In this document: piece by piece, positions 1 through 47,922 of the stretch | Layout: every line of letters starts with the position of its first letter | How positions within the stretch are numbered: the stretch's first letter is position 1 | Source of the DNA: Geobacteraceae bacterium | GTDB lineage: Bacteria; Desulfobacterota; Desulfuromonadia; Geobacterales; Geobacteraceae | Length of the DNA: 47,922 nucleotides | Assembly: GCA_025356035.1 (NCBI GenBank) | Contig: JANXYN010000164.1 | Location: forward strand, 1 to 47,922 | Reading direction: 5' to 3' | The notes under the pieces: model-generated | What the model was told of the DNA's origin: nothing | The model's database searches: none | Seen by the model: the letters and a program-made list of their open reading frames with translations, nothing else | Made by a program: the position numbers and the translations under genes

Positions 1-1335
1 AGCGCCCGCCTTGTTTCCCCTGTGCCAGTAGAGCCCTCCGATAAGGGCCGGGCCGAACTGGGCTACCGCCGCAAAGGAGATCAAGCCGATATCGACCAGC
101 ATGTAGGTTTCTCCGACGATTTGGAGATAGAGGTAACCGAGGAAAACGATCAGAAAGATGCCGGAGCGTTTTAGATTGATCAGCATCAGCGGAAACCAGC
201 CGCGTGGTTTCAACTTGACAACAATCGGCATCAGCAGATGATTGAGAAACATGGTGGAAATTGCGACTGAGGCGACCATCACCATCCCGGCCGCAGCGGA
301 GAAGCCGCCAAGAAAGGCCAGCAGCGCCAGCCAGGGGTGGCCGCTATTCAGCGGCAGGGTCAGCACGAAGTAGTCAGCACCGGCCGCTCCGCCGGTAGAG
401 AGTATTCCCCCCAGCGCGATCGGCATGACAAAAATGTTGATCAGGAACATGTACAGCGGGAAGAGCCACATGGCCTTTTTAATATGCTCTTCGCCGGAAT
501 TTTCGATGGCCATGATGTGGAACTGGCGTGGCAGCAGCATGATCGCGCCCATGGAGAGGAGCAGCGTGCTGAGCAGGCTGGCATAGGAGGCTTCTCCCGG
601 CCCGCCGAAGGTGGTTAACCGGTCAAGCAGCACCGGGTTCTGCTGCTGCATGCGGGAAAAGATGTCGGCAAAGCCATCGAACATGAAGTAGCTGACAAAG
701 ACGCCGACGATCATGAACGCTCCCAGTTTCACGATCGATTCGACGGCAATGGCTGCCACCAGCCCCTCATGGCGCTCGGAGGCCACCAGGCGTCTGGCGC
801 CGAAAACGACCCCGAAGGTGCTGAGGATGAGGGCAGTCAAAAATCCCGGGTGCAAGTTGGCGAACAGCCAAGGAAGCTGGATATGGGTCACCCCACAGAT
901 GATCCGGAAGGTGGTGGAGACCGCTTTCAGCTGCAACGCGATGTACGGCATGATGCCGACCATGGCGACGATGGTGATCAGTGCCCCCAGCCACTGGGAT
1001 TTGCCATAACGTGAGCTGATGAAATCGGCGATGGAGGTGATGTTATTGCCTTTGGCAATCCGGACGATCTTGCGCAGCAGAAACCACCAGGAGAAAGCGG
1101 CCAGGGAGGGACCAAGATAGATCAGGATGAAATCGAGGCCGGAGGTGGCTGCCCTGCCGACGCTGCCGTAAAAAGTCCAGGAGGTCAGGTAGACGGCGAT
1201 GGAGAGCGAATAGATGTAGGGATTAGCGATGATGCTCTTCCCCTGTTCGCGCTTCCGGTCCGCATAGAAGGCGATCAGGAACAGGAATGCAATGTAGAGG
1301 AAGGAAACTCCTGCGACCAGCGGCATACTGAGCAT
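1..1335 (-). CDS. Sodium:solute symporter-type integral membrane protein, probably the sensor domain of a histidine kinase (C-terminus off window)
   Basis: The reverse strand is open from an ATG at 1335 to the window edge, giving about 445 N-terminal residues. The start is set by a purine-rich AAGGGGAA site just upstream. The stop of the preceding gene overlaps this start (TAATG), so the two are translationally coupled. The protein is almost wholly hydrophobic, with many transmembrane segments. Around residues 45-75 it has the stretch YLTSWTFYGSVGRA followed by IYLGPSLAAFSWWF. This belongs to the SSS (PutP-like) fold and, as I recall the families, to the variant used as the N-terminal domain of CbrA/PrlS-type sensor kinases. 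Whether PAS, HisKA and ATPase domains follow cannot be seen because the gene runs out at position 1. A plain Na+-coupled transporter remains possible. Confidence 0.8.
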   Translation of the reverse strand, partial: MLSMPLVAGVSFLYIAFLFLIAFYADRKREQGKSIIANPYIYSLSIAVYLTSWTFYGSVGRAATSGLDFILIYLGPSLAAFSWWFLLRKIVRIAKGNNITSIADFISSRYGKSQWLGALITIVAMVGIMPYIALQLKAVSTTFRIICGVTHIQLPWLFANLHPGFLTALILSTFGVVFGARRLVASERHEGLVAAIAVESIVKLGAFMIVGVFVSYFMFDGFADIFSRMQQQNPVLLDRLTTFGGPGEASYASLLSTLLLSMGAIMLLPRQFHIMAIENSGEEHIKKAMWLFPLYMFLINIFVMPIALGGILSTGGAAGADYFVLTLPLNSGHPWLALLAFLGGFSAAAGMVMVASVAISTMFLNHLLMPIVVKLKPRGWFPLMLINLKRSGIFLIVFLGYLYLQIVGETYMLVDIGLISFAAVAQFGPALIGGLYWHRGNKAGA

Positions 1336-1592
1336 TATCGACGTTCCCCTTGATCATTTTCCTCGTCCGGGAGGTCGAGGGCTCTGGTGAAGAGGTAGAT
1401 TACGACAATGGAGACCAGCCAGCCGACGTTAAAATAAAGATAAAGGAGGGGCATCTGCAGTAGCAGCTGCGGTTTATTGAAGATGTGAAGAAACGGGTAA
1501 TTCATCATGATGATGCCGAGGATGAAGAATATTACCCATGATTCTTTGAGGCGGAGCCGTCGTAACAGGACGAGTTTCAGTTTAGGCCACAT
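1335..1592 (-). CDS. Small two-helix membrane protein upstream of the SSS gene
   Basis: This is an 85-residue protein with a basic N-terminus (MWPKLKLVLLRRLRLKES), two strongly hydrophobic segments at about residues 19-35 and 44-68, and an acidic, charged tail ending GERR. I do not recognise a family with certainty. Small two-helix proteins of about 60-110 residues (for example DUF485, DUF3311 and DUF4212) are often encoded next to sodium:solute symporters, and this gene sits in that position. Its first 11 bases overlap the end of the upstream kinase-fusion gene and its stop overlaps the SSS start by one base. All three genes therefore look like one operon. A role as a small subunit or chaperone of the SSS protein is inference. 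Confidence 0.7.
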   Translation of the reverse strand: MWPKLKLVLLRRLRLKESWVIFFILGIIMMNYPFLHIFNKPQLLLQMPLLYLYFNVGWLVSIVVIYLFTRALDLPDEENDQGERR

Positions 1593-3156
1593 GGTCCAGT
1601 ACCCCCAGAAACCTGCGTATCACCCCGAGATTATCGCCGATTGACGTGCTGGTGTCGATAAAAATGTATCGCCCCTCGGCGGCCGTGGGGGGCACGAATT
1701 CCGCTTGCTGCCGGTAAAACAGCTCCCAGCGGCCGTCAGAAACTTCTGCCGGATTCTGCTGGCGGGCCTCCAGGCGTTCTTTGACCAGCTGTTCGGGACA
1801 GCCGGTCTGGATGATGTAAAAAGGGACCTGCAGCCGTTCCGCAAGTTGCCGAAAACGGGTGCGATCGGTTTGTCTGCGGAAGGTGGCATCGATGATGATG
1901 CTCTGCCCCCTCCGCAGGGCTGTTTCTGCCTGCGCTAGCAGCTTTTCATAAGTAGCTTGGTTGTAAGCGGGGGTATAGATCCCCTCGGCATATTCCAACC
2001 GTTCATGAGCGGTCGGCGGTAGGGCCGCCAGTTCTTTCCGTACCAGGTCGGAACTGGCAATGGCCAGACCCAGTTCAAAGGCTAGTTCAGTGGCAATGGT
2101 GCTTTTGCCGCTCCCCATCAGGCCACAGGTGATAATTAGGCTGGGGGGGAGGTGCTGGCGGAGGAGATAGCCCCTGGCGAGGCGAAAATAGCGGCTGGCC
2201 CTCTCCTTGGCTGCTTGCCGTTCTTCGGCACTGCAGCTTGGGTCATGGAGTCTGAAGCTTTCCACCTTGCCCCGGACAACCGCCCGGTAGACCTTGTAAA
2301 AATCGAGCAACTGCACAACCTCCCGGTCGCCGGTAACCTGGATGTATTCATGAAGAAAAGCCTCCGCCAGGGGGGCCTTTTGGTGGAAATCAAGATCCAT
2401 CAGAAGAAACGCGATGTCGGCGGCGGTGTCGGAGTAACGGAAGCGCTCGTTGAACTCGATGCAGTCAAAGATGCAGATCCGCTCGGTCAGGCAAATGTTG
2501 TCGGCATGCAGGTCGCCATCGCAGTCGCGGATGAACCCCCCGGCCACCCGTCGGGCAAACAGGGGCTGCTGGCGCAGTAAAAAGTCGGAGGCCCATGCCC
2601 GGAGCATCGCCAGGTCTGATTCGGTCAGGTTTAGCTCAGGGTTGGCGGCCACCTGCTGGAAATTTTCTTCCCAGTTCCGCCGGATCGCCTCGATACTGCC
2701 GTAGTTGTCGATTTCGCTATTGTGGTCGGCTTTCAGGTGAAACTCGGCCACGGTTCGCCCAATCCGTTGCAGGTCGGTGGCCGTAACCCGGTTTTCCGCC
2801 AAAAGCCTCGAAAGCATCCGCTCTTCCGGCAGCCGTTTCATCTTTACCGCGTAATCGACCAGTTTGCCATCACCGAAGAATGCAGCCTCGTTTACCGCTT
2901 CCCGCACCGCCACCACCCCCAGATAGATCTCCGGGCAGAGCCGACTATTCAGCCTTACTTCCTCTTCGCAGTAGAAAAGGCGGCGGTCCAGGGTGCTGAA
3001 GTTCAGAAAGCCGAAATCCACCGGCTTTTTAACTTTATAGACGAAGCTGTCGGTGAGAAACAGGTAGGAAACATGGGTCTGCAACAGAGCGACCGTGCTG
3101 GTTGGTTCCGGGTATGCCGTGCTCTTCAGCAGTGATTTGACGAGCCGCTGCTCCAT
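1582..3156 (-). CDS. Aminoglycoside phosphotransferase-like domain fused to a P-loop nucleotide kinase
   Basis: This 524-residue protein has two parts. Residues about 1-330 look like the APH/choline-kinase fold, with a catalytic-loop motif GDLHADN (214-220) and a metal-binding segment IFDCIEFN (229-236). Residues about 340-524 form an AAA_33/zeta-type kinase with a Walker A motif GLMGSGKST (345-353). Proteins of this layout are annotated as bifunctional aminoglycoside phosphotransferase/ATP-binding proteins, but the true substrate is not known to me, and resistance should not be assumed. The ATG at 3156 follows an AAGGAA site. It is the first gene of the leftward operon with the small membrane protein and the SSS gene, and is divergent from the TPR gene across a 253-bp gap in which I see no strong promoter. 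Confidence 0.85.
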   Translation of the reverse strand: MEQRLVKSLLKSTAYPEPTSTVALLQTHVSYLFLTDSFVYKVKKPVDFGFLNFSTLDRRLFYCEEEVRLNSRLCPEIYLGVVAVREAVNEAAFFGDGKLVDYAVKMKRLPEERMLSRLLAENRVTATDLQRIGRTVAEFHLKADHNSEIDNYGSIEAIRRNWEENFQQVAANPELNLTESDLAMLRAWASDFLLRQQPLFARRVAGGFIRDCDGDLHADNICLTERICIFDCIEFNERFRYSDTAADIAFLLMDLDFHQKAPLAEAFLHEYIQVTGDREVVQLLDFYKVYRAVVRGKVESFRLHDPSCSAEERQAAKERASRYFRLARGYLLRQHLPPSLIITCGLMGSGKSTIATELAFELGLAIASSDLVRKELAALPPTAHERLEYAEGIYTPAYNQATYEKLLAQAETALRRGQSIIIDATFRRQTDRTRFRQLAERLQVPFYIIQTGCPEQLVKERLEARQQNPAEVSDGRWELFYRQQAEFVPPTAAEGRYIFIDTSTSIGDNLGVIRRFLGVLDHVA

Positions 3157-3409
3157 GGGTCATTCCTTAAACGGTGATTTATGGGGAAAATGTATCATAC
3201 GCGTGGATTTACGCAAGGCAGAGCAGCGTTTTTATTGTCTGATATTTGTTTGACGGCTGTTTTGATTTGTGTTAGTTTTTTTCTATTAAGGGGCGCGCCA
3301 TTTCTTAAGCGTCGTCTCTTTCTCCCGCGATGCCCTGATCTGTCATGGGTGTCGCCCCGCCGAGGCAATATTTGCCAGCGGAGACCTCTCTAGATATGCC
3401 GGTGATGCC

Positions 3410-5131
3410 ATGAACCTGAGACCCATCCTTGTTGTCCTCTCCGCTGTTTTACTGTTGCCGTGCGCCGTTTCAGGTGGGCTCTGGAGCAAGCGTCCACCCG
3501 TCAAGTCTCCCGCCAAATCGGCGCTTGATGTGGCCGCTTCCCGCGCCATGTATCTCTATTCTCTCGCCAGGCTCCGCCTGGTAGAAGGTGACCTGGAAGG
3601 GGCGCTGCCGCTGTTGCAGGGGGCGCTCAGTGAGGATCCGAAATCACCCTTCCTCCTCACTTCCCTGGCGGATGTCTATCTCAAGATGAACCGCTTTGCC
3701 GAGGCCCTGGAAGCGTGCGACAATGCCCTGAAATACGATCCGAACAGCCCCGGCGCCCATATGCTGAAGGGGATTATCCTGGCGGCTCAGAAAAAGGACA
3801 AGGACGCCATTACCCATCTGAAAAAAGCGGTCCAGCTCGATCCCGCAAAGGAGGAAGCTTACCTGCACCTGGCGGTCTCCTATGTGAAGGTGTTTGAGTA
3901 CGAAGAGGCGGTCAATACCCTCAAGCAATTGATCAAACTCAACCCCGATTCATTCCTCGGCTACTATTACCTGGGGAAGACCTACGAGCAGATGAAGCTC
4001 GAGCGGGAGGCAGTGACCTATTTCAGGAAGGCCATTGACCTAAAGCCCGATTTCGAGCAGGCCATGATCGACCTGGGGGTATCCCAGGAGGCGCTCGGGC
4101 TGTATGACGACGCCATTGCTACCTATCAGGAAGTGCTCAGGAACAACCCGAGCAACATCATGGTGGTTCAGCACCTGGTGCCGCTCTATATCCAGCAGCA
4201 ACGGCTGGAGGAGGCCCTTGGGCTATTGAAGATCATGGAGACCAGCGGTTTGGGCACCCTGGAAGTGAAGCGGAAAATGGGCCTCATTTACATGGAGCTG
4301 GAGCGTTACCCCGAGGCCATCAAGATCTTTACGGAAATTTTGAAAGAGGAACCGGCGGCCCATCTGATCCGTTTTTATCTCGGCTCTGCCTATGAGGAGA
4401 CCAATGACGTTGACCGGGCCCTGGAGGAGTTCAGGAAGATCCCGAAGAGCGCTTTTAACTACTATGATGCCCTGAGCCACATCGCCTATCTATACAAGGA
4501 GAAAGGTGACCCGGAGAAGGGGATCAGGCTCCTCAAGGAAGCCATTGTCGAAGAACCGCAACGGGTTGAACTCTATCTTTACCTGGCCAACCTCTACGAA
4601 GCGCAGCAGTCCTATGAGAAAGCCCTCAAGACGCTGACCGAGATTGGCAGCAAGATGCCCAATGAGCCGAAAATCCTGTTCCGCCTCGGGATTCTTTACG
4701 ATAAGATGGGGAACAAGGATGCCGCCATCGCCAACATCAGGAAAGTGGTGGAACTGACCCCCGATGACGCCCAGGCACTCAACTATCTGGGGTTCACCTA
4801 TGCGGAGCTCGGCATTAAGCTCGACGAAGCCTTGAAGTACCTGCAAAAGGCCACAGAACTCCGCCCCAACGACGGCTTCATCATTGACAGCCTCGGCTGG
4901 GTCTATTTCAAGCTGAAACGCTATGATGAAGCCACGACTCAGCTCGAACGGGCTGTGAAGCTGTCCGGCAACGACGCCACCATCCAGTTTCACCTGGCCG
5001 AGGCCTATTTTGTTAAAGGCGAATTCCGGCGAGCCCTCCCTTTATACCGTAAAGTTCTGCAACTGGAGCCGAAGCGGAAGGACGTCAGCGAGCGGATCCG
5101 GCAGATCAAGGTGGAGATCGGCGAGAAATGA
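3410..5131 (+). CDS. Tetratricopeptide repeat protein, exported
   Basis: This 573-residue protein starts with a signal peptide-like stretch (basic MNLR, then a hydrophobic core to about residue 22). The rest is a chain of some 14 to 15 TPR units of 34 residues. The TPR signature is clear, for example an A at position 8, G-Y/L pairs, and repeated endings such as LDPAKEEAY, LNPDSFLGY and LKPDFEQA. TPR solenoids act as protein-protein scaffolds; no catalytic domain is visible. The export signal suggests a periplasmic or lipid-anchored scaffold, but the LLPC segment is a poor lipobox. The stop overlaps the start of the next gene (ATGA), so it is co-translated with the ABC substrate-binding protein. 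A functional link between the two is not established. Confidence 0.88.
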   Translation: MNLRPILVVLSAVLLLPCAVSGGLWSKRPPVKSPAKSALDVAASRAMYLYSLARLRLVEGDLEGALPLLQGALSEDPKSPFLLTSLADVYLKMNRFAEALEACDNALKYDPNSPGAHMLKGIILAAQKKDKDAITHLKKAVQLDPAKEEAYLHLAVSYVKVFEYEEAVNTLKQLIKLNPDSFLGYYYLGKTYEQMKLEREAVTYFRKAIDLKPDFEQAMIDLGVSQEALGLYDDAIATYQEVLRNNPSNIMVVQHLVPLYIQQQRLEEALGLLKIMETSGLGTLEVKRKMGLIYMELERYPEAIKIFTEILKEEPAAHLIRFYLGSAYEETNDVDRALEEFRKIPKSAFNYYDALSHIAYLYKEKGDPEKGIRLLKEAIVEEPQRVELYLYLANLYEAQQSYEKALKTLTEIGSKMPNEPKILFRLGILYDKMGNKDAAIANIRKVVELTPDDAQALNYLGFTYAELGIKLDEALKYLQKATELRPNDGFIIDSLGWVYFKLKRYDEATTQLERAVKLSGNDATIQFHLAEAYFVKGEFRRALPLYRKVLQLEPKRKDVSERIRQIKVEIGEK

Positions 5132-6756
5132 GGTTGCGGTCGCTTGTCTGGCCGATTGCCGCCCTGTTGCTCCTCTCCCTGGTCGCCTGTGACCGCGACC
5201 AGGGGCCGGTCAAGCCCATTGGCCGTGGGCCAGGAACGCCAGCTTACGGTGATGCGCTGGTAATAGGTTCGATCGGCGACGCCTCCAACCTCATCCCCCT
5301 GCTCGCTTCCGACACCTCCTCCCACGATATTGCAAGCCTGGTCTATAACGGTCTGGTCAAATACGACAAGGAGCTGAAGCTGGTCGGCGACCTGGCAAAG
5401 TCCTGGGAGATTGCCCCGGACGGCCTCACCATCATCTTTCGTCTGCGGCGCGGGGTGAAATGGCATGATGGAGTGGAGTTCACTGCACGTGATGTGCTCT
5501 ATACCTACCGGGTGACCATCGATCCGAAAACCCCCACCGCCTATGCCGAGGATTTCAAACAGGTAAAATCCCTGGAAACTCCCGATTGCTATACGGTCCG
5601 GGTCCGCTATGGCAAGCCGTTCGCTCCGGCCCTTGCTTCCTGGGGGATGAACATCCTGCCGGCCCATCTTTTGGAAGGAAAAGAGATCACCAAAAGTGAG
5701 CTGGCTCGCCATCCGGTGGGGACTGGGCCATACCTCTTCAAAGAGTGGATTGCCGGGCAAAAGATTGTACTGGAAGCTTTTCCGGACTATTTTGAGGGTC
5801 GCTCCCGAATCGGCCGCTACGTAAATCGCATTATCCCCGACAGTTCCACCATGTATATGGAGCTGAAGGCGGGCGGCCTCGACATGATGGGGCTCACCCC
5901 GGTCCAGTACGCACGGCAGACCGCTACTCCTGAGTTCAAGGCGCGCTTCAACAAATACCGCTATCCCGCTTCTGCGTTTACCTACTTGGGCTATAATCTG
6001 CGCAATCCGCTGTTTGCCGACCGGCGGGTTCGACAGGCGCTCACCTCGGCCATCAACAAGGATGAAATTGTCCACGGGGTGCAGCTGGGGATGGGGCAGG
6101 TAGCCCACGGTCCTTACAAGCCGGGGACCTGGCCATACAATCCGCGGATCAGCGATTTCGATTACAACCCCGGCCGGGCCAAGGCTCTGCTGGCAGAGGC
6201 CGGCTGGCAGCAAAAAAACCGTGACGGCATCCTGGTCAGGGATGGCAGACCTTTCCAGTTTACCGTCATCACCAATCAGGGGAATGCCGAGCGGCTGAAG
6301 GCAGCAGAGATCATTCAGCAGCGCCTGCGTGACGTAGGCATCGACATGCGGATCCGGGTCATCGAGTGGGCCTCGTTCATAACCAATTTCATCGACAAGC
6401 GGAATTTCGAGGCGGTGCTGCTGGGGTGGACCATCACGCCGGACCCGGATATCTACGATGTCTGGCACTCGAGCAAGACCGGTCCCAAAGAGCTCAACTT
6501 CATCGGCTATCAAAACAACGAGGTGGACAGGCTGATCGAGGAGGGGCGCGGTACCTTCGACATGGAAAGGCGGCGGCGCTGCTATTTTCGGATCCAGGAG
6601 ATTCTGGCCGTTGACCAGCCTTACACCTTCCTCTTTGTTCCCGATGCCCTGCCGGCGGTGAGCGCAAGGTTCCGCGGCATCGAACCGGCGCCGGCCGGCA
6701 TCATGCACAACTTCATCCACTGGTATGTGCCGAAAGAGGAACAGCTGTACCAATAA
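5128..6756 (+). CDS. Peptide-type ABC transporter substrate-binding lipoprotein (SBP_bac_5 family)
   Basis: This 542-residue protein has a lipoprotein signal peptide with lipobox LVAC (Cys21). Its body resembles OppA/DppA, with phrases such as LAKSWEIAPDGLTIIFRLRR, VKWHDG and GTGPYLFKEW characteristic of the extracellular family 5 solute-binding fold. It would capture peptides, or another family-5 ligand such as nickel complexes, at the outer face of the inner membrane and hand them to the two permeases encoded next. The ligand cannot be deduced from sequence alone. It overlaps the TPR gene by 4 bases and is followed 24 bases later by the first permease. No gene for a transporter ATPase lies in the window. 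Confidence 0.92.
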   Translation: MRLRSLVWPIAALLLLSLVACDRDQGPVKPIGRGPGTPAYGDALVIGSIGDASNLIPLLASDTSSHDIASLVYNGLVKYDKELKLVGDLAKSWEIAPDGLTIIFRLRRGVKWHDGVEFTARDVLYTYRVTIDPKTPTAYAEDFKQVKSLETPDCYTVRVRYGKPFAPALASWGMNILPAHLLEGKEITKSELARHPVGTGPYLFKEWIAGQKIVLEAFPDYFEGRSRIGRYVNRIIPDSSTMYMELKAGGLDMMGLTPVQYARQTATPEFKARFNKYRYPASAFTYLGYNLRNPLFADRRVRQALTSAINKDEIVHGVQLGMGQVAHGPYKPGTWPYNPRISDFDYNPGRAKALLAEAGWQQKNRDGILVRDGRPFQFTVITNQGNAERLKAAEIIQQRLRDVGIDMRIRVIEWASFITNFIDKRNFEAVLLGWTITPDPDIYDVWHSSKTGPKELNFIGYQNNEVDRLIEEGRGTFDMERRRRCYFRIQEILAVDQPYTFLFVPDALPAVSARFRGIEPAPAGIMHNFIHWYVPKEEQLYQ

Positions 6757-6780
6757 TTGCGCCGTGCAGAGAGACAACCG

Positions 6781-7761
6781 ATGCTGTATTATCTTCTAAA
6801 ACGTCTGCTGATGATGATTCCGCTCCTCCTCGGGATCACCCTCATCACCTTCGTGGTGATCCACCTGGCGCCGGGCGAACCGGTGGAGATGCAGGTTGCC
6901 ATGAATCCCAAGGTTTCTGCCGAGGCCCGGCAACGACTCCGGGAGCACTACGGACTCGACAAGCCGCTCAATGTGCAATACGTGAAATGGGTGGCCCGGC
7001 TGGCCCGGCTCGATTTCGGCCGCTCCTTTGCCTCGGATAACCGGCCGGTGCTGGATAAAATCAAGGAACGGGTGCCGATCACCCTGGCGTTGAATCTGAT
7101 CGTCCTGGTGATCGAGGTTGGCCTCGCCATCCCCATTGGGGTGTTAGCCGCCACCCATCGCAATACTCCTCTGGATAAGGGGATAACGGTCTTTGTCTTT
7201 TTGGGCTTTGCCGTACCGACCTTCTGGCTGGCCCTGCTCCTCATTTATCTGTTCGGCGTGCAACTCGGCTGGCTCCCCGTCTCCGGCCTACATTCCCTGG
7301 GGAGCGATGGGTTTAGCCGGATTCGCTGGTTCTGGGACTTGGTCAAACATCTGCTCCTCCCCGTTTCAGTCATGGCTTTCGGCGCCCTGGCCGGGATGTC
7401 GCGCTACATGCGCTCGAACATGCTGGAGGTGATCCGTCAGGATTATATTACGACTGCCAGGGCCAAAGGATTGCCGGAACGTACGGTGATTTACCGGCAC
7501 GCGCTGCGCAACGCCCTGCTCCCCGTCATTACCCTCCTTGGCTTTTCATTGCCCGGCCTGATTGGCGGGAGCGTCATCTTCGAGACCATCTTCGGCATCC
7601 CGGGGATGGGCCAGCTCTTCTATGCAGGGGTAATGGCCCGGGACTACCCGCTGGTGATGGGGATCCTGATCATCGGCGCGGTCCTCACCCTGCTCGGCAA
7701 CCTGCTTGCCGACCTTTGTTATGCCGTTGCCGACCCCCGGATCCGCCACGGCCAGAGCTGA
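6781..7761 (+). CDS. ABC transporter permease, DppB/OppB type
   Basis: This 326-residue membrane protein has about six transmembrane helices. It starts [20 protein letters not shown], the usual N-terminus of DppB-like permeases, so I chose the ATG at 6781 over an in-frame TTG at 6757 that directly abuts the previous stop. The motif [18 protein letters not shown] (about residues 218-235), followed by the [10 protein letters not shown] helix, is the EAA loop through which permeases contact the ATPase. It forms the inner-membrane channel with the next gene product. The ATP-hydrolysing partners are not encoded nearby and must come from another locus if the transporter is functional. Confidence 0.93.
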
Positions 7762-7774
7762 GACAGGATTCCCT

Positions 7775-8629
7775 ATGCGCCTGCACGAAACATATTTTTA
7801 TGAAGTATTCTGGAAACGGTTCCGCACCAACCGACTGGCGGTGATCGGCTGCCTGGCGGTCATTTTTCTCTTTATCCTGGCTATCCTGGCGCCCCATCTT
7901 ACCCCCTACCATCCGGATGCGATCGATGCCTACCGGGTTCTGCTCCCCCCTTCCGCTTCCCACTGGTTCGGCACCGACGAGCTGGGGCGGGATGTGTTGA
8001 CCAGGGTGATTTTCGGGGCGCAGATTTCCCTTTTGGTCGGCTTTGTCGCTGCCGGGATCGCTGTCCTGATCGGCACCCTGATCGGCCTCTTGTCCGGTTA
8101 CTACGGCGGCTGGCTGGACAGTCTGCTGATGCGCTTTGTCGACATCATGCTCTGCTTTCCCACCATCTTTCTGATCCTGGCGGTGATCGCCATCCTTGAG
8201 CCTTCCATCTGGTACATCATGATCATTATCGGCCTGACCGGCTGGATGGGACTGGCTCGCCTGGTGCGGGCGGAGACGCTCTCCATCCGGGAACGGGACT
8301 ATATCCTGGCCGCCCGCGCCATTGGCGCCTCGGACCTGCGGATCATGGCGCGGCACATTCTGCCCAACGTCATGGCGCCGATCCTGGTATCGGCAACCCT
8401 CGGCGTTGGCGGGGCAATTCTCATAGAGTCGGCCCTGTCGTTCCTCGGCATCGGCGTGCAGCCCCCCACCCCGAGCTGGGGAAATATCCTGACTGCCGGA
8501 AAGGAATATATCGAGTTTGCCTGGTGGCTGTCGCTGTTTCCGGGGGTCGCCATCCTGCTGACGGTACTGGCTTACAACCTGCTCGGCGAGGGGATCCGCG
8601 ACGCCCTCGACCCGCGTTTGCAAAGATAG
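7775..8629 (+). CDS. ABC transporter permease, DppC/OppC type
   Basis: This 284-residue protein starts MRLHETYFYEVFWKRF, continues with the short cytoplasmic stretch FRTNRLAVIGC typical of DppC/OppC, and has six helices. FGTDELGRDVLTRVIFGAQI and the EAA loop (REYILAARAIGAS-like, here RERDYILAARAIGAS, about residues 172-186) are family hallmarks. The family ending, EGIRDALDPRL, is complete. An upstream in-frame reading to 7706 overlaps the end of the first permease and lacks a ribosome site, so the ATG at 7775, 13 bases after the previous stop, is preferred. It is the partner of the DppB-like permease and of the family-5 binding protein. Confidence 0.93.
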   Translation: MRLHETYFYEVFWKRFRTNRLAVIGCLAVIFLFILAILAPHLTPYHPDAIDAYRVLLPPSASHWFGTDELGRDVLTRVIFGAQISLLVGFVAAGIAVLIGTLIGLLSGYYGGWLDSLLMRFVDIMLCFPTIFLILAVIAILEPSIWYIMIIIGLTGWMGLARLVRAETLSIRERDYILAARAIGASDLRIMARHILPNVMAPILVSATLGVGGAILIESALSFLGIGVQPPTPSWGNILTAGKEYIEFAWWLSLFPGVAILLTVLAYNLLGEGIRDALDPRLQR

Positions 8630-8641
8630 AGGGGACTGGAT

Positions 8642-9118
8642 ATGCAGATAGACAAGGAAGCGTTCAAGCTGGGTACCCTTGAGGATGAGCTACGGGTGGA
8701 CCAACTCTGTCTGGAGCTCCTCCAGGAGTTTCACCGGCAGCTCCTCGCGGATGGAGTTGCGCCCCTGGAAGCGGGGGGGCTGGCCCACGGGGCGGACTAC
8801 TTCATCCGGGATTTCCTGGTGGCGGTCAAGCAGCGCAACATCTTTACCGAGGAGCCCGGCCTGGTCCGGCTGTTTGCCGGCAACTGGTATATCGTCAACA
8901 CCATGGAGCCGGATATAAAGGAACTTGCCGGTTATCTGGAAGGCATCGGCGCCTTTTACGGGTTCCTCCACAGCCGTGAGCTCATCTCCGCCGCTTTTCT
9001 GCAGGGCGTTGAGCAGGAGTGCGCGGCCAGGGCCTATTACGCCGACCGGATCGAGACGTTCTGGGCGATCAAGGGGGACGGCTACTATGCCTGGGAGCGG
9101 GACTGCTCGCTGAAGTAA
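8642..9118 (+). CDS. Conserved-looking hypothetical protein, 158 residues
   Basis: I do not recognise this family. The protein is acidic, mostly helical in appearance, has no signal peptide or membrane segment, and ends YYAWERDCSLK. It has four aromatic-rich blocks (YFIRDFLVAVKQRNIF, FAGNWYIVNTMEP, FYGFLHSRELIS, YYADRIETFWAIKGDGYY) that look like a globular domain rather than a shadow reading frame. It begins 12 bases after the second permease, with a GGGGA site before the ATG, and is followed 23 bases later by the M48 protease, so it is part of the same run of genes. Its function is unknown. Confidence 0.75.
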   Translation: MQIDKEAFKLGTLEDELRVDQLCLELLQEFHRQLLADGVAPLEAGGLAHGADYFIRDFLVAVKQRNIFTEEPGLVRLFAGNWYIVNTMEPDIKELAGYLEGIGAFYGFLHSRELISAAFLQGVEQECAARAYYADRIETFWAIKGDGYYAWERDCSLK

Positions 9119-9141
9119 ATCGGCGAGGAAGGAGTTATGCC

Positions 9142-9942
9142 ATGTCGCCATTTCGACTTTTCTTGATTCCCGTACTGCTGCTGGCCGGGCTCATCTCTGG
9201 CTGCGCCACGAGCCAGACCGATATCCGCGGCTTTAACCTGATCTCCATCGAAGAGGAGCAGGCCCTGGGGGAGAAATTTGCTGTGGAGGTGGAAAAGCAG
9301 TATCGGGTGGTGACCGATCCCGAGCTGCAGGGGTACGCAGACCGACTGGGGCGGCGGCTTTTGACCGGGGCGCGGGTGGTGGAGTTTCCCTACACCTTCA
9401 AGGTGGTGAAGGACGACAGCGTCAATGCCTTTGCCATCCCCGGCGGCCATGTCTACATCAATACCGGCCTTATCAAGGTGGCTCAGAGCGAGACCGAGCT
9501 GGCCGGAGTGATGGCCCACGAGATCAATCATGCGGTGGCTCGCCACGGCACCAGGCAGCTGACCCAGCAATACGGCTATGGGCTGATTGTGCAGCTGGTA
9601 CTCGGCCAGGATCAGAACCAGCTCGCGCAGCTTGCGGCGTCCCTGTTCGGCAAGGCAGGCTTTATGGCCTACAGCCGGGGAATGGAGAGCCAAGCCGATT
9701 ATCTTGGGGTGGAGACCATGTACAAGGCGGGTTATGATCCCCAGGGGATGATCACCTTTTTCGAGAAACTGGAGGCGATGCACCAGCAGAGTCCCAGTCA
9801 ACTGGCCCAGTTCTTCTCTTCCCACCCCCTTACCGCGGAACGGATCCAGCGGGTGCGGGAGGCGATCGGCACCCTCCCGACAAAGAGCTGGCTGCCTGCA
9901 GAATCGGCCGAGTTCAAACGGATCAAAGCGAAGCTGCAATAG
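9142..9942 (+). CDS. M48-family zinc metalloprotease, lipoprotein (BepA/LoiP-like)
   Basis: The protein has 266 residues from the ATG at 9142, which follows a GGAG site and gives a proper lipoprotein signal peptide with lipobox ISGC (Cys21). An in-frame extension to 9019 would destroy that signal and overlap the previous gene. The zinc motif HEINH lies at residues 126-130, with a downstream ESQAD segment supplying the third ligand near residue 185. The sequence SVNAFAIPGGHVYINTGL before the motif is characteristic of periplasmic M48B peptidases involved in outer-membrane protein quality control. It should be anchored in the envelope. The gene belongs to the cluster behind the ABC permeases; no direct functional link is evident. 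Confidence 0.92.
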   Translation: MSPFRLFLIPVLLLAGLISGCATSQTDIRGFNLISIEEEQALGEKFAVEVEKQYRVVTDPELQGYADRLGRRLLTGARVVEFPYTFKVVKDDSVNAFAIPGGHVYINTGLIKVAQSETELAGVMAHEINHAVARHGTRQLTQQYGYGLIVQLVLGQDQNQLAQLAASLFGKAGFMAYSRGMESQADYLGVETMYKAGYDPQGMITFFEKLEAMHQQSPSQLAQFFSSHPLTAERIQRVREAIGTLPTKSWLPAESAEFKRIKAKLQ

Positions 9943-9958
9943 ACGTAGGGAGGAACTG

Positions 9959-10831
9959 ATGACGGAGGAGTGGGGCGGGTTGATCGACAAACTGGAGCGG
10001 TTGGTGGATAGGGTGGATGGCCTGCTGGAGGTCAACAGCCCGACAGGGGCTCCGGATGCGGCAATATTCGAACGCTACAGCGCCTTTCGCTGGGAGCGGG
10101 GGAAGGGGGGCGGGAGGTTCCTGCCGGTCGAACATCCCCATCTGGTGGATCTCGCCGACCTGGTCGGGATCGATTATGCCAGGGAGGAGTTGGTGCGAAA
10201 TACCGCCCAGTTCGTGGCCGGCTATTCGGCGAATAACGTCCTTCTCTGGGGGGAGCGTGGCACCGGCAAGTCGTCGTGCGTCAAGGGGCTCCTGCGCATC
10301 TTTGCCGGCCAGGGGCTGCGCCTGGTGGAGGTGCAGCGGGGGGACCTGTTAAGCCTGCCGCTGATCGTCGGCCAGATCCGCCGCCTTCCCCAGCGCTTCA
10401 TCGTCTTCTGCGACGACCTTTCCTTCGCCGAGGGGGATGCATCCTATCAGGAATTAAAGGCCCTGCTGGACGGCGGCATCGAGGAGCGGCCCACTAACCT
10501 CCTCATCTACGCCACCTCCAACCGCCGCCACCTCATGCCGGAACGGATGGCGGACAACCTCGACGCCGAGATCCACCCGGAAGAGGCGCTTTCGGACAAG
10601 CTCTCCCTGGCCGACCGGTTCGGCCTCGCCCTCAGTTTTTACCCGTTCAATCAGGAGACCTACCTGGACATCGTCGAGCATTACGCCGCCCAGAGCAACG
10701 TGCCGCTCGCCGGCGAGGAGCTGCGCAAGCAGGCACTGCAGTGGGCGCTCTACAAGGGCCAGCGCTCCGGCCGGGCGGCCCGGCAGTTCGTTGACGACTT
10801 GGCGGGCCGGCTGCAATTGGAGCGGCAATGA
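9959..10831 (+). CDS. DUF815-type AAA ATP-binding protein
   Basis: This 290-residue cytoplasmic protein has Walker A GERGTGKSS (98-106) and a Walker B region FIVFCDDLSF near residue 150, inside the AAA fold. The stretch ELKALLDGGIEERPTNLLIY, followed by ATSNRRHLMPERM, is typical of the DUF815 family of predicted ATPases, whose function is undetermined. The ATG at 9959 follows a strong GGGAGGAAC site and lies 16 bases after the protease stop. The gene precedes hgcA by 59 bases on the same strand, so the two may share a transcript, but a link to mercury methylation is not known. Confidence 0.9.
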   Translation: MTEEWGGLIDKLERLVDRVDGLLEVNSPTGAPDAAIFERYSAFRWERGKGGGRFLPVEHPHLVDLADLVGIDYAREELVRNTAQFVAGYSANNVLLWGERGTGKSSCVKGLLRIFAGQGLRLVEVQRGDLLSLPLIVGQIRRLPQRFIVFCDDLSFAEGDASYQELKALLDGGIEERPTNLLIYATSNRRHLMPERMADNLDAEIHPEEALSDKLSLADRFGLALSFYPFNQETYLDIVEHYAAQSNVPLAGEELRKQALQWALYKGQRSGRAARQFVDDLAGRLQLERQ

Positions 10832-10890
10832 GCACTCAGCGTTCAGCTTAGAGCACGAACAACGTCGCATGTCGTACGAAAGAGGTTTGC

Positions 10891-12021
10891 ATGGAAGCTC
10901 CTAAAACTAAGACCTGTGGAACGAATCCGGCTGGCTCCGAACAAGACGAGCCCCCCTGCTGAGGGCCGAAAACTCCCGCGGTCAGTGGGGGGATCGACGA
11001 ACGGGTACCTGGCTTCACACGTTGGCTGGAAACCCCGGTCGGGCGGGTGCCGGTGATTTCTACGAATCTGGTCTACCGGGACCGGCTCGGCGCCTGGAAG
11101 GCGCGCTGGGGGATCGGCCGGATGCGCTATCTGGTGCCGTCGGGGCTCTATGCCATTGGCCTCCCTGGCCCGGATGCGCCGGTAGTGGTAACCGCCAACT
11201 ACAAAATGAGTTATGACCTGGTTCGCCGCGAGCTGTCCGGCCGCAATCTCTGGCTGCTGGTGCTGGAGACTCACGGCATCAACGTCTGGTGTGCGGCGGG
11301 GAAGGGGACCTTCGGCACCGATGAACTGGTCCGGCGGGTCGAGGCGACCGGTCTGGGGCGGGTGGTGAGCCACCGGCTGCTGCTCCTCCCGATCCTCGGC
11401 GCGCCCGGCGTGGCCGCCCATTTGGTCAAGCAGCGGACCGGCTTCACGGTTCACTATGCCACGCTTCGGGTCGCCGACCTGCCTGCCTTCCTCGACAACG
11501 GCATGCAGAGCACGGAAGCGATGCGGGAGTTAACCTTCACCCTGGGTGAGCGGCTGGTGCTGGTGCCGATCGAGCTGGTGGGTGGGCTTAAAACCTCCCG
11601 CTATCTGCTCCCCCTGTTTTTTCTCGCCGGCGGCTTTGGTGGCAAGCAGTTTTCCCTGGTCGGCGCCGGCACCGGGCTCGCCATCTATGCCGGTGCCCTG
11701 TTGGTCGGGACGGTGGTGGCGCCGCTGCTCCTCCCCTGGCTCCCCACCCGGAGTTTTTTCATCAAAGGGGCAATCCTCGGCGCGGCAGGTGGGGTGCTGC
11801 TCTATTTTTTCTATGGCGAAGGCTTGCGTTGGTCGGAAACGGTCGCGCTGCTCCTCGCCCTGCCGGCCGTTGCGGGGTTTTTTGCGCTTAACTTCACCGG
11901 CAGTACCCCCTTTACCTCCCCCTCCGGTGTCAAACGGGAGATGCGTCTGGCCCTGCCGGTGATGGCCGGCGCCCTGCTGGCAGCGGCCCTGGTCTGGCTG
12001 ATGGGACGGTTGCAGCTGTAG
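10891..12021 (+). CDS. hgcA: HgcA-type corrinoid protein of mercury methylation, read through an in-frame TGA (probable selenocysteine, residue 24)
   Basis: The reading gives 376 residues if the TGA at 10960-10962 is decoded. The cap-helix motif NVWCAAGKGTFGT, whose Cys134 would be the lower cobalt ligand, is diagnostic of HgcA. It is followed by VVSHRLLLLPILGAPGVAAH and then about five C-terminal membrane helices ending in NFTGSTPFTSPSGV. HgcA passes a methyl group from corrinoid to Hg(II), with the HgcB ferredoxin as reductant. The ATG at 10891 has an AAAGAGG site 5 bases upstream. It is in frame with the rest, but codon 24 is TGA, directly after a Cys codon (PPC-TGA-GPK). No ATG, GTG or TTG lies between the TGA and a GTG at 11047, and that GTG has no ribosome site and falls inside sequence resembling HgcA (RWLETPVGRVPVIS). 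A pseudogene or sequencing error is the alternative. Confidence 0.85.
10973..10991 (+). promoter_or_regulatory. SECIS-like hairpin downstream of the hgcA TGA
   Basis: Bases 10973-10979 (CUCCCGC) pair with 10985-10991 (GUGGGGG): seven base pairs including two G-U wobbles, closing a five-base loop GGUCA (10980-10984). The loop begins 17 nt after the TGA. Bacterial SECIS elements bind SelB, lie within the coding sequence and have an apical loop with conserved G and U roughly 16-37 nt from the UGA. The fdhF element of E. coli has GGUC in its loop. The match in spacing and loop sequence is good, but folding energy and conservation were not computed. Confidence 0.65.
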
Positions 12022-12093
12022 CCGGTTTATTCCAGTTACCGGCAGGAGCGGCGAAGGCGACTGTTGCGGGTGCCATAGGCAATTTTTTCTCCG

Positions 12094-12122
12094 TTGACAC
12101 GGCGGGGAAAAAGATGTATAAA
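12094..12122 (+). promoter_or_regulatory. Sigma-70 promoter of tRNA-Cys
   Basis: TTGACA at 12094-12099 and TATAAA at 12117-12122 are separated by 17 bases, a near-perfect housekeeping promoter. Transcription should begin around 12130, about 40 bases before the tRNA. It lies just after hgcA and makes the tRNA independent of it. Confidence 0.85.
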
Positions 12123-12168
12123 ACACATTCCTTTGCATGCCGGTATAGGCTGCAGAGGATAAAAGAAT

Positions 12169-12243
<75 letters not shown>

Positions 12244-12251
12244 AATAAATC

Positions 12252-12284
12252 AAGGGGTTAGCCAATCAAGGCTAACCCCTTTTC
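12252..12284 (+). terminator. Rho-independent terminator after tRNA-Cys
   Basis: AAGGGGTTAGCC (12252-12263) pairs perfectly with GGCTAACCCCTT (12270-12281) around a six-base loop, followed by Ts. It ends the tRNA-Cys transcript. Confidence 0.93.
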
Positions 12285-12300
12285 TATTCCGTGGAACCTA

Positions 12301-12347
12301 TCATGCAACCTCATGCGATAACCTTTCTATCGTTTGGGGTTGCATGA
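12301..12347. repeat. Imperfect 20-bp inverted repeat (hairpin)
   Basis: Bases 12301-12320 (TCATGCAACCTCATGCGATA) pair with 12328-12347 around a seven-base loop, with one true mismatch and two G-U pairs. There is no T-run, so it is not a standard terminator. It lies between the tRNA-Cys terminator and the promoter of the outer-membrane protein gene. Its role is unknown; it may be a REP-like element. Confidence 0.7.
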
Positions 12348-12447
12348 GCAGTGCTTTTCCGAAGGGAGAAGGAAAGCATCCCCAAAGGACCAACTTAACC
12401 AAAGAATTGATATCTCCCTTCCTTAGAAGAATATCATTTCATTTCTT

Positions 12448-12477
12448 TTGACATCCGCCACCAACCTTGCCTATAAA
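12448..12477 (+). promoter_or_regulatory. Sigma-70 promoter of the outer-membrane protein gene
   Basis: TTGACA at 12448-12453 and TATAAA at 12472-12477 are 18 bases apart. The predicted start near 12484 leaves a short leader before the GTG at 12518. It also argues against an in-frame TTG start at 12467, which would lie inside the promoter. Confidence 0.8.
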
Positions 12478-12517
12478 AGAGCGTCTCATCATCCCGTCGA
12501 AGAAAGGTCCCCACACA

Positions 12518-13351
12518 GTGAAACGTATCGCATTCAGCCTCATGGTTCTATTTTTCCTCACCGGCACCGCCTTTGCCGAGCATAAACTGTTCATCACCGA
12601 TGTCCTCGATGCGGGACAGTTCGAACAGCTAAGCACTATTTCCTACAGCTACGCAACCTACGATTTTACCAATAATGCCATTCCGCTTACCGGGACAGCC
12701 ACTAACCACAACGTTACCGGGCACTTTTCAATCGATGGCGGCCTGGGGAAAGGGATTCAGCTGGGGGTTGGCCTTCCGGTAATTTTCCACGATCGGACGA
12801 AATTCGACTACCATACCTCGCCCCCATCGTCGAACAAACATACTAACGATGGACTCGGCGATATCAGCCTCTTCGGCAAGTTCAGGCTCGTGAACGATGA
12901 CGCGTTCAAACTCGTCGCGGCAGTAAACGTGAAATTTAATACGAGCAATGATGCCGTTACCTCCGACACCACCGACATTGCCCCCTACCTTGCCGCAAGT
13001 ACCAGAGTCGGTGAGGATCTTCGCCCCTATGCGGTCTATCAGGCGGTCATCCGCAACCACGGTGTTGGGGACAGCCATGTCTTGATCGTGGGAGCGGAGA
13101 ATAAATTCAGCCCCAGAGTCAGCCTTGATGGCGACGTTTTCGCCGCGATCCATACGGGGAGCGACTTTGTGGAAACCAATGAAAGTTTCGGCGGTGGACT
13201 GTCGCTCTACCTGGAGCTCGCTGACAACTTTTACCTCATTCCCTCCACTTCTGTAGTTGCTTGGACTCCGACAGACCGTAAGGACTATCCGGTGCATTTT
13301 GACACGGAGGTTGCCGTATCCGGGGCGCTTGGATTCTACTTTCTTTTTTAA
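12518..13351 (+). CDS. Putative outer-membrane beta-barrel protein
   Basis: The protein has 277 residues from a GTG at 12518. That start gives a clean signal peptide, VKRIAFSLMVLFFLTGTAFA, with an Ala-x-Ala-type cleavage site. An AAAGG lies about 10 bases upstream. The mature part alternates polar and hydrophobic residues as in beta strands (for example FEQLSTISYSYATYDF, GIQLGVGLPVIF, LGDISLFGKFRL) and ends with an aromatic-rich strand, ALGFYFLF. This fits a small outer-membrane barrel of the MetA/phenol-degradation-like or transporter type, but I cannot name the family. It stands alone, with its own promoter and terminator, and converges with the OmpA-domain gene. Confidence 0.75.
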   Translation: MKRIAFSLMVLFFLTGTAFAEHKLFITDVLDAGQFEQLSTISYSYATYDFTNNAIPLTGTATNHNVTGHFSIDGGLGKGIQLGVGLPVIFHDRTKFDYHTSPPSSNKHTNDGLGDISLFGKFRLVNDDAFKLVAAVNVKFNTSNDAVTSDTTDIAPYLAASTRVGEDLRPYAVYQAVIRNHGVGDSHVLIVGAENKFSPRVSLDGDVFAAIHTGSDFVETNESFGGGLSLYLELADNFYLIPSTSVVAWTPTDRKDYPVHFDTEVAVSGALGFYFLF

Positions 13352-13427
13352 AATGTAAGCCTGCCATCAGCTTCTGCTTCCCGGCTGGGAACATGGCTCA
13401 ACCGCTCATTTTTAATTTGTTTATGAC

Positions 13428-13450
13428 AAGCCCGCTTCTGCGGGCTTTGT
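13428..13450 (+). terminator. Terminator between convergent genes
   Basis: AAGCCCGC (13428-13435) pairs with GCGGGCTT (13440-13447) around TTCT, followed by the T-rich TGTTGTTTG. It serves the outer-membrane protein gene on the plus strand. The hairpin could also slow transcripts of the opposing OmpA gene, although the T-run on that side is weaker. Confidence 0.8.
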
Positions 13451-13502
13451 TGTTTGTAGGTCAGCATTGAACAGGGAATTCCGCTGACAGCCAGCCGTTC
13501 TC

Positions 13503-16500
13503 TCACATGGTCCCCACAAGATTGACAAACCATCCCTGGCTCCGATACGAAAGGTCGGTCAGGTCATCGGAATAATTGGTGAAGTTGTAGCCCACCCCCA
13601 GCTTTATACCTTTCGGGAAGTGCCGGTAAAGCGCTAGTAACACGCCAGAACGGCTATCCTTTGCTTCGGAGGCCCAGAGATTACGCCACTCACCGACCAT
13701 GTCCCATTTTTTCAGTAGATGCAGATCGGTGCGGAAAATCACCAGGTCGGCACTACTGTCGAACCAGTCGCCACCTTCCTTGGTGGCTTTCAGTTCGCTG
13801 ATGCGATGGGCGTATTTGCTTCCGACGGAAAGCCAGGGCCAGAGGTCATAGATCGTGTCGAGCGCCACCACGTGGCTCTTCTGGGCGTAATCGGCCACGG
13901 CCAGTGAAGGGTTGAGCTGGCCCGGCGAGGGGAGATTATAAAAGTTGGTATACTTGAACAGCGTGTTCCAGCGATCATTGCTGGTCGGCCGATAAGCCGC
14001 CGCCGCAACAATCTCGTGGAAGTCGCCATCGTAAAAGGCCCCCTGGCTGTTGGAGGAGATGGAGAAATTGAAGTTGCCCAGCAGGCGCCACTCCTTGGTC
14101 GCCTGATAGGAGAGGGCGTTACGCATCAGCCAGGTGACCCGGTGTCCGACCAGGTTCCCCATATCATCCCGGCATTCGAGGTTGCCTCGGTAGTTGGTTT
14201 TCTCGAATTTGTAGCTGGTGGAAAGCCCCAGGGCCTTGCGGATCAGATCTCCGCCGAGGGGGTCGGCCAACTCGCCGTACTCGAACTTGGCGCCGTAGGT
14301 CCAGCGATCGTTGGGGGACAGGTCAAGGCCGAACGCATTGGTGAGAGACTGGGGGCCAGCCCCATGGGTGAGCCGGCTTTCACCAAAAACCCGCAGCTGA
14401 TCGTTTACCTTGGTGGTATTCCCGCCAACCCAGGTGCCGCGGCTCCCTCGCCAGGATGCATCCGGGCTTTCGGATTCCAGCTGGTAGGTGAGATAGGTAT
14501 TGGAGCGGTCAGACAGGCGGTAATCGATGCCGAGCCGCCCTCCCGGCCCCATACTCCCTTCCGACAGTTCGCCGAGCAATTTTAGCCGGTCGGTCAGCTG
14601 AGTGGCACCCCCGAGTCCTGCCCGGTTGTTTTCCTCTCGGGCACCAGTCCGCGACAGCGTCCCCTGCAGAAAGCCATAGGCCTCCCAGTTCTTCTTGCCG
14701 CCGGCTGGCAGCGCTTCCTGTTCCGGTTTGTAATCGAGCCGGAGCTGACCGTCAGTGCGTTCGCCGTTCTGGGAAAGGGTGGGGCTTGCATTTGGTAGCA
14801 GGTTGTCCCGCTCGTCCCGCCTCAGTCCGGCGCTAACTCCCCATTCGCTGCTGAGCTTCTGCCTGACCACCAGTTCCGCGTTATTCCTGCTCAAGCTGTC
14901 GGTCCTGGCCAGATCGCCCTTTACTTCGGCCTCGGTCCCTGCCGTGATTTGGATGGTTGCTTTTACCCCCTCCTCCTCCGTCGCTTCACCCCCGCTAGAG
15001 AGCTGGCCTGGGGCTGAAAAGCCGCGCTCTTTTTTCTGCAGATAGGCGCTGATTTTCCCTTGCTCGTGATTGGTCACTTCCGCCAGGTCCAGTGCGCCGT
15101 CAACCCGGTAGGCGATGGCTTTTTCCCCGCCGCTGGCAAGCGGATTGAAAGCGAATCCGCCGTCGAGTGACGCTTCCGCGCCATTGCCACTTCCCTTTGA
15201 CTGGGCTGCTTCGCCTCGGAGGAACGTCCCTGGCCTATAGCGGATGGTTCCGTCAACCCCTGCCAGAGTCTGGGCAGCACTTTCATCGTCCTGATGGTAG
15301 CCGGTCATCCCCAACTGCAGGAAATCACCGAGCCATTGACTGACCCTCCCGCCGGTGGCCATGTTTTTTGTCGCCAGCAGGCCTGGCGCATATTCATAAG
15401 TTGCTATAAGGTAAAGTGGATTGCCTGAGTTGGCCGAGGTGGCTATCAGCCCGGCGCCGGCAGCAGTTGAAGGGAGTGGCTCGCGCAGCATCACCCGCCC
15501 CTGCAGGTAATTCAGATCAAAATCCTGGGCTGCGGCAAGTTGCCGCCGTTCGAGCACCAGTCCCGAATCCTTGTCGCGGACTTCGATCCAGACCCGCTCC
15601 GAACCCTGGGTAAGGTCCTGATGCCGCAAGTAGAAGAGCGATCCGCCGGTGCCGCGGAATTCCTCCCGTGCGGCAACCGTCCCCGGCTGTGAGGCAAAGC
15701 CGTCCACCAAGGTCCGTTTTTCTCCGTACTTGGTGGTATCCTCCGAACGGAAGCGCAGATTGGCACCGTAGAGACCACGGGAGAACTGGAGCAGCTCGGT
15801 CCCGCTCCAGGAGGTCTGGAAGTTCCCCCACATGAGATGGGAGTCCCCCTTTTCGAGGCGGACGTAGAATTTCCCCTCGGTGGGGGCATCCTCCACCAGG
15901 CTGCTGTCATCGCCGTAGACCGGGTAATAGGCGTTTGGATCAATATTGCGGAGCAGATAGCGCGGATCCTTGTTGTTGAAGTTGCTGAAGAGATCCTCCA
16001 CCGGCTGCTCGCGGGTATCAGCGCTGGCCGTCAATAGCCAGTCACCCTTGACCTTCCCCTTGAGATAGAAGGCGCCCCGCCCTTCTGTGTAAACCCGGCC
16101 GTCATACTCGCCAGCTTCCGCATTAACCAGTTGGGCCGGCCCATTCACACTGTTCTGGCCAACGGTGAGGTCGCCAATGGCCACATAGAACCAATCCTGG
16201 TCCGGTAGGGTAAGGTTGCGGCTGAACCTGGTGCCTTTGCCATCCGGGTCCGTTACTTCTACCGACACGGTTTGGGGGCCGGCCGGCAGAATCTGACGCA
16301 TGGCGAAGCGACCGGTCGGGTCTACCGGCACGGACTGTCCCAGTGCCCGCACCGTCTGATTCGGGTGGATGCCAGAGCCGTTGACCGTGATGGTCCCCCC
16401 TGCGACCGGGATGTTCGCCAAGGTCCGGGAATCCTGGCCCCAGCCTGTGAGCGCTTCCCGTTCCGGCTTATCTAGGTCGGCAGCGGGGCGGTGCTTATCC

Positions 16501-17894
16501 AGAAGGCGCAGCGGCTTCGCTGCCGTTTCATCGAACCGGCCCTGCTTGTCATAGACGCGCAGGACGAATTGCATTTCAGCGGGCGCATCGGCAGGAGCGA
16601 TCCAAGGCATCGGGCGGTCCAATTGGATCGGCACAACTGCCAGAGGTAAGCCCTGGATGGTGTCACTCTGGCGGAACAGCCGGACTTCGGCTCCCTGGAG
16701 CCAGGCGCCATAGTTGCTGTAGGCGCCGAAGCTGACCGGTTCACCCCGTACTACGCCATCGGTCAAAATCCAGACATTCAGGGCCGGTTTGGTCTGGAGC
16801 GGATCGTAGCGGAGCTCGATGTCGGTTCGGTCCAGGGCGACGTCCACACAGCGCTGGCGGTCTGCCTCGGGCATCAGGGTGTCAGTTGCCAGCGTCTGGC
16901 CGTCCACGGTAATCCGGAATGGCAGATTGTTTCGATCGGCAGGGCCGATATCGCCACAGCCTATGGATACAGGCGGACTGGGGGGGGATGGCACTGCCAA
17001 AGGCGGTACTGTCGCCTTGACGGCCGGAGCTGGCACCGGCTTCATTGGGGCCGGAGCTACGGTCTGAATTGGCGGCGGGACGACAGTGGCCGCAACCGCC
17101 ACCTGGTCATCATACCAGAGGGAGATTTCGGTACGCCGGTTTCGGGTCCGTCCCTGGGGGGTTGCATTGTCGGCGATCGGCTCGGTTTCTCCCCTCCCTG
17201 AGGTGGCAATGGCTGAATCGGGAAGCCCGAGGGCCTGTTGCAGGGTCCGGGCAACGGCGGCGGCCCTGGCTTCCGACAGGCGCTGGTTGCTGCCAAACTT
17301 GCGTCCGGCCTCCCCTTTGCCGATCGCCACATTGTCCGTGTGCCCAACGGTTTCAATCCTGAGGCCGCTTTTGCCGCGCAACTGATCAGCAAGCACATTA
17401 AGTTGCTTGATGGCGGCCGGGGTCAGCTGGTCTTTGCCGGAAGCAAACAGGCTCCCGGCCGGGGTGTCTCCTATCCGCACGGTAGTCCTGGGTTGTGGCA
17501 GCGCTGCCGGGAGAACCACTGGCGGTGGCTCCGGTAGTGGTGTGGGCTGGGTCGTTGACGGCTGGGGGAGATTAGCCCTGGCTGCATCGGCTACCGGAGC
17601 AAGCGGCGTTTTGGCCAGATTGGACCCTGGCATGGCTCCCCCAATGGGGGCACTGCGCTCACTGCTGGGGGGGAGATCTTCACGATAGACAGTGCCATCA
17701 TCCAGACGTATTCCCGCATCCGCTCCGCTGCAGGGGATGGGGGCTTTGCTCTGTGGGTCCCGACACGGTTTGCAGCGCGTATCGGCTGCTTCAATGGTGG
17801 CAGTGGAGACCGCAATCTGTTCTGCAGAGGCAGTTTGCGGGAGTTGGGTAGTCAGCACCAGTGCCAGCACGATGATCTGGGTAGATGTTTTCAT
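13503..17894 (-). CDS. Large outer-membrane protein: OmpA domain plus beta-rich barrel region
   Basis: This 1463-residue protein begins with a signal peptide, MKTSTQIIVLALVLTTQLPQ ending TASA. An OmpA/MotB peptidoglycan-binding domain follows at about residues 145-265 (LFASGKDQLTPAAIKQL, ETVGHTDNVA, NQRLSEARAAAVARTL, RNRRTEI), then a Pro/Ala-rich linker to about 310. The long remainder has beta-sandwich and then barrel-like strands, such as GKFYVRLEKGDSHLMWGNF, SRGLYGANLRFRS and GVGYNFTNYSDDL. The OmpA domain is placed early, not at the C-terminus as in OmpA itself, and the barrel seems to lie behind it. The ATG overlaps the stop of the giant repeat protein by 4 bases (ATGA). The pair is therefore co-translated and probably acts together at the cell surface; the protein could anchor or export its partner. 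That role is inference. Confidence 0.85.
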   Translation of the reverse strand: MKTSTQIIVLALVLTTQLPQTASAEQIAVSTATIEAADTRCKPCRDPQSKAPIPCSGADAGIRLDDGTVYREDLPPSSERSAPIGGAMPGSNLAKTPLAPVADAARANLPQPSTTQPTPLPEPPPVVLPAALPQPRTTVRIGDTPAGSLFASGKDQLTPAAIKQLNVLADQLRGKSGLRIETVGHTDNVAIGKGEAGRKFGSNQRLSEARAAAVARTLQQALGLPDSAIATSGRGETEPIADNATPQGRTRNRRTEISLWYDDQVAVAATVVPPPIQTVAPAPMKPVPAPAVKATVPPLAVPSPPSPPVSIGCGDIGPADRNNLPFRITVDGQTLATDTLMPEADRQRCVDVALDRTDIELRYDPLQTKPALNVWILTDGVVRGEPVSFGAYSNYGAWLQGAEVRLFRQSDTIQGLPLAVVPIQLDRPMPWIAPADAPAEMQFVLRVYDKQGRFDETAAKPLRLLDKHRPAADLDKPEREALTGWGQDSRTLANIPVAGGTITVNGSGIHPNQTVRALGQSVPVDPTGRFAMRQILPAGPQTVSVEVTDPDGKGTRFSRNLTLPDQDWFYVAIGDLTVGQNSVNGPAQLVNAEAGEYDGRVYTEGRGAFYLKGKVKGDWLLTASADTREQPVEDLFSNFNNKDPRYLLRNIDPNAYYPVYGDDSSLVEDAPTEGKFYVRLEKGDSHLMWGNFQTSWSGTELLQFSRGLYGANLRFRSEDTTKYGEKRTLVDGFASQPGTVAAREEFRGTGGSLFYLRHQDLTQGSERVWIEVRDKDSGLVLERRQLAAAQDFDLNYLQGRVMLREPLPSTAAGAGLIATSANSGNPLYLIATYEYAPGLLATKNMATGGRVSQWLGDFLQLGMTGYHQDDESAAQTLAGVDGTIRYRPGTFLRGEAAQSKGSGNGAEASLDGGFAFNPLASGGEKAIAYRVDGALDLAEVTNHEQGKISAYLQKKERGFSAPGQLSSGGEATEEEGVKATIQITAGTEAEVKGDLARTDSLSRNNAELVVRQKLSSEWGVSAGLRRDERDNLLPNASPTLSQNGERTDGQLRLDYKPEQEALPAGGKKNWEAYGFLQGTLSRTGAREENNRAGLGGATQLTDRLKLLGELSEGSMGPGGRLGIDYRLSDRSNTYLTYQLESESPDASWRGSRGTWVGGNTTKVNDQLRVFGESRLTHGAGPQSLTNAFGLDLSPNDRWTYGAKFEYGELADPLGGDLIRKALGLSTSYKFEKTNYRGNLECRDDMGNLVGHRVTWLMRNALSYQATKEWRLLGNFNFSISSNSQGAFYDGDFHEIVAAAAYRPTSNDRWNTLFKYTNFYNLPSPGQLNPSLAVADYAQKSHVVALDTIYDLWPWLSVGSKYAHRISELKATKEGGDWFDSSADLVIFRTDLHLLKKWDMVGEWRNLWASEAKDSRSGVLLALYRHFPKGIKLGVGYNFTNYSDDLTDLSYRSQGWFVNLVGTM

Positions 17895-20800
17895 CGGCTG
17901 ACCTCCACGATTTCCTGCTCAATGGCGAGGGGGTAGCAGCAGGAGATTTTTTGCCATCGGTTGCGCAAGGCATCGCTGAGTCGATTGAGTCGCTCTTCGG
18001 CCAGGCTGCGGCTTCCTCCCTCCAGACGGTAGGCGAGACGGATCAGGCTTGGTTTGTCACGGTGCTCATCGAGCAATGCATCGAATTGCTGCTGCCATTC
18101 GGGCCGAAGCCCGCTGCTCTCGCCGATAAAGGCCGCGTTGCTTACTTCCAGTCGCACGACCCGATGAATCGTAGCGCCGAAGTTAAGCTTGACTATCTTG
18201 CCGCGGGTTGCTCTTACCACCTGCGGGTTCTCCGTGGTCATGCGGAAACCCGATGGCAGGGTGCGCTCGTCCAGTTTCATGACGAAGTTGGAGCCCCGGT
18301 CTGCTTGGGGGATGGCAGCACATGCCACGTGGAAGCGTCCGTAAGCATCGGTTGTCACCAGCCACCCTCTGGCCGTGGCCATTCGAACGGCGGCAATGCC
18401 CGGTTCTCCCTCGTCCTGGTAACCATTGGCATTCTTGTCGTCGAAAACCTTGCCGATGACATCGGTACAGTCGAAGGTTGGGTCGGGTATAATGCGGACC
18501 GTGGCGGTACCGATGTTCGAGACCGGCTTGTTGACAAGGTTGTTCACGGCCCAGGCCTGGTTGGTGTATTTCCCCTCGCTGACCCCGGCGCCGACCACCA
18601 ACAGGAGCTTCAGAGTCTTGGTCTCGTTGGCGGTAAAGCTTAGGTTTGGCCAGCGGAGGGTTCGGCCGTTCAGTACCGGCTCCATGTGGCTCCCATTGAT
18701 AGTTGCGGTGCCACTCCGGTACTTGAACCCCGGTGGCATCTGGTCAAACAGATCGATGTTGGGCAACAGCGCCGCCAGGTTGTTGCTCACCTCGATGGTA
18801 TAGGGGACCAGGTCCCCCTTGCTGACGTTTACCAGTGGAGAGCTTTTGCGTACGGTCATGGCGCCGCCGAGGACCGGGTCGACGGGCAGATGATTGTTTA
18901 CAACGCCAGCTGTGGCGCCGCTCAGCGTAAACGAAAGGTAGTAGGTGGTCGGTTCGACTCCGGTCGGTGGCGAAAATTGCGCCTGGATTGACACGGAGCC
19001 GGGGCCCGGGCCGGGATCAAAGGGGCCGGCAGTGACCGGAATCAATGCTGAAACGGCCGGCACATAGCCAGGTGGCGGCGTGACCGAAAGGGTGTAGTTC
19101 CCGGCCGGGGCTGCCGCGAGGAGCAGGAACTGGTAGAAGCCGCTGCTATCGGTCAGCTGCGCCTGATTGCCGGCACCGCCTGCAAGGTGGAGGGCCGGGG
19201 TAAAACCTGGCGGGCCAGCAAGGGACACCGTGGCACCAGCGATCGGGGTGCGGCTGAATGCGTCATAGACAATCCCAGACGGGTCGACCGGCAGATTCTG
19301 GTTAACGAGGTTGGCGCCACTGCGCAGGGTCAGGTTGGCAATGGTATGGCCGCTATAGTCGGGCACCGAATCGGTATAGCCGGGATCCTGGGAGAGGGGA
19401 TCGCCATAGATGGCGAGATTGGTCGGATGGCGAAAGCGGAGCTCATAGCCGATCCCTGCCGGCAGGTTGGCTATCTGATAGCTGCCGTCGGAGGCGGAAA
19501 CCGCTGAGCCGCGCAGTATCGCTCCCTGCACCGCCTCAATTCGCCAGCCGGCAAGTCCCGGCTCTCCGGCCTGCTGAGTCTTGTCAATACTAACCGTGTT
19601 ATGCCAGATCGTCCCCGCAACTTGGGCTGGCAGCAGTGGTCGTTCCGCGAACAGGTAACCGCTGGCAACAGCCCCGGTGGGGAGATTAATGGCGCTGATC
19701 CGGTTCTGTGGGGCGCTGCTGGTGAAGGAACTGTTGTCGACGGAGCCACCCGCGCTCCCTGCGGTTTCTCGACCATCGTTATAAATGACCAGGTGCGTCT
19801 CGGTGAGGGTATAGCTGCCGGCCAGGACGTCAAGGAAGGAGTAGCTGCCGTCCGCAGCTGTGCTGGTCGTGCGGTTCACTGCGCTGCCATCCACATCGGT
19901 GCCGGTAAGGTCGATGGTGACGCCGGCGATTCCCGTTTCACCACCATCCTTGCTGCCATTGTCATTGGCATCGCTATAGACGTAGCCACTGAAGCTGGCC
20001 AACTTTTCGGCAAAGAGGTAGGAGGCGGCAGTGCTGCCGGGGGTAATGACAATGGCGCTGATGATGCTGGTGCCGACCGCTCCCGGTGTTCCTCCTGCCG
20101 TACCGGCTGTTTCCGGGCCATCGGCATAGTTGACCGGTTGACTCTCGGTCAATGTATAGCCGCTACCATTGCTGGTCGGCAGGTTAGGGAAGAGGAAGTC
20201 GCCGTTGCCATCGGAACTGACGGTACGGTTCAGCGCCGTTGTGGAGGCGGCGGTGCCGGCAAGGGTCAGACTCACGCCGCTGATCCCCGCTTCACCCGGA
20301 TCCCTGGTGCCATTGCCGTTGGTATCGGTGAACACTGTGCCGCTCAGGGAGCCGAGGAGTTCGGCAAAACGGTAGCCACCGGCGCTGGTGCCGGCCGGAT
20401 AGTGAATGCCGCTGATAACCCTGCCGTTACCGCTGTCACTCCCACCGGCGCTCCCCACCGTCAGCACCCCCTCCGCATAGTCAACGGGCTGAGTCTCGGT
20501 GAGGGTGTAACCAGTGCCGTTACTGGCTGGAATATCGGCAAAGGTGAACGCGCCGCTGGCAGCTGTGGTGGTGGTGAAGTTGACGGCATTCGCCGCGGCA
20601 TCGATGCCGGAGAGGGTCAAGGTCACCCCGCTGATGCCATTTTCACCCGCATCAAGGGAACCGTTACCGTTGCGGTCATGGAAGACCATGCCGGAGAGGC
20701 CGCCAAGCCCCTCGGAGAAGAGGTAGCCCGTGGCATTTATGCCGGCATTGAGGACGATGGGGGCTATGACATCCGTGCCGAGCCCCCCAACAAAGCCCCC

Positions 20801-23800
20801 CGCCGTGCCGGCCGTATCAATTCCGTCGGCATAGGTCACCGGCTGAACTTCGCTCAGGCTATAGCCGCTGCCGTTACTGGCGGGTAGATCGTTAATAGTA
20901 AAGATGCCGCTGGCATTGCTCGTGACGCTGCGGCTCACCGCCACGCCATTGATGTCGGTGCCGGCGAGGGTGAGGGAAACGCCGCTGATGCCGACTTCGC
21001 CACCATCCATGACGCCGTTGCCATTAGTGTCATAGAACACCGTGCCGCTGATGCTGCCGAGGCGCTCACCAAAGAGGTAGCCGGTGACGTTCGTTCCGCC
21101 CGCAAGCATGATTCCGGTGAAGATGCTGCTTCCCGCTGTTCCACCGGCGCTACCAACTGATTCCAGGCCATCGCCGTAACTTATGGGCTGGGTCTCGGTG
21201 ACGGTGTACCCCGTACCGTTGCTGGCCGGCAGATCGGCAAAGCGGTACGCCCCGGTGGCATCGGTAGTTGTCGTACAGCTGGCTATCCAAGCGCAGACGT
21301 CGCCGCTGGCGGCGGTGGTCCCGGCAAGGGTTACGACCACGCCACTGATGCCGACCTCCCCGCCATCCTTCACTCCGTTGTTGTTGGCATCGTAGTAGAC
21401 AAACCCGGCCATGCTCCCCAGCTGTTCGCCGAAGAGATAGCCGCTGGCGTTTGCGCCTGTGGACAAAACAATGGCGCTGACCCGGTTCTGTGCCGCGGCT
21501 GTGGTAAAGGTGGCGTTATCCACCGTGCCGCCGGCGCTCCCCGCTGTTTCGCGGCCGTCACCATAATTGACCTGCTGGGCCTCCGTCAGGGTATAGCCGC
21601 TGCCGTTGCTGGCCGGCAGCCCGGCAAGGGAATAATCGCCGGCGCTGTCAGTGGTCAGGGCACAGGTCACCAGGGTACAGACGTTGACGCCGGAGGCGGT
21701 GGTCCCGGAAAGGGTCAGGGATATGCCGTTGATCCCCGCCTCTCCGGCATCCTTGACCCCATCGTTATCGGCATCATGGTAGACGCTGCCGCTAATGCTC
21801 CCCCCCCGTTCGCCAAAGGTATAGCCACTTCCCACCTCGCCTACGACGAGAACGATGCCGGTGAAGTTGTCATTGTTAGCGGTGCCGCGTGGGGAGCCGG
21901 CTACGGAACCAAGTATCTCGGCCCCATCCGCATAATTGGTGAGGGGGGTCGTGGCCTGGGACTGTTCGGTCAGGGTGTAGCCGCTACCATTGCTGGCCGG
22001 CAGACCGCTAAAGCTGAAGAGACCACTGGCATTGCTTATGACAGTGCATGGGTAGGGGGAGATGGCTGCACAGACGCTGCTCCCGCTGCTCGTGGTGCCG
22101 GACAAGGTGATCGAGACGCCGGCGATTCCCGGCTCCCCTCCATCCACCACGCCATTGTTGTTCCGGTCGAGGTAGACTAGTCCAGAAAGCCCCTGCCCGC
22201 TTTCGCCGAAATTGTAGCCGCTGGCGGCGTCATTGGAGACGATGGCGATAGTGGAGATGGCGTAGTATGCGCCGGGAACCGCCACGTTGGCGGCCCTAAC
22301 CGCGCCATTAATGGTTCCTCCCTTGCTGCCGGCCTGGGCGCCGGTGTGGGTAACTCCGGCCGCAACTGTTTCAGTGACGGTATAGCTTCCGGGGCGCAGC
22401 GCAGTAAAGCTATAGGCGCCGTTAGCCGCAGTGGTGGTAGTCCTATTGATCGAATTGCCGAGGTCATCGGTACCGGTGAGGGTTACGATAACCGAGGTCA
22501 GGCCGGAGGTTTCGCCGGCGTCCTTGACCGCATCGATATCGGCGTCGACATAGACATAGCCGGCGAGACTGGCCCCCCGCAGCTCGCCGAAGTTATGCTC
22601 AGTCCCCCCCTGGTTGGGGAGAAGAACGATGCCGGTCATGCTCTCCGGCACCGTGCGGCCGGCGGAACCAGGCACAACCATGGCTGTTGTATCCCCTTTC
22701 TGATCCAGCCCGTCCAGATAGGGTGCCGGCAGGGCGCTCGTCTGGTTGATGGTGTAGCCAGAAGCATCGCTCGGCGGGAGGGTGCCATAGGTATACACCC
22801 CCGAGGCGTTTGTGCTGACTGTACAAGTCACCAGGGAGCAGACATCGACGCCGTTGTACGCCACGCCTGATAACACGATGTTCTGGCCGCTGATCCCCGT
22901 TGATTCACCAGCTCCTCGGTCACCGTCATTGTTTGCGTCGTGATACACATAACCCGTGAGGGACGCACGCTGGTACTCCTGGAAGATATACCCCGTGGCC
23001 GAGGTGTTGAGCGGCAGGGTGATGGCGCTGATGGTATTGAGCCCAGCGGCCGGACCACAGTTGGCCGTGCCGTCGCAGATGTTCGGCGGCGTCGTGCCAC
23101 CAGCCGTGCCAGCAGTTTCAAAGCGGTCATAGTACCCGGCCGGCTGGCTGGCTATGATCTGATATGTGCCGGGAGGGAGACGGTCAAACAGGAAATTGCC
23201 GCTGCTGTCGTTGTTCACCGTAATGCCGGTTAGGGTGTTGCCGTAGAGGTCTGGCCCCGACAGGGTAAAGGTGACGCTGGCCGTTGCGAAGACGATCGGC
23301 TCACCGCCATCGATGCTGTCGTTGCGGTTGTTATCGGCGTAGATTGTGCCGCCGATGGTCGATTTACGGACCTGGACAACTGCAGAGGCAGAGTTGTTCC
23401 CCGCCACCAGGTCAACGGAGGTATTGGGGAGGACAGCGATGCTCGCCGTATTGGTAATGTCCGTATTGATCGGACCGGTGTAGGGATAGGCGGCCTTCAC
23501 CGGGACGGTCAGCACCACCTGCCGGGTGGGGTCGGTGCCGGTGGGATCGGCCGGGATATTGGCCAGATCACAGGTAATGGTCACTGGCGTACCGGTGGTG
23601 GAGCAGCTGCTGCTGGCGAGGGAAACATTGCTCCCCGACGTCACTGTCACGGCGCCATTCATTACGAAGCCGGCCGGCAAAGTATCGGTGACCCGCACGC
23701 CGGAGGCCGGCGACGGGCCGATGTTTTCGAGGGTGATGCTGTAGGTGAATGGCTCGTTGATGCTGACCGCAGGGGACGAAACAGTCTTGCTGATAATCGT

Positions 23801-26800
23801 CAGGTCGGTCTTGGGGAGCGCCGTGGTGTTTTCCACCGCCGTATTGTTGGCCGGCTGGGTGTCAAAGCCGCCACTACTCTCCAGGGAGGATACGGAAGCA
23901 CTGTTGCTGTAGGTCAGAGTACTGGAGGGGGTGGCCGATAGCGGTCCGGTGGTGAAGGTGAGGACAAAGGTGGTGTAGCTGTTGGCCGGCAGGGTTGAAT
24001 TCCCCTTGGCCGCGGCCAACCAGCAGGTAGCCTTGATCCCGTCCCAGCTGCAGCTGGGGGAAGCGGGGGTGTAAGTACAGGGAGCCCCTCCGCTGCAGGC
24101 CGTGGCCGAAACAAATACCGCCGTATAGCCACCAACGGGCGGAGTTGGCGTATCCAGCAGCTCTACCTGCGTCGCCAGAGAGGGGCCGTTATTCTGCACC
24201 TTCACCCAGTACACGATATCGTCGCCAAAGGCCACCGGATCGTAGCCACTCTTCTCCTGCTTCGTGACCGTCAGATCCAGCTGCGGAATAATTATCGCCA
24301 CCGAACTGATGGCGCTGTTGTTGGCGGGGCTGCTTTCCGTGGTGGTCGTGGTTATTTCGGCGCTGCTGGTATAACTGGCCGGAACCCCACCGGGGTAGGG
24401 GTGCACCGGCACGACCTTGAAGACTAGCTGGCGCGATTGATCATTGGCCATGGTGAAGCCGGTGCACTCGATGCCCGCCTCACCCACATAAGGTGCACCG
24501 CTGAAGGAACTGACGTAGGCGCAGCTGCCTCCAAGTGTCAGTGAGGCGGAGCCGCTGACATAGCTCACTTTGTTTGGGTCGATAACATGTCGCAGGACTA
24601 CCCCTTGGGCGGTGCTCGGGCCGAAGTTTTTAATGGAGGTGGTAAAGGTGAGCTGCACGCCGACCTTCACCGGGTCTGGCGCCACCGCAATAGAGGTCAC
24701 TGCCACATCGGCAATGGGGTCGATGGTCACCGACGGCGCGCTGGCCGAATCGGGCTGGGTGTTGGGATTCTGCACCAGGTCCGGCGACGAAATGGTCACC
24801 GTATTGGTAAAGGCACCGTCCCGGAAGGGGCGGGCCAAGGTGACATCAAAGGCCCGCGATTCTCCTCCAGCCAGGTTGCGCAGGGTACAGGTCAGGACAC
24901 CGGTACCACTGACGCTGCAGCTGTCAGGCCCGACAATGCCGGAGACAGTCACCGGCGTATCACCGGGGGTAGCATCACTGTCGTTGTAGAACATGGGGAG
25001 GGTATCGGTGAGGTTAACTGTTGGCGCCAGCACGGCGCCATGGTTGGAAACGGTAATGGTGTAGGTAAGGGCGTTTTCAGCCACCGTCACCAGGGTGTCG
25101 GAAACGGTTTTCGTTACACCGAGATCGGCGTTGGCGGCGGTGGCGTAGACCGTGGCAGTGGTACAATCATTGCCGGGAGTGACATCAGCCGGCGTATGGG
25201 GCGAGCCGGCCGTACTGCCGGTACAGACCGTATTGCTCAGGGAACCGGTATAACCAGCGGCCACTTGCGTTGTAAGAATCAGCGACGGTAGTAATGCCCC
25301 CCGCGCCAGGGTGCCGGCGCCGAGATCGTAGTCACAGGTGACGGTGTTGGCTGGGGCGTTGACGCAGAGCCAGCCGGCACCTGCTGCAGAGAGATACGTT
25401 TCGTTCGGATAACTGGAAAGAGCCTCCATGACCCGCACGACGCCAGAAACCGGCGAGGTGGAGCTGGTGGTGTTTCTCACCGTAATGGTGTTGATAATAT
25501 TTTCACCCTGCTGCACGGCGCTGCCGGCTCCGGGGATGGCTGAAACCTTGCTCTTGGTGATGGCGAGCTCGGTGAAGGGGAGAGCGACGGTATAGTTCAC
25601 CGTTGCACTCTGATTGTTTCCGCCAACCGGAGTGGTCCGGCTGATGGTCGCCGTATTGCTCCCCGATTCTGGCAGTGCTGGCGCCGTCAGCGGAATGACG
25701 TATGAGCCAGAGGTGACCCCGGCGTTCAGTGCCCCGATACTGCAGGTAACCGCTTGGCCGACACGGCTACAGCTGCCGGGGAGCGCGCCGATGGTGAAGT
25801 TGGCCGGCACCGTATCGGCAACAACAACGCCGGTGGCGTTCTGGGTGCCGGTATTGGTGGCAGACAGAGTCAGGGCCACCGCTTCACCGACTGCATAGGT
25901 GGTGAGGCCGGTGGTGACCGAAACCATGCTTTTGTTGGCGCGCAGGTCGGTGCCAGCGGTGACGGTGACCGTCACCTGGGATGGGCCGTTGTTGGTGGCC
26001 AGCGGGTCGCCGGTCTGGCCATCGGTGGAGGCAACGCTGGCGCCATTGATAATGGAGCCGGCAGAGGTAATTACCTTACCGGAGAGATTAATGGCTGGGG
26101 CGTTGTTGCCGCTGGCAATGGCCGGCCCGCTGTAATCGCAGGTAACTGTTGTGGTTACTTGCGAACAGCTCCAGTCGCTCCCGGTTGCCGACAGGTACTG
26201 GAAATCCACCCCTGCCGGGAGGCTGTCCGTCACCCGAAAGGATGAGGCCTCATCAGGACCGCTGTTGGATACCTGCAGAGTGAAATTTATGGTGGAACCA
26301 GCGGTGGCGCTAGCGGGACCGGAGGTAACAATGCTGAGATCGGCGCCGTTAATGGAGGTAACGATCTTATTCAGGGTATCGTTACTGGGGTTCGGGTCCG
26401 TATTCCCCGCCGTGTCGTCCACAATGAATGCCCAGGTGCTCTGGACATCGGGCAACCCGCCACTGGTGGTGTAGACGATGGTTGACGTATTGGTAATATT
26501 CAGGTTGCCGATGGGGCAGGTGAGGATGGTGTTGCCGCCACTGGGAGCACAGCCGGAGGCGTTGCCGAGATAACTGACGTTGGCCGGCAGGTTGATCGTC
26601 AGGGTGCTACCGGTGGAGGAGGCGGGACCGTTGTTCTGGACCGTCAGGGTAAAGGTGGCGGTGCCGTTGTGGACCACCGGGTCCGGTGTCCAGGTGTAGG
26701 AGGAGATCTGCAGGTCGGCATCTGCGGCATGAGCTGCCCCGGCGGCAGTCAGGAGCGTTGCTACCAGGCAGCTTGTCAGCATGGAGAAAAGCAGCGTTGA

Positions 26801-26806
26801 GCGCAT
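17891..26806 (-). CDS. Giant secreted repeat protein: DUF11 and SdrD-B-like modules
   Basis: The protein has 2971 residues from the ATG at 26806. This start has a GAGG site upstream and gives a good signal peptide, MRSTLLFSMLTSCLVATLLT followed by AAGAAHA; an ATG at 26857 would add 17 residues ahead of it. Residues about 30-1190 hold eight DUF11-like modules (for example ADLGVTKTVSD, TYTITVSNHG). Then come about ten SdrD-B-like modules (SGTVFTDTNGNGTRDPGE), each with an Asp/Asn-rich loop that may bind calcium, two more divergent ones and a ninth DUF11 unit. The C-terminal 90 residues are charged and helical. Such proteins are long beta-sandwich stalks on the cell surface. No sortase motif is seen. 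It is co-translated with the OmpA-domain protein. Confidence 0.9.
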   Translation of the reverse strand: MRSTLLFSMLTSCLVATLLTAAGAAHAADADLQISSYTWTPDPVVHNGTATFTLTVQNNGPASSTGSTLTINLPANVSYLGNASGCAPSGGNTILTCPIGNLNITNTSTIVYTTSGGLPDVQSTWAFIVDDTAGNTDPNPSNDTLNKIVTSINGADLSIVTSGPASATAGSTINFTLQVSNSGPDEASSFRVTDSLPAGVDFQYLSATGSDWSCSQVTTTVTCDYSGPAIASGNNAPAINLSGKVITSAGSIINGASVASTDGQTGDPLATNNGPSQVTVTVTAGTDLRANKSMVSVTTGLTTYAVGEAVALTLSATNTGTQNATGVVVADTVPANFTIGALPGSCSRVGQAVTCSIGALNAGVTSGSYVIPLTAPALPESGSNTATISRTTPVGGNNQSATVNYTVALPFTELAITKSKVSAIPGAGSAVQQGENIINTITVRNTTSSTSPVSGVVRVMEALSSYPNETYLSAAGAGWLCVNAPANTVTCDYDLGAGTLARGALLPSLILTTQVAAGYTGSLSNTVCTGSTAGSPHTPADVTPGNDCTTATVYATAANADLGVTKTVSDTLVTVAENALTYTITVSNHGAVLAPTVNLTDTLPMFYNDSDATPGDTPVTVSGIVGPDSCSVSGTGVLTCTLRNLAGGESRAFDVTLARPFRDGAFTNTVTISSPDLVQNPNTQPDSASAPSVTIDPIADVAVTSIAVAPDPVKVGVQLTFTTSIKNFGPSTAQGVVLRHVIDPNKVSYVSGSASLTLGGSCAYVSSFSGAPYVGEAGIECTGFTMANDQSRQLVFKVVPVHPYPGGVPASYTSSAEITTTTTESSPANNSAISSVAIIIPQLDLTVTKQEKSGYDPVAFGDDIVYWVKVQNNGPSLATQVELLDTPTPPVGGYTAVFVSATACSGGAPCTYTPASPSCSWDGIKATCWLAAAKGNSTLPANSYTTFVLTFTTGPLSATPSSTLTYSNSASVSSLESSGGFDTQPANNTAVENTTALPKTDLTIISKTVSSPAVSINEPFTYSITLENIGPSPASGVRVTDTLPAGFVMNGAVTVTSGSNVSLASSSCSTTGTPVTITCDLANIPADPTGTDPTRQVVLTVPVKAAYPYTGPINTDITNTASIAVLPNTSVDLVAGNNSASAVVQVRKSTIGGTIYADNNRNDSIDGGEPIVFATASVTFTLSGPDLYGNTLTGITVNNDSSGNFLFDRLPPGTYQIIASQPAGYYDRFETAGTAGGTTPPNICDGTANCGPAAGLNTISAITLPLNTSATGYIFQEYQRASLTGYVYHDANNDGDRGAGESTGISGQNIVLSGVAYNGVDVCSLVTCTVSTNASGVYTYGTLPPSDASGYTINQTSALPAPYLDGLDQKGDTTAMVVPGSAGRTVPESMTGIVLLPNQGGTEHNFGELRGASLAGYVYVDADIDAVKDAGETSGLTSVIVTLTGTDDLGNSINRTTTTAANGAYSFTALRPGSYTVTETVAAGVTHTGAQAGSKGGTINGAVRAANVAVPGAYYAISTIAIVSNDAASGYNFGESGQGLSGLVYLDRNNNGVVDGGEPGIAGVSITLSGTTSSGSSVCAAISPYPCTVISNASGLFSFSGLPASNGSGYTLTEQSQATTPLTNYADGAEILGSVAGSPRGTANNDNFTGIVLVVGEVGSGYTFGERGGSISGSVYHDADNDGVKDAGEAGINGISLTLSGTTASGVNVCTLVTCALTTDSAGDYSLAGLPASNGSGYTLTEAQQVNYGDGRETAGSAGGTVDNATFTTAAAQNRVSAIVLSTGANASGYLFGEQLGSMAGFVYYDANNNGVKDGGEVGISGVVVTLAGTTAASGDVCAWIASCTTTTDATGAYRFADLPASNGTGYTVTETQPISYGDGLESVGSAGGTAGSSIFTGIMLAGGTNVTGYLFGERLGSISGTVFYDTNGNGVMDGGEVGISGVSLTLAGTDINGVAVSRSVTSNASGIFTINDLPASNGSGYSLSEVQPVTYADGIDTAGTAGGFVGGLGTDVIAPIVLNAGINATGYLFSEGLGGLSGMVFHDRNGNGSLDAGENGISGVTLTLSGIDAAANAVNFTTTTAASGAFTFADIPASNGTGYTLTETQPVDYAEGVLTVGSAGGSDSGNGRVISGIHYPAGTSAGGYRFAELLGSLSGTVFTDTNGNGTRDPGEAGISGVSLTLAGTAASTTALNRTVSSDGNGDFLFPNLPTSNGSGYTLTESQPVNYADGPETAGTAGGTPGAVGTSIISAIVITPGSTAASYLFAEKLASFSGYVYSDANDNGSKDGGETGIAGVTIDLTGTDVDGSAVNRTTSTAADGSYSFLDVLAGSYTLTETHLVIYNDGRETAGSAGGSVDNSSFTSSAPQNRISAINLPTGAVASGYLFAERPLLPAQVAGTIWHNTVSIDKTQQAGEPGLAGWRIEAVQGAILRGSAVSASDGSYQIANLPAGIGYELRFRHPTNLAIYGDPLSQDPGYTDSVPDYSGHTIANLTLRSGANLVNQNLPVDPSGIVYDAFSRTPIAGATVSLAGPPGFTPALHLAGGAGNQAQLTDSSGFYQFLLLAAAPAGNYTLSVTPPPGYVPAVSALIPVTAGPFDPGPGPGSVSIQAQFSPPTGVEPTTYYLSFTLSGATAGVVNNHLPVDPVLGGAMTVRKSSPLVNVSKGDLVPYTIEVSNNLAALLPNIDLFDQMPPGFKYRSGTATINGSHMEPVLNGRTLRWPNLSFTANETKTLKLLLVVGAGVSEGKYTNQAWAVNNLVNKPVSNIGTATVRIIPDPTFDCTDVIGKVFDDKNANGYQDEGEPGIAAVRMATARGWLVTTDAYGRFHVACAAIPQADRGSNFVMKLDERTLPSGFRMTTENPQVVRATRGKIVKLNFGATIHRVVRLEVSNAAFIGESSGLRPEWQQQFDALLDEHRDKPSLIRLAYRLEGGSRSLAEERLNRLSDALRNRWQKISCCYPLAIEQEIVEVSR
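19600..23360 (-). repeat. Tandem SdrD-B-like coding repeats, about 350 bp per unit
   Basis: Within the giant gene, about ten units recur at roughly 350-bp spacing. Each contains a G-x-V/I-Y/F-x-D-x-N-x-NG-x-x-D-x-GE core, for example near 19940-20000, 20285-20350 and 20640-20705. The boundaries are approximate. Units are similar but not identical at DNA level. They explain the long stretches of similar sequence and are a site where copy number could change by recombination. Confidence 0.85.
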
Positions 26807-27206
26807 TCTTGGACCCTCGCAGGTGGAATTGGTGGGGTGAAATAGAGATAGACGCATGTATTGTTATCGGCAGGGAGTGGGATAAGTTAAGCCGTGAGCC
26901 AAATTTGCAAGCTTTATTTGACCGACTGTGCCGTGCATGATGACTGTGAATGGCCCGTTACATGGGCAGTAACGGCAGCCCCTATTGAACCAGTTGAAGT
27001 GTATAATTTGCCATGATCTGCATAAAGCAGTTTTGTAGCGGAATTGTTTCTTGACACGGTTGCTAGTAAATGCTAAAAGAGAAGACCGTTGATTGGGTGT
27101 GGTATAAATTACGATAACAAAAAAGACCAAAACGTGCTCAAGGCGCTCATCTATACCTGGACCACACCATTAATAACCCTGGACTGTAACCAACAAGGAG
27201 GAACAA
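26807..27206. other. Intergenic region between divergent genes
   Basis: This 400-bp gap separates the giant surface protein gene (leftward) from the sulfate-binding protein gene (rightward). It holds a perfect 7-bp inverted repeat, CCGTTAC and GTAACGG (26955-26961 and 26969-26975), separated by 7 bases, a possible regulator site. Candidate plus-strand promoters lie near 27051-27108. I found no convincing minus-strand promoter by eye. An open frame at 26864-27130 on the minus strand has no recognisable protein character. Confidence 0.6.
27051..27108 (+). promoter_or_regulatory. Candidate promoter(s) of the sulfate-binding protein gene
   Basis: TTGACA at 27051-27056 has a weak -10 (TAAAAG, 27074-27079) at 17 bases. 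A second candidate is an extended -10, TGG-TATAAA, at 27100-27108 without a clear -35. Either would leave a leader of about 90-120 bases. Confidence 0.45.
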
Positions 27207-28229
27207 ATGTCACGGAAAACAGTTAGCAATTATCTGGTGGCGCTCGCGGTAGTCGTGGGGGCCCTACTCGACCCCGTTGCCCAGGCAAAGGATATTACCC
27301 TGCTGAACGTCTCCTACGACCCGACCCGGGAGCTTTACCAGGCGTTCAATAGCGCCTTTGCCAAACAGTGGCGGGCAAAAACCGGTGACAACGTCATCAT
27401 CAAGCAGTCCCACGGCGGTTCCGGCAAGCAGGCCCGTGCCGTCATCGACGGGCTGGAGGCCGATGTGGTGACCCTGGCGCTTGCCTACGACATCGATGCG
27501 ATCCATGAGAAGGCCCAGTTGTTGCCGGCGGAGTGGCAAAAGCGCCTCCCCCACAACAGCGCCCCCTATACCTCGACCATCGTCTTCCTGGTGCGTAGGG
27601 GGAATCCGAAACAGATCAAGGACTGGAATGACTTGGTGAGACCGGGGGTGGCGGTGATCACTCCCAATCCGAAGACCTCCGGCGGGGCCCGCTGGAACTA
27701 CCTGGCCGCTTGGGGGTATGCCCTGAAACAGAAGGGGGGAAATGAGGCGACGGCCAAGGAGTTCGTCAACAAGCTGTTCAAGAACGTTCCGGTCCTTGAT
27801 TCCGGCGCCCGCGGCGCCACCACTACCTTCGTCCAGCGCGGCATCGGCGATGTGTTGCTTGCCTGGGAGAATGAGGCGTTTCTGGCGGTGAACGAACTCG
27901 GCAAGGACAAGTTCGAGATCGTGGTGCCGTCGGTGAGCATTCTGGCTGAGCCGTCGGTGTCAGTAGTGGACAAGGTGGCGGCCAAACACGGCACCACGGC
28001 GGTGGCCCAGGCCTACCTGGACTATCTCTATACCCCGGAAGGGCAGGAGATAGCAGCCAAGAACTACTACCGCCCCAGGCTGAAGGCGGTGACCGACAAG
28101 TACGGCAAGCAGTTCCCCAAGCTGCACCTCTTCACCATCGACGAACTGTTCGGCGGCTGGCAAAAGGCGCAGCAGAAGCACTTTGCCGATGGCGGTCTGT
28201 TTGACCAGATCTACGCGCCGGGCAAGTAG
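27207..28229 (+). CDS. sbp: Sulfate/thiosulfate ABC transporter periplasmic binding protein
   Basis: This 340-residue protein has a signal peptide ([20 protein letters not shown], cleaved after AQA). It carries classical Sbp/CysP motifs: [57 protein letters not shown] and the ending [20 protein letters not shown]. It would bind sulfate or thiosulfate in the periplasm for the CysTWA transporter, whose other genes are not in the window. A strong AAGGAGG site precedes the ATG. It stands upstream of the SAM-riboswitch-controlled methionine genes but has its own hairpin terminator. The context is sulfur acquisition. Confidence 0.93.
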
Positions 28230-28247
28230 GGAGCTTTTGAGCGGGGC

Positions 28248-28284
28248 AATCCCAGCAATTTCCTAACCGGAAACTGCTGGGATT
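28248..28284 (+). terminator. Hairpin after the sulfate-binding protein gene
   Basis: AATCCCAGCAATTTCC (28248-28263) pairs with 28269-28284 around TAACC with one mismatch, a 16-bp stem. Only ATTTACCGTTA follows, so the T-run is poor. It probably ends or stabilises the sbp transcript. Confidence 0.7.
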
Positions 28285-28319
28285 TACCGTTATCTATAAT
28301 GGAAAATCAGAAAAAAGAT

Positions 28320-28348
28320 TTGACAATACAATATCGGATTGGTAAAGT
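28320..28348 (+). promoter_or_regulatory. Promoter ahead of the SAM riboswitch
   Basis: TTGACA at 28320-28325 and TAAAGT at 28343-28348 are 17 bases apart. The predicted transcript starts near 28355 and runs into the riboswitch at 28411. Confidence 0.7.
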
Positions 28349-28410
28349 ACTAAGAACTAATCATTATCACGCTGGTAGGCAATAGCCACCGGCATACAAC
28401 TAAATACTGA

Positions 28411-28516
28411 TTCTTATCGTGAGCGACGGAGGGACTGGCCCTGTGATGTCGCGGCAACCCCCCGAAAGGGGAAGGTGCCAAATCCTGCGGAATTTCGAGA
28501 TTCCGGGAGATAAGAA
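28411..28516 (+). promoter_or_regulatory. SAM-I (S-box) riboswitch aptamer
   Basis: TTCTTATC (28411-28418) pairs with GATAAGAA (28509-28516) to close helix P1. Inside lie the conserved S-box segments GAGGGACTGGCCC, GCGGCAACC, a GGGG/CCCC hairpin and GGTGCCAAATCC. The order and spacing match SAM-I riboswitches, which sense S-adenosylmethionine and switch off methionine or cysteine genes. The next gene is a cystathionine gamma-synthase-type enzyme, as expected. The 3' strand of P1 overlaps the antiterminator, giving a transcription-attenuation switch. Confidence 0.93.
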
Positions 28517-28534
28517 GAGGCAGCATCCTCGCGT

Positions 28535-28564
28535 CCTCTTCTATTCCTAGAAGGGGATTTTTTT
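28535..28564 (+). terminator. Riboswitch terminator (expression platform)
   Basis: CCTCTTCTA (28535-28543) pairs with TAGAAGGGG (28548-28556) around TTCC, followed by A and seven Ts. The same CCTCTTCT can instead pair with AGAAGAGG (28513-28520), whose first bases are part of the P1 helix. SAM binding would hold P1, free the terminator and stop transcription. Confidence 0.88.
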
Positions 28565-28620
28565 ATTTCCCGGCGTCAGGTAGTGTAACGGCAACTGTAA
28601 ATGGGTAACGGGAGGTTAGT

Positions 28621-29757
28621 ATGAATATTTCCACGCAGGCGGTGCAGATCGGGCTCAACTGGGACCAACGGACTGGCGCCGTGACTGTCCCCATCTATCA
28701 GACCGCCACCTTCAAGCACCCTGGGCTGGGGCAGAGCACCGGCTACGACTACAGCCGGTCCGGCAACCCGACCCGCCAGACACTGGAGGAGGGGATTGCC
28801 GCCCTTGACCATGGCGCGCGGGGGTTTGCCTATTCTTCCGGGATGGCGGCCATCACCAACCTGCTCCTGCTGTTTCGGCCGGGGGACCACATCCTGGTTA
28901 CCGAGGACCTCTATGGCGGCACCTATCGGCTGTTCGAGCAGGTGTTTCAGCAGTTCGGCCTCGAATTCAGCTATCTGGACACCAGTGATCTGGAGGCGGT
29001 ACGGAATGGTATCAAGGCCAACACCCGGGCCGTGTTTGTGGAATCGCTAACCAATCCGCTGCTGAAGGTGGCGGACATCCGCGAAATCTCCCGCCTCTGC
29101 CGGAGCCGGGGGCTTCTCTGTATCGTCGATAACACTTTCCTCACCCCCTATCTGCTTCGGCCGCTGGAGCAGGGGGCTGACATCACCGTTTACAGCGCTA
29201 CCAAGTACCTGGCGGGCCATAACGATACGGTGGCCGGGTTAGTGGTGGTGAAGGACCCGCAGCTGGCGGAGAAGGTCTATTTTCTGCAGAATTCGGTCGG
29301 GGCGGTGCTTGGCCCCCAGGATTCCTGGCTGGTGATCCGTGGCATGAAGACGCTTGGGGTGCGACTGGACCGGCAGCAGGCCAATGCCCAGAAGCTCGCC
29401 GAATGGCTGAAAGACAATCCGCAGGTAGCCAGGGTCTATTACCCTGGCCTGGCCGAGCATCCGGGGCACTGGCTCCTCAAGGAGCGGGCCAGGGGGTTCG
29501 GCGCCATGCTTGCTTTCGAGGTGACCGACCATGGCCTGGTGGAGCAACTGCTGCTGAAGACCCGTCTCATCTCCTTTGCCGAGAGCCTCGGCGGGGTGGA
29601 AACCCTCATCACGTTCCCCGAGCAGCAGACCCATGCCGACATCAAACCGGAGACCCGGGCGCGGCTCGGCATCAATAACGTCCTGTTGCGGCTGTCGGTG
29701 GGGATCGAGGATGCGGACGACCTGATCGAAGATTTAAACCAAGCCTTTGCGGGCTAA
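28621..29757 (+). CDS. metB: Cystathionine gamma-synthase-type PLP enzyme (first of pair)
   Basis: The protein has 378 residues in the Cys/Met-metabolism PLP family (fold type I). The PLP lysine is Lys195 in YSATKYLAGH. SRSGNPTRQTLE, YSSGMAAITN and ENVYGGTYR-like EDLYGGTYR are further hallmarks. The family includes cystathionine gamma-synthase, O-acetylhomoserine sulfhydrylase and the lyases, which cannot be told apart by eye. The riboswitch upstream and the pairing with a second paralogue make synthase plus beta-lyase (metB and metC) the likely reading. A GGGAGG site precedes the ATG. Expression should fall when SAM is plentiful. Confidence 0.82.
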   Translation: MNISTQAVQIGLNWDQRTGAVTVPIYQTATFKHPGLGQSTGYDYSRSGNPTRQTLEEGIAALDHGARGFAYSSGMAAITNLLLLFRPGDHILVTEDLYGGTYRLFEQVFQQFGLEFSYLDTSDLEAVRNGIKANTRAVFVESLTNPLLKVADIREISRLCRSRGLLCIVDNTFLTPYLLRPLEQGADITVYSATKYLAGHNDTVAGLVVVKDPQLAEKVYFLQNSVGAVLGPQDSWLVIRGMKTLGVRLDRQQANAQKLAEWLKDNPQVARVYYPGLAEHPGHWLLKERARGFGAMLAFEVTDHGLVEQLLLKTRLISFAESLGGVETLITFPEQQTHADIKPETRARLGINNVLLRLSVGIEDADDLIEDLNQAFAG

Positions 29758-30069
29758 AAACATACAATCTGCCACCGAGACACCGAGACACCGAGTAAAC
29801 CAAAAGGCGAATTAACAAGGGTGGACAGGATATACAGGATTAGAATCTTTGATTGCCACGCAAACCCTTTCTACCACGAAGGCACAAAGAACACGAAGAA
29901 AACAATTCATGATTTAGGCAGTTAACTTCGTGTCTTTGTGGTGGATTTGGACTATTCGTGGTTTCATTATTCTTTGGGTGTAACAAACAATCCAGCGAAT
30001 CAATAATGTTTTTGGTTTTATCCTGTTCATCCTGTATATCCTTGTTAAATACGTTTTTAAGGAGAATTT
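29758..30069. repeat. Intergenic region with nested inverted repeats
   Basis: This 312-bp gap without a gene lies between the two PLP-enzyme genes. The outer arms share TTAACAAGG and ACAGGATATACAGGAT in opposite orientation (29812-29846 and 30014-30046). The inner arms share CCACGAAGGCACAAAG (29873-29898) and its reverse complement (29925-29943). A short tandem GAGACACC (29777-29795) lies at the left end. The same words recur at 41174-41285 and 42410-42512, so this is a dispersed family. The AT-rich composition differs from the genes. Transcripts could fold into a long cruciform. Confidence 0.75.
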
Positions 30070-31206
30070 ATGAAAATCGGTACCAAAATCATCCATAGTG
30101 GCCACGAGATCGATCCCTACACCAAAGGCCTGTCGGTCCCCATCTATCAGGTTTCCACCTTTGCCCAGGAGTCGGTGGACCAGTTCGGCAAGTATGACTA
30201 CGCCCGCTCCGGCAATCCGACTCGCGAAGCGCTGGAGGAGACCATCGCCGAGCTGGAAAGCGGCAACCGCGGCTTCGCCTTCGCCTCGGGGATGGCGGCC
30301 ATCTCCTCGGTGCTGCTCCTCTTTTCTCCCGGCGATCATCTGATCGTCTGCGAGGATGTTTACGGCGGCACCTATCGGGTCCTTACCACACTGTTCAGCA
30401 GGCTTGGCATTGGGGTGACCTTCGTCGACACCACCACTCTCGCCAACATCACCGGGGCGGTCCGGCCCAATACCAAAGCCATCTTCCTTGAGACCCCTTC
30501 CAATCCGCTCCTCAAGATCACTGATCTGGCTGGGGCTGCGCTGCTGGCAAAGGAGCATGGTCTGTTGACCCTGGTGGATAATACCTTTATGACCCCCTAT
30601 TTCCAGCGCCCCCTGGAACTAGGGTGCGACATCGTGCTGCATAGCGGCACCAAGTTCCTCAATGGCCATAGCGATGTGATCTGTGGCTTTGCCGTGGTCA
30701 GAGATGAGGAGCTGGGGAAGCGGATCAAGTCAATCCAGAACTCTTTCGGCGCGGTGCTCGGACCCCAGGATTCTTGGCTGGTCCTGCGCGGGGTGAAGAC
30801 TCTCAAGGTGCGGATGGAGGAGAGCCAGAAAGGCGCCATGGCTGTGGCAAGCTGGCTTGCAGAGCAGAAGCGGGTAACCGAGGTGTTCTATCCCGGTCTT
30901 GTCGGGCACCCGGGTTATGCCGTACATGCTACCCAGTCGACGGGACCTGGGGCGGTGCTTTCGTTCCGGTTGGCATCAGTGGAGTTGGCCCGCAAGCTGC
31001 TTGAGCAGAGTAAGCTGGCCGCCTTTGCCGTCAGCCTCGGCGGCGTTGAGAGCATCATCTCCTACCCGGTAAAAATGTCCCACGCCGCCATGCCTCCAGC
31101 GGAGCGGGCGGCCCGGGGGGTGACCGAAGATCTGGTACGCCTGTCGGTGGGGCTGGAAGATGTGGCGGATCTGCTGGAGGATCTCGACGCCTGCATCAAC
31201 AACTGA
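30070..31206 (+). CDS. metC: Cystathionine beta-lyase-type PLP enzyme (second of pair)
   Basis: It has the same length (378 residues) and fold as the preceding enzyme, with PLP lysine Lys195 in HSGTKFLNGH. FASGMAAISS, EDVYGGTYR and NSFGAVLGPQDSWLVLRG are shared with its neighbour, so the two arose by duplication. Family members may be cystathionine beta-lyase, gamma-lyase or gamma-synthase. The metC label rests on synteny with typical Geobacter pairs and is tentative. An AAGGAG site precedes the ATG. The 312-bp gap full of inverted repeats separates it from the first gene; both could be on one riboswitch-controlled transcript. Confidence 0.78.
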   Translation: MKIGTKIIHSGHEIDPYTKGLSVPIYQVSTFAQESVDQFGKYDYARSGNPTREALEETIAELESGNRGFAFASGMAAISSVLLLFSPGDHLIVCEDVYGGTYRVLTTLFSRLGIGVTFVDTTTLANITGAVRPNTKAIFLETPSNPLLKITDLAGAALLAKEHGLLTLVDNTFMTPYFQRPLELGCDIVLHSGTKFLNGHSDVICGFAVVRDEELGKRIKSIQNSFGAVLGPQDSWLVLRGVKTLKVRMEESQKGAMAVASWLAEQKRVTEVFYPGLVGHPGYAVHATQSTGPGAVLSFRLASVELARKLLEQSKLAAFAVSLGGVESIISYPVKMSHAAMPPAERAARGVTEDLVRLSVGLEDVADLLEDLDACINN

Positions 31207-31231
31207 AATATTTCCCCTGCACCTTTACTCC

Positions 31232-31250
31232 AACCCAGGCCCCCTGGGTT
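31232..31250 (+). terminator. Hairpin after metC-type gene
   Basis: AACCCAGG (31232-31239) pairs perfectly with CCTGGGTT (31243-31250) around CCC. No T-run follows, so termination is uncertain; it may only protect the 3' end. Confidence 0.5.
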
Positions 31251-31339
31251 GCGAATTGCAAACTTGCAGTTTTCCGGTAGAATAGAGGTACATGTTTGCA
31301 GTCTGACCAGTGAGCTGCATGTCAGTAAGGGGGGTGTCG

Positions 31340-31732
31340 ATGCCGGGGAAAAAAGCCGAGAGGCGGGCGCTACTGCAGGGGCTGTTGCAGGAGCAAAAGC
31401 GCCGGCTCTGGAACGAGTTGCGTCAGGAGCTGTTTGGCAATAACTCCGAACAGCTGCATAACCAGTTCGATTATGCCATGGATGTGGCGGAGCAGGGTTT
31501 GCTCGACATGCTGGCCGATACCGAACTGAAGGTCGCCGACATCCACCGGGAGGAGCTGACTCGGATGGAGGAGGCCGAACGGAAGTTCCAGGCGGGAAGC
31601 TATGGAGTCTGCGAGGAGTGCGGGACGGAAATAAGCGAGGCCCGGCTGGCGGTTGCCCCTTTTGCCCCTTGCTGTGTCAGCTGCCAGGCCCTTCGCGAGA
31701 AGTCGATCTATCCCCCCCAGGCAAAATATTAA
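31340..31732 (+). CDS. DksA/TraR-family zinc-finger protein
   Basis: The protein has 130 residues from the ATG at 31340, which has an AAGGGGG site in front; an in-frame ATG at 31319 is less well placed. The N-terminal part is helical and charged, forming a coiled-coil hairpin as in DksA. The C-terminus holds a C4-type zinc finger with GVCEECG (Cys91, Cys94) and CCVSC (Cys111/112, Cys115). Family members bind the secondary channel of RNA polymerase and affect transcription with ppGpp. It lacks the clear DxxDxA tip of DksA itself as far as I can see, though FDYAMDVAEQG could be a variant. It is more likely one of the several DksA/TraR paralogues found in Geobacter than DksA proper. Confidence 0.87.
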   Translation: MPGKKAERRALLQGLLQEQKRRLWNELRQELFGNNSEQLHNQFDYAMDVAEQGLLDMLADTELKVADIHREELTRMEEAERKFQAGSYGVCEECGTEISEARLAVAPFAPCCVSCQALREKSIYPPQAKY

Positions 31733-31927
31733 CCACCCATGGCAACCGAGGCCGGTGGCCTGGTTTGAGCCGTTAAAGCAGCGATGACGCCCTCTGACAG
31801 CGGCCAGGCGCCCTGGTTATCGGCAGGCTCGCTGCGCTATTCAAAAAACAGTTGCTTTTTTACGGCCTTTGCGTTAAATTATCGCACTTCACAGCAAATC
31901 CAATCTCCTTTCCGTGGTGAATTAACC

Positions 31928-33004
31928 TTGCAAAAAACGAAGACGCTGACAGCTCTGCGCCTGGAAATCGATACTGTTGACGATCGCCTGTTGGAGCTTC
32001 TTAACCAGCGGGCGTCTCTGGTTATCGAGGTCGGCAGACTGAAGGCCGGCGAAAAGCGCGATTTTCACGTACCGAGCCGGGAGCGTGAGATTTATGAGCG
32101 CCTGACCGCCCACAACCAGGGCCCGTTCCCCAATGAGGGGCTCAAAAGTGTGTTCCGCGAGATCATTTCCGCTTCGCTTGCCCTGGAGGCCCCGATGAAA
32201 GTTGCTTTCCTCGGCCCCAAGGCGACCTTCAGCCATCTGGCCACCATGCAGCATTTCGGCTACTCCGCTGAGTTGGTGCCGCTTAAGTCCATTCCCGCAG
32301 TGTTCGAGGAGGTGGAGAAGGGGCACGCCACCTACGGCATGGTGCCGGTAGAGAACTCCACCGAGGGGGTGGTTTCCTACACACTCGACATGTTCATGGA
32401 GAGTGAGCTGCTGATTAATGCCGAAGTGCTGCTGGAAGTGCATCACGACCTGCTCTCCCGCACTGGACGGCTTGAGGATATCAAGAAGGTCTATTCACAT
32501 CCTCAGCCCATCGCCCAGTGCCGTAAATGGCTTGAAGAGAACCTCCCTAACGTGCCATTGGTGGATGTAGCTTCAACCGCGGTGGCGGCGCAGATTGTTT
32601 CCGAGGATTATACCGCTGCGGCCATCGCCAGCGAGATCGCTGCCTCCATGTACGACCTGAAGGTGGTGCGGAAAAGGATTGAAGACCAGGTCAACAATTT
32701 TACGCGCTTCCTCGTCATCGGCAAGAAGATGGCGGAAAAAAGCGGCGACGACAAGACTTCCCTGATGTTTTCGGTTAAGGACCAGGTCGGCATTCTCTAC
32801 CGGATGCTGGAGCCCTTTGCCAAGCGGGGGATCAATCTGTCGAAGATTGAATCGCGCCCCCTGAAGAAAAAGGCGTGGGAGTATATCTTCTTTCTCGACA
32901 TGCTGGGACACATTTCTGACCCGCTGATTGCCGAGGCAGTGCAGGAGTTGCGGGAGTGCTGTCAGTTCGTGAAGGTGCTCGGCTCGTATCCGAGGGCAAA
33001 GTAA
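31928..33004 (+). CDS. pheA: Chorismate mutase/prephenate dehydratase
   Basis: The protein has 358 residues from a TTG at 31928 with GGTGA upstream; no ATG fits the family N-terminus, and the in-frame ATG at 31784 adds 48 unrelated residues. Residues about 1-88 form an AroQ-type chorismate mutase (LRLEIDTVDDRLLELLNQRA). About 90-270 form prephenate dehydratase (FLGPKATFSHLA, VPVENSTEGVV, VNNFTRFLVIG). About 280-350 form a phenylalanine-binding ACT domain with the ESRP motif (IESRPLKKKAWEY). It makes phenylpyruvate from chorismate and should be feedback-inhibited by Phe. It begins the pheA-tyrA-aroA-cmk run. The order follows that of other Geobacter genomes. Confidence 0.95.
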   Translation: MQKTKTLTALRLEIDTVDDRLLELLNQRASLVIEVGRLKAGEKRDFHVPSREREIYERLTAHNQGPFPNEGLKSVFREIISASLALEAPMKVAFLGPKATFSHLATMQHFGYSAELVPLKSIPAVFEEVEKGHATYGMVPVENSTEGVVSYTLDMFMESELLINAEVLLEVHHDLLSRTGRLEDIKKVYSHPQPIAQCRKWLEENLPNVPLVDVASTAVAAQIVSEDYTAAAIASEIAASMYDLKVVRKRIEDQVNNFTRFLVIGKKMAEKSGDDKTSLMFSVKDQVGILYRMLEPFAKRGINLSKIESRPLKKKAWEYIFFLDMLGHISDPLIAEAVQELRECCQFVKVLGSYPRAK

Positions 33005-33046
33005 CCGTGCTGCGTTCCGGCACGTCGCACGTCGCACGAGGTATAT

Positions 33047-33907
33047 ATGCCGCTGATTGAGCGGTTGGCCATAATCGGTGTCGGCCTGATCGGCGGGTCG
33101 CTGGCCCGCACCTTGCGGGAACAGGGTGAGGTTGGCGAAATCGTCGGCATTGGGCGTGGCGAGGCCAACCTGACAAGGGCGGTTGAGCTTGGTGTTATTG
33201 ACCGCTTCACCGCCGATCCCTGTGCCGGAGTTAAGGGCGCAGATCTGGTGTTCATCGCCACGCCGGTAACCTCCATTGCCGGATTGGTGGCGCGCATCGC
33301 CCCATGTCTCGCGGCTGGTTGCGTGGTTACCGACGGTGGCAGCGTCAAGGGTGAAATTGTGACCGCCTGCGAGCCCTTGATGCCGGCGGGGACCTTCTTT
33401 GTCGGTGGCCACCCGATTGCCGGCACCGAACGATCCGGGGTAGAAGCGTCGTTTGTCACTCTTTACCAAGGGAAGCGCTGCATTATTACGCCGTCAGCAA
33501 CGACAGATCCCGCGGCTTTGCAGAAAGTAATCAGGATGTGGGAGCTCGCCGGATCGAGTGTCGTGCTGATGGACGCCGCCAAGCACGACCGGGTGGTGGC
33601 AGCCATATCCCACCTGCCACACATGGTAGCCTATAGCCTGGTTAACGCAGTGGAAGGATATAACGGCTGCGGCGAAGGGATTCTTAAGTATTCCGCCGGC
33701 GGTTTTCGCGACTTTACCCGGATCGCTTCTTCCGATCCGGTCATGTGGCGCGACATCGCCCTGATGAATCGGCAAGGAATTCTGGAGATGATGGATTTTT
33801 TTAGCGGCTACTTCACCGAGTTGCGCACCCTGGTAGAGCAGGGAGACGGGGCGGGGCTCGAGGCGTTCTTTGCCAAGTCGAAGGAGAGCCGTGACGCGAT
33901 TTTGTAA
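33047..33907 (+). CDS. tyrA: Prephenate dehydrogenase
   Basis: This 286-residue protein has an N-terminal NAD-binding Rossmann motif, GVGLIGGSLART (near residue 11), and the PDH signature blocks FIATPVTSIAGLV, VVTDGGSVKGEIV and FFVGGHPIAGTERSG. It ends in the helical domain with HDRVVAAISHLPHMVAYSL. It converts prephenate to 4-hydroxyphenylpyruvate for tyrosine. There is no ACT domain. A GAGG site precedes the ATG, which lies 42 bases after pheA. Confidence 0.94.
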   Translation: MPLIERLAIIGVGLIGGSLARTLREQGEVGEIVGIGRGEANLTRAVELGVIDRFTADPCAGVKGADLVFIATPVTSIAGLVARIAPCLAAGCVVTDGGSVKGEIVTACEPLMPAGTFFVGGHPIAGTERSGVEASFVTLYQGKRCIITPSATTDPAALQKVIRMWELAGSSVVLMDAAKHDRVVAAISHLPHMVAYSLVNAVEGYNGCGEGILKYSAGGFRDFTRIASSDPVMWRDIALMNRQGILEMMDFFSGYFTELRTLVEQGDGAGLEAFFAKSKESRDAIL

Positions 33908-33910
33908 CGT

Positions 33911-33985
33911 GAATCGGGACTCGGTATCCGGGAAGCATACTACCAACTGAGGTTTTACGGGTCCCGGATTACGAATCCCGGATTC
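33911..33985. repeat. Imperfect inverted repeat between tyrA and aroA
   Basis: The left arm 33911-33933 (starting GAATCGGGACTCGG) is nearly the reverse complement of the right arm 33962-33985 (TCCCGGATTACG onward), with three differences and one gap around a 28-base spacer. The right arm ends just before the aroA ribosome site. It could form a hairpin in the tyrA-aroA message or be a dispersed palindromic element. Confidence 0.65.
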
Positions 33986-33999
33986 CGAAAGGTGCATTC

Positions 34000-35289
34000 T
34001 TGCAAAGCTATACCGTACAACCTGCCAGAGCGATTCGGGGCGAGATCAGGGTGCCGGGGGACAAGTCGATCTCGCACCGCTCGATCATGTTCGGCTCCAT
34101 TGCCAGAGGCACCACCACCATCCGCGGTTTTCTCCGGGGGGAGGATAACCTTGCCACCCTCAATGCGTTCCGCGCCATGGGGGTTACCGTAACCGATGAT
34201 GGCGAGACCTTGCGGATTGAAGGAAAAGGGGTGCACGGCCTCCAGGAACCAGTGGATATCCTCGACTGCGGTAATTCCGGTACCTCGATCCGGCTCCTTA
34301 CCGGTCTCCTTGCCGGCCAACGTTTTTTTTCAATCTTGACCGGCGATCAATACCTGCGCAAGCGTCCCATGAAACGGGTCATTGAGCCACTTAGCCGGAT
34401 GGGTGGCTGTATATATGGCCGTGAGGGAGGGAGCAAGGCACCGCTGGCGGTGGTCGGCAAGCCGTTGCAGGGGATCAGCTATAGCTCGCCGGTGGCAAGC
34501 GCTCAGGTGAAATCGGCAATCCTGCTGGCTGGCCTCTATGCCGAGGGGGCTACGACCGTAACCGAGCCGCATCTCTCTCGTGACCATTCCGAGCGGATGC
34601 TCAGGTTCTTCGGCGCCGACCTCGATACCTTTGCCGGTGGCGTTACACTACGCGGTGGCCGGGAACTGCGGGGTGGCCATATTGAAGTGCCTGCGGACAT
34701 CTCGTCGGCTGCGTTTTTCATCATCGCCGCCCTGATTGTGCCCGGCTCCGAATTGCTGATCCAGGGGGTGGGTGTCAATCCAACCCGTACCGGCATCCTC
34801 GATATTCTGGTCGCCATGGGAGGTTCCATCGAGCTGCTAAACCAGCGGGAGCTGTCGGGCGAACCGGTGGCGGACCTGCTGGTTAAGTCTTCGCGCCTTA
34901 AAGGCATCAGTATCGGCGGCGATCTGGTGCCGCGGGCCATCGACGAATTCCCGGTAATTTGCGTCGCTGCAGCGTTGGCTGAAGGACGGACCGTTATCAG
35001 CGACGCCAGAGAATTGCGGGTCAAGGAAACCGACCGGATTAAGGCGATGGCGGCAAATCTCGGCAGGGCCGGGGTGACGGTCAGTGAGACCGAGGACGGC
35101 ATGGCGATCGTTGGGATGGAACGGCTTAAGGGCGGCGACTTCGAGAGTTTTGGCGACCATCGCATCGCCATGGCGATGTTAGTTGCCGGCGTCGCGGCCA
35201 GCTCTGCCGTAACCGTCGATGACGTGTCGTGCATAGCCACTTCCTTCCCTGATTTTACGAGCCTGCTTGAGAGGGTTGCCATACGATGA
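34000..35289 (+). CDS. aroA: 3-phosphoshikimate 1-carboxyvinyltransferase (EPSP synthase)
   Basis: The protein has 429 residues from a TTG at 34000 with AAAGGTG in front. It shows the EPSP synthase signatures: VPGDKSISHRSIM (residues 18-30, with the phosphate-binding Lys22), LDCGNSGTSIRLL, the segment DEFPVICVAAALAEG with the catalytic Asp, and LRVKETDR. It joins shikimate-3-phosphate and phosphoenolpyruvate in the sixth shikimate pathway step. Residue Gly96 in E. coli numbering falls in the GNSGT motif, which is intact. It overlaps cmk by 4 bases (ATGA). Confidence 0.97.
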   Translation: MQSYTVQPARAIRGEIRVPGDKSISHRSIMFGSIARGTTTIRGFLRGEDNLATLNAFRAMGVTVTDDGETLRIEGKGVHGLQEPVDILDCGNSGTSIRLLTGLLAGQRFFSILTGDQYLRKRPMKRVIEPLSRMGGCIYGREGGSKAPLAVVGKPLQGISYSSPVASAQVKSAILLAGLYAEGATTVTEPHLSRDHSERMLRFFGADLDTFAGGVTLRGGRELRGGHIEVPADISSAAFFIIAALIVPGSELLIQGVGVNPTRTGILDILVAMGGSIELLNQRELSGEPVADLLVKSSRLKGISIGGDLVPRAIDEFPVICVAAALAEGRTVISDARELRVKETDRIKAMAANLGRAGVTVSETEDGMAIVGMERLKGGDFESFGDHRIAMAMLVAGVAASSAVTVDDVSCIATSFPDFTSLLERVAIR

Positions 35290-36002
35290 GCAAAGCGACC
35301 GGCGTATTCAGGCCAAACGGGTTTGTCATCGCTATTGACGGCCCTTCCGGCGCGGGGAAGAGTACCATTACCAAGCTGTTGGCCGAGCGGCTTGGCTATC
35401 TGCATATTGATACCGGTGCCATGTTTCGCGCCATAGCCCTGGCGGTGAAGCGTGCCGGCATCTCCCTGGACGATGAGGAGGGACTGGCCCGTATTAGCCG
35501 GGGAGTCTCTATCGCTTTTGAGCGGACCAACGGTTGCTGTCGGGTGCTTGCCAACGGTGAGGACGTGTCAGCGGCAATCCGGACTCCGGAGATCAGCCAG
35601 CTGACCTCGCTGGTTTCGTCGAAGAAGGTGGTGCGGGATCAGTTGCTCACGCTCCAGCGTGAACTGGGGCGGGACGGCGGGGTGATTCTGGAGGGACGCG
35701 ACATCGGCACGGTGGTCTTTCCCAATGCCGAGGTGAAATTTTTTCTTTCAGCCTCGGCAGAAGAGCGCGGCAAACGGCGTTTTCTGGAGTTGCAGGCAAA
35801 AGGGGAACGCATTACCCTGGCGGAGACCATCGCGGCGGTGATCAAGCGCGACGATCAGGATGCCCAGCGAGAGCATGCACCGCTGTGCAAGGCAGATGAT
35901 GCCATTGCCATTGATTCCACCGGCCTCTCTATTAAAGAAGTGCTAGCCGGGATGGAACAGATTGTGCGTGACAGACTCAAGGTGGCAGGCGATAGGCGAT
36001 AG
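35286..36002 (+). CDS. cmk: Cytidylate kinase
   Basis: This 238-residue protein has Walker A DGPSGAGKST (18-27) and the CMP kinase features YLHIDTGAMFRAIAL, ILEGRDIGTVVFPNAEVKFF and RDDQDAQREHAPL. It phosphorylates CMP and dCMP with ATP. The N-terminus is about ten residues longer than E. coli Cmk. Its start overlaps the aroA stop, so the two are co-translated. The aroA-cmk-ispH-rpsA order is widespread in bacteria. Confidence 0.96.
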   Translation: MSKATGVFRPNGFVIAIDGPSGAGKSTITKLLAERLGYLHIDTGAMFRAIALAVKRAGISLDDEEGLARISRGVSIAFERTNGCCRVLANGEDVSAAIRTPEISQLTSLVSSKKVVRDQLLTLQRELGRDGGVILEGRDIGTVVFPNAEVKFFLSASAEERGKRRFLELQAKGERITLAETIAAVIKRDDQDAQREHAPLCKADDAIAIDSTGLSIKEVLAGMEQIVRDRLKVAGDRR

Positions 36003-36056
36003 GACTTGGTGCTCATAATCTTTGCCTTGTCTTTGTAGTAATAGAGGAGTTGCAGC

Positions 36057-36905
36057 ATGAAGATCTTTCTCGCAAAGCAGGCCGGTTTCTGCTTTGGTGT
36101 CAAAAGGGCCACGCAGATGGCGTTTGAGGCAGCGGACAAGGGGGGAACTACCTACACCCTGGGGCCGATTATTCATTCGCCGCAGGTGGTGCAGCGGCTG
36201 GATGAGATGGGGGTCAAGGTCCTCAAGACCCTTGCCGAGCAGGACAAAGGCACCATCATTATCCGTTCCCACGGGGTTGCTTCCGAAGAGCTGGAGGAGG
36301 CGGTTCGCAAGGAACTGGAAATCATCGATGCCACCTGCCCGTTCGTGAAAAAAGCCCAGGAGCATGTCAAAAGCCTTTCCCAGGCCGGCTACGACGTGGT
36401 GGTGGTGGGTGATGCCGACCATCCCGAGGTGCAGGGGATCGTTTCCTATGCAAAAGGGAAAGTCTATGTGGTCGGTTCCGGCGAGGAGGCGAGCCGGCTG
36501 CCGAAGATGGGGAAGATTGGCGTGGTCGCCCAGACCACCCAGTCGTTTGAGAACTTGAAGAATGTGGTGATGGAATGTGTCATGCGTGGTGGCGAGATCC
36601 GGGTTTTCAACACCATCTGCGATGCCACTGCCGTTCGCCAGGAAGAGGCCAAGGAGCTTGCCAATCAGGTGGACTGCATGATTGTCATCGGCGGTCACAA
36701 CAGTGCCAACACCAAGCGGCTGGCCGAAGTCTGTACTGAGCTGCAGCCGCGGACTCACCACATCGAGACCGCGCAGCAGCTCAACCCTGCCTGGTTTGAG
36801 GGGGTGGAGAAAGTGGGGGTCACCGCCGGCGCGTCGACGCCCAAGTGGCTCATTGATGAGGTCATTGAACGGATTGAACGGCTTGACAAAGACAAAATGC
36901 GTTGA
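36057..36905 (+). CDS. ispH: 4-hydroxy-3-methylbut-2-enyl diphosphate reductase
   Basis: This 282-residue protein starts MKIFLAKQAGFCFGVKRA and has the three [4Fe-4S]-ligating cysteines: Cys12 (GFCFGVKRA), Cys94 (DATCPFVKK) and Cys188 (NTICDATAVRQEE). SHGV and the TAGASTP segment, both substrate-binding, are present. It performs the final step of the non-mevalonate isoprenoid pathway, forming IPP and DMAPP. A GAGGAG site precedes the ATG. Confidence 0.97.
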   Translation: MKIFLAKQAGFCFGVKRATQMAFEAADKGGTTYTLGPIIHSPQVVQRLDEMGVKVLKTLAEQDKGTIIIRSHGVASEELEEAVRKELEIIDATCPFVKKAQEHVKSLSQAGYDVVVVGDADHPEVQGIVSYAKGKVYVVGSGEEASRLPKMGKIGVVAQTTQSFENLKNVVMECVMRGGEIRVFNTICDATAVRQEEAKELANQVDCMIVIGGHNSANTKRLAEVCTELQPRTHHIETAQQLNPAWFEGVEKVGVTAGASTPKWLIDEVIERIERLDKDKMR

Positions 36906-36969
36906 GTTTTTCTGGATCTGTGTTAGCATAGCGGGATAATCATAATAGAAATTGAGGGGGTAGTCGGTA

Positions 36970-38730
36970 ATGGGGGACGATAAAAAGATGGACAGCAAAA
37001 AGATGCCGATCAGGCGCTTTACTGATAGTGAAGATGATGCCGATCAAACCGGTAAGGAAGAGTTTGCGGAGATGTTTCAGGAGAGTTTGCGCCAGGCCCA
37101 GGTTGGCGATGTCGTCAAGGGTGTGGTGGTCAAGATTGGCGCTGATTACGTGCTGGTCAGCGTGGAGGGGATCAAGTCCGAGGGGCGGATCAGCCTCGAT
37201 GAGTTCAAGGATCCAAACGGCGAGCTGACCGTGAAGGAAGGGGATGAGGTTCGGGTCCTTTTCGAGCGGAAAGAGGATAGAAGCGGCTGTCCGGTACTTT
37301 CTCGGGCAAAGGCAGAGCAGCAGGGGGCCTGGGAGAAAATCAGCGAGGCAGGCGGTGAGGGTGGCGTCATTGATGGGCAGATCACCGGCAAAGTCAAGGG
37401 TGGTCTGATCGTCGATATTGGCGTGGCTGCATTTCTTCCCGCTTCGCAGATTGATATCCGTCCGGTCGGCAATCTGGACAAGCTGATCGGCCAGACCTTC
37501 AAGTTCAGGATCGTCAAGGTCAACCGGAAACGGGGCAATGTGGTCCTTTCCCGCCGGGCCATGCTCGAAGAAGAACGGGACAAGCTGAAGGAACAGACCC
37601 TTACCACCCTTGCCGAGGGGGAGATCCTCGACGGGATTGTGAAGAATATCACCGATTACGGGGCATTCGTTGACCTCGGCGGTATTGACGGGCTCCTGCA
37701 TGTGACGGACATGTCGTGGGGACGATTGGCCCATCCGTCGGAGCTGATCAAGGTTGGTGACAAAATCCGCGTAATGGTGCTGAAATACGACCGGGAGAAG
37801 GGACGGATTTCGCTCGGGATGAAGCAGACCAAGGCAGATCCTTGGCAGGAAGTGAAGAACAAATACACCATTGGCGAGCGGGTGACTGGCAAGGTGGTGA
37901 GCCTGGCAGATTATGGCGCTTTTGTTGCCCTTGAAGAAGGGATCGAAGGGCTTGTGCATGTTTCCGAGATGTCTTGGACCAGAAAGGTCAAACATCCCTC
38001 GGAACTGCTGAAGGTGGGTGACCAGCTCGAAGCCGTGGTGCTGAACATCGATTCGGCCAACCGTCGTATCTCCCTGGGGCTGAAACAGATACAGGTGAAC
38101 CCCTGGACCGTGATCGGCGAAAAATATCCTGTCGGGACCAAGATCGAGGGGCAGATCAAGAATATCACCGATTTCGGCATCTTCATCGGCGTCGATGAAG
38201 GGATTGACGGCCTGGTGCATGTCTCTGACATCTCCTGGACCAAGCGAGTGAAACATCCGGCTGAGCTCTTCACTAAAGCGCAGACGGTGCAGGCGGTGGT
38301 CCTCAATATCGATGCGGAGAACGAGCGGCTTTCCCTCGGCATCAAGCAGCTTTCACCCGATCCCTGGTCCGATATCCCGGTCAGATACAAGACTGGCTCC
38401 AAAGTAAAGGGGAAGGTTTCTTCCGTGACCGATTTCGGTATTTTTGTCGAGATCGAGGAGGGGATCGAGGGACTGATCCACGTTTCCGAGCTGTCGCGGG
38501 AAAAGGTCGAGTCCGCCAAGGACTTTGCGGCGGTGGGGGATGAACTTGAGGCGGTGGTGCTCAGTGTTGATAAAAACGAGCGGAAGATTGCACTTTCCGT
38601 CAAGGCTCTCCAGATAGCCTCTGAGAAGGCGGAAATCGCCTCTTATATGGGCGAGCAAGGGTCGGCGACCTCGAATCTCGGTGAACTCCTGAAAGTGGGG
38701 CTGAAAAAGAACGGCAAGAACGAGAAATAG
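36970..38730 (+). CDS. rpsA: 30S ribosomal protein S1
   Basis: The 586 residues hold six S1 (OB-fold) RNA-binding domains at approximately 37-105, 125-190, 205-275, 290-362, 377-449 and 464-535. The last four are marked by repeated phrases such as ITDYGAFVDLGGIDGLLHVT, GIEGLVHVSEMSWT, DEGIDGLVHVSDISW and EEGIEGLIHVSELS. S1 binds mRNA leaders and brings them to the ribosome. The N-terminal 35 residues are charged and acidic. The ATG at 36970 has a GAGGGGG site upstream. A start at the second ATG (36988) is possible but less well spaced. ihfB follows 24 bases later. Confidence 0.95.
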   Translation: MGDDKKMDSKKMPIRRFTDSEDDADQTGKEEFAEMFQESLRQAQVGDVVKGVVVKIGADYVLVSVEGIKSEGRISLDEFKDPNGELTVKEGDEVRVLFERKEDRSGCPVLSRAKAEQQGAWEKISEAGGEGGVIDGQITGKVKGGLIVDIGVAAFLPASQIDIRPVGNLDKLIGQTFKFRIVKVNRKRGNVVLSRRAMLEEERDKLKEQTLTTLAEGEILDGIVKNITDYGAFVDLGGIDGLLHVTDMSWGRLAHPSELIKVGDKIRVMVLKYDREKGRISLGMKQTKADPWQEVKNKYTIGERVTGKVVSLADYGAFVALEEGIEGLVHVSEMSWTRKVKHPSELLKVGDQLEAVVLNIDSANRRISLGLKQIQVNPWTVIGEKYPVGTKIEGQIKNITDFGIFIGVDEGIDGLVHVSDISWTKRVKHPAELFTKAQTVQAVVLNIDAENERLSLGIKQLSPDPWSDIPVRYKTGSKVKGKVSSVTDFGIFVEIEEGIEGLIHVSELSREKVESAKDFAAVGDELEAVVLSVDKNERKIALSVKALQIASEKAEIASYMGEQGSATSNLGELLKVGLKKNGKNEK

Positions 38731-38754
38731 CGACCTGCTGCAAGGAGTTTTTGG

Positions 38755-39042
38755 ATGACCAAAAGTGAACTGGTAGAAAGACTCGCCACCACAAACGGGG
38801 TCTTGACCCGCAAGGAATCTGAACTGGTGGTGAATATCGTCTTCGCTAGCATAGAGAATGCCCTGAAGCAGGGGGACAAGGTGGAGATCCGTGGGTTTGG
38901 CAGTTTTACCGTCAGAGAGCGGGGGGGGCGTCAGGCACGCAACCCGAAAAGTGGCGAGATTGTCGATATTCCCGCTAAAAAGACCCCGTTTTTCAAGACC
39001 GGTAAGGATTTGCGGGAGAAAGTTAACGATCTGAAACAGTAG
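38755..39042 (+). CDS. ihfB: Integration host factor beta-type HU/IHF protein
   Basis: This 95-residue protein begins MTKSELVERLATTNG, with the HU/IHF signature GFGSFTVRERGGRQARNPKSGE split over residues 47-68, and ends KTGKDLREKVNDLKQ. It bends DNA as a heterodimer or homodimer in the nucleoid. Its position directly behind rpsA is typical of ihfB. HU-type function cannot be excluded. AAGGAG lies upstream of the ATG. Confidence 0.92.
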   Translation: MTKSELVERLATTNGVLTRKESELVVNIVFASIENALKQGDKVEIRGFGSFTVRERGGRQARNPKSGEIVDIPAKKTPFFKTGKDLREKVNDLKQ

Positions 39043-39056
39043 CCCCGTTCTCCTGA

Positions 39057-39143
39057 GCCCGGGTGGCGGAATTGGTAGACGCAAGGGACTTAAAATCCCT
39101 CGGAGGCAACTCCGTACCGGTTCGATTCCGGTCCCGGGCACCA
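39057..39143 (+). tRNA. tRNA-Leu (UAA anticodon)
   Basis: GCCCGGG (39057-39063) pairs with CCCGGGC (39133-39139). The anticodon loop CTTAAAA gives TAA. A long variable arm (CGGAGGCAACTCCG) marks it as class II, and CCA is encoded at 39141-39143. The length is 87 nt. Confidence 0.97.
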
Positions 39144-39154
39144 CGAAGCATAGC

Positions 39155-39183
39155 AAAGGCATGGTTCCCACCATGCCTTTTTT
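39155..39183 (+). terminator. Terminator after tRNA-Leu
   Basis: AAAGGCATGG (39155-39164) pairs with CCATGCCTTT (39171-39180) around TTCCCA, followed by TTT. It ends the rpsA-ihfB-tRNA transcript. Confidence 0.93.
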
Positions 39184-39248
39184 ATTAACCGGGGAGTTTG
39201 GCATCGCCAGTCGCCAACAGTATCCATCCTCCCTTGGGGAATTGATAG

Positions 39249-39277
39249 TTGACAGCATTAGTCAGGTATGTTGAAAT
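39249..39277 (+). promoter_or_regulatory. Promoter of cysE
   Basis: TTGACA at 39249-39254 and TGAAAT at 39272-39277 are 17 bases apart. This puts transcription near 39284 and favours the ATG at 39310 over one at 39268, which would lie upstream of the transcript start. Confidence 0.65.
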
Positions 39278-39309
39278 GCAAATACAGCGTTGCCAGAGAG
39301 GGGTGCCTC

Positions 39310-39981
39310 ATGTTCGCACGAATGAAAGAGGATATCAGATCTATTTTCGACCGGGATCCGGCCGCCAGGAGCGTGATGGAGGTGCTGTTCTGCTATCCTG
39401 GACTGCATGCGCTCTGGATCCACCGGATCGCCCACTGGTTCTGGGTCCGCCACTGCTACTTCATCGGCCGCTTGATTTCTCATCTGGCGCGGTTTTTTAC
39501 CGGCATTGAGATCCATCCCGGTGCCACCATTGGCAGGCGCTTTTTCATCGACCACGGCATGGGGGTCGTGATCGGTGAAACTGCCGAGATTGGCGACGAT
39601 GTCACCCTCTATCATGGTGTTACCCTCGGCGGGGTTAGCCTGGAGAAGGTGAAGCGTCACCCGACGCTGGAGGATAATGTGGTGGTCGGTTCCGGCGCCA
39701 AGATCCTGGGACCGTTCACCGTCGGGAGAGGGAGCAAGATCGGCTCCAATTCAGTGGTGGTAAAGGAAGTCCCCCCCAATTCCACGGTGGTTGGTGTTCC
39801 CGCCAGGATGGTGATGACCGCCGGAATGCCGAGCGAAAAAACCGATCTGCAGCATGGCAAGCTTCCCGATCCCGAGGCGAAGGCCATTTCCTGCCTGTTT
39901 GACCAACTCCGCGAACTGGAACGGAAATACCAGGAACTCGCTGCCGACCATGAGGCCCTGAAAAAACGGGTCTCCAACTGA
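39310..39981 (+). CDS. cysE: Serine O-acetyltransferase
   Basis: The protein has 223 residues from the ATG at 39310 ([20 protein letters not shown]), with GAGGGG in front. The N-terminal helical segment is followed by a left-handed beta-helix of hexapeptide repeats: [40 protein letters not shown] and [20 protein letters not shown]. It acetylates serine for cysteine synthesis. The length and HGVTLGG motif fit the shorter EpsC-type serine acetyltransferases. It heads a cluster with a cysteine desulfurase and tRNA-sulfur enzymes. Confidence 0.94.
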
Positions 39982-40036
39982 ACCAGGCTGCTGGCAGAAG
40001 CCAGGGGCCGCGGCATCGCACGTTTAAGGGCCAGCT

Positions 40037-41173
40037 ATGATCTATATGGACTATAACGCCACGACACCTGTCCATCCGGAGGTGTTGGAGGCGTTTTTAC
40101 CTTTTTACCGGCACCATTTCGGCAATCCGTCAAGTATCCACTGGGCCGGTCGGCCGGCAAAGGGGGCGGTGGAAGCCGCCCGTGAACAGGTAGCGGCCCT
40201 GGTGCACTGCGACCCGGCCGAGGTGGTCTTTACCTCGTGTGGCAGCGAAGCGGACAACCTGGCGCTCAAGGGCGTAGCTGCTGCCCAACGCCACCGGGGA
40301 AAACAGATCATTACCACCAGCGTTGAGCATCCGGCGGTTCTCAACACCTGTCTGTATCTGGAGCGGGAAGGGTATGAGATCACCAGGTTGGAAGTGGATC
40401 GCGATGGCATGCTCGATCTGGATCGGCTGGAGGCGGCCATCACCGGTCAGACTATTCTGATTTCGGCCATGTATGCCAACAATGAGACCGGCACCATCTT
40501 CCCGGTTAGGGAGATCGGCGCCATAGCTGCCCGACATCGGGTCTATTTCCATTGTGATGCTGTGCAGGCGGCCGGCCGCCTCCCCATCGACTGCCGGGAG
40601 CAGCAGATCGGTCTGCTGGCCCTCTCGGGACACAAGCTCCAGGCCCCCAAAGGGGTCGGCGCGTTGATCGTGAGAAAAGGGGTCAAGCTCCATCCTTTGC
40701 TCCATGGCGGTTCCCAGGAGCGCAACCGGCGTGCCGGCACCGAAAACGTGGCAGGGATCGTGGGTTTTGGGAAGGCGTGCGAAATTGCGCGTGGCTCGAT
40801 GGTGAGTGAGGCGGAACGGCTGCAGGGCCTACGCGATCGTCTGCAGGACGGCATCCTAGCCAATGTTGCGAATGTGCAAGTGCATGGCCATCCCGCCTGG
40901 CGCCTCCCCAACACCCTAAACCTCTCTTTCCTTGGGGTCGAGGCGGATTCGCTGCTGCTCAATCTCGACCTCCAGGGGATTGCCGTATCCTCCGGTTCTG
41001 CCTGCAGCTCCGGCACCCTGAAAAGTTCACCGGTGCTGGCGGCCATGGGGGTGGCACCGGCCGTGGCCAAGGGGTCGCTCCGCTTCTCGTTGGGGCGGGA
41101 AAACAGCGAGGCGGAGGTGGATCACGTACTGCAGGTGCTGCCGGGGATTGTCGAGCGGCTACGCGGCGTATAG
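40037..41173 (+). CDS. Cysteine desulfurase (NifS/IscS family)
   Basis: This 378-residue protein starts [19 protein letters not shown]-binding Lys200 lies in [10 protein letters not shown], and the active-site Cys323 in [11 protein letters not shown]. The short loop around Cys323 marks a group I NifS/IscS enzyme. It takes sulfur from cysteine as a persulfide for iron-sulfur clusters and tRNA thiolation. The neighbour mnmA uses just such sulfur, so supply to MnmA is likely. No IscR, IscU or NifU gene is next to it, unlike the usual isc or nif layout. I leave the symbol open between nifS and iscS. Confidence 0.93.
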
Positions 41174-41285
41174 GACGTTTCTTGCCACAGAGATCACAGA
41201 GGACACAGAGAAATCCGTAAATTCAAGACTTTTTAGCCACGAAGTACACAAAGGAACACGAAGAAAGGCAAACATAAAGGTTCGT
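41174..41285. repeat. Intergenic GCCAC(A/G)-type direct repeats
   Basis: Two related words, GCCACAGAGATCACAGAGGA (41182-41201) and GCCACGAAGTACACAAAGGA (41236-41255), lie in the gap before mnmA. They resemble the words at 29771-29898. The stretch happens to be open in the mnmA frame and adds 46 false residues if the start at 41148 is taken. Confidence 0.7.
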
Positions 41286-42383
41286 ATGGTTAAGCAGAAG
41301 AAAAAACGGGTGGTGGTTGCCATGAGCGGCGGGGTCGATTCGTCGGTGACGGCGGCGCTTTTGCTGGAGCAAGGGTATGACGTTATCGGTATTTCCATGC
41401 AGCTCTGGGACTACTCTAAATCCGGGTTGGAAGCGGGCGAGCAGTTCGGTACCTGCTGCTCGATCGACGATATCCACGATGCCAGGCGGGTTGCGGAACA
41501 ACTGCAGATCCCTTTTTATGTGGTCAATTTTGAGGAGGAGTTCCAGCGGCTGGTGATCGATGACTTCGTGGCGGAATATTTCCTCGGCCGCACCCCCAAT
41601 CCGTGCGTCCGCTGCAACCAGTGGCTGAAGTTCGCCTTGCTGTTGAAGAAGGGGCGTGAGTTGGAGGCGGAGTATCTTGCCACCGGTCACTACGCCCGGA
41701 TTAGAGATGACGCCGCCGGTTGTTACCAGCTCCTCAAGGGGGTAGATCCCGGCAAGGACCAGTCCTATTTCCTTTTCACCATGACCCAGGAGCAGCTCGC
41801 CCACACCCTCTTCCCTCTGGGGGGGATGACTAAGCCGGAGGTGCGCCAAATGGCGGCAAAATACAAGCTGCGGGTGGCAGACAAAGACGAAAGTCAGGAA
41901 ATCTGCTTTGTCCCGGACGGCGACTATGTCCGTTTTTTAGAAGACGCTCGTGGCACGGGACAACTGTCCGGCCGAATCGTCGATCGTGCTGGAAAGGTGC
42001 TGGGAGCCCACCAGGGGACATACCGTTATACGATTGGACAGCGCCGTGGGTTGGGCATTGCCCATCCCGAGCCACTCTACGTCATCGGGGTGGATGCCGG
42101 TAGGCAGGAAGTAGTGGTTGGCACCAGCGATGAACTTTACAGCGAGGGACTTTGGGCCTCCGCAGTGCATTGGATCGGCGCTCCACCCGACTCCCCGCTG
42201 GAGGCAAGCTGCAAGATCCGTTACCGCCACCAGCCGGTCGCCTGCCGGATTATTCCTCAACCCGATAACCGCGTCGAGGTCCGTTTTATCGAGCCGGAAA
42301 AGGCTGTTACCCCTGGCCAGGCAGTGGTCTTCTACGCCGGCGAAGTGGTGCTCGGCGGCGGCTGGATCGACGATAAAATCTGA
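41286..42383 (+). CDS. mnmA: tRNA-specific 2-thiouridylase
   Basis: The protein has 365 residues from the ATG at 41286 ([20 protein letters not shown]), preceded by AAAGG. The P-loop SGGVDSS (14-20) activates uridine-34. Catalytic Cys107 lies in TPNPCVRCN and the second catalytic Cys207 in SQEICFVP. It makes s2U34 in tRNA for Glu, Gln and Lys with sulfur from a desulfurase. The usual length is about 360. The gene immediately follows the desulfurase gene, with a repeat-rich 112-bp gap. Confidence 0.96.
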
Positions 42384-42409
42384 CGCCAACAAAGAACATA
42401 AATAACGAC

Positions 42410-42512
42410 CTAACTGGGATGATCAGGATATTCAGGATAAAGAACAAATCTGAACAGTTTGTAGTCAACCCAAAAAAGATTTTATCCTGTTTATCCTGAA
42501 TATCCCTGTTAG
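42410..42512. repeat. Inverted repeat element between mnmA and mtaB
   Basis: The left arm (42410-42450) and right arm (42478-42512) are reverse complements around shared words: GGATATTCAGGATAAA on the left and its complement TTTATCCTGAATATCC on the right. The spacer is about 27 bases. It is of the same family as the outer arms at 29812-30046. Confidence 0.75.
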
Positions 42513-42550
42513 ATCGAAACGTTTCGTTGGTAACAAGTTCCTGGGAGTTT

Positions 42551-43852
42551 ATGCAAACAGTAGCAATCACTACGCTCGGTTGCAAGACCAACCAGTTCGA
42601 GTCGGCGGCCATGTCGGAGGCACTCGGTAAAGCGGGATTCCAGTTGGTGCCGTTTGGTGCAGGGGCGGACCTCGTCGTCATCAACACCTGCACGGTGACT
42701 GCCAGGACCGATGCCGAATCACGCCGCCTGATCCGTCGCGCCCACCGCCAGAATCCGTCCGCAAAAATAGTAGTGACCGGCTGTTACGCCCAGCTGGCCC
42801 ACGCAGAGATCAGCAAGCTCGCCGGGGTGAACCTGGTCATCGGCAACCTGGAGAAGAAGGGGATCGTTGGGTTGCTGCGCGAGATTGGCGATCGGCAGCA
42901 GGTGCTGGTCGCCGATATAGCCACTGCGACCCAGGCTGACACCCTGGCCATCGAGAGTTTTGCCGAGCACACCCGCGCCTTTCTACAGATCCAGAACGGT
43001 TGCGACGCTTACTGCTCCTACTGCATTGTTCCCTACGCCCGGGGCAGAAGCCGCAGTGTCCCCGTTGACGATGTGCTGGAAGGGATTAGCACTTTCAACG
43101 TCAAGGGGTTCAAGGAGGTGGTGCTGACCGGCATCCATCTGGGTGGGTACGGTCGGGACCTTGCCCCACAGAAGACCCTGCTGCAACTGATTGCCGCCGT
43201 TGAAGAGCGGCAGCTGACCCGGCGGCTCCGCATCGGTTCGGTGGAGCCGACCGAAATCCCCGATCCGCTCATAGCACTCCTGGCCGCTTCGGAAATCGTC
43301 TGCCCCCATCTGCATATTCCCTTACAGAGCGGTGACGACCGAATTCTGGCCCGGATGGACCGCGGTTATGCCAGCAACCATTTCCGCCAGCTGTTCGAGA
43401 AGATTGGCAGCGCTATCCCGGATGTCTGTATCGGCACCGATATTATCACCGGCTTCCCCGGCGAGACCGAAAAAGAGTTTGCGAACGGCTACCGTTTCAT
43501 CGAGTCACTCCCCTTTGCGTATCTCCATGTCTTCCCCTTTTCACCCCGGGAGGGGACGCCGGCGTCTACCATGGACCATCAACTCCATAGTAGTGTTATC
43601 AAGGAGCGCGCTGCGGCGTTGCGACGGTTGTCGGTGCTGAAAAAAAGGGCGTATTACCGGAAGTTTGTGGGGCGGGAATTGGCGGTGCTGATCCAGGGGC
43701 GGGAGGCTGACGGGCTGTTGCATGGCATCAGCCGTAATTACATCCCAGTTGTGTTTCCGGGTGAAGCTGGCCTTCTCAACAGCGAAGTGATGGTAACGGT
43801 AACGGAGGTAGGGCGGGAGGCGCTGCGGGGGGTTGTGGCGGCGCGCCATTAG
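42551..43852 (+). CDS. mtaB: tRNA threonylcarbamoyladenosine methylthiotransferase (MtaB)
   Basis: The protein has 433 residues from the ATG at 42551 with GGGAG upstream; a GTG- or ATG-type extension to 42527 adds eight unsupported residues. The N-terminal UPF0004 domain has Cys11, Cys47 and Cys78 for one [4Fe-4S] cluster. The radical SAM motif CDAYCSYC (Cys151, Cys155, Cys158) binds the second. TRAM-like residues at the C-terminus and the ARGRSRSVPVDDV loop match MtaB better than MiaB or RimO. It adds a methylthio group to t6A37 of tRNA. It ends in a 4-base overlap with the convergent kinase gene. Confidence 0.92.
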   Translation: MQTVAITTLGCKTNQFESAAMSEALGKAGFQLVPFGAGADLVVINTCTVTARTDAESRRLIRRAHRQNPSAKIVVTGCYAQLAHAEISKLAGVNLVIGNLEKKGIVGLLREIGDRQQVLVADIATATQADTLAIESFAEHTRAFLQIQNGCDAYCSYCIVPYARGRSRSVPVDDVLEGISTFNVKGFKEVVLTGIHLGGYGRDLAPQKTLLQLIAAVEERQLTRRLRIGSVEPTEIPDPLIALLAASEIVCPHLHIPLQSGDDRILARMDRGYASNHFRQLFEKIGSAIPDVCIGTDIITGFPGETEKEFANGYRFIESLPFAYLHVFPFSPREGTPASTMDHQLHSSVIKERAAALRRLSVLKKRAYYRKFVGRELAVLIQGREADGLLHGISRNYIPVVFPGEAGLLNSEVMVTVTEVGREALRGVVAARH

Positions 43853-45825
43853 TCAATAGCAATTCTTGGAGTTGCAGATTGAGTGGTTGAGTTTACTCTA
43901 GGCTCATCGGTGACCTCTGGTACAAATGCTTTTTCAGGCGAGCCTAGGGTGAAACAGAAGGTCGCCCCTTTTCCTACCTCCGCTTCGGCCCAGATCTTTC
44001 CGCCGTGGCGATGAATAATTCGCTGCGCCGTGGCGAGGCCGATGCCGATCCCTTCGAATTCGTCCATCCGGTGCAGACGCTGGAACGCACCGAACAGCTT
44101 GTTGGCGTACGCCATGTCGAAGCCCGCCCCGTTGTCCCGGACAAAATAGGCCGTTTCACCATTCACCTCGGTGTTGCCGAAGCTGATGGTGGCATGTCTA
44201 GTATTCCCCGTATATTTCCAAGCATTGCCCAACAGGTTTTCCATCACCACCCGCAGCAGGCGGGCATCGCCATTAGCAAGCATTCTTCTTGAAATGTTGA
44301 AGGTCACCTGGCGATCCGGATTGGTTTTACGCAGGTCGCTGGCAATTTCCTGCGCCATATCGCTTAAATCAATTCTCTCACGTTTGATTTCGTCACGGAT
44401 GAAGCGCGACAGGTTCAGCATCGCTTCAATCATCTGTGACATGCGTCTGGCCGCCCGCCGCAAACGTTGCAGATAATCCTGGGCCTGGGGGTTGAGCGTT
44501 TCGGCGTGATCCTCCAAAAGGGCCTGGCTGAAGCCGTCGATGAGGACCAGTGGCGAGCGCAGATCGTGGGATACCGAGAAGCTGAACGATTCCAGCTCTT
44601 TGTTGGCCAGCTCCAGCTCCCTGGTGCGCTCGGCCACCTTTTTTTCCAGGGTCGCCGCATGTTCCATGGTTTCCTTATAGAGGCGTGCGTTCTCGATGGC
44701 CAGTGCCACTTGTGCCGTGACCGTTTCCAGGAGACGCAGGCGTCGTTGCAGCGGCTTCAGGTCGGTCCTGGTGAAGACGCAGAGTACTCCGACGCAGATG
44801 TCCCCGGTGACAAAGGGGAACGCAGCGTGAAACCGGATGTCTTCGTTGCGGTTTGCCTCCCGGGTTGCGAATTCCTTTACCGCTTCCCGGTCGGGGAGAA
44901 TCAGGGGCTGGCGGTCTCTGGCCGAGGTCCCGCAGAGGCACTCTCCGACTTTGATCTGGTTGGTGGTGAGATCGATGATGGTCGCTGCCGAAGTTTCGCG
45001 ATGCGCTGCCAGATGGAGGGTTTCGTCGGGGCCAAGCAGACAGATGGTCCCCCCTTCCATCTCAACGATCTTCAATGCCTCGTCGAGGACCCGTTCGAGT
45101 ATCTCATGGAGGTCAAGCGAACTGGTGCACGATGTCACGACCCGGTTTATGGTGAGGAGCTCCTCGTTGGCTGCTATTATCTCTTCATCAGCCCGCAGCT
45201 GTTCAGTGATATCCAGATTGACAGCAATGGCGCCGATGACTTGCTGGTCGGCTGTACGGATCGGCACGGCCGAATGGAGGATGGTCTTGCGGGCGCCATC
45301 AAAGGACTCGATGTCGATTACTTCATCAAGCGAGCTTTCTCCCTTCGTTACTGCTCGCGCCACCCCCCACTCCGCAGGGTCGATCAGCCTCCCTGACTCG
45401 TGCCACCACCCCCGGTAGGTATCGTATTCCTGCGGCCCCACATATTTGGCGCCGCCCCAGATTTGCCGGGCCGCGCTGTTTCCCTTGATGATCCTCCCCT
45501 CCTTGTCGATCATCCAGACCCCGACCGGCAGCATTTCCAGGGTAAGATTCAATAGTTCTTCGTTCTGTAGCAGCGCCTTTTCATGGCGATTTATCTGAGC
45601 GAGGTACCGCTTAATTAGCCAGTAGAGGAGGGCGGCGGTGACTATTACGAACAGCCACCCTTTCAGAATCGAGATGCGGATGACGGCATCCTGATCTTTT
45701 ACCAGGGAAGCAAGGAGTTTGTCGGAGAAGACAATCCAGAGGGCGCTGAGGAGGGTATAGACAGTAATGATCCGGAGCGGGACCGAGCGAACGAAGGTAA
45801 GATATTTCCGGTCCTTGTGATCCAT
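43849..45825 (-). CDS. Sensor histidine kinase with PAS and GAF domains
   Basis: This 658-residue protein has two membrane helices at about 16-33 and 53-73, a PAS domain (about 90-210) and a GAF domain (about 235-385, with Cys296 and Cys298 in GECLCG). A coiled coil follows, then HisKA with phospho-acceptor His420 in SVSHDLRSPL and an HATPase domain with NLLGNAWKYTG and DNGAGFDM. No receiver domain is attached. The layout resembles phytochrome-like or bacteriophytochrome-output kinases but with a membrane anchor. Its response regulator is not in the window. The start at 45825 has an AGG site. The signal sensed is unknown. Confidence 0.93.
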   Translation of the reverse strand: MDHKDRKYLTFVRSVPLRIITVYTLLSALWIVFSDKLLASLVKDQDAVIRISILKGWLFVIVTAALLYWLIKRYLAQINRHEKALLQNEELLNLTLEMLPVGVWMIDKEGRIIKGNSAARQIWGGAKYVGPQEYDTYRGWWHESGRLIDPAEWGVARAVTKGESSLDEVIDIESFDGARKTILHSAVPIRTADQQVIGAIAVNLDITEQLRADEEIIAANEELLTINRVVTSCTSSLDLHEILERVLDEALKIVEMEGGTICLLGPDETLHLAAHRETSAATIIDLTTNQIKVGECLCGTSARDRQPLILPDREAVKEFATREANRNEDIRFHAAFPFVTGDICVGVLCVFTRTDLKPLQRRLRLLETVTAQVALAIENARLYKETMEHAATLEKKVAERTRELELANKELESFSFSVSHDLRSPLVLIDGFSQALLEDHAETLNPQAQDYLQRLRRAARRMSQMIEAMLNLSRFIRDEIKRERIDLSDMAQEIASDLRKTNPDRQVTFNISRRMLANGDARLLRVVMENLLGNAWKYTGNTRHATISFGNTEVNGETAYFVRDNGAGFDMAYANKLFGAFQRLHRMDEFEGIGIGLATAQRIIHRHGGKIWAEAEVGKGATFCFTLGSPEKAFVPEVTDEPRVNSTTQSATPRIAID

Positions 45826-45940
45826 GGATAACCTGCCTTCGGTATGTGGCAGCTCTTAAAAATTCCGTAATTAGAATATAGCAATAACGCTTGGCAGGCA
45901 AGGATAAAATCGGCTGGACGAAGAGTGACCAGGCGAGAGG

Positions 45941-47224
45941 CTATGCGCCCCCCAGCGAGTCGAGAAATGCCTCCGTAGTTTTGACATCCGCCATATCCCG
46001 GAATTCCCGGTAGCCGTCGATTGTGTCAGGATCAAGCCCACGATAGAATCTGGGACGCTTGGCGATGATCCCGTTGAGGGCTTTGCCGGCTGCGTAGCTG
46101 AGCTTACTGGTGGCGAGACCTTCCGCCTTGTTTCTCAGTTTGTAAACGATGCTGTAGCCTAGCGAAAACAGTCGTTTCAGGTATTCATTGGCAACAATAG
46201 TGCCGGCTTTGGCCTCGTCGCCGTCGCTGAGAAACTCCAGGGCGATGTTCAGATAGCCGTAGACCCTTTGAAAGACCAGCTGCATCGCTTCAATGTCGGA
46301 AAAAGCCACGCCTTCTGCCACCAGTGCATTGTTGAGCAGGTAATCCAGTTCCAGGTACAAATCACCAGTGCCATGCTTGGCGAGGACTCTTTTCAGCAGA
46401 GAGTCGCCGGCGATAATTGCCGGCAGGCCTATCTCGTCCATGGACGGCGCCAGTTCCTTGCCGCTTGAGAGGAAAAACCGGCCAGGCTCCACTAACGCGT
46501 AGATGGAAAGGGCGTCCATCAGCTCCGGAAAGCCGAGGTCGGCAAGCCGGTCTGACCTGAATTTGTAAGCGGTCTCCGTCAGTTCGCTTTTGATCTCGTT
46601 TCTGATCCCTTCCATGAGGATGAGATAGAGGTGATGGTCGTTTCTGAAGATAATGTCGAGAAATCTGCCGATCAGCTCACTATTCCGGGGATTCTTGAAT
46701 CTGAGCACGAACATGTTGTCGAAGCTGTGGTCCCATTCGCCGGTCCGCTCGTCGTCGCTGGCCAGTTCGCCAATCCCTCCTCCCACAATCACTTCATCCA
46801 TGAGAATCAGGAGGAGGAGCTCTACATCGAGTTCGGGAAGAATCTCCCGGAGCCTTGCTTCGTCACCTTCCATCAGGTAGCCAAGCCATTCCAGCGCCTT
46901 CTCCTGGGAAAGATCCCACTTTTCCCAAAGTTCCATGTCGAGGATAAAGCCAAGCTGTTGCGGCGAAGCATAGGAGATCAGCAACAGCGCATCATTCTCG
47001 CCAGTCTCCTTGATGGTCCAGTACAACTCCTGGGGCTGCATGGCCCGTGCAAGCCTTCTCCCCTCGGGATCGGCGGTGATGAGGGTCAGTTTGTCAACAG
47101 CGGGGAGAGCCCGGAGATGCTGAAGTTTTTCGCTAAAGGGGAGCTTTACAAACTCCTGGGGGGTAATCTTCCCCCCGCGCAGGATGGTCAGGTGTGGTGT
47201 GTGTATTGTGTCGTTCTTGGTCAC
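45941..47224 (-). CDS. DUF6178-type protein
   Basis: The protein has 427 residues from a GTG at 47224, preceded by a GGGAG site. A longer ATG reading to 47389 would overlap the upstream gene by 56 bases and adds a stretch that looks like read-through. The sequence is acidic and helical, with phrases such as LITADPEGRRLARAMQPQEL, DVELLLLILMDEVIVGGGIG and ALVEPGRFFLSSG. I believe it belongs to the DUF6178 family, found in Desulfuromonadota and related groups, whose function is unknown. No membrane segment or signal peptide is seen. The name rests on memory of the family. Confidence 0.75.
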   Translation of the reverse strand: MTKNDTIHTPHLTILRGGKITPQEFVKLPFSEKLQHLRALPAVDKLTLITADPEGRRLARAMQPQELYWTIKETGENDALLLISYASPQQLGFILDMELWEKWDLSQEKALEWLGYLMEGDEARLREILPELDVELLLLILMDEVIVGGGIGELASDDERTGEWDHSFDNMFVLRFKNPRNSELIGRFLDIIFRNDHHLYLILMEGIRNEIKSELTETAYKFRSDRLADLGFPELMDALSIYALVEPGRFFLSSGKELAPSMDEIGLPAIIAGDSLLKRVLAKHGTGDLYLELDYLLNNALVAEGVAFSDIEAMQLVFQRVYGYLNIALEFLSDGDEAKAGTIVANEYLKRLFSLGYSIVYKLRNKAEGLATSKLSYAAGKALNGIIAKRPRFYRGLDPDTIDGYREFRDMADVKTTEAFLDSLGGA

Positions 47225-47333
47225 TGCGACAGACTCCCTATGGTTGGTCGATGAAGCGGGGGGAGAGACGTCCCAGTCGGGGCGTCTCAATAAATGGCGG
47301 ATCAGAGGCTTAAGACGTGTCAGCGCCCCGACA

Positions 47334-47630
47334 CTACTTCCCCTTGTTGCCCGGGGGGCGCCTGCACCCAAGCGCCTTACGGTAGCCACAGTCGTCGTGC
47401 AGCCAGTTAAGCTTCGTTACCAGCGCCTCAGTCAGGCGGATACAGTCGGGGTTTATCTCGAAGCGGCGCACATAAATCCGGCACCGCCTCGTTACCACAT
47501 CCAGGTAGCGGCAGGGGGTGGCGGTAAAAAAGATGGTGCCGCTGTCGTCTTCGATCTTTTCAAAGCAGCAGAGACCGCACTGGTCACAGAGGGCTTCCCA
47601 TTCCATGCTGTCGAAATCAGTCTTGTCCAT
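47334..47630 (-). CDS. YcgN/YkgJ-like cysteine-cluster protein
   Basis: This 98-residue protein has the segment WEALCDQCGLCCFEKI (Cys15, Cys18, Cys21, Cys22), followed by TPCRYLD, RRCRIY and PDCIRL. This is the pattern of the UPF0260 (YcgN) and YkgJ/zinc-or-iron-chelating families, thought to bind a metal or Fe-S cluster. It is about 50 residues shorter than E. coli YcgN and ends in a basic tail. The function is not established. It lies 109 bases upstream of the DUF6178 gene on the same strand. Confidence 0.87.
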   Translation of the reverse strand: MDKTDFDSMEWEALCDQCGLCCFEKIEDDSGTIFFTATPCRYLDVVTRRCRIYVRRFEINPDCIRLTEALVTKLNWLHDDCGYRKALGCRRPPGNKGK

Positions 47631-47679
47631 CGCTTGATCATACCTAATTCAACCAGGGAATGCAATAAAGGACGCATCG

Positions 47680-47707
47680 GTAGAGACGCATTGCAATGCG
47701 TCTCTAC
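47680..47707. repeat. Perfect 28-bp palindrome
   Basis: GTAGAGACGCATTG at 47680-47693 is immediately followed by its exact reverse complement at 47694-47707. It lies in the 113-bp gap between two minus-strand genes. A fully symmetric palindrome could fold into a hairpin, act as a protein-binding site or be a mobile repeat. No T-run follows on either strand. Confidence 0.9.
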
Positions 47708-47743
47708 GGGATTCGCCATGAAATTGCTTTGCTCCGTGCGGGG

Positions 47744-47922
47744 TCAGTGCGTCTTTCCCAGGATTTCGAAGAGGTAGATGACTATTTCGATGAAGATGAG
47801 GACAATGATGATCCACTCCAGGCGGGTGGCCCGGCGGGCGTGGGAGAGGCTGGTGAACACGCCGGTGATGTCCATCAGTGTCTCCGATTTGTGTTTGATC
47901 TCCTGGTAGCGCTGGTCCAGTT
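47744..47922 (-). CDS. C-terminal part of an RMD1/DUF155-family protein (N-terminus off window)
   Basis: The last 58 codons before a TGA at 47744-47746 read LDQRYQEIKHKSETLMDITG and then SHARRATRLEWIIIVLIFIE, ending in a hydrophobic helix and a short tail, EILGKTH. The LEWIIIVLIFIEI segment at the end of a helical region is typical of the RMD1/Sif2 (DUF155) family, which has a C-terminal membrane anchor. The catalytic or binding core lies outside the window, so the assignment rests on a short piece. Confidence 0.65.
   Translation of the reverse strand, partial: LDQRYQEIKHKSETLMDITGVFTSLSHARRATRLEWIIIVLIFIEIVIYLFEILGKTH

Follow-up and report, generated by a model that had tools for sequence, protein, structure and literature searches.

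A conserved gene pair encodes a long DUF11/CLIPPER stalk and a predicted giant outer-membrane barrel, a candidate two-partner surface-fibre system

Introduction

DUF11 has been renamed CLIPPER, and crystallography has revealed in it an isopeptide bond between Lys and Asn, with Asp as the catalytic residue, a bond that raises both thermal and protease resistance (PMC12617251). Together with SdrD_B, DUF11 is a typical domain of surface stalks (PMC12617251, PMC9210967). Among the closest described proteins is B9T28_05395 of Acinetobacter silvestris (PMC12617251; PDB 9IFR), a long secreted DUF11/CLIPPER stalk with CshA-like adhesive N-terminal domains, cadherin-like repeats and an OmpA-like domain at its C-terminus. 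On the side of export, ZirT of the inverse-autotransporter system ZirTSU exports partner proteins that are encoded beside it (PMC6714894), and the very wide barrel SprA has 36 strands (PMC10994853).

Here we analyse a gene pair in 47,922 nucleotides of DNA from a Geobacteraceae bacterium (the whole stretch analysed, hereafter the window). A preliminary description, made from the sequence, had proposed that a secreted stalk and a barrel protein form a surface system in which the barrel anchors or exports the stalk. A literature search, with subscription journals and preprints outside its scope, found no published description of such a pair.

Results

Layout of the gene pair

Both minus-strand open reading frames of the preliminary description are present and overlap by ATGA (Table 1), and together they take up 13.3 kb or 27.8% of the window, in agreement with the claim of more than a quarter. 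For the stalk gene we prefer the start at 26806 over the upstream ATG, on the grounds of a GAGGG 7 bases upstream and a canonical signal peptide start, MRSTLLFSMLTSCLVATLLTAAGAAHA. A promoter scan of the pair gave nothing above chance, and neither a c-di-GMP nor any other riboswitch was found upstream of it at Rfam thresholds.

Table 1 Features of the stalk-barrel gene pair in the window
Feature	Position	Strand	Remarks
Stalk gene (gene 1)	17891..26806	(-)	2971 aa, secreted repeat protein
Stalk ORF with upstream ATG at 26857	17891-26857	(-)	2988 aa
Shine-Dalgarno GAGGG of stalk gene	26814-26818		
Sec signal peptide of stalk	26726..26806	(-)	27 residues, ...AAGAAHA/ADAD; read by eye
Eight N-terminal DUF11/CLIPPER modules	23345..26719	(-)	residues 47-1171, first-ATG numbering
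SdrD_B-like module array	19388..23344	(-)	about residues 1172-2490
CarboxypepD_reg-like module	19025..19279	(-)	residues 2527-2611; Pfam
Ninth DUF11/CLIPPER module	18488..18862	(-)	triad K2671-D2705-N2766
Last SdrD_B-like module	18173..18469	(-)	DKNANGYQDEGE at residue 2807
Stalk C-terminal OmpA-like domain without GHTD	17894..18184	(-)	~95 aa, beta-alpha-beta-alpha-beta
ATGA overlap, stalk stop / barrel start	17891..17894	(-)	translational coupling
Barrel-protein gene (gene 2)	13503..17894	(-)	1463 aa
Signal peptide of barrel protein	17823..17894	(-)	MKTSTQIIVLALVLTTQLPQTASA
Canonical OmpA peptidoglycan-binding domain	17136..17450	(-)	residues 149-253
Two Ig-like modules	16206..16820	(-)	about residues 359-563; second weakly Glucodextran_B-like
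Predicted outer-membrane beta-barrel	13506..16199	(-)	residues 566-1463, about 38-40 strands in model
Plug-like insert between barrel strands	15360..15680	(-)	residues 739-845

Repeat modules of the stalk

The stalk had been described as secreted, with nine DUF11-like and about twelve SdrD-B-like modules, and this account holds: a signal peptide is present, nine DUF11 repeats can be aligned by hand (Pfam reports eight stretches, E 5.6e-91), and Pfam finds 11 SdrD_B stretches (E 4.5e-116), about 11-12 such modules in total, as well as three CarboxypepD_reg stretches. Reading the repeats by eye against the published triad (PMC12617251), we assigned the full Lys-Asp-Asn isopeptide triad to at least five of the nine (R3, R5, R7, R8 and R9). 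The three triad residues of R9 recur unchanged in 59 of 59 homologues, and from the conserved triad isopeptide bonds are predicted in the CLIPPER modules of the stalk. Most DUF11 repeats also contain, at near-regular positions, a pair of Cys about ten residues apart; the median over 70 related stalks is 27 Cys per stalk.

Seven modules of the array, and eight B-like modules in all, carry the motif D.N.NG..D..E, and motifs of this type bind calcium in SdrD. The SdrD_B-like modules match the SdrD B1-B2 structure 10ps (E 1.2e-12). The last ~490 residues of the stalk were modelled at pLDDT 86 as Ig-like modules followed by a beta-alpha-beta-alpha-beta domain, and the ninth CLIPPER module matches 9ifr in fold (TMt 0.76; Z 13.0, rmsd 2.7, 117 aligned). 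Pfam and NCBIfam scans recognised no known adhesive tip domain at the stalk N-terminus; adhesive domains frequently escape recognition.

An OmpA-like domain ends the stalk

The preliminary description did not mention the last domain of the stalk, which is OmpA-like and serves as the signature of the pair-type stalk. These stalks share a common end, namely a CLIPPER module with the invariant triad, a B-like domain with the Ca-type motif and the OmpA-related domain of ~95 residues. A single-sequence Pfam scan of this end is nearly empty (OmpA in 1 of 53 members, E 0.06), so that the relation to OmpA rests on profile-profile comparison: a profile of 53 copies of the terminal domain matched the partners' OmpA domains in hhalign at 88% probability and E 3.4e-6, as against 0.2% for control comparisons with the adjacent DUF11 and SdrD_B modules. 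The confident part of this match comprises 40 columns, from the first to the second strand and within the first half of the domain, and homology to OmpA over its full length is suggested with moderate confidence. A profile search with the stalk end reached the OmpA-domain structures PomB and Omp38 at E 0.4-0.5, and fold matches of the stalk-end model were Ig-like relatives only, covering model residues 23-399 and stopping short of the OmpA-like end. The peptidoglycan motif GHTD is absent from all 53 copies, and the Arg of helix 2 is invariant in them. The domain is probably an OmpA-like fold that has lost ordinary peptidoglycan binding and has been co-opted for another use.

The partner protein ends in a predicted giant barrel

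The early OmpA domain noted for the second protein is found by Pfam (E 3.7e-19) and carries both peptidoglycan motifs, GHTD and NxxLSxxRAxxV (NQRLSEARAAAV). We modelled the beta-rich region that follows with AlphaFold2 using 66 homologues (pLDDT 74.9, pTM 0.65). The model predicts a closed, amphipathic C-terminal transmembrane barrel of about 38-40 long strands, a provisional count. In Foldseek the top matches of the model were outer-membrane barrels of many kinds, and VIA-align superposed the model range 267-1164 (first to last strand) on closed porins with Z about 15 and an rmsd of 6-11 A over 250-300 aligned residues. The C-terminal residue is hydrophobic or aromatic (L, F, M, Y, I or W) in 81 of 81 homologous barrel ORFs. 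The prediction of an outer-membrane barrel is thus well supported, and the AlphaFold2 and Foldseek results predict a location in the membrane rather than in the periplasm. After the sixth or seventh strand the model contains a plug-like insert of ~100 residues, which is among the most highly conserved regions in the family.

No Pfam family lies above cut-off over the C-terminal ~900 residues of the partner, and our searches found no solved protein that is related to the barrel by sequence. In 12 diverse members of the family, searched at E up to 1, TonB_dep_Rec and Plug domains gave no match, nor did autotransporter, Omp85/POTRA, intimin-type or usher families, and a lone YadA_anchor match (E 0.35) lies within noise. 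TonB receptor, usher, POTRA protein and autotransporter were therefore rejected as identities of the barrel. The four annotated plasmid neighbourhoods contain no chaperone gene near the pair. A profile of the plug insert reaches SprA at E 0.96 only, and a search of the bacterium's own genome with PF14349 (SprA) came back empty in a run in which the control also matched nowhere; kinship with SprA, for which this weak motif was the sole indication, was set aside as tentative.

Existing annotations call the partner proteins 'TonB-dependent receptor', 'OmpA family protein' or 'hypothetical protein'. The first of these labels, given in plasmid records H2 and H6-H10, would suit a reading in which the stalk stays in the periplasm as a scaffold or substrate receptor and the barrel acts as a large porin or TonB-type channel, and the OmpA-like domains, periplasmic on both chains, would suit it as well. 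We consider this reading improbable given the missing TonB receptor and plug matches in the 12 members. Moreover, the twenty or more Ig-like modules of the stalk, which we estimate to measure around 80-90 nm when extended, at some 4 nm for each module, exceed the periplasm, the length of the stalk varies widely over a constant barrel core as in fibrillar adhesins, and DUF11 and SdrD_B typify surface stalks (PMC12617251, PMC9210967).

Linkage, distribution and transfer of the pair

A scan of genome_contigs gave 80 related loci, in Alpha-, Beta- and Gammaproteobacteria, Desulfuromonadota and one Zixibacteria MAG; the pair is not specific to Desulfuromonadota, and most matches fall in the three proteobacterial classes. 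Leaving out three loci in which the barrel begins at the contig edge (L071, L094, L107), each of the 77 loci with upstream sequence has a stalk gene with the OmpA-like end immediately ahead of the barrel gene on the same strand, and the exact 4-base overlap of the genes recurs in at least 43 of them. Among 297 genomes of the phylum, the terminal domain of the stalk occurs in three (G000, G063 and G202), the split-type barrel occurs in exactly the same three, and no pair-type stalk lacks a barrel. The genes are thus not found apart in relatives. Trees of stalk and barrel correlate with r = 0.84 over 63 loci, as expected for co-inherited genes.

Four plasmid loci show the same gene order and the same stalk end with barrels that are 33-42% identical, and one plasmid carrying the pair is a conjugative plasmid of Sinorhizobium meliloti. 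In the tree, the barrel of the window groups with those of Polaromonas, Noviherbaspirillum, Accumulibacter and methylotrophic Betaproteobacteria (support of the wider group 1.0) and stands apart from the copy of a genome of its own family. This grouping, the patchy distribution and the plasmid copies suggest that the pair has spread horizontally as a cassette. On a Sulfitobacter plasmid (L132 1-11894, record 68909-88285) the stalk gene reaches 19.4 kb, for about 6,450 residues, has the same C-terminal module and adjoins type VI secretion genes. In Microbulbifer genomes the pair occurs twice, with about 16 kb between the copies (L083/L084 and L088/L090).

The partner has between zero and three OmpA domains: Alphaproteobacterial partners have none, and those of Microbulbifer and others have two or three. 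Anchoring to peptidoglycan is therefore not universal, and the OmpA domain would serve as an adjustable anchor, with the core of the system elsewhere.

Joint transfer accounts for part of the linkage, and the two genes, which travel together on plasmids as well, might be a mobile cassette whose products act separately. We regard this as highly improbable: overlapping translation is kept over three proteobacterial classes, no pair-type stalk was found without a barrel among the 297 genomes, and a natural fusion has dropped the terminal modules of both proteins.

Natural fusions of stalk and barrel

This fusion (L033) belongs to one Desulfobacterota family and is a single ORF of 3176 residues, free of stops and unknown residues; two further members of the fused family, L034 and L035, have assembly gaps. 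It opens with a signal peptide, continues with nine DUF11 and five SdrD_B modules and passes directly into the Ig modules and barrel of the partner; what is lost at the joint is the OmpA-like end of the stalk together with the signal peptide and OmpA domain of the partner. The fusion supports the view that stalk and barrel are one functional unit, and it fits a terminal domain that, if it holds the stalk to the barrel, would be dispensable once both are one chain. Two apparent fusions in Variovorax (L117 and L124, ORFs of 3402 and 3120 aa) were rejected; stop-to-stop reading had run back into the stalk in a different frame, and the true genes form a pair.

In members further removed, DUF11, OmpA and barrel are fused in different orders. 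Two distant relatives, L042 and L045, have their OmpA domain behind the barrel, at the very C-terminus. In a distant fused branch, separate secreted DUF11-type proteins adjoin a DUF11-barrel fusion (L036 11844-13226, L037 1075-6228, L038 7997-9220, L040 13630-14841, L042 3139-5043 and 5578-7314, L043 1-2796 and 3346-6420). They stop abruptly in an apparent last Ig-like strand (FFQVKIN, FRVKVD, FQTKVQ), have no anchor and may be fibre subunits.

Other features of the window

Beside the pair, the window holds a gene for the mercury-methylation corrinoid protein HgcA at 11047-12021 (+), matched by NF040863 above cut-off (E 2.2e-130) and with the cap-helix motif NVWCAAGK. No hgcB-like ferredoxin ORF adjoins it, and tRNA-Cys comes next, at 12169. 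A SAM riboswitch (RF00162, 28411-28516 (+), 99.9 bits) precedes two cystathionine synthase/lyase paralogues that lie in tandem (28621 and 30070).

Discussion

The stalk-barrel pair is a conserved unit, in its linkage, its natural fusion, its domain content and the conservation of its triad. We favour, with somewhat better than even confidence, a two-partner surface-fibre system of a stalk and a barrel that anchors it and probably also exports it. Around a barrel whose nature and size are predicted, we infer the surface location, topology, docking, export and adhesion as follows. The stalk would leave the cytoplasm by Sec and line up its many Ig-like domains in a long fibre. Isopeptide bonds and disulfides within the chain would harden the DUF11/CLIPPER part of this fibre, and calcium would probably do so in the SdrD_B part. 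The N-terminus of the stalk would point outward, and its C-terminal OmpA-like domain would remain in the periplasm and dock to the partner. Set in the outer membrane by its giant barrel and clamped to peptidoglycan through its OmpA domain in most lineages, the partner would hold the stalk; the barrel, plugged at rest by the inserted domain, would probably be the exit channel of the stalk as well. Likely uses of the fibre are adhesion, aggregation or surface coating.

The topology follows from two general properties. Outer-membrane barrels have both of their termini in the periplasm, and peptidoglycan is the ligand of OmpA domains. The C-terminus of the stalk, which in fusions is joined to the N-terminal side of the barrel, should therefore be periplasmic, and since the stalk is too long for the periplasm, it should pass a pore and point its N-terminus away from the cell. 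With ~38 strands, the barrel would have a calculated width of roughly 7 nm (standard geometric formula), wider than an Ig domain, so that export of folded domains as in ushers would be possible; if disulfides and isopeptide bonds form before export, folded export would be required. That the barrel is this pore is the weakest step of the mechanism, and the stalk could be exported by another route. Of the two roles proposed in the preliminary description, anchoring is well supported by this reasoning and likely, and export through the barrel is a plausible, predicted route.

The partner might be an anchor only, a post clamped to peptidoglycan to which the stalk binds after crossing the membrane by another route such as type II secretion. 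Acinetobacter CLIPPER adhesins with an OmpA-like anchoring domain, for which no barrel is named (PMC12617251), offer a precedent, and the zero to three OmpA domains of the partner fit an adjustable anchor strength. A type II-like secretion cluster does lie near the pair on one plasmid, but on just one of the four examined; a barrel of ~38-40 strands far exceeds what mooring needs, and in L033 the stalk is attached to the barrel at its periplasmic end, as a passenger that exports itself would be. We consider an anchor without export rather unlikely. Type 11 secretion was rejected as the exporter, as the literature match concerned DUF1194 and not DUF11.

The two-partner reading has a bolder form, in which a barrel with a plug and more than 36 strands exports in trans folded Ig domains locked by isopeptide bonds and disulfides, until the OmpA-like end of the cargo halts it at the mouth of the channel. 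The cell surface would then bear a fibre with covalent reinforcement. This would be a distinct class of export; we put it forward tentatively, as possible though doubtful.

DUF11/CLIPPER fibres are abundant in Gram-negative bacteria, and the pair, spread over many environmental bacteria, offers a conserved candidate barrel partner for their export or retention. Its recognisable stalk-end module and its natural fusion make export versus anchoring testable. If the strand count is true, the barrel ranks with SprA among the widest single-chain barrels, and a corrected annotation of the partner would touch many genomes.

Each component of the pair has a counterpart in a known system. With B9T28_05395 the pair shares the long secreted DUF11/CLIPPER stalk, the triad and the C-terminal OmpA-like domain; in the pair this domain lacks GHTD, adhesive N-terminal and cadherin-like domains of the Acinetobacter kind set B9T28_05395 apart, and a barrel gene is always adjacent, whereas no dedicated barrel partner is described for B9T28_05395. 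Type Ve secretion, including ZirTSU (PMC6714894), likewise combines an Ig-fold fibre, an outer-membrane barrel and a periplasmic peptidoglycan-binding domain, which is LysM in type Ve and OmpA in the pair. However, the two share no sequence family, the barrel of the pair is predicted to be far larger, and type Ve has its barrel N-terminal and its passenger C-terminal, whereas the stalk precedes the barrel in fusions of the pair. In type Vb systems (TpsA/TpsB), too, a single operon encodes a large secreted exoprotein along with the outer-membrane barrel dedicated to it, but the barrel of the pair has no POTRA/Omp85 match and its stalk is Ig-like rather than a beta-helix with a TPS domain. FimD and SprA resemble the partner as very wide, plugged barrels that export Ig-like or folded cargo. 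The pair differs from them in having no usher or SprA family match and no chaperone, PorV or Plug gene seen alongside, and FimD fibres are polymerised subunits whereas the stalk is one covalent chain. SdrD of Staphylococcus aureus has the same SdrD_B modules with D.N.NG..D..E motifs, but it is a sortase-anchored Gram-positive protein with no barrel partner. As judged from sequence comparison, the best explanation is that the components are known and their arrangement is new, placing the pair outside the type V, usher and T9SS families.
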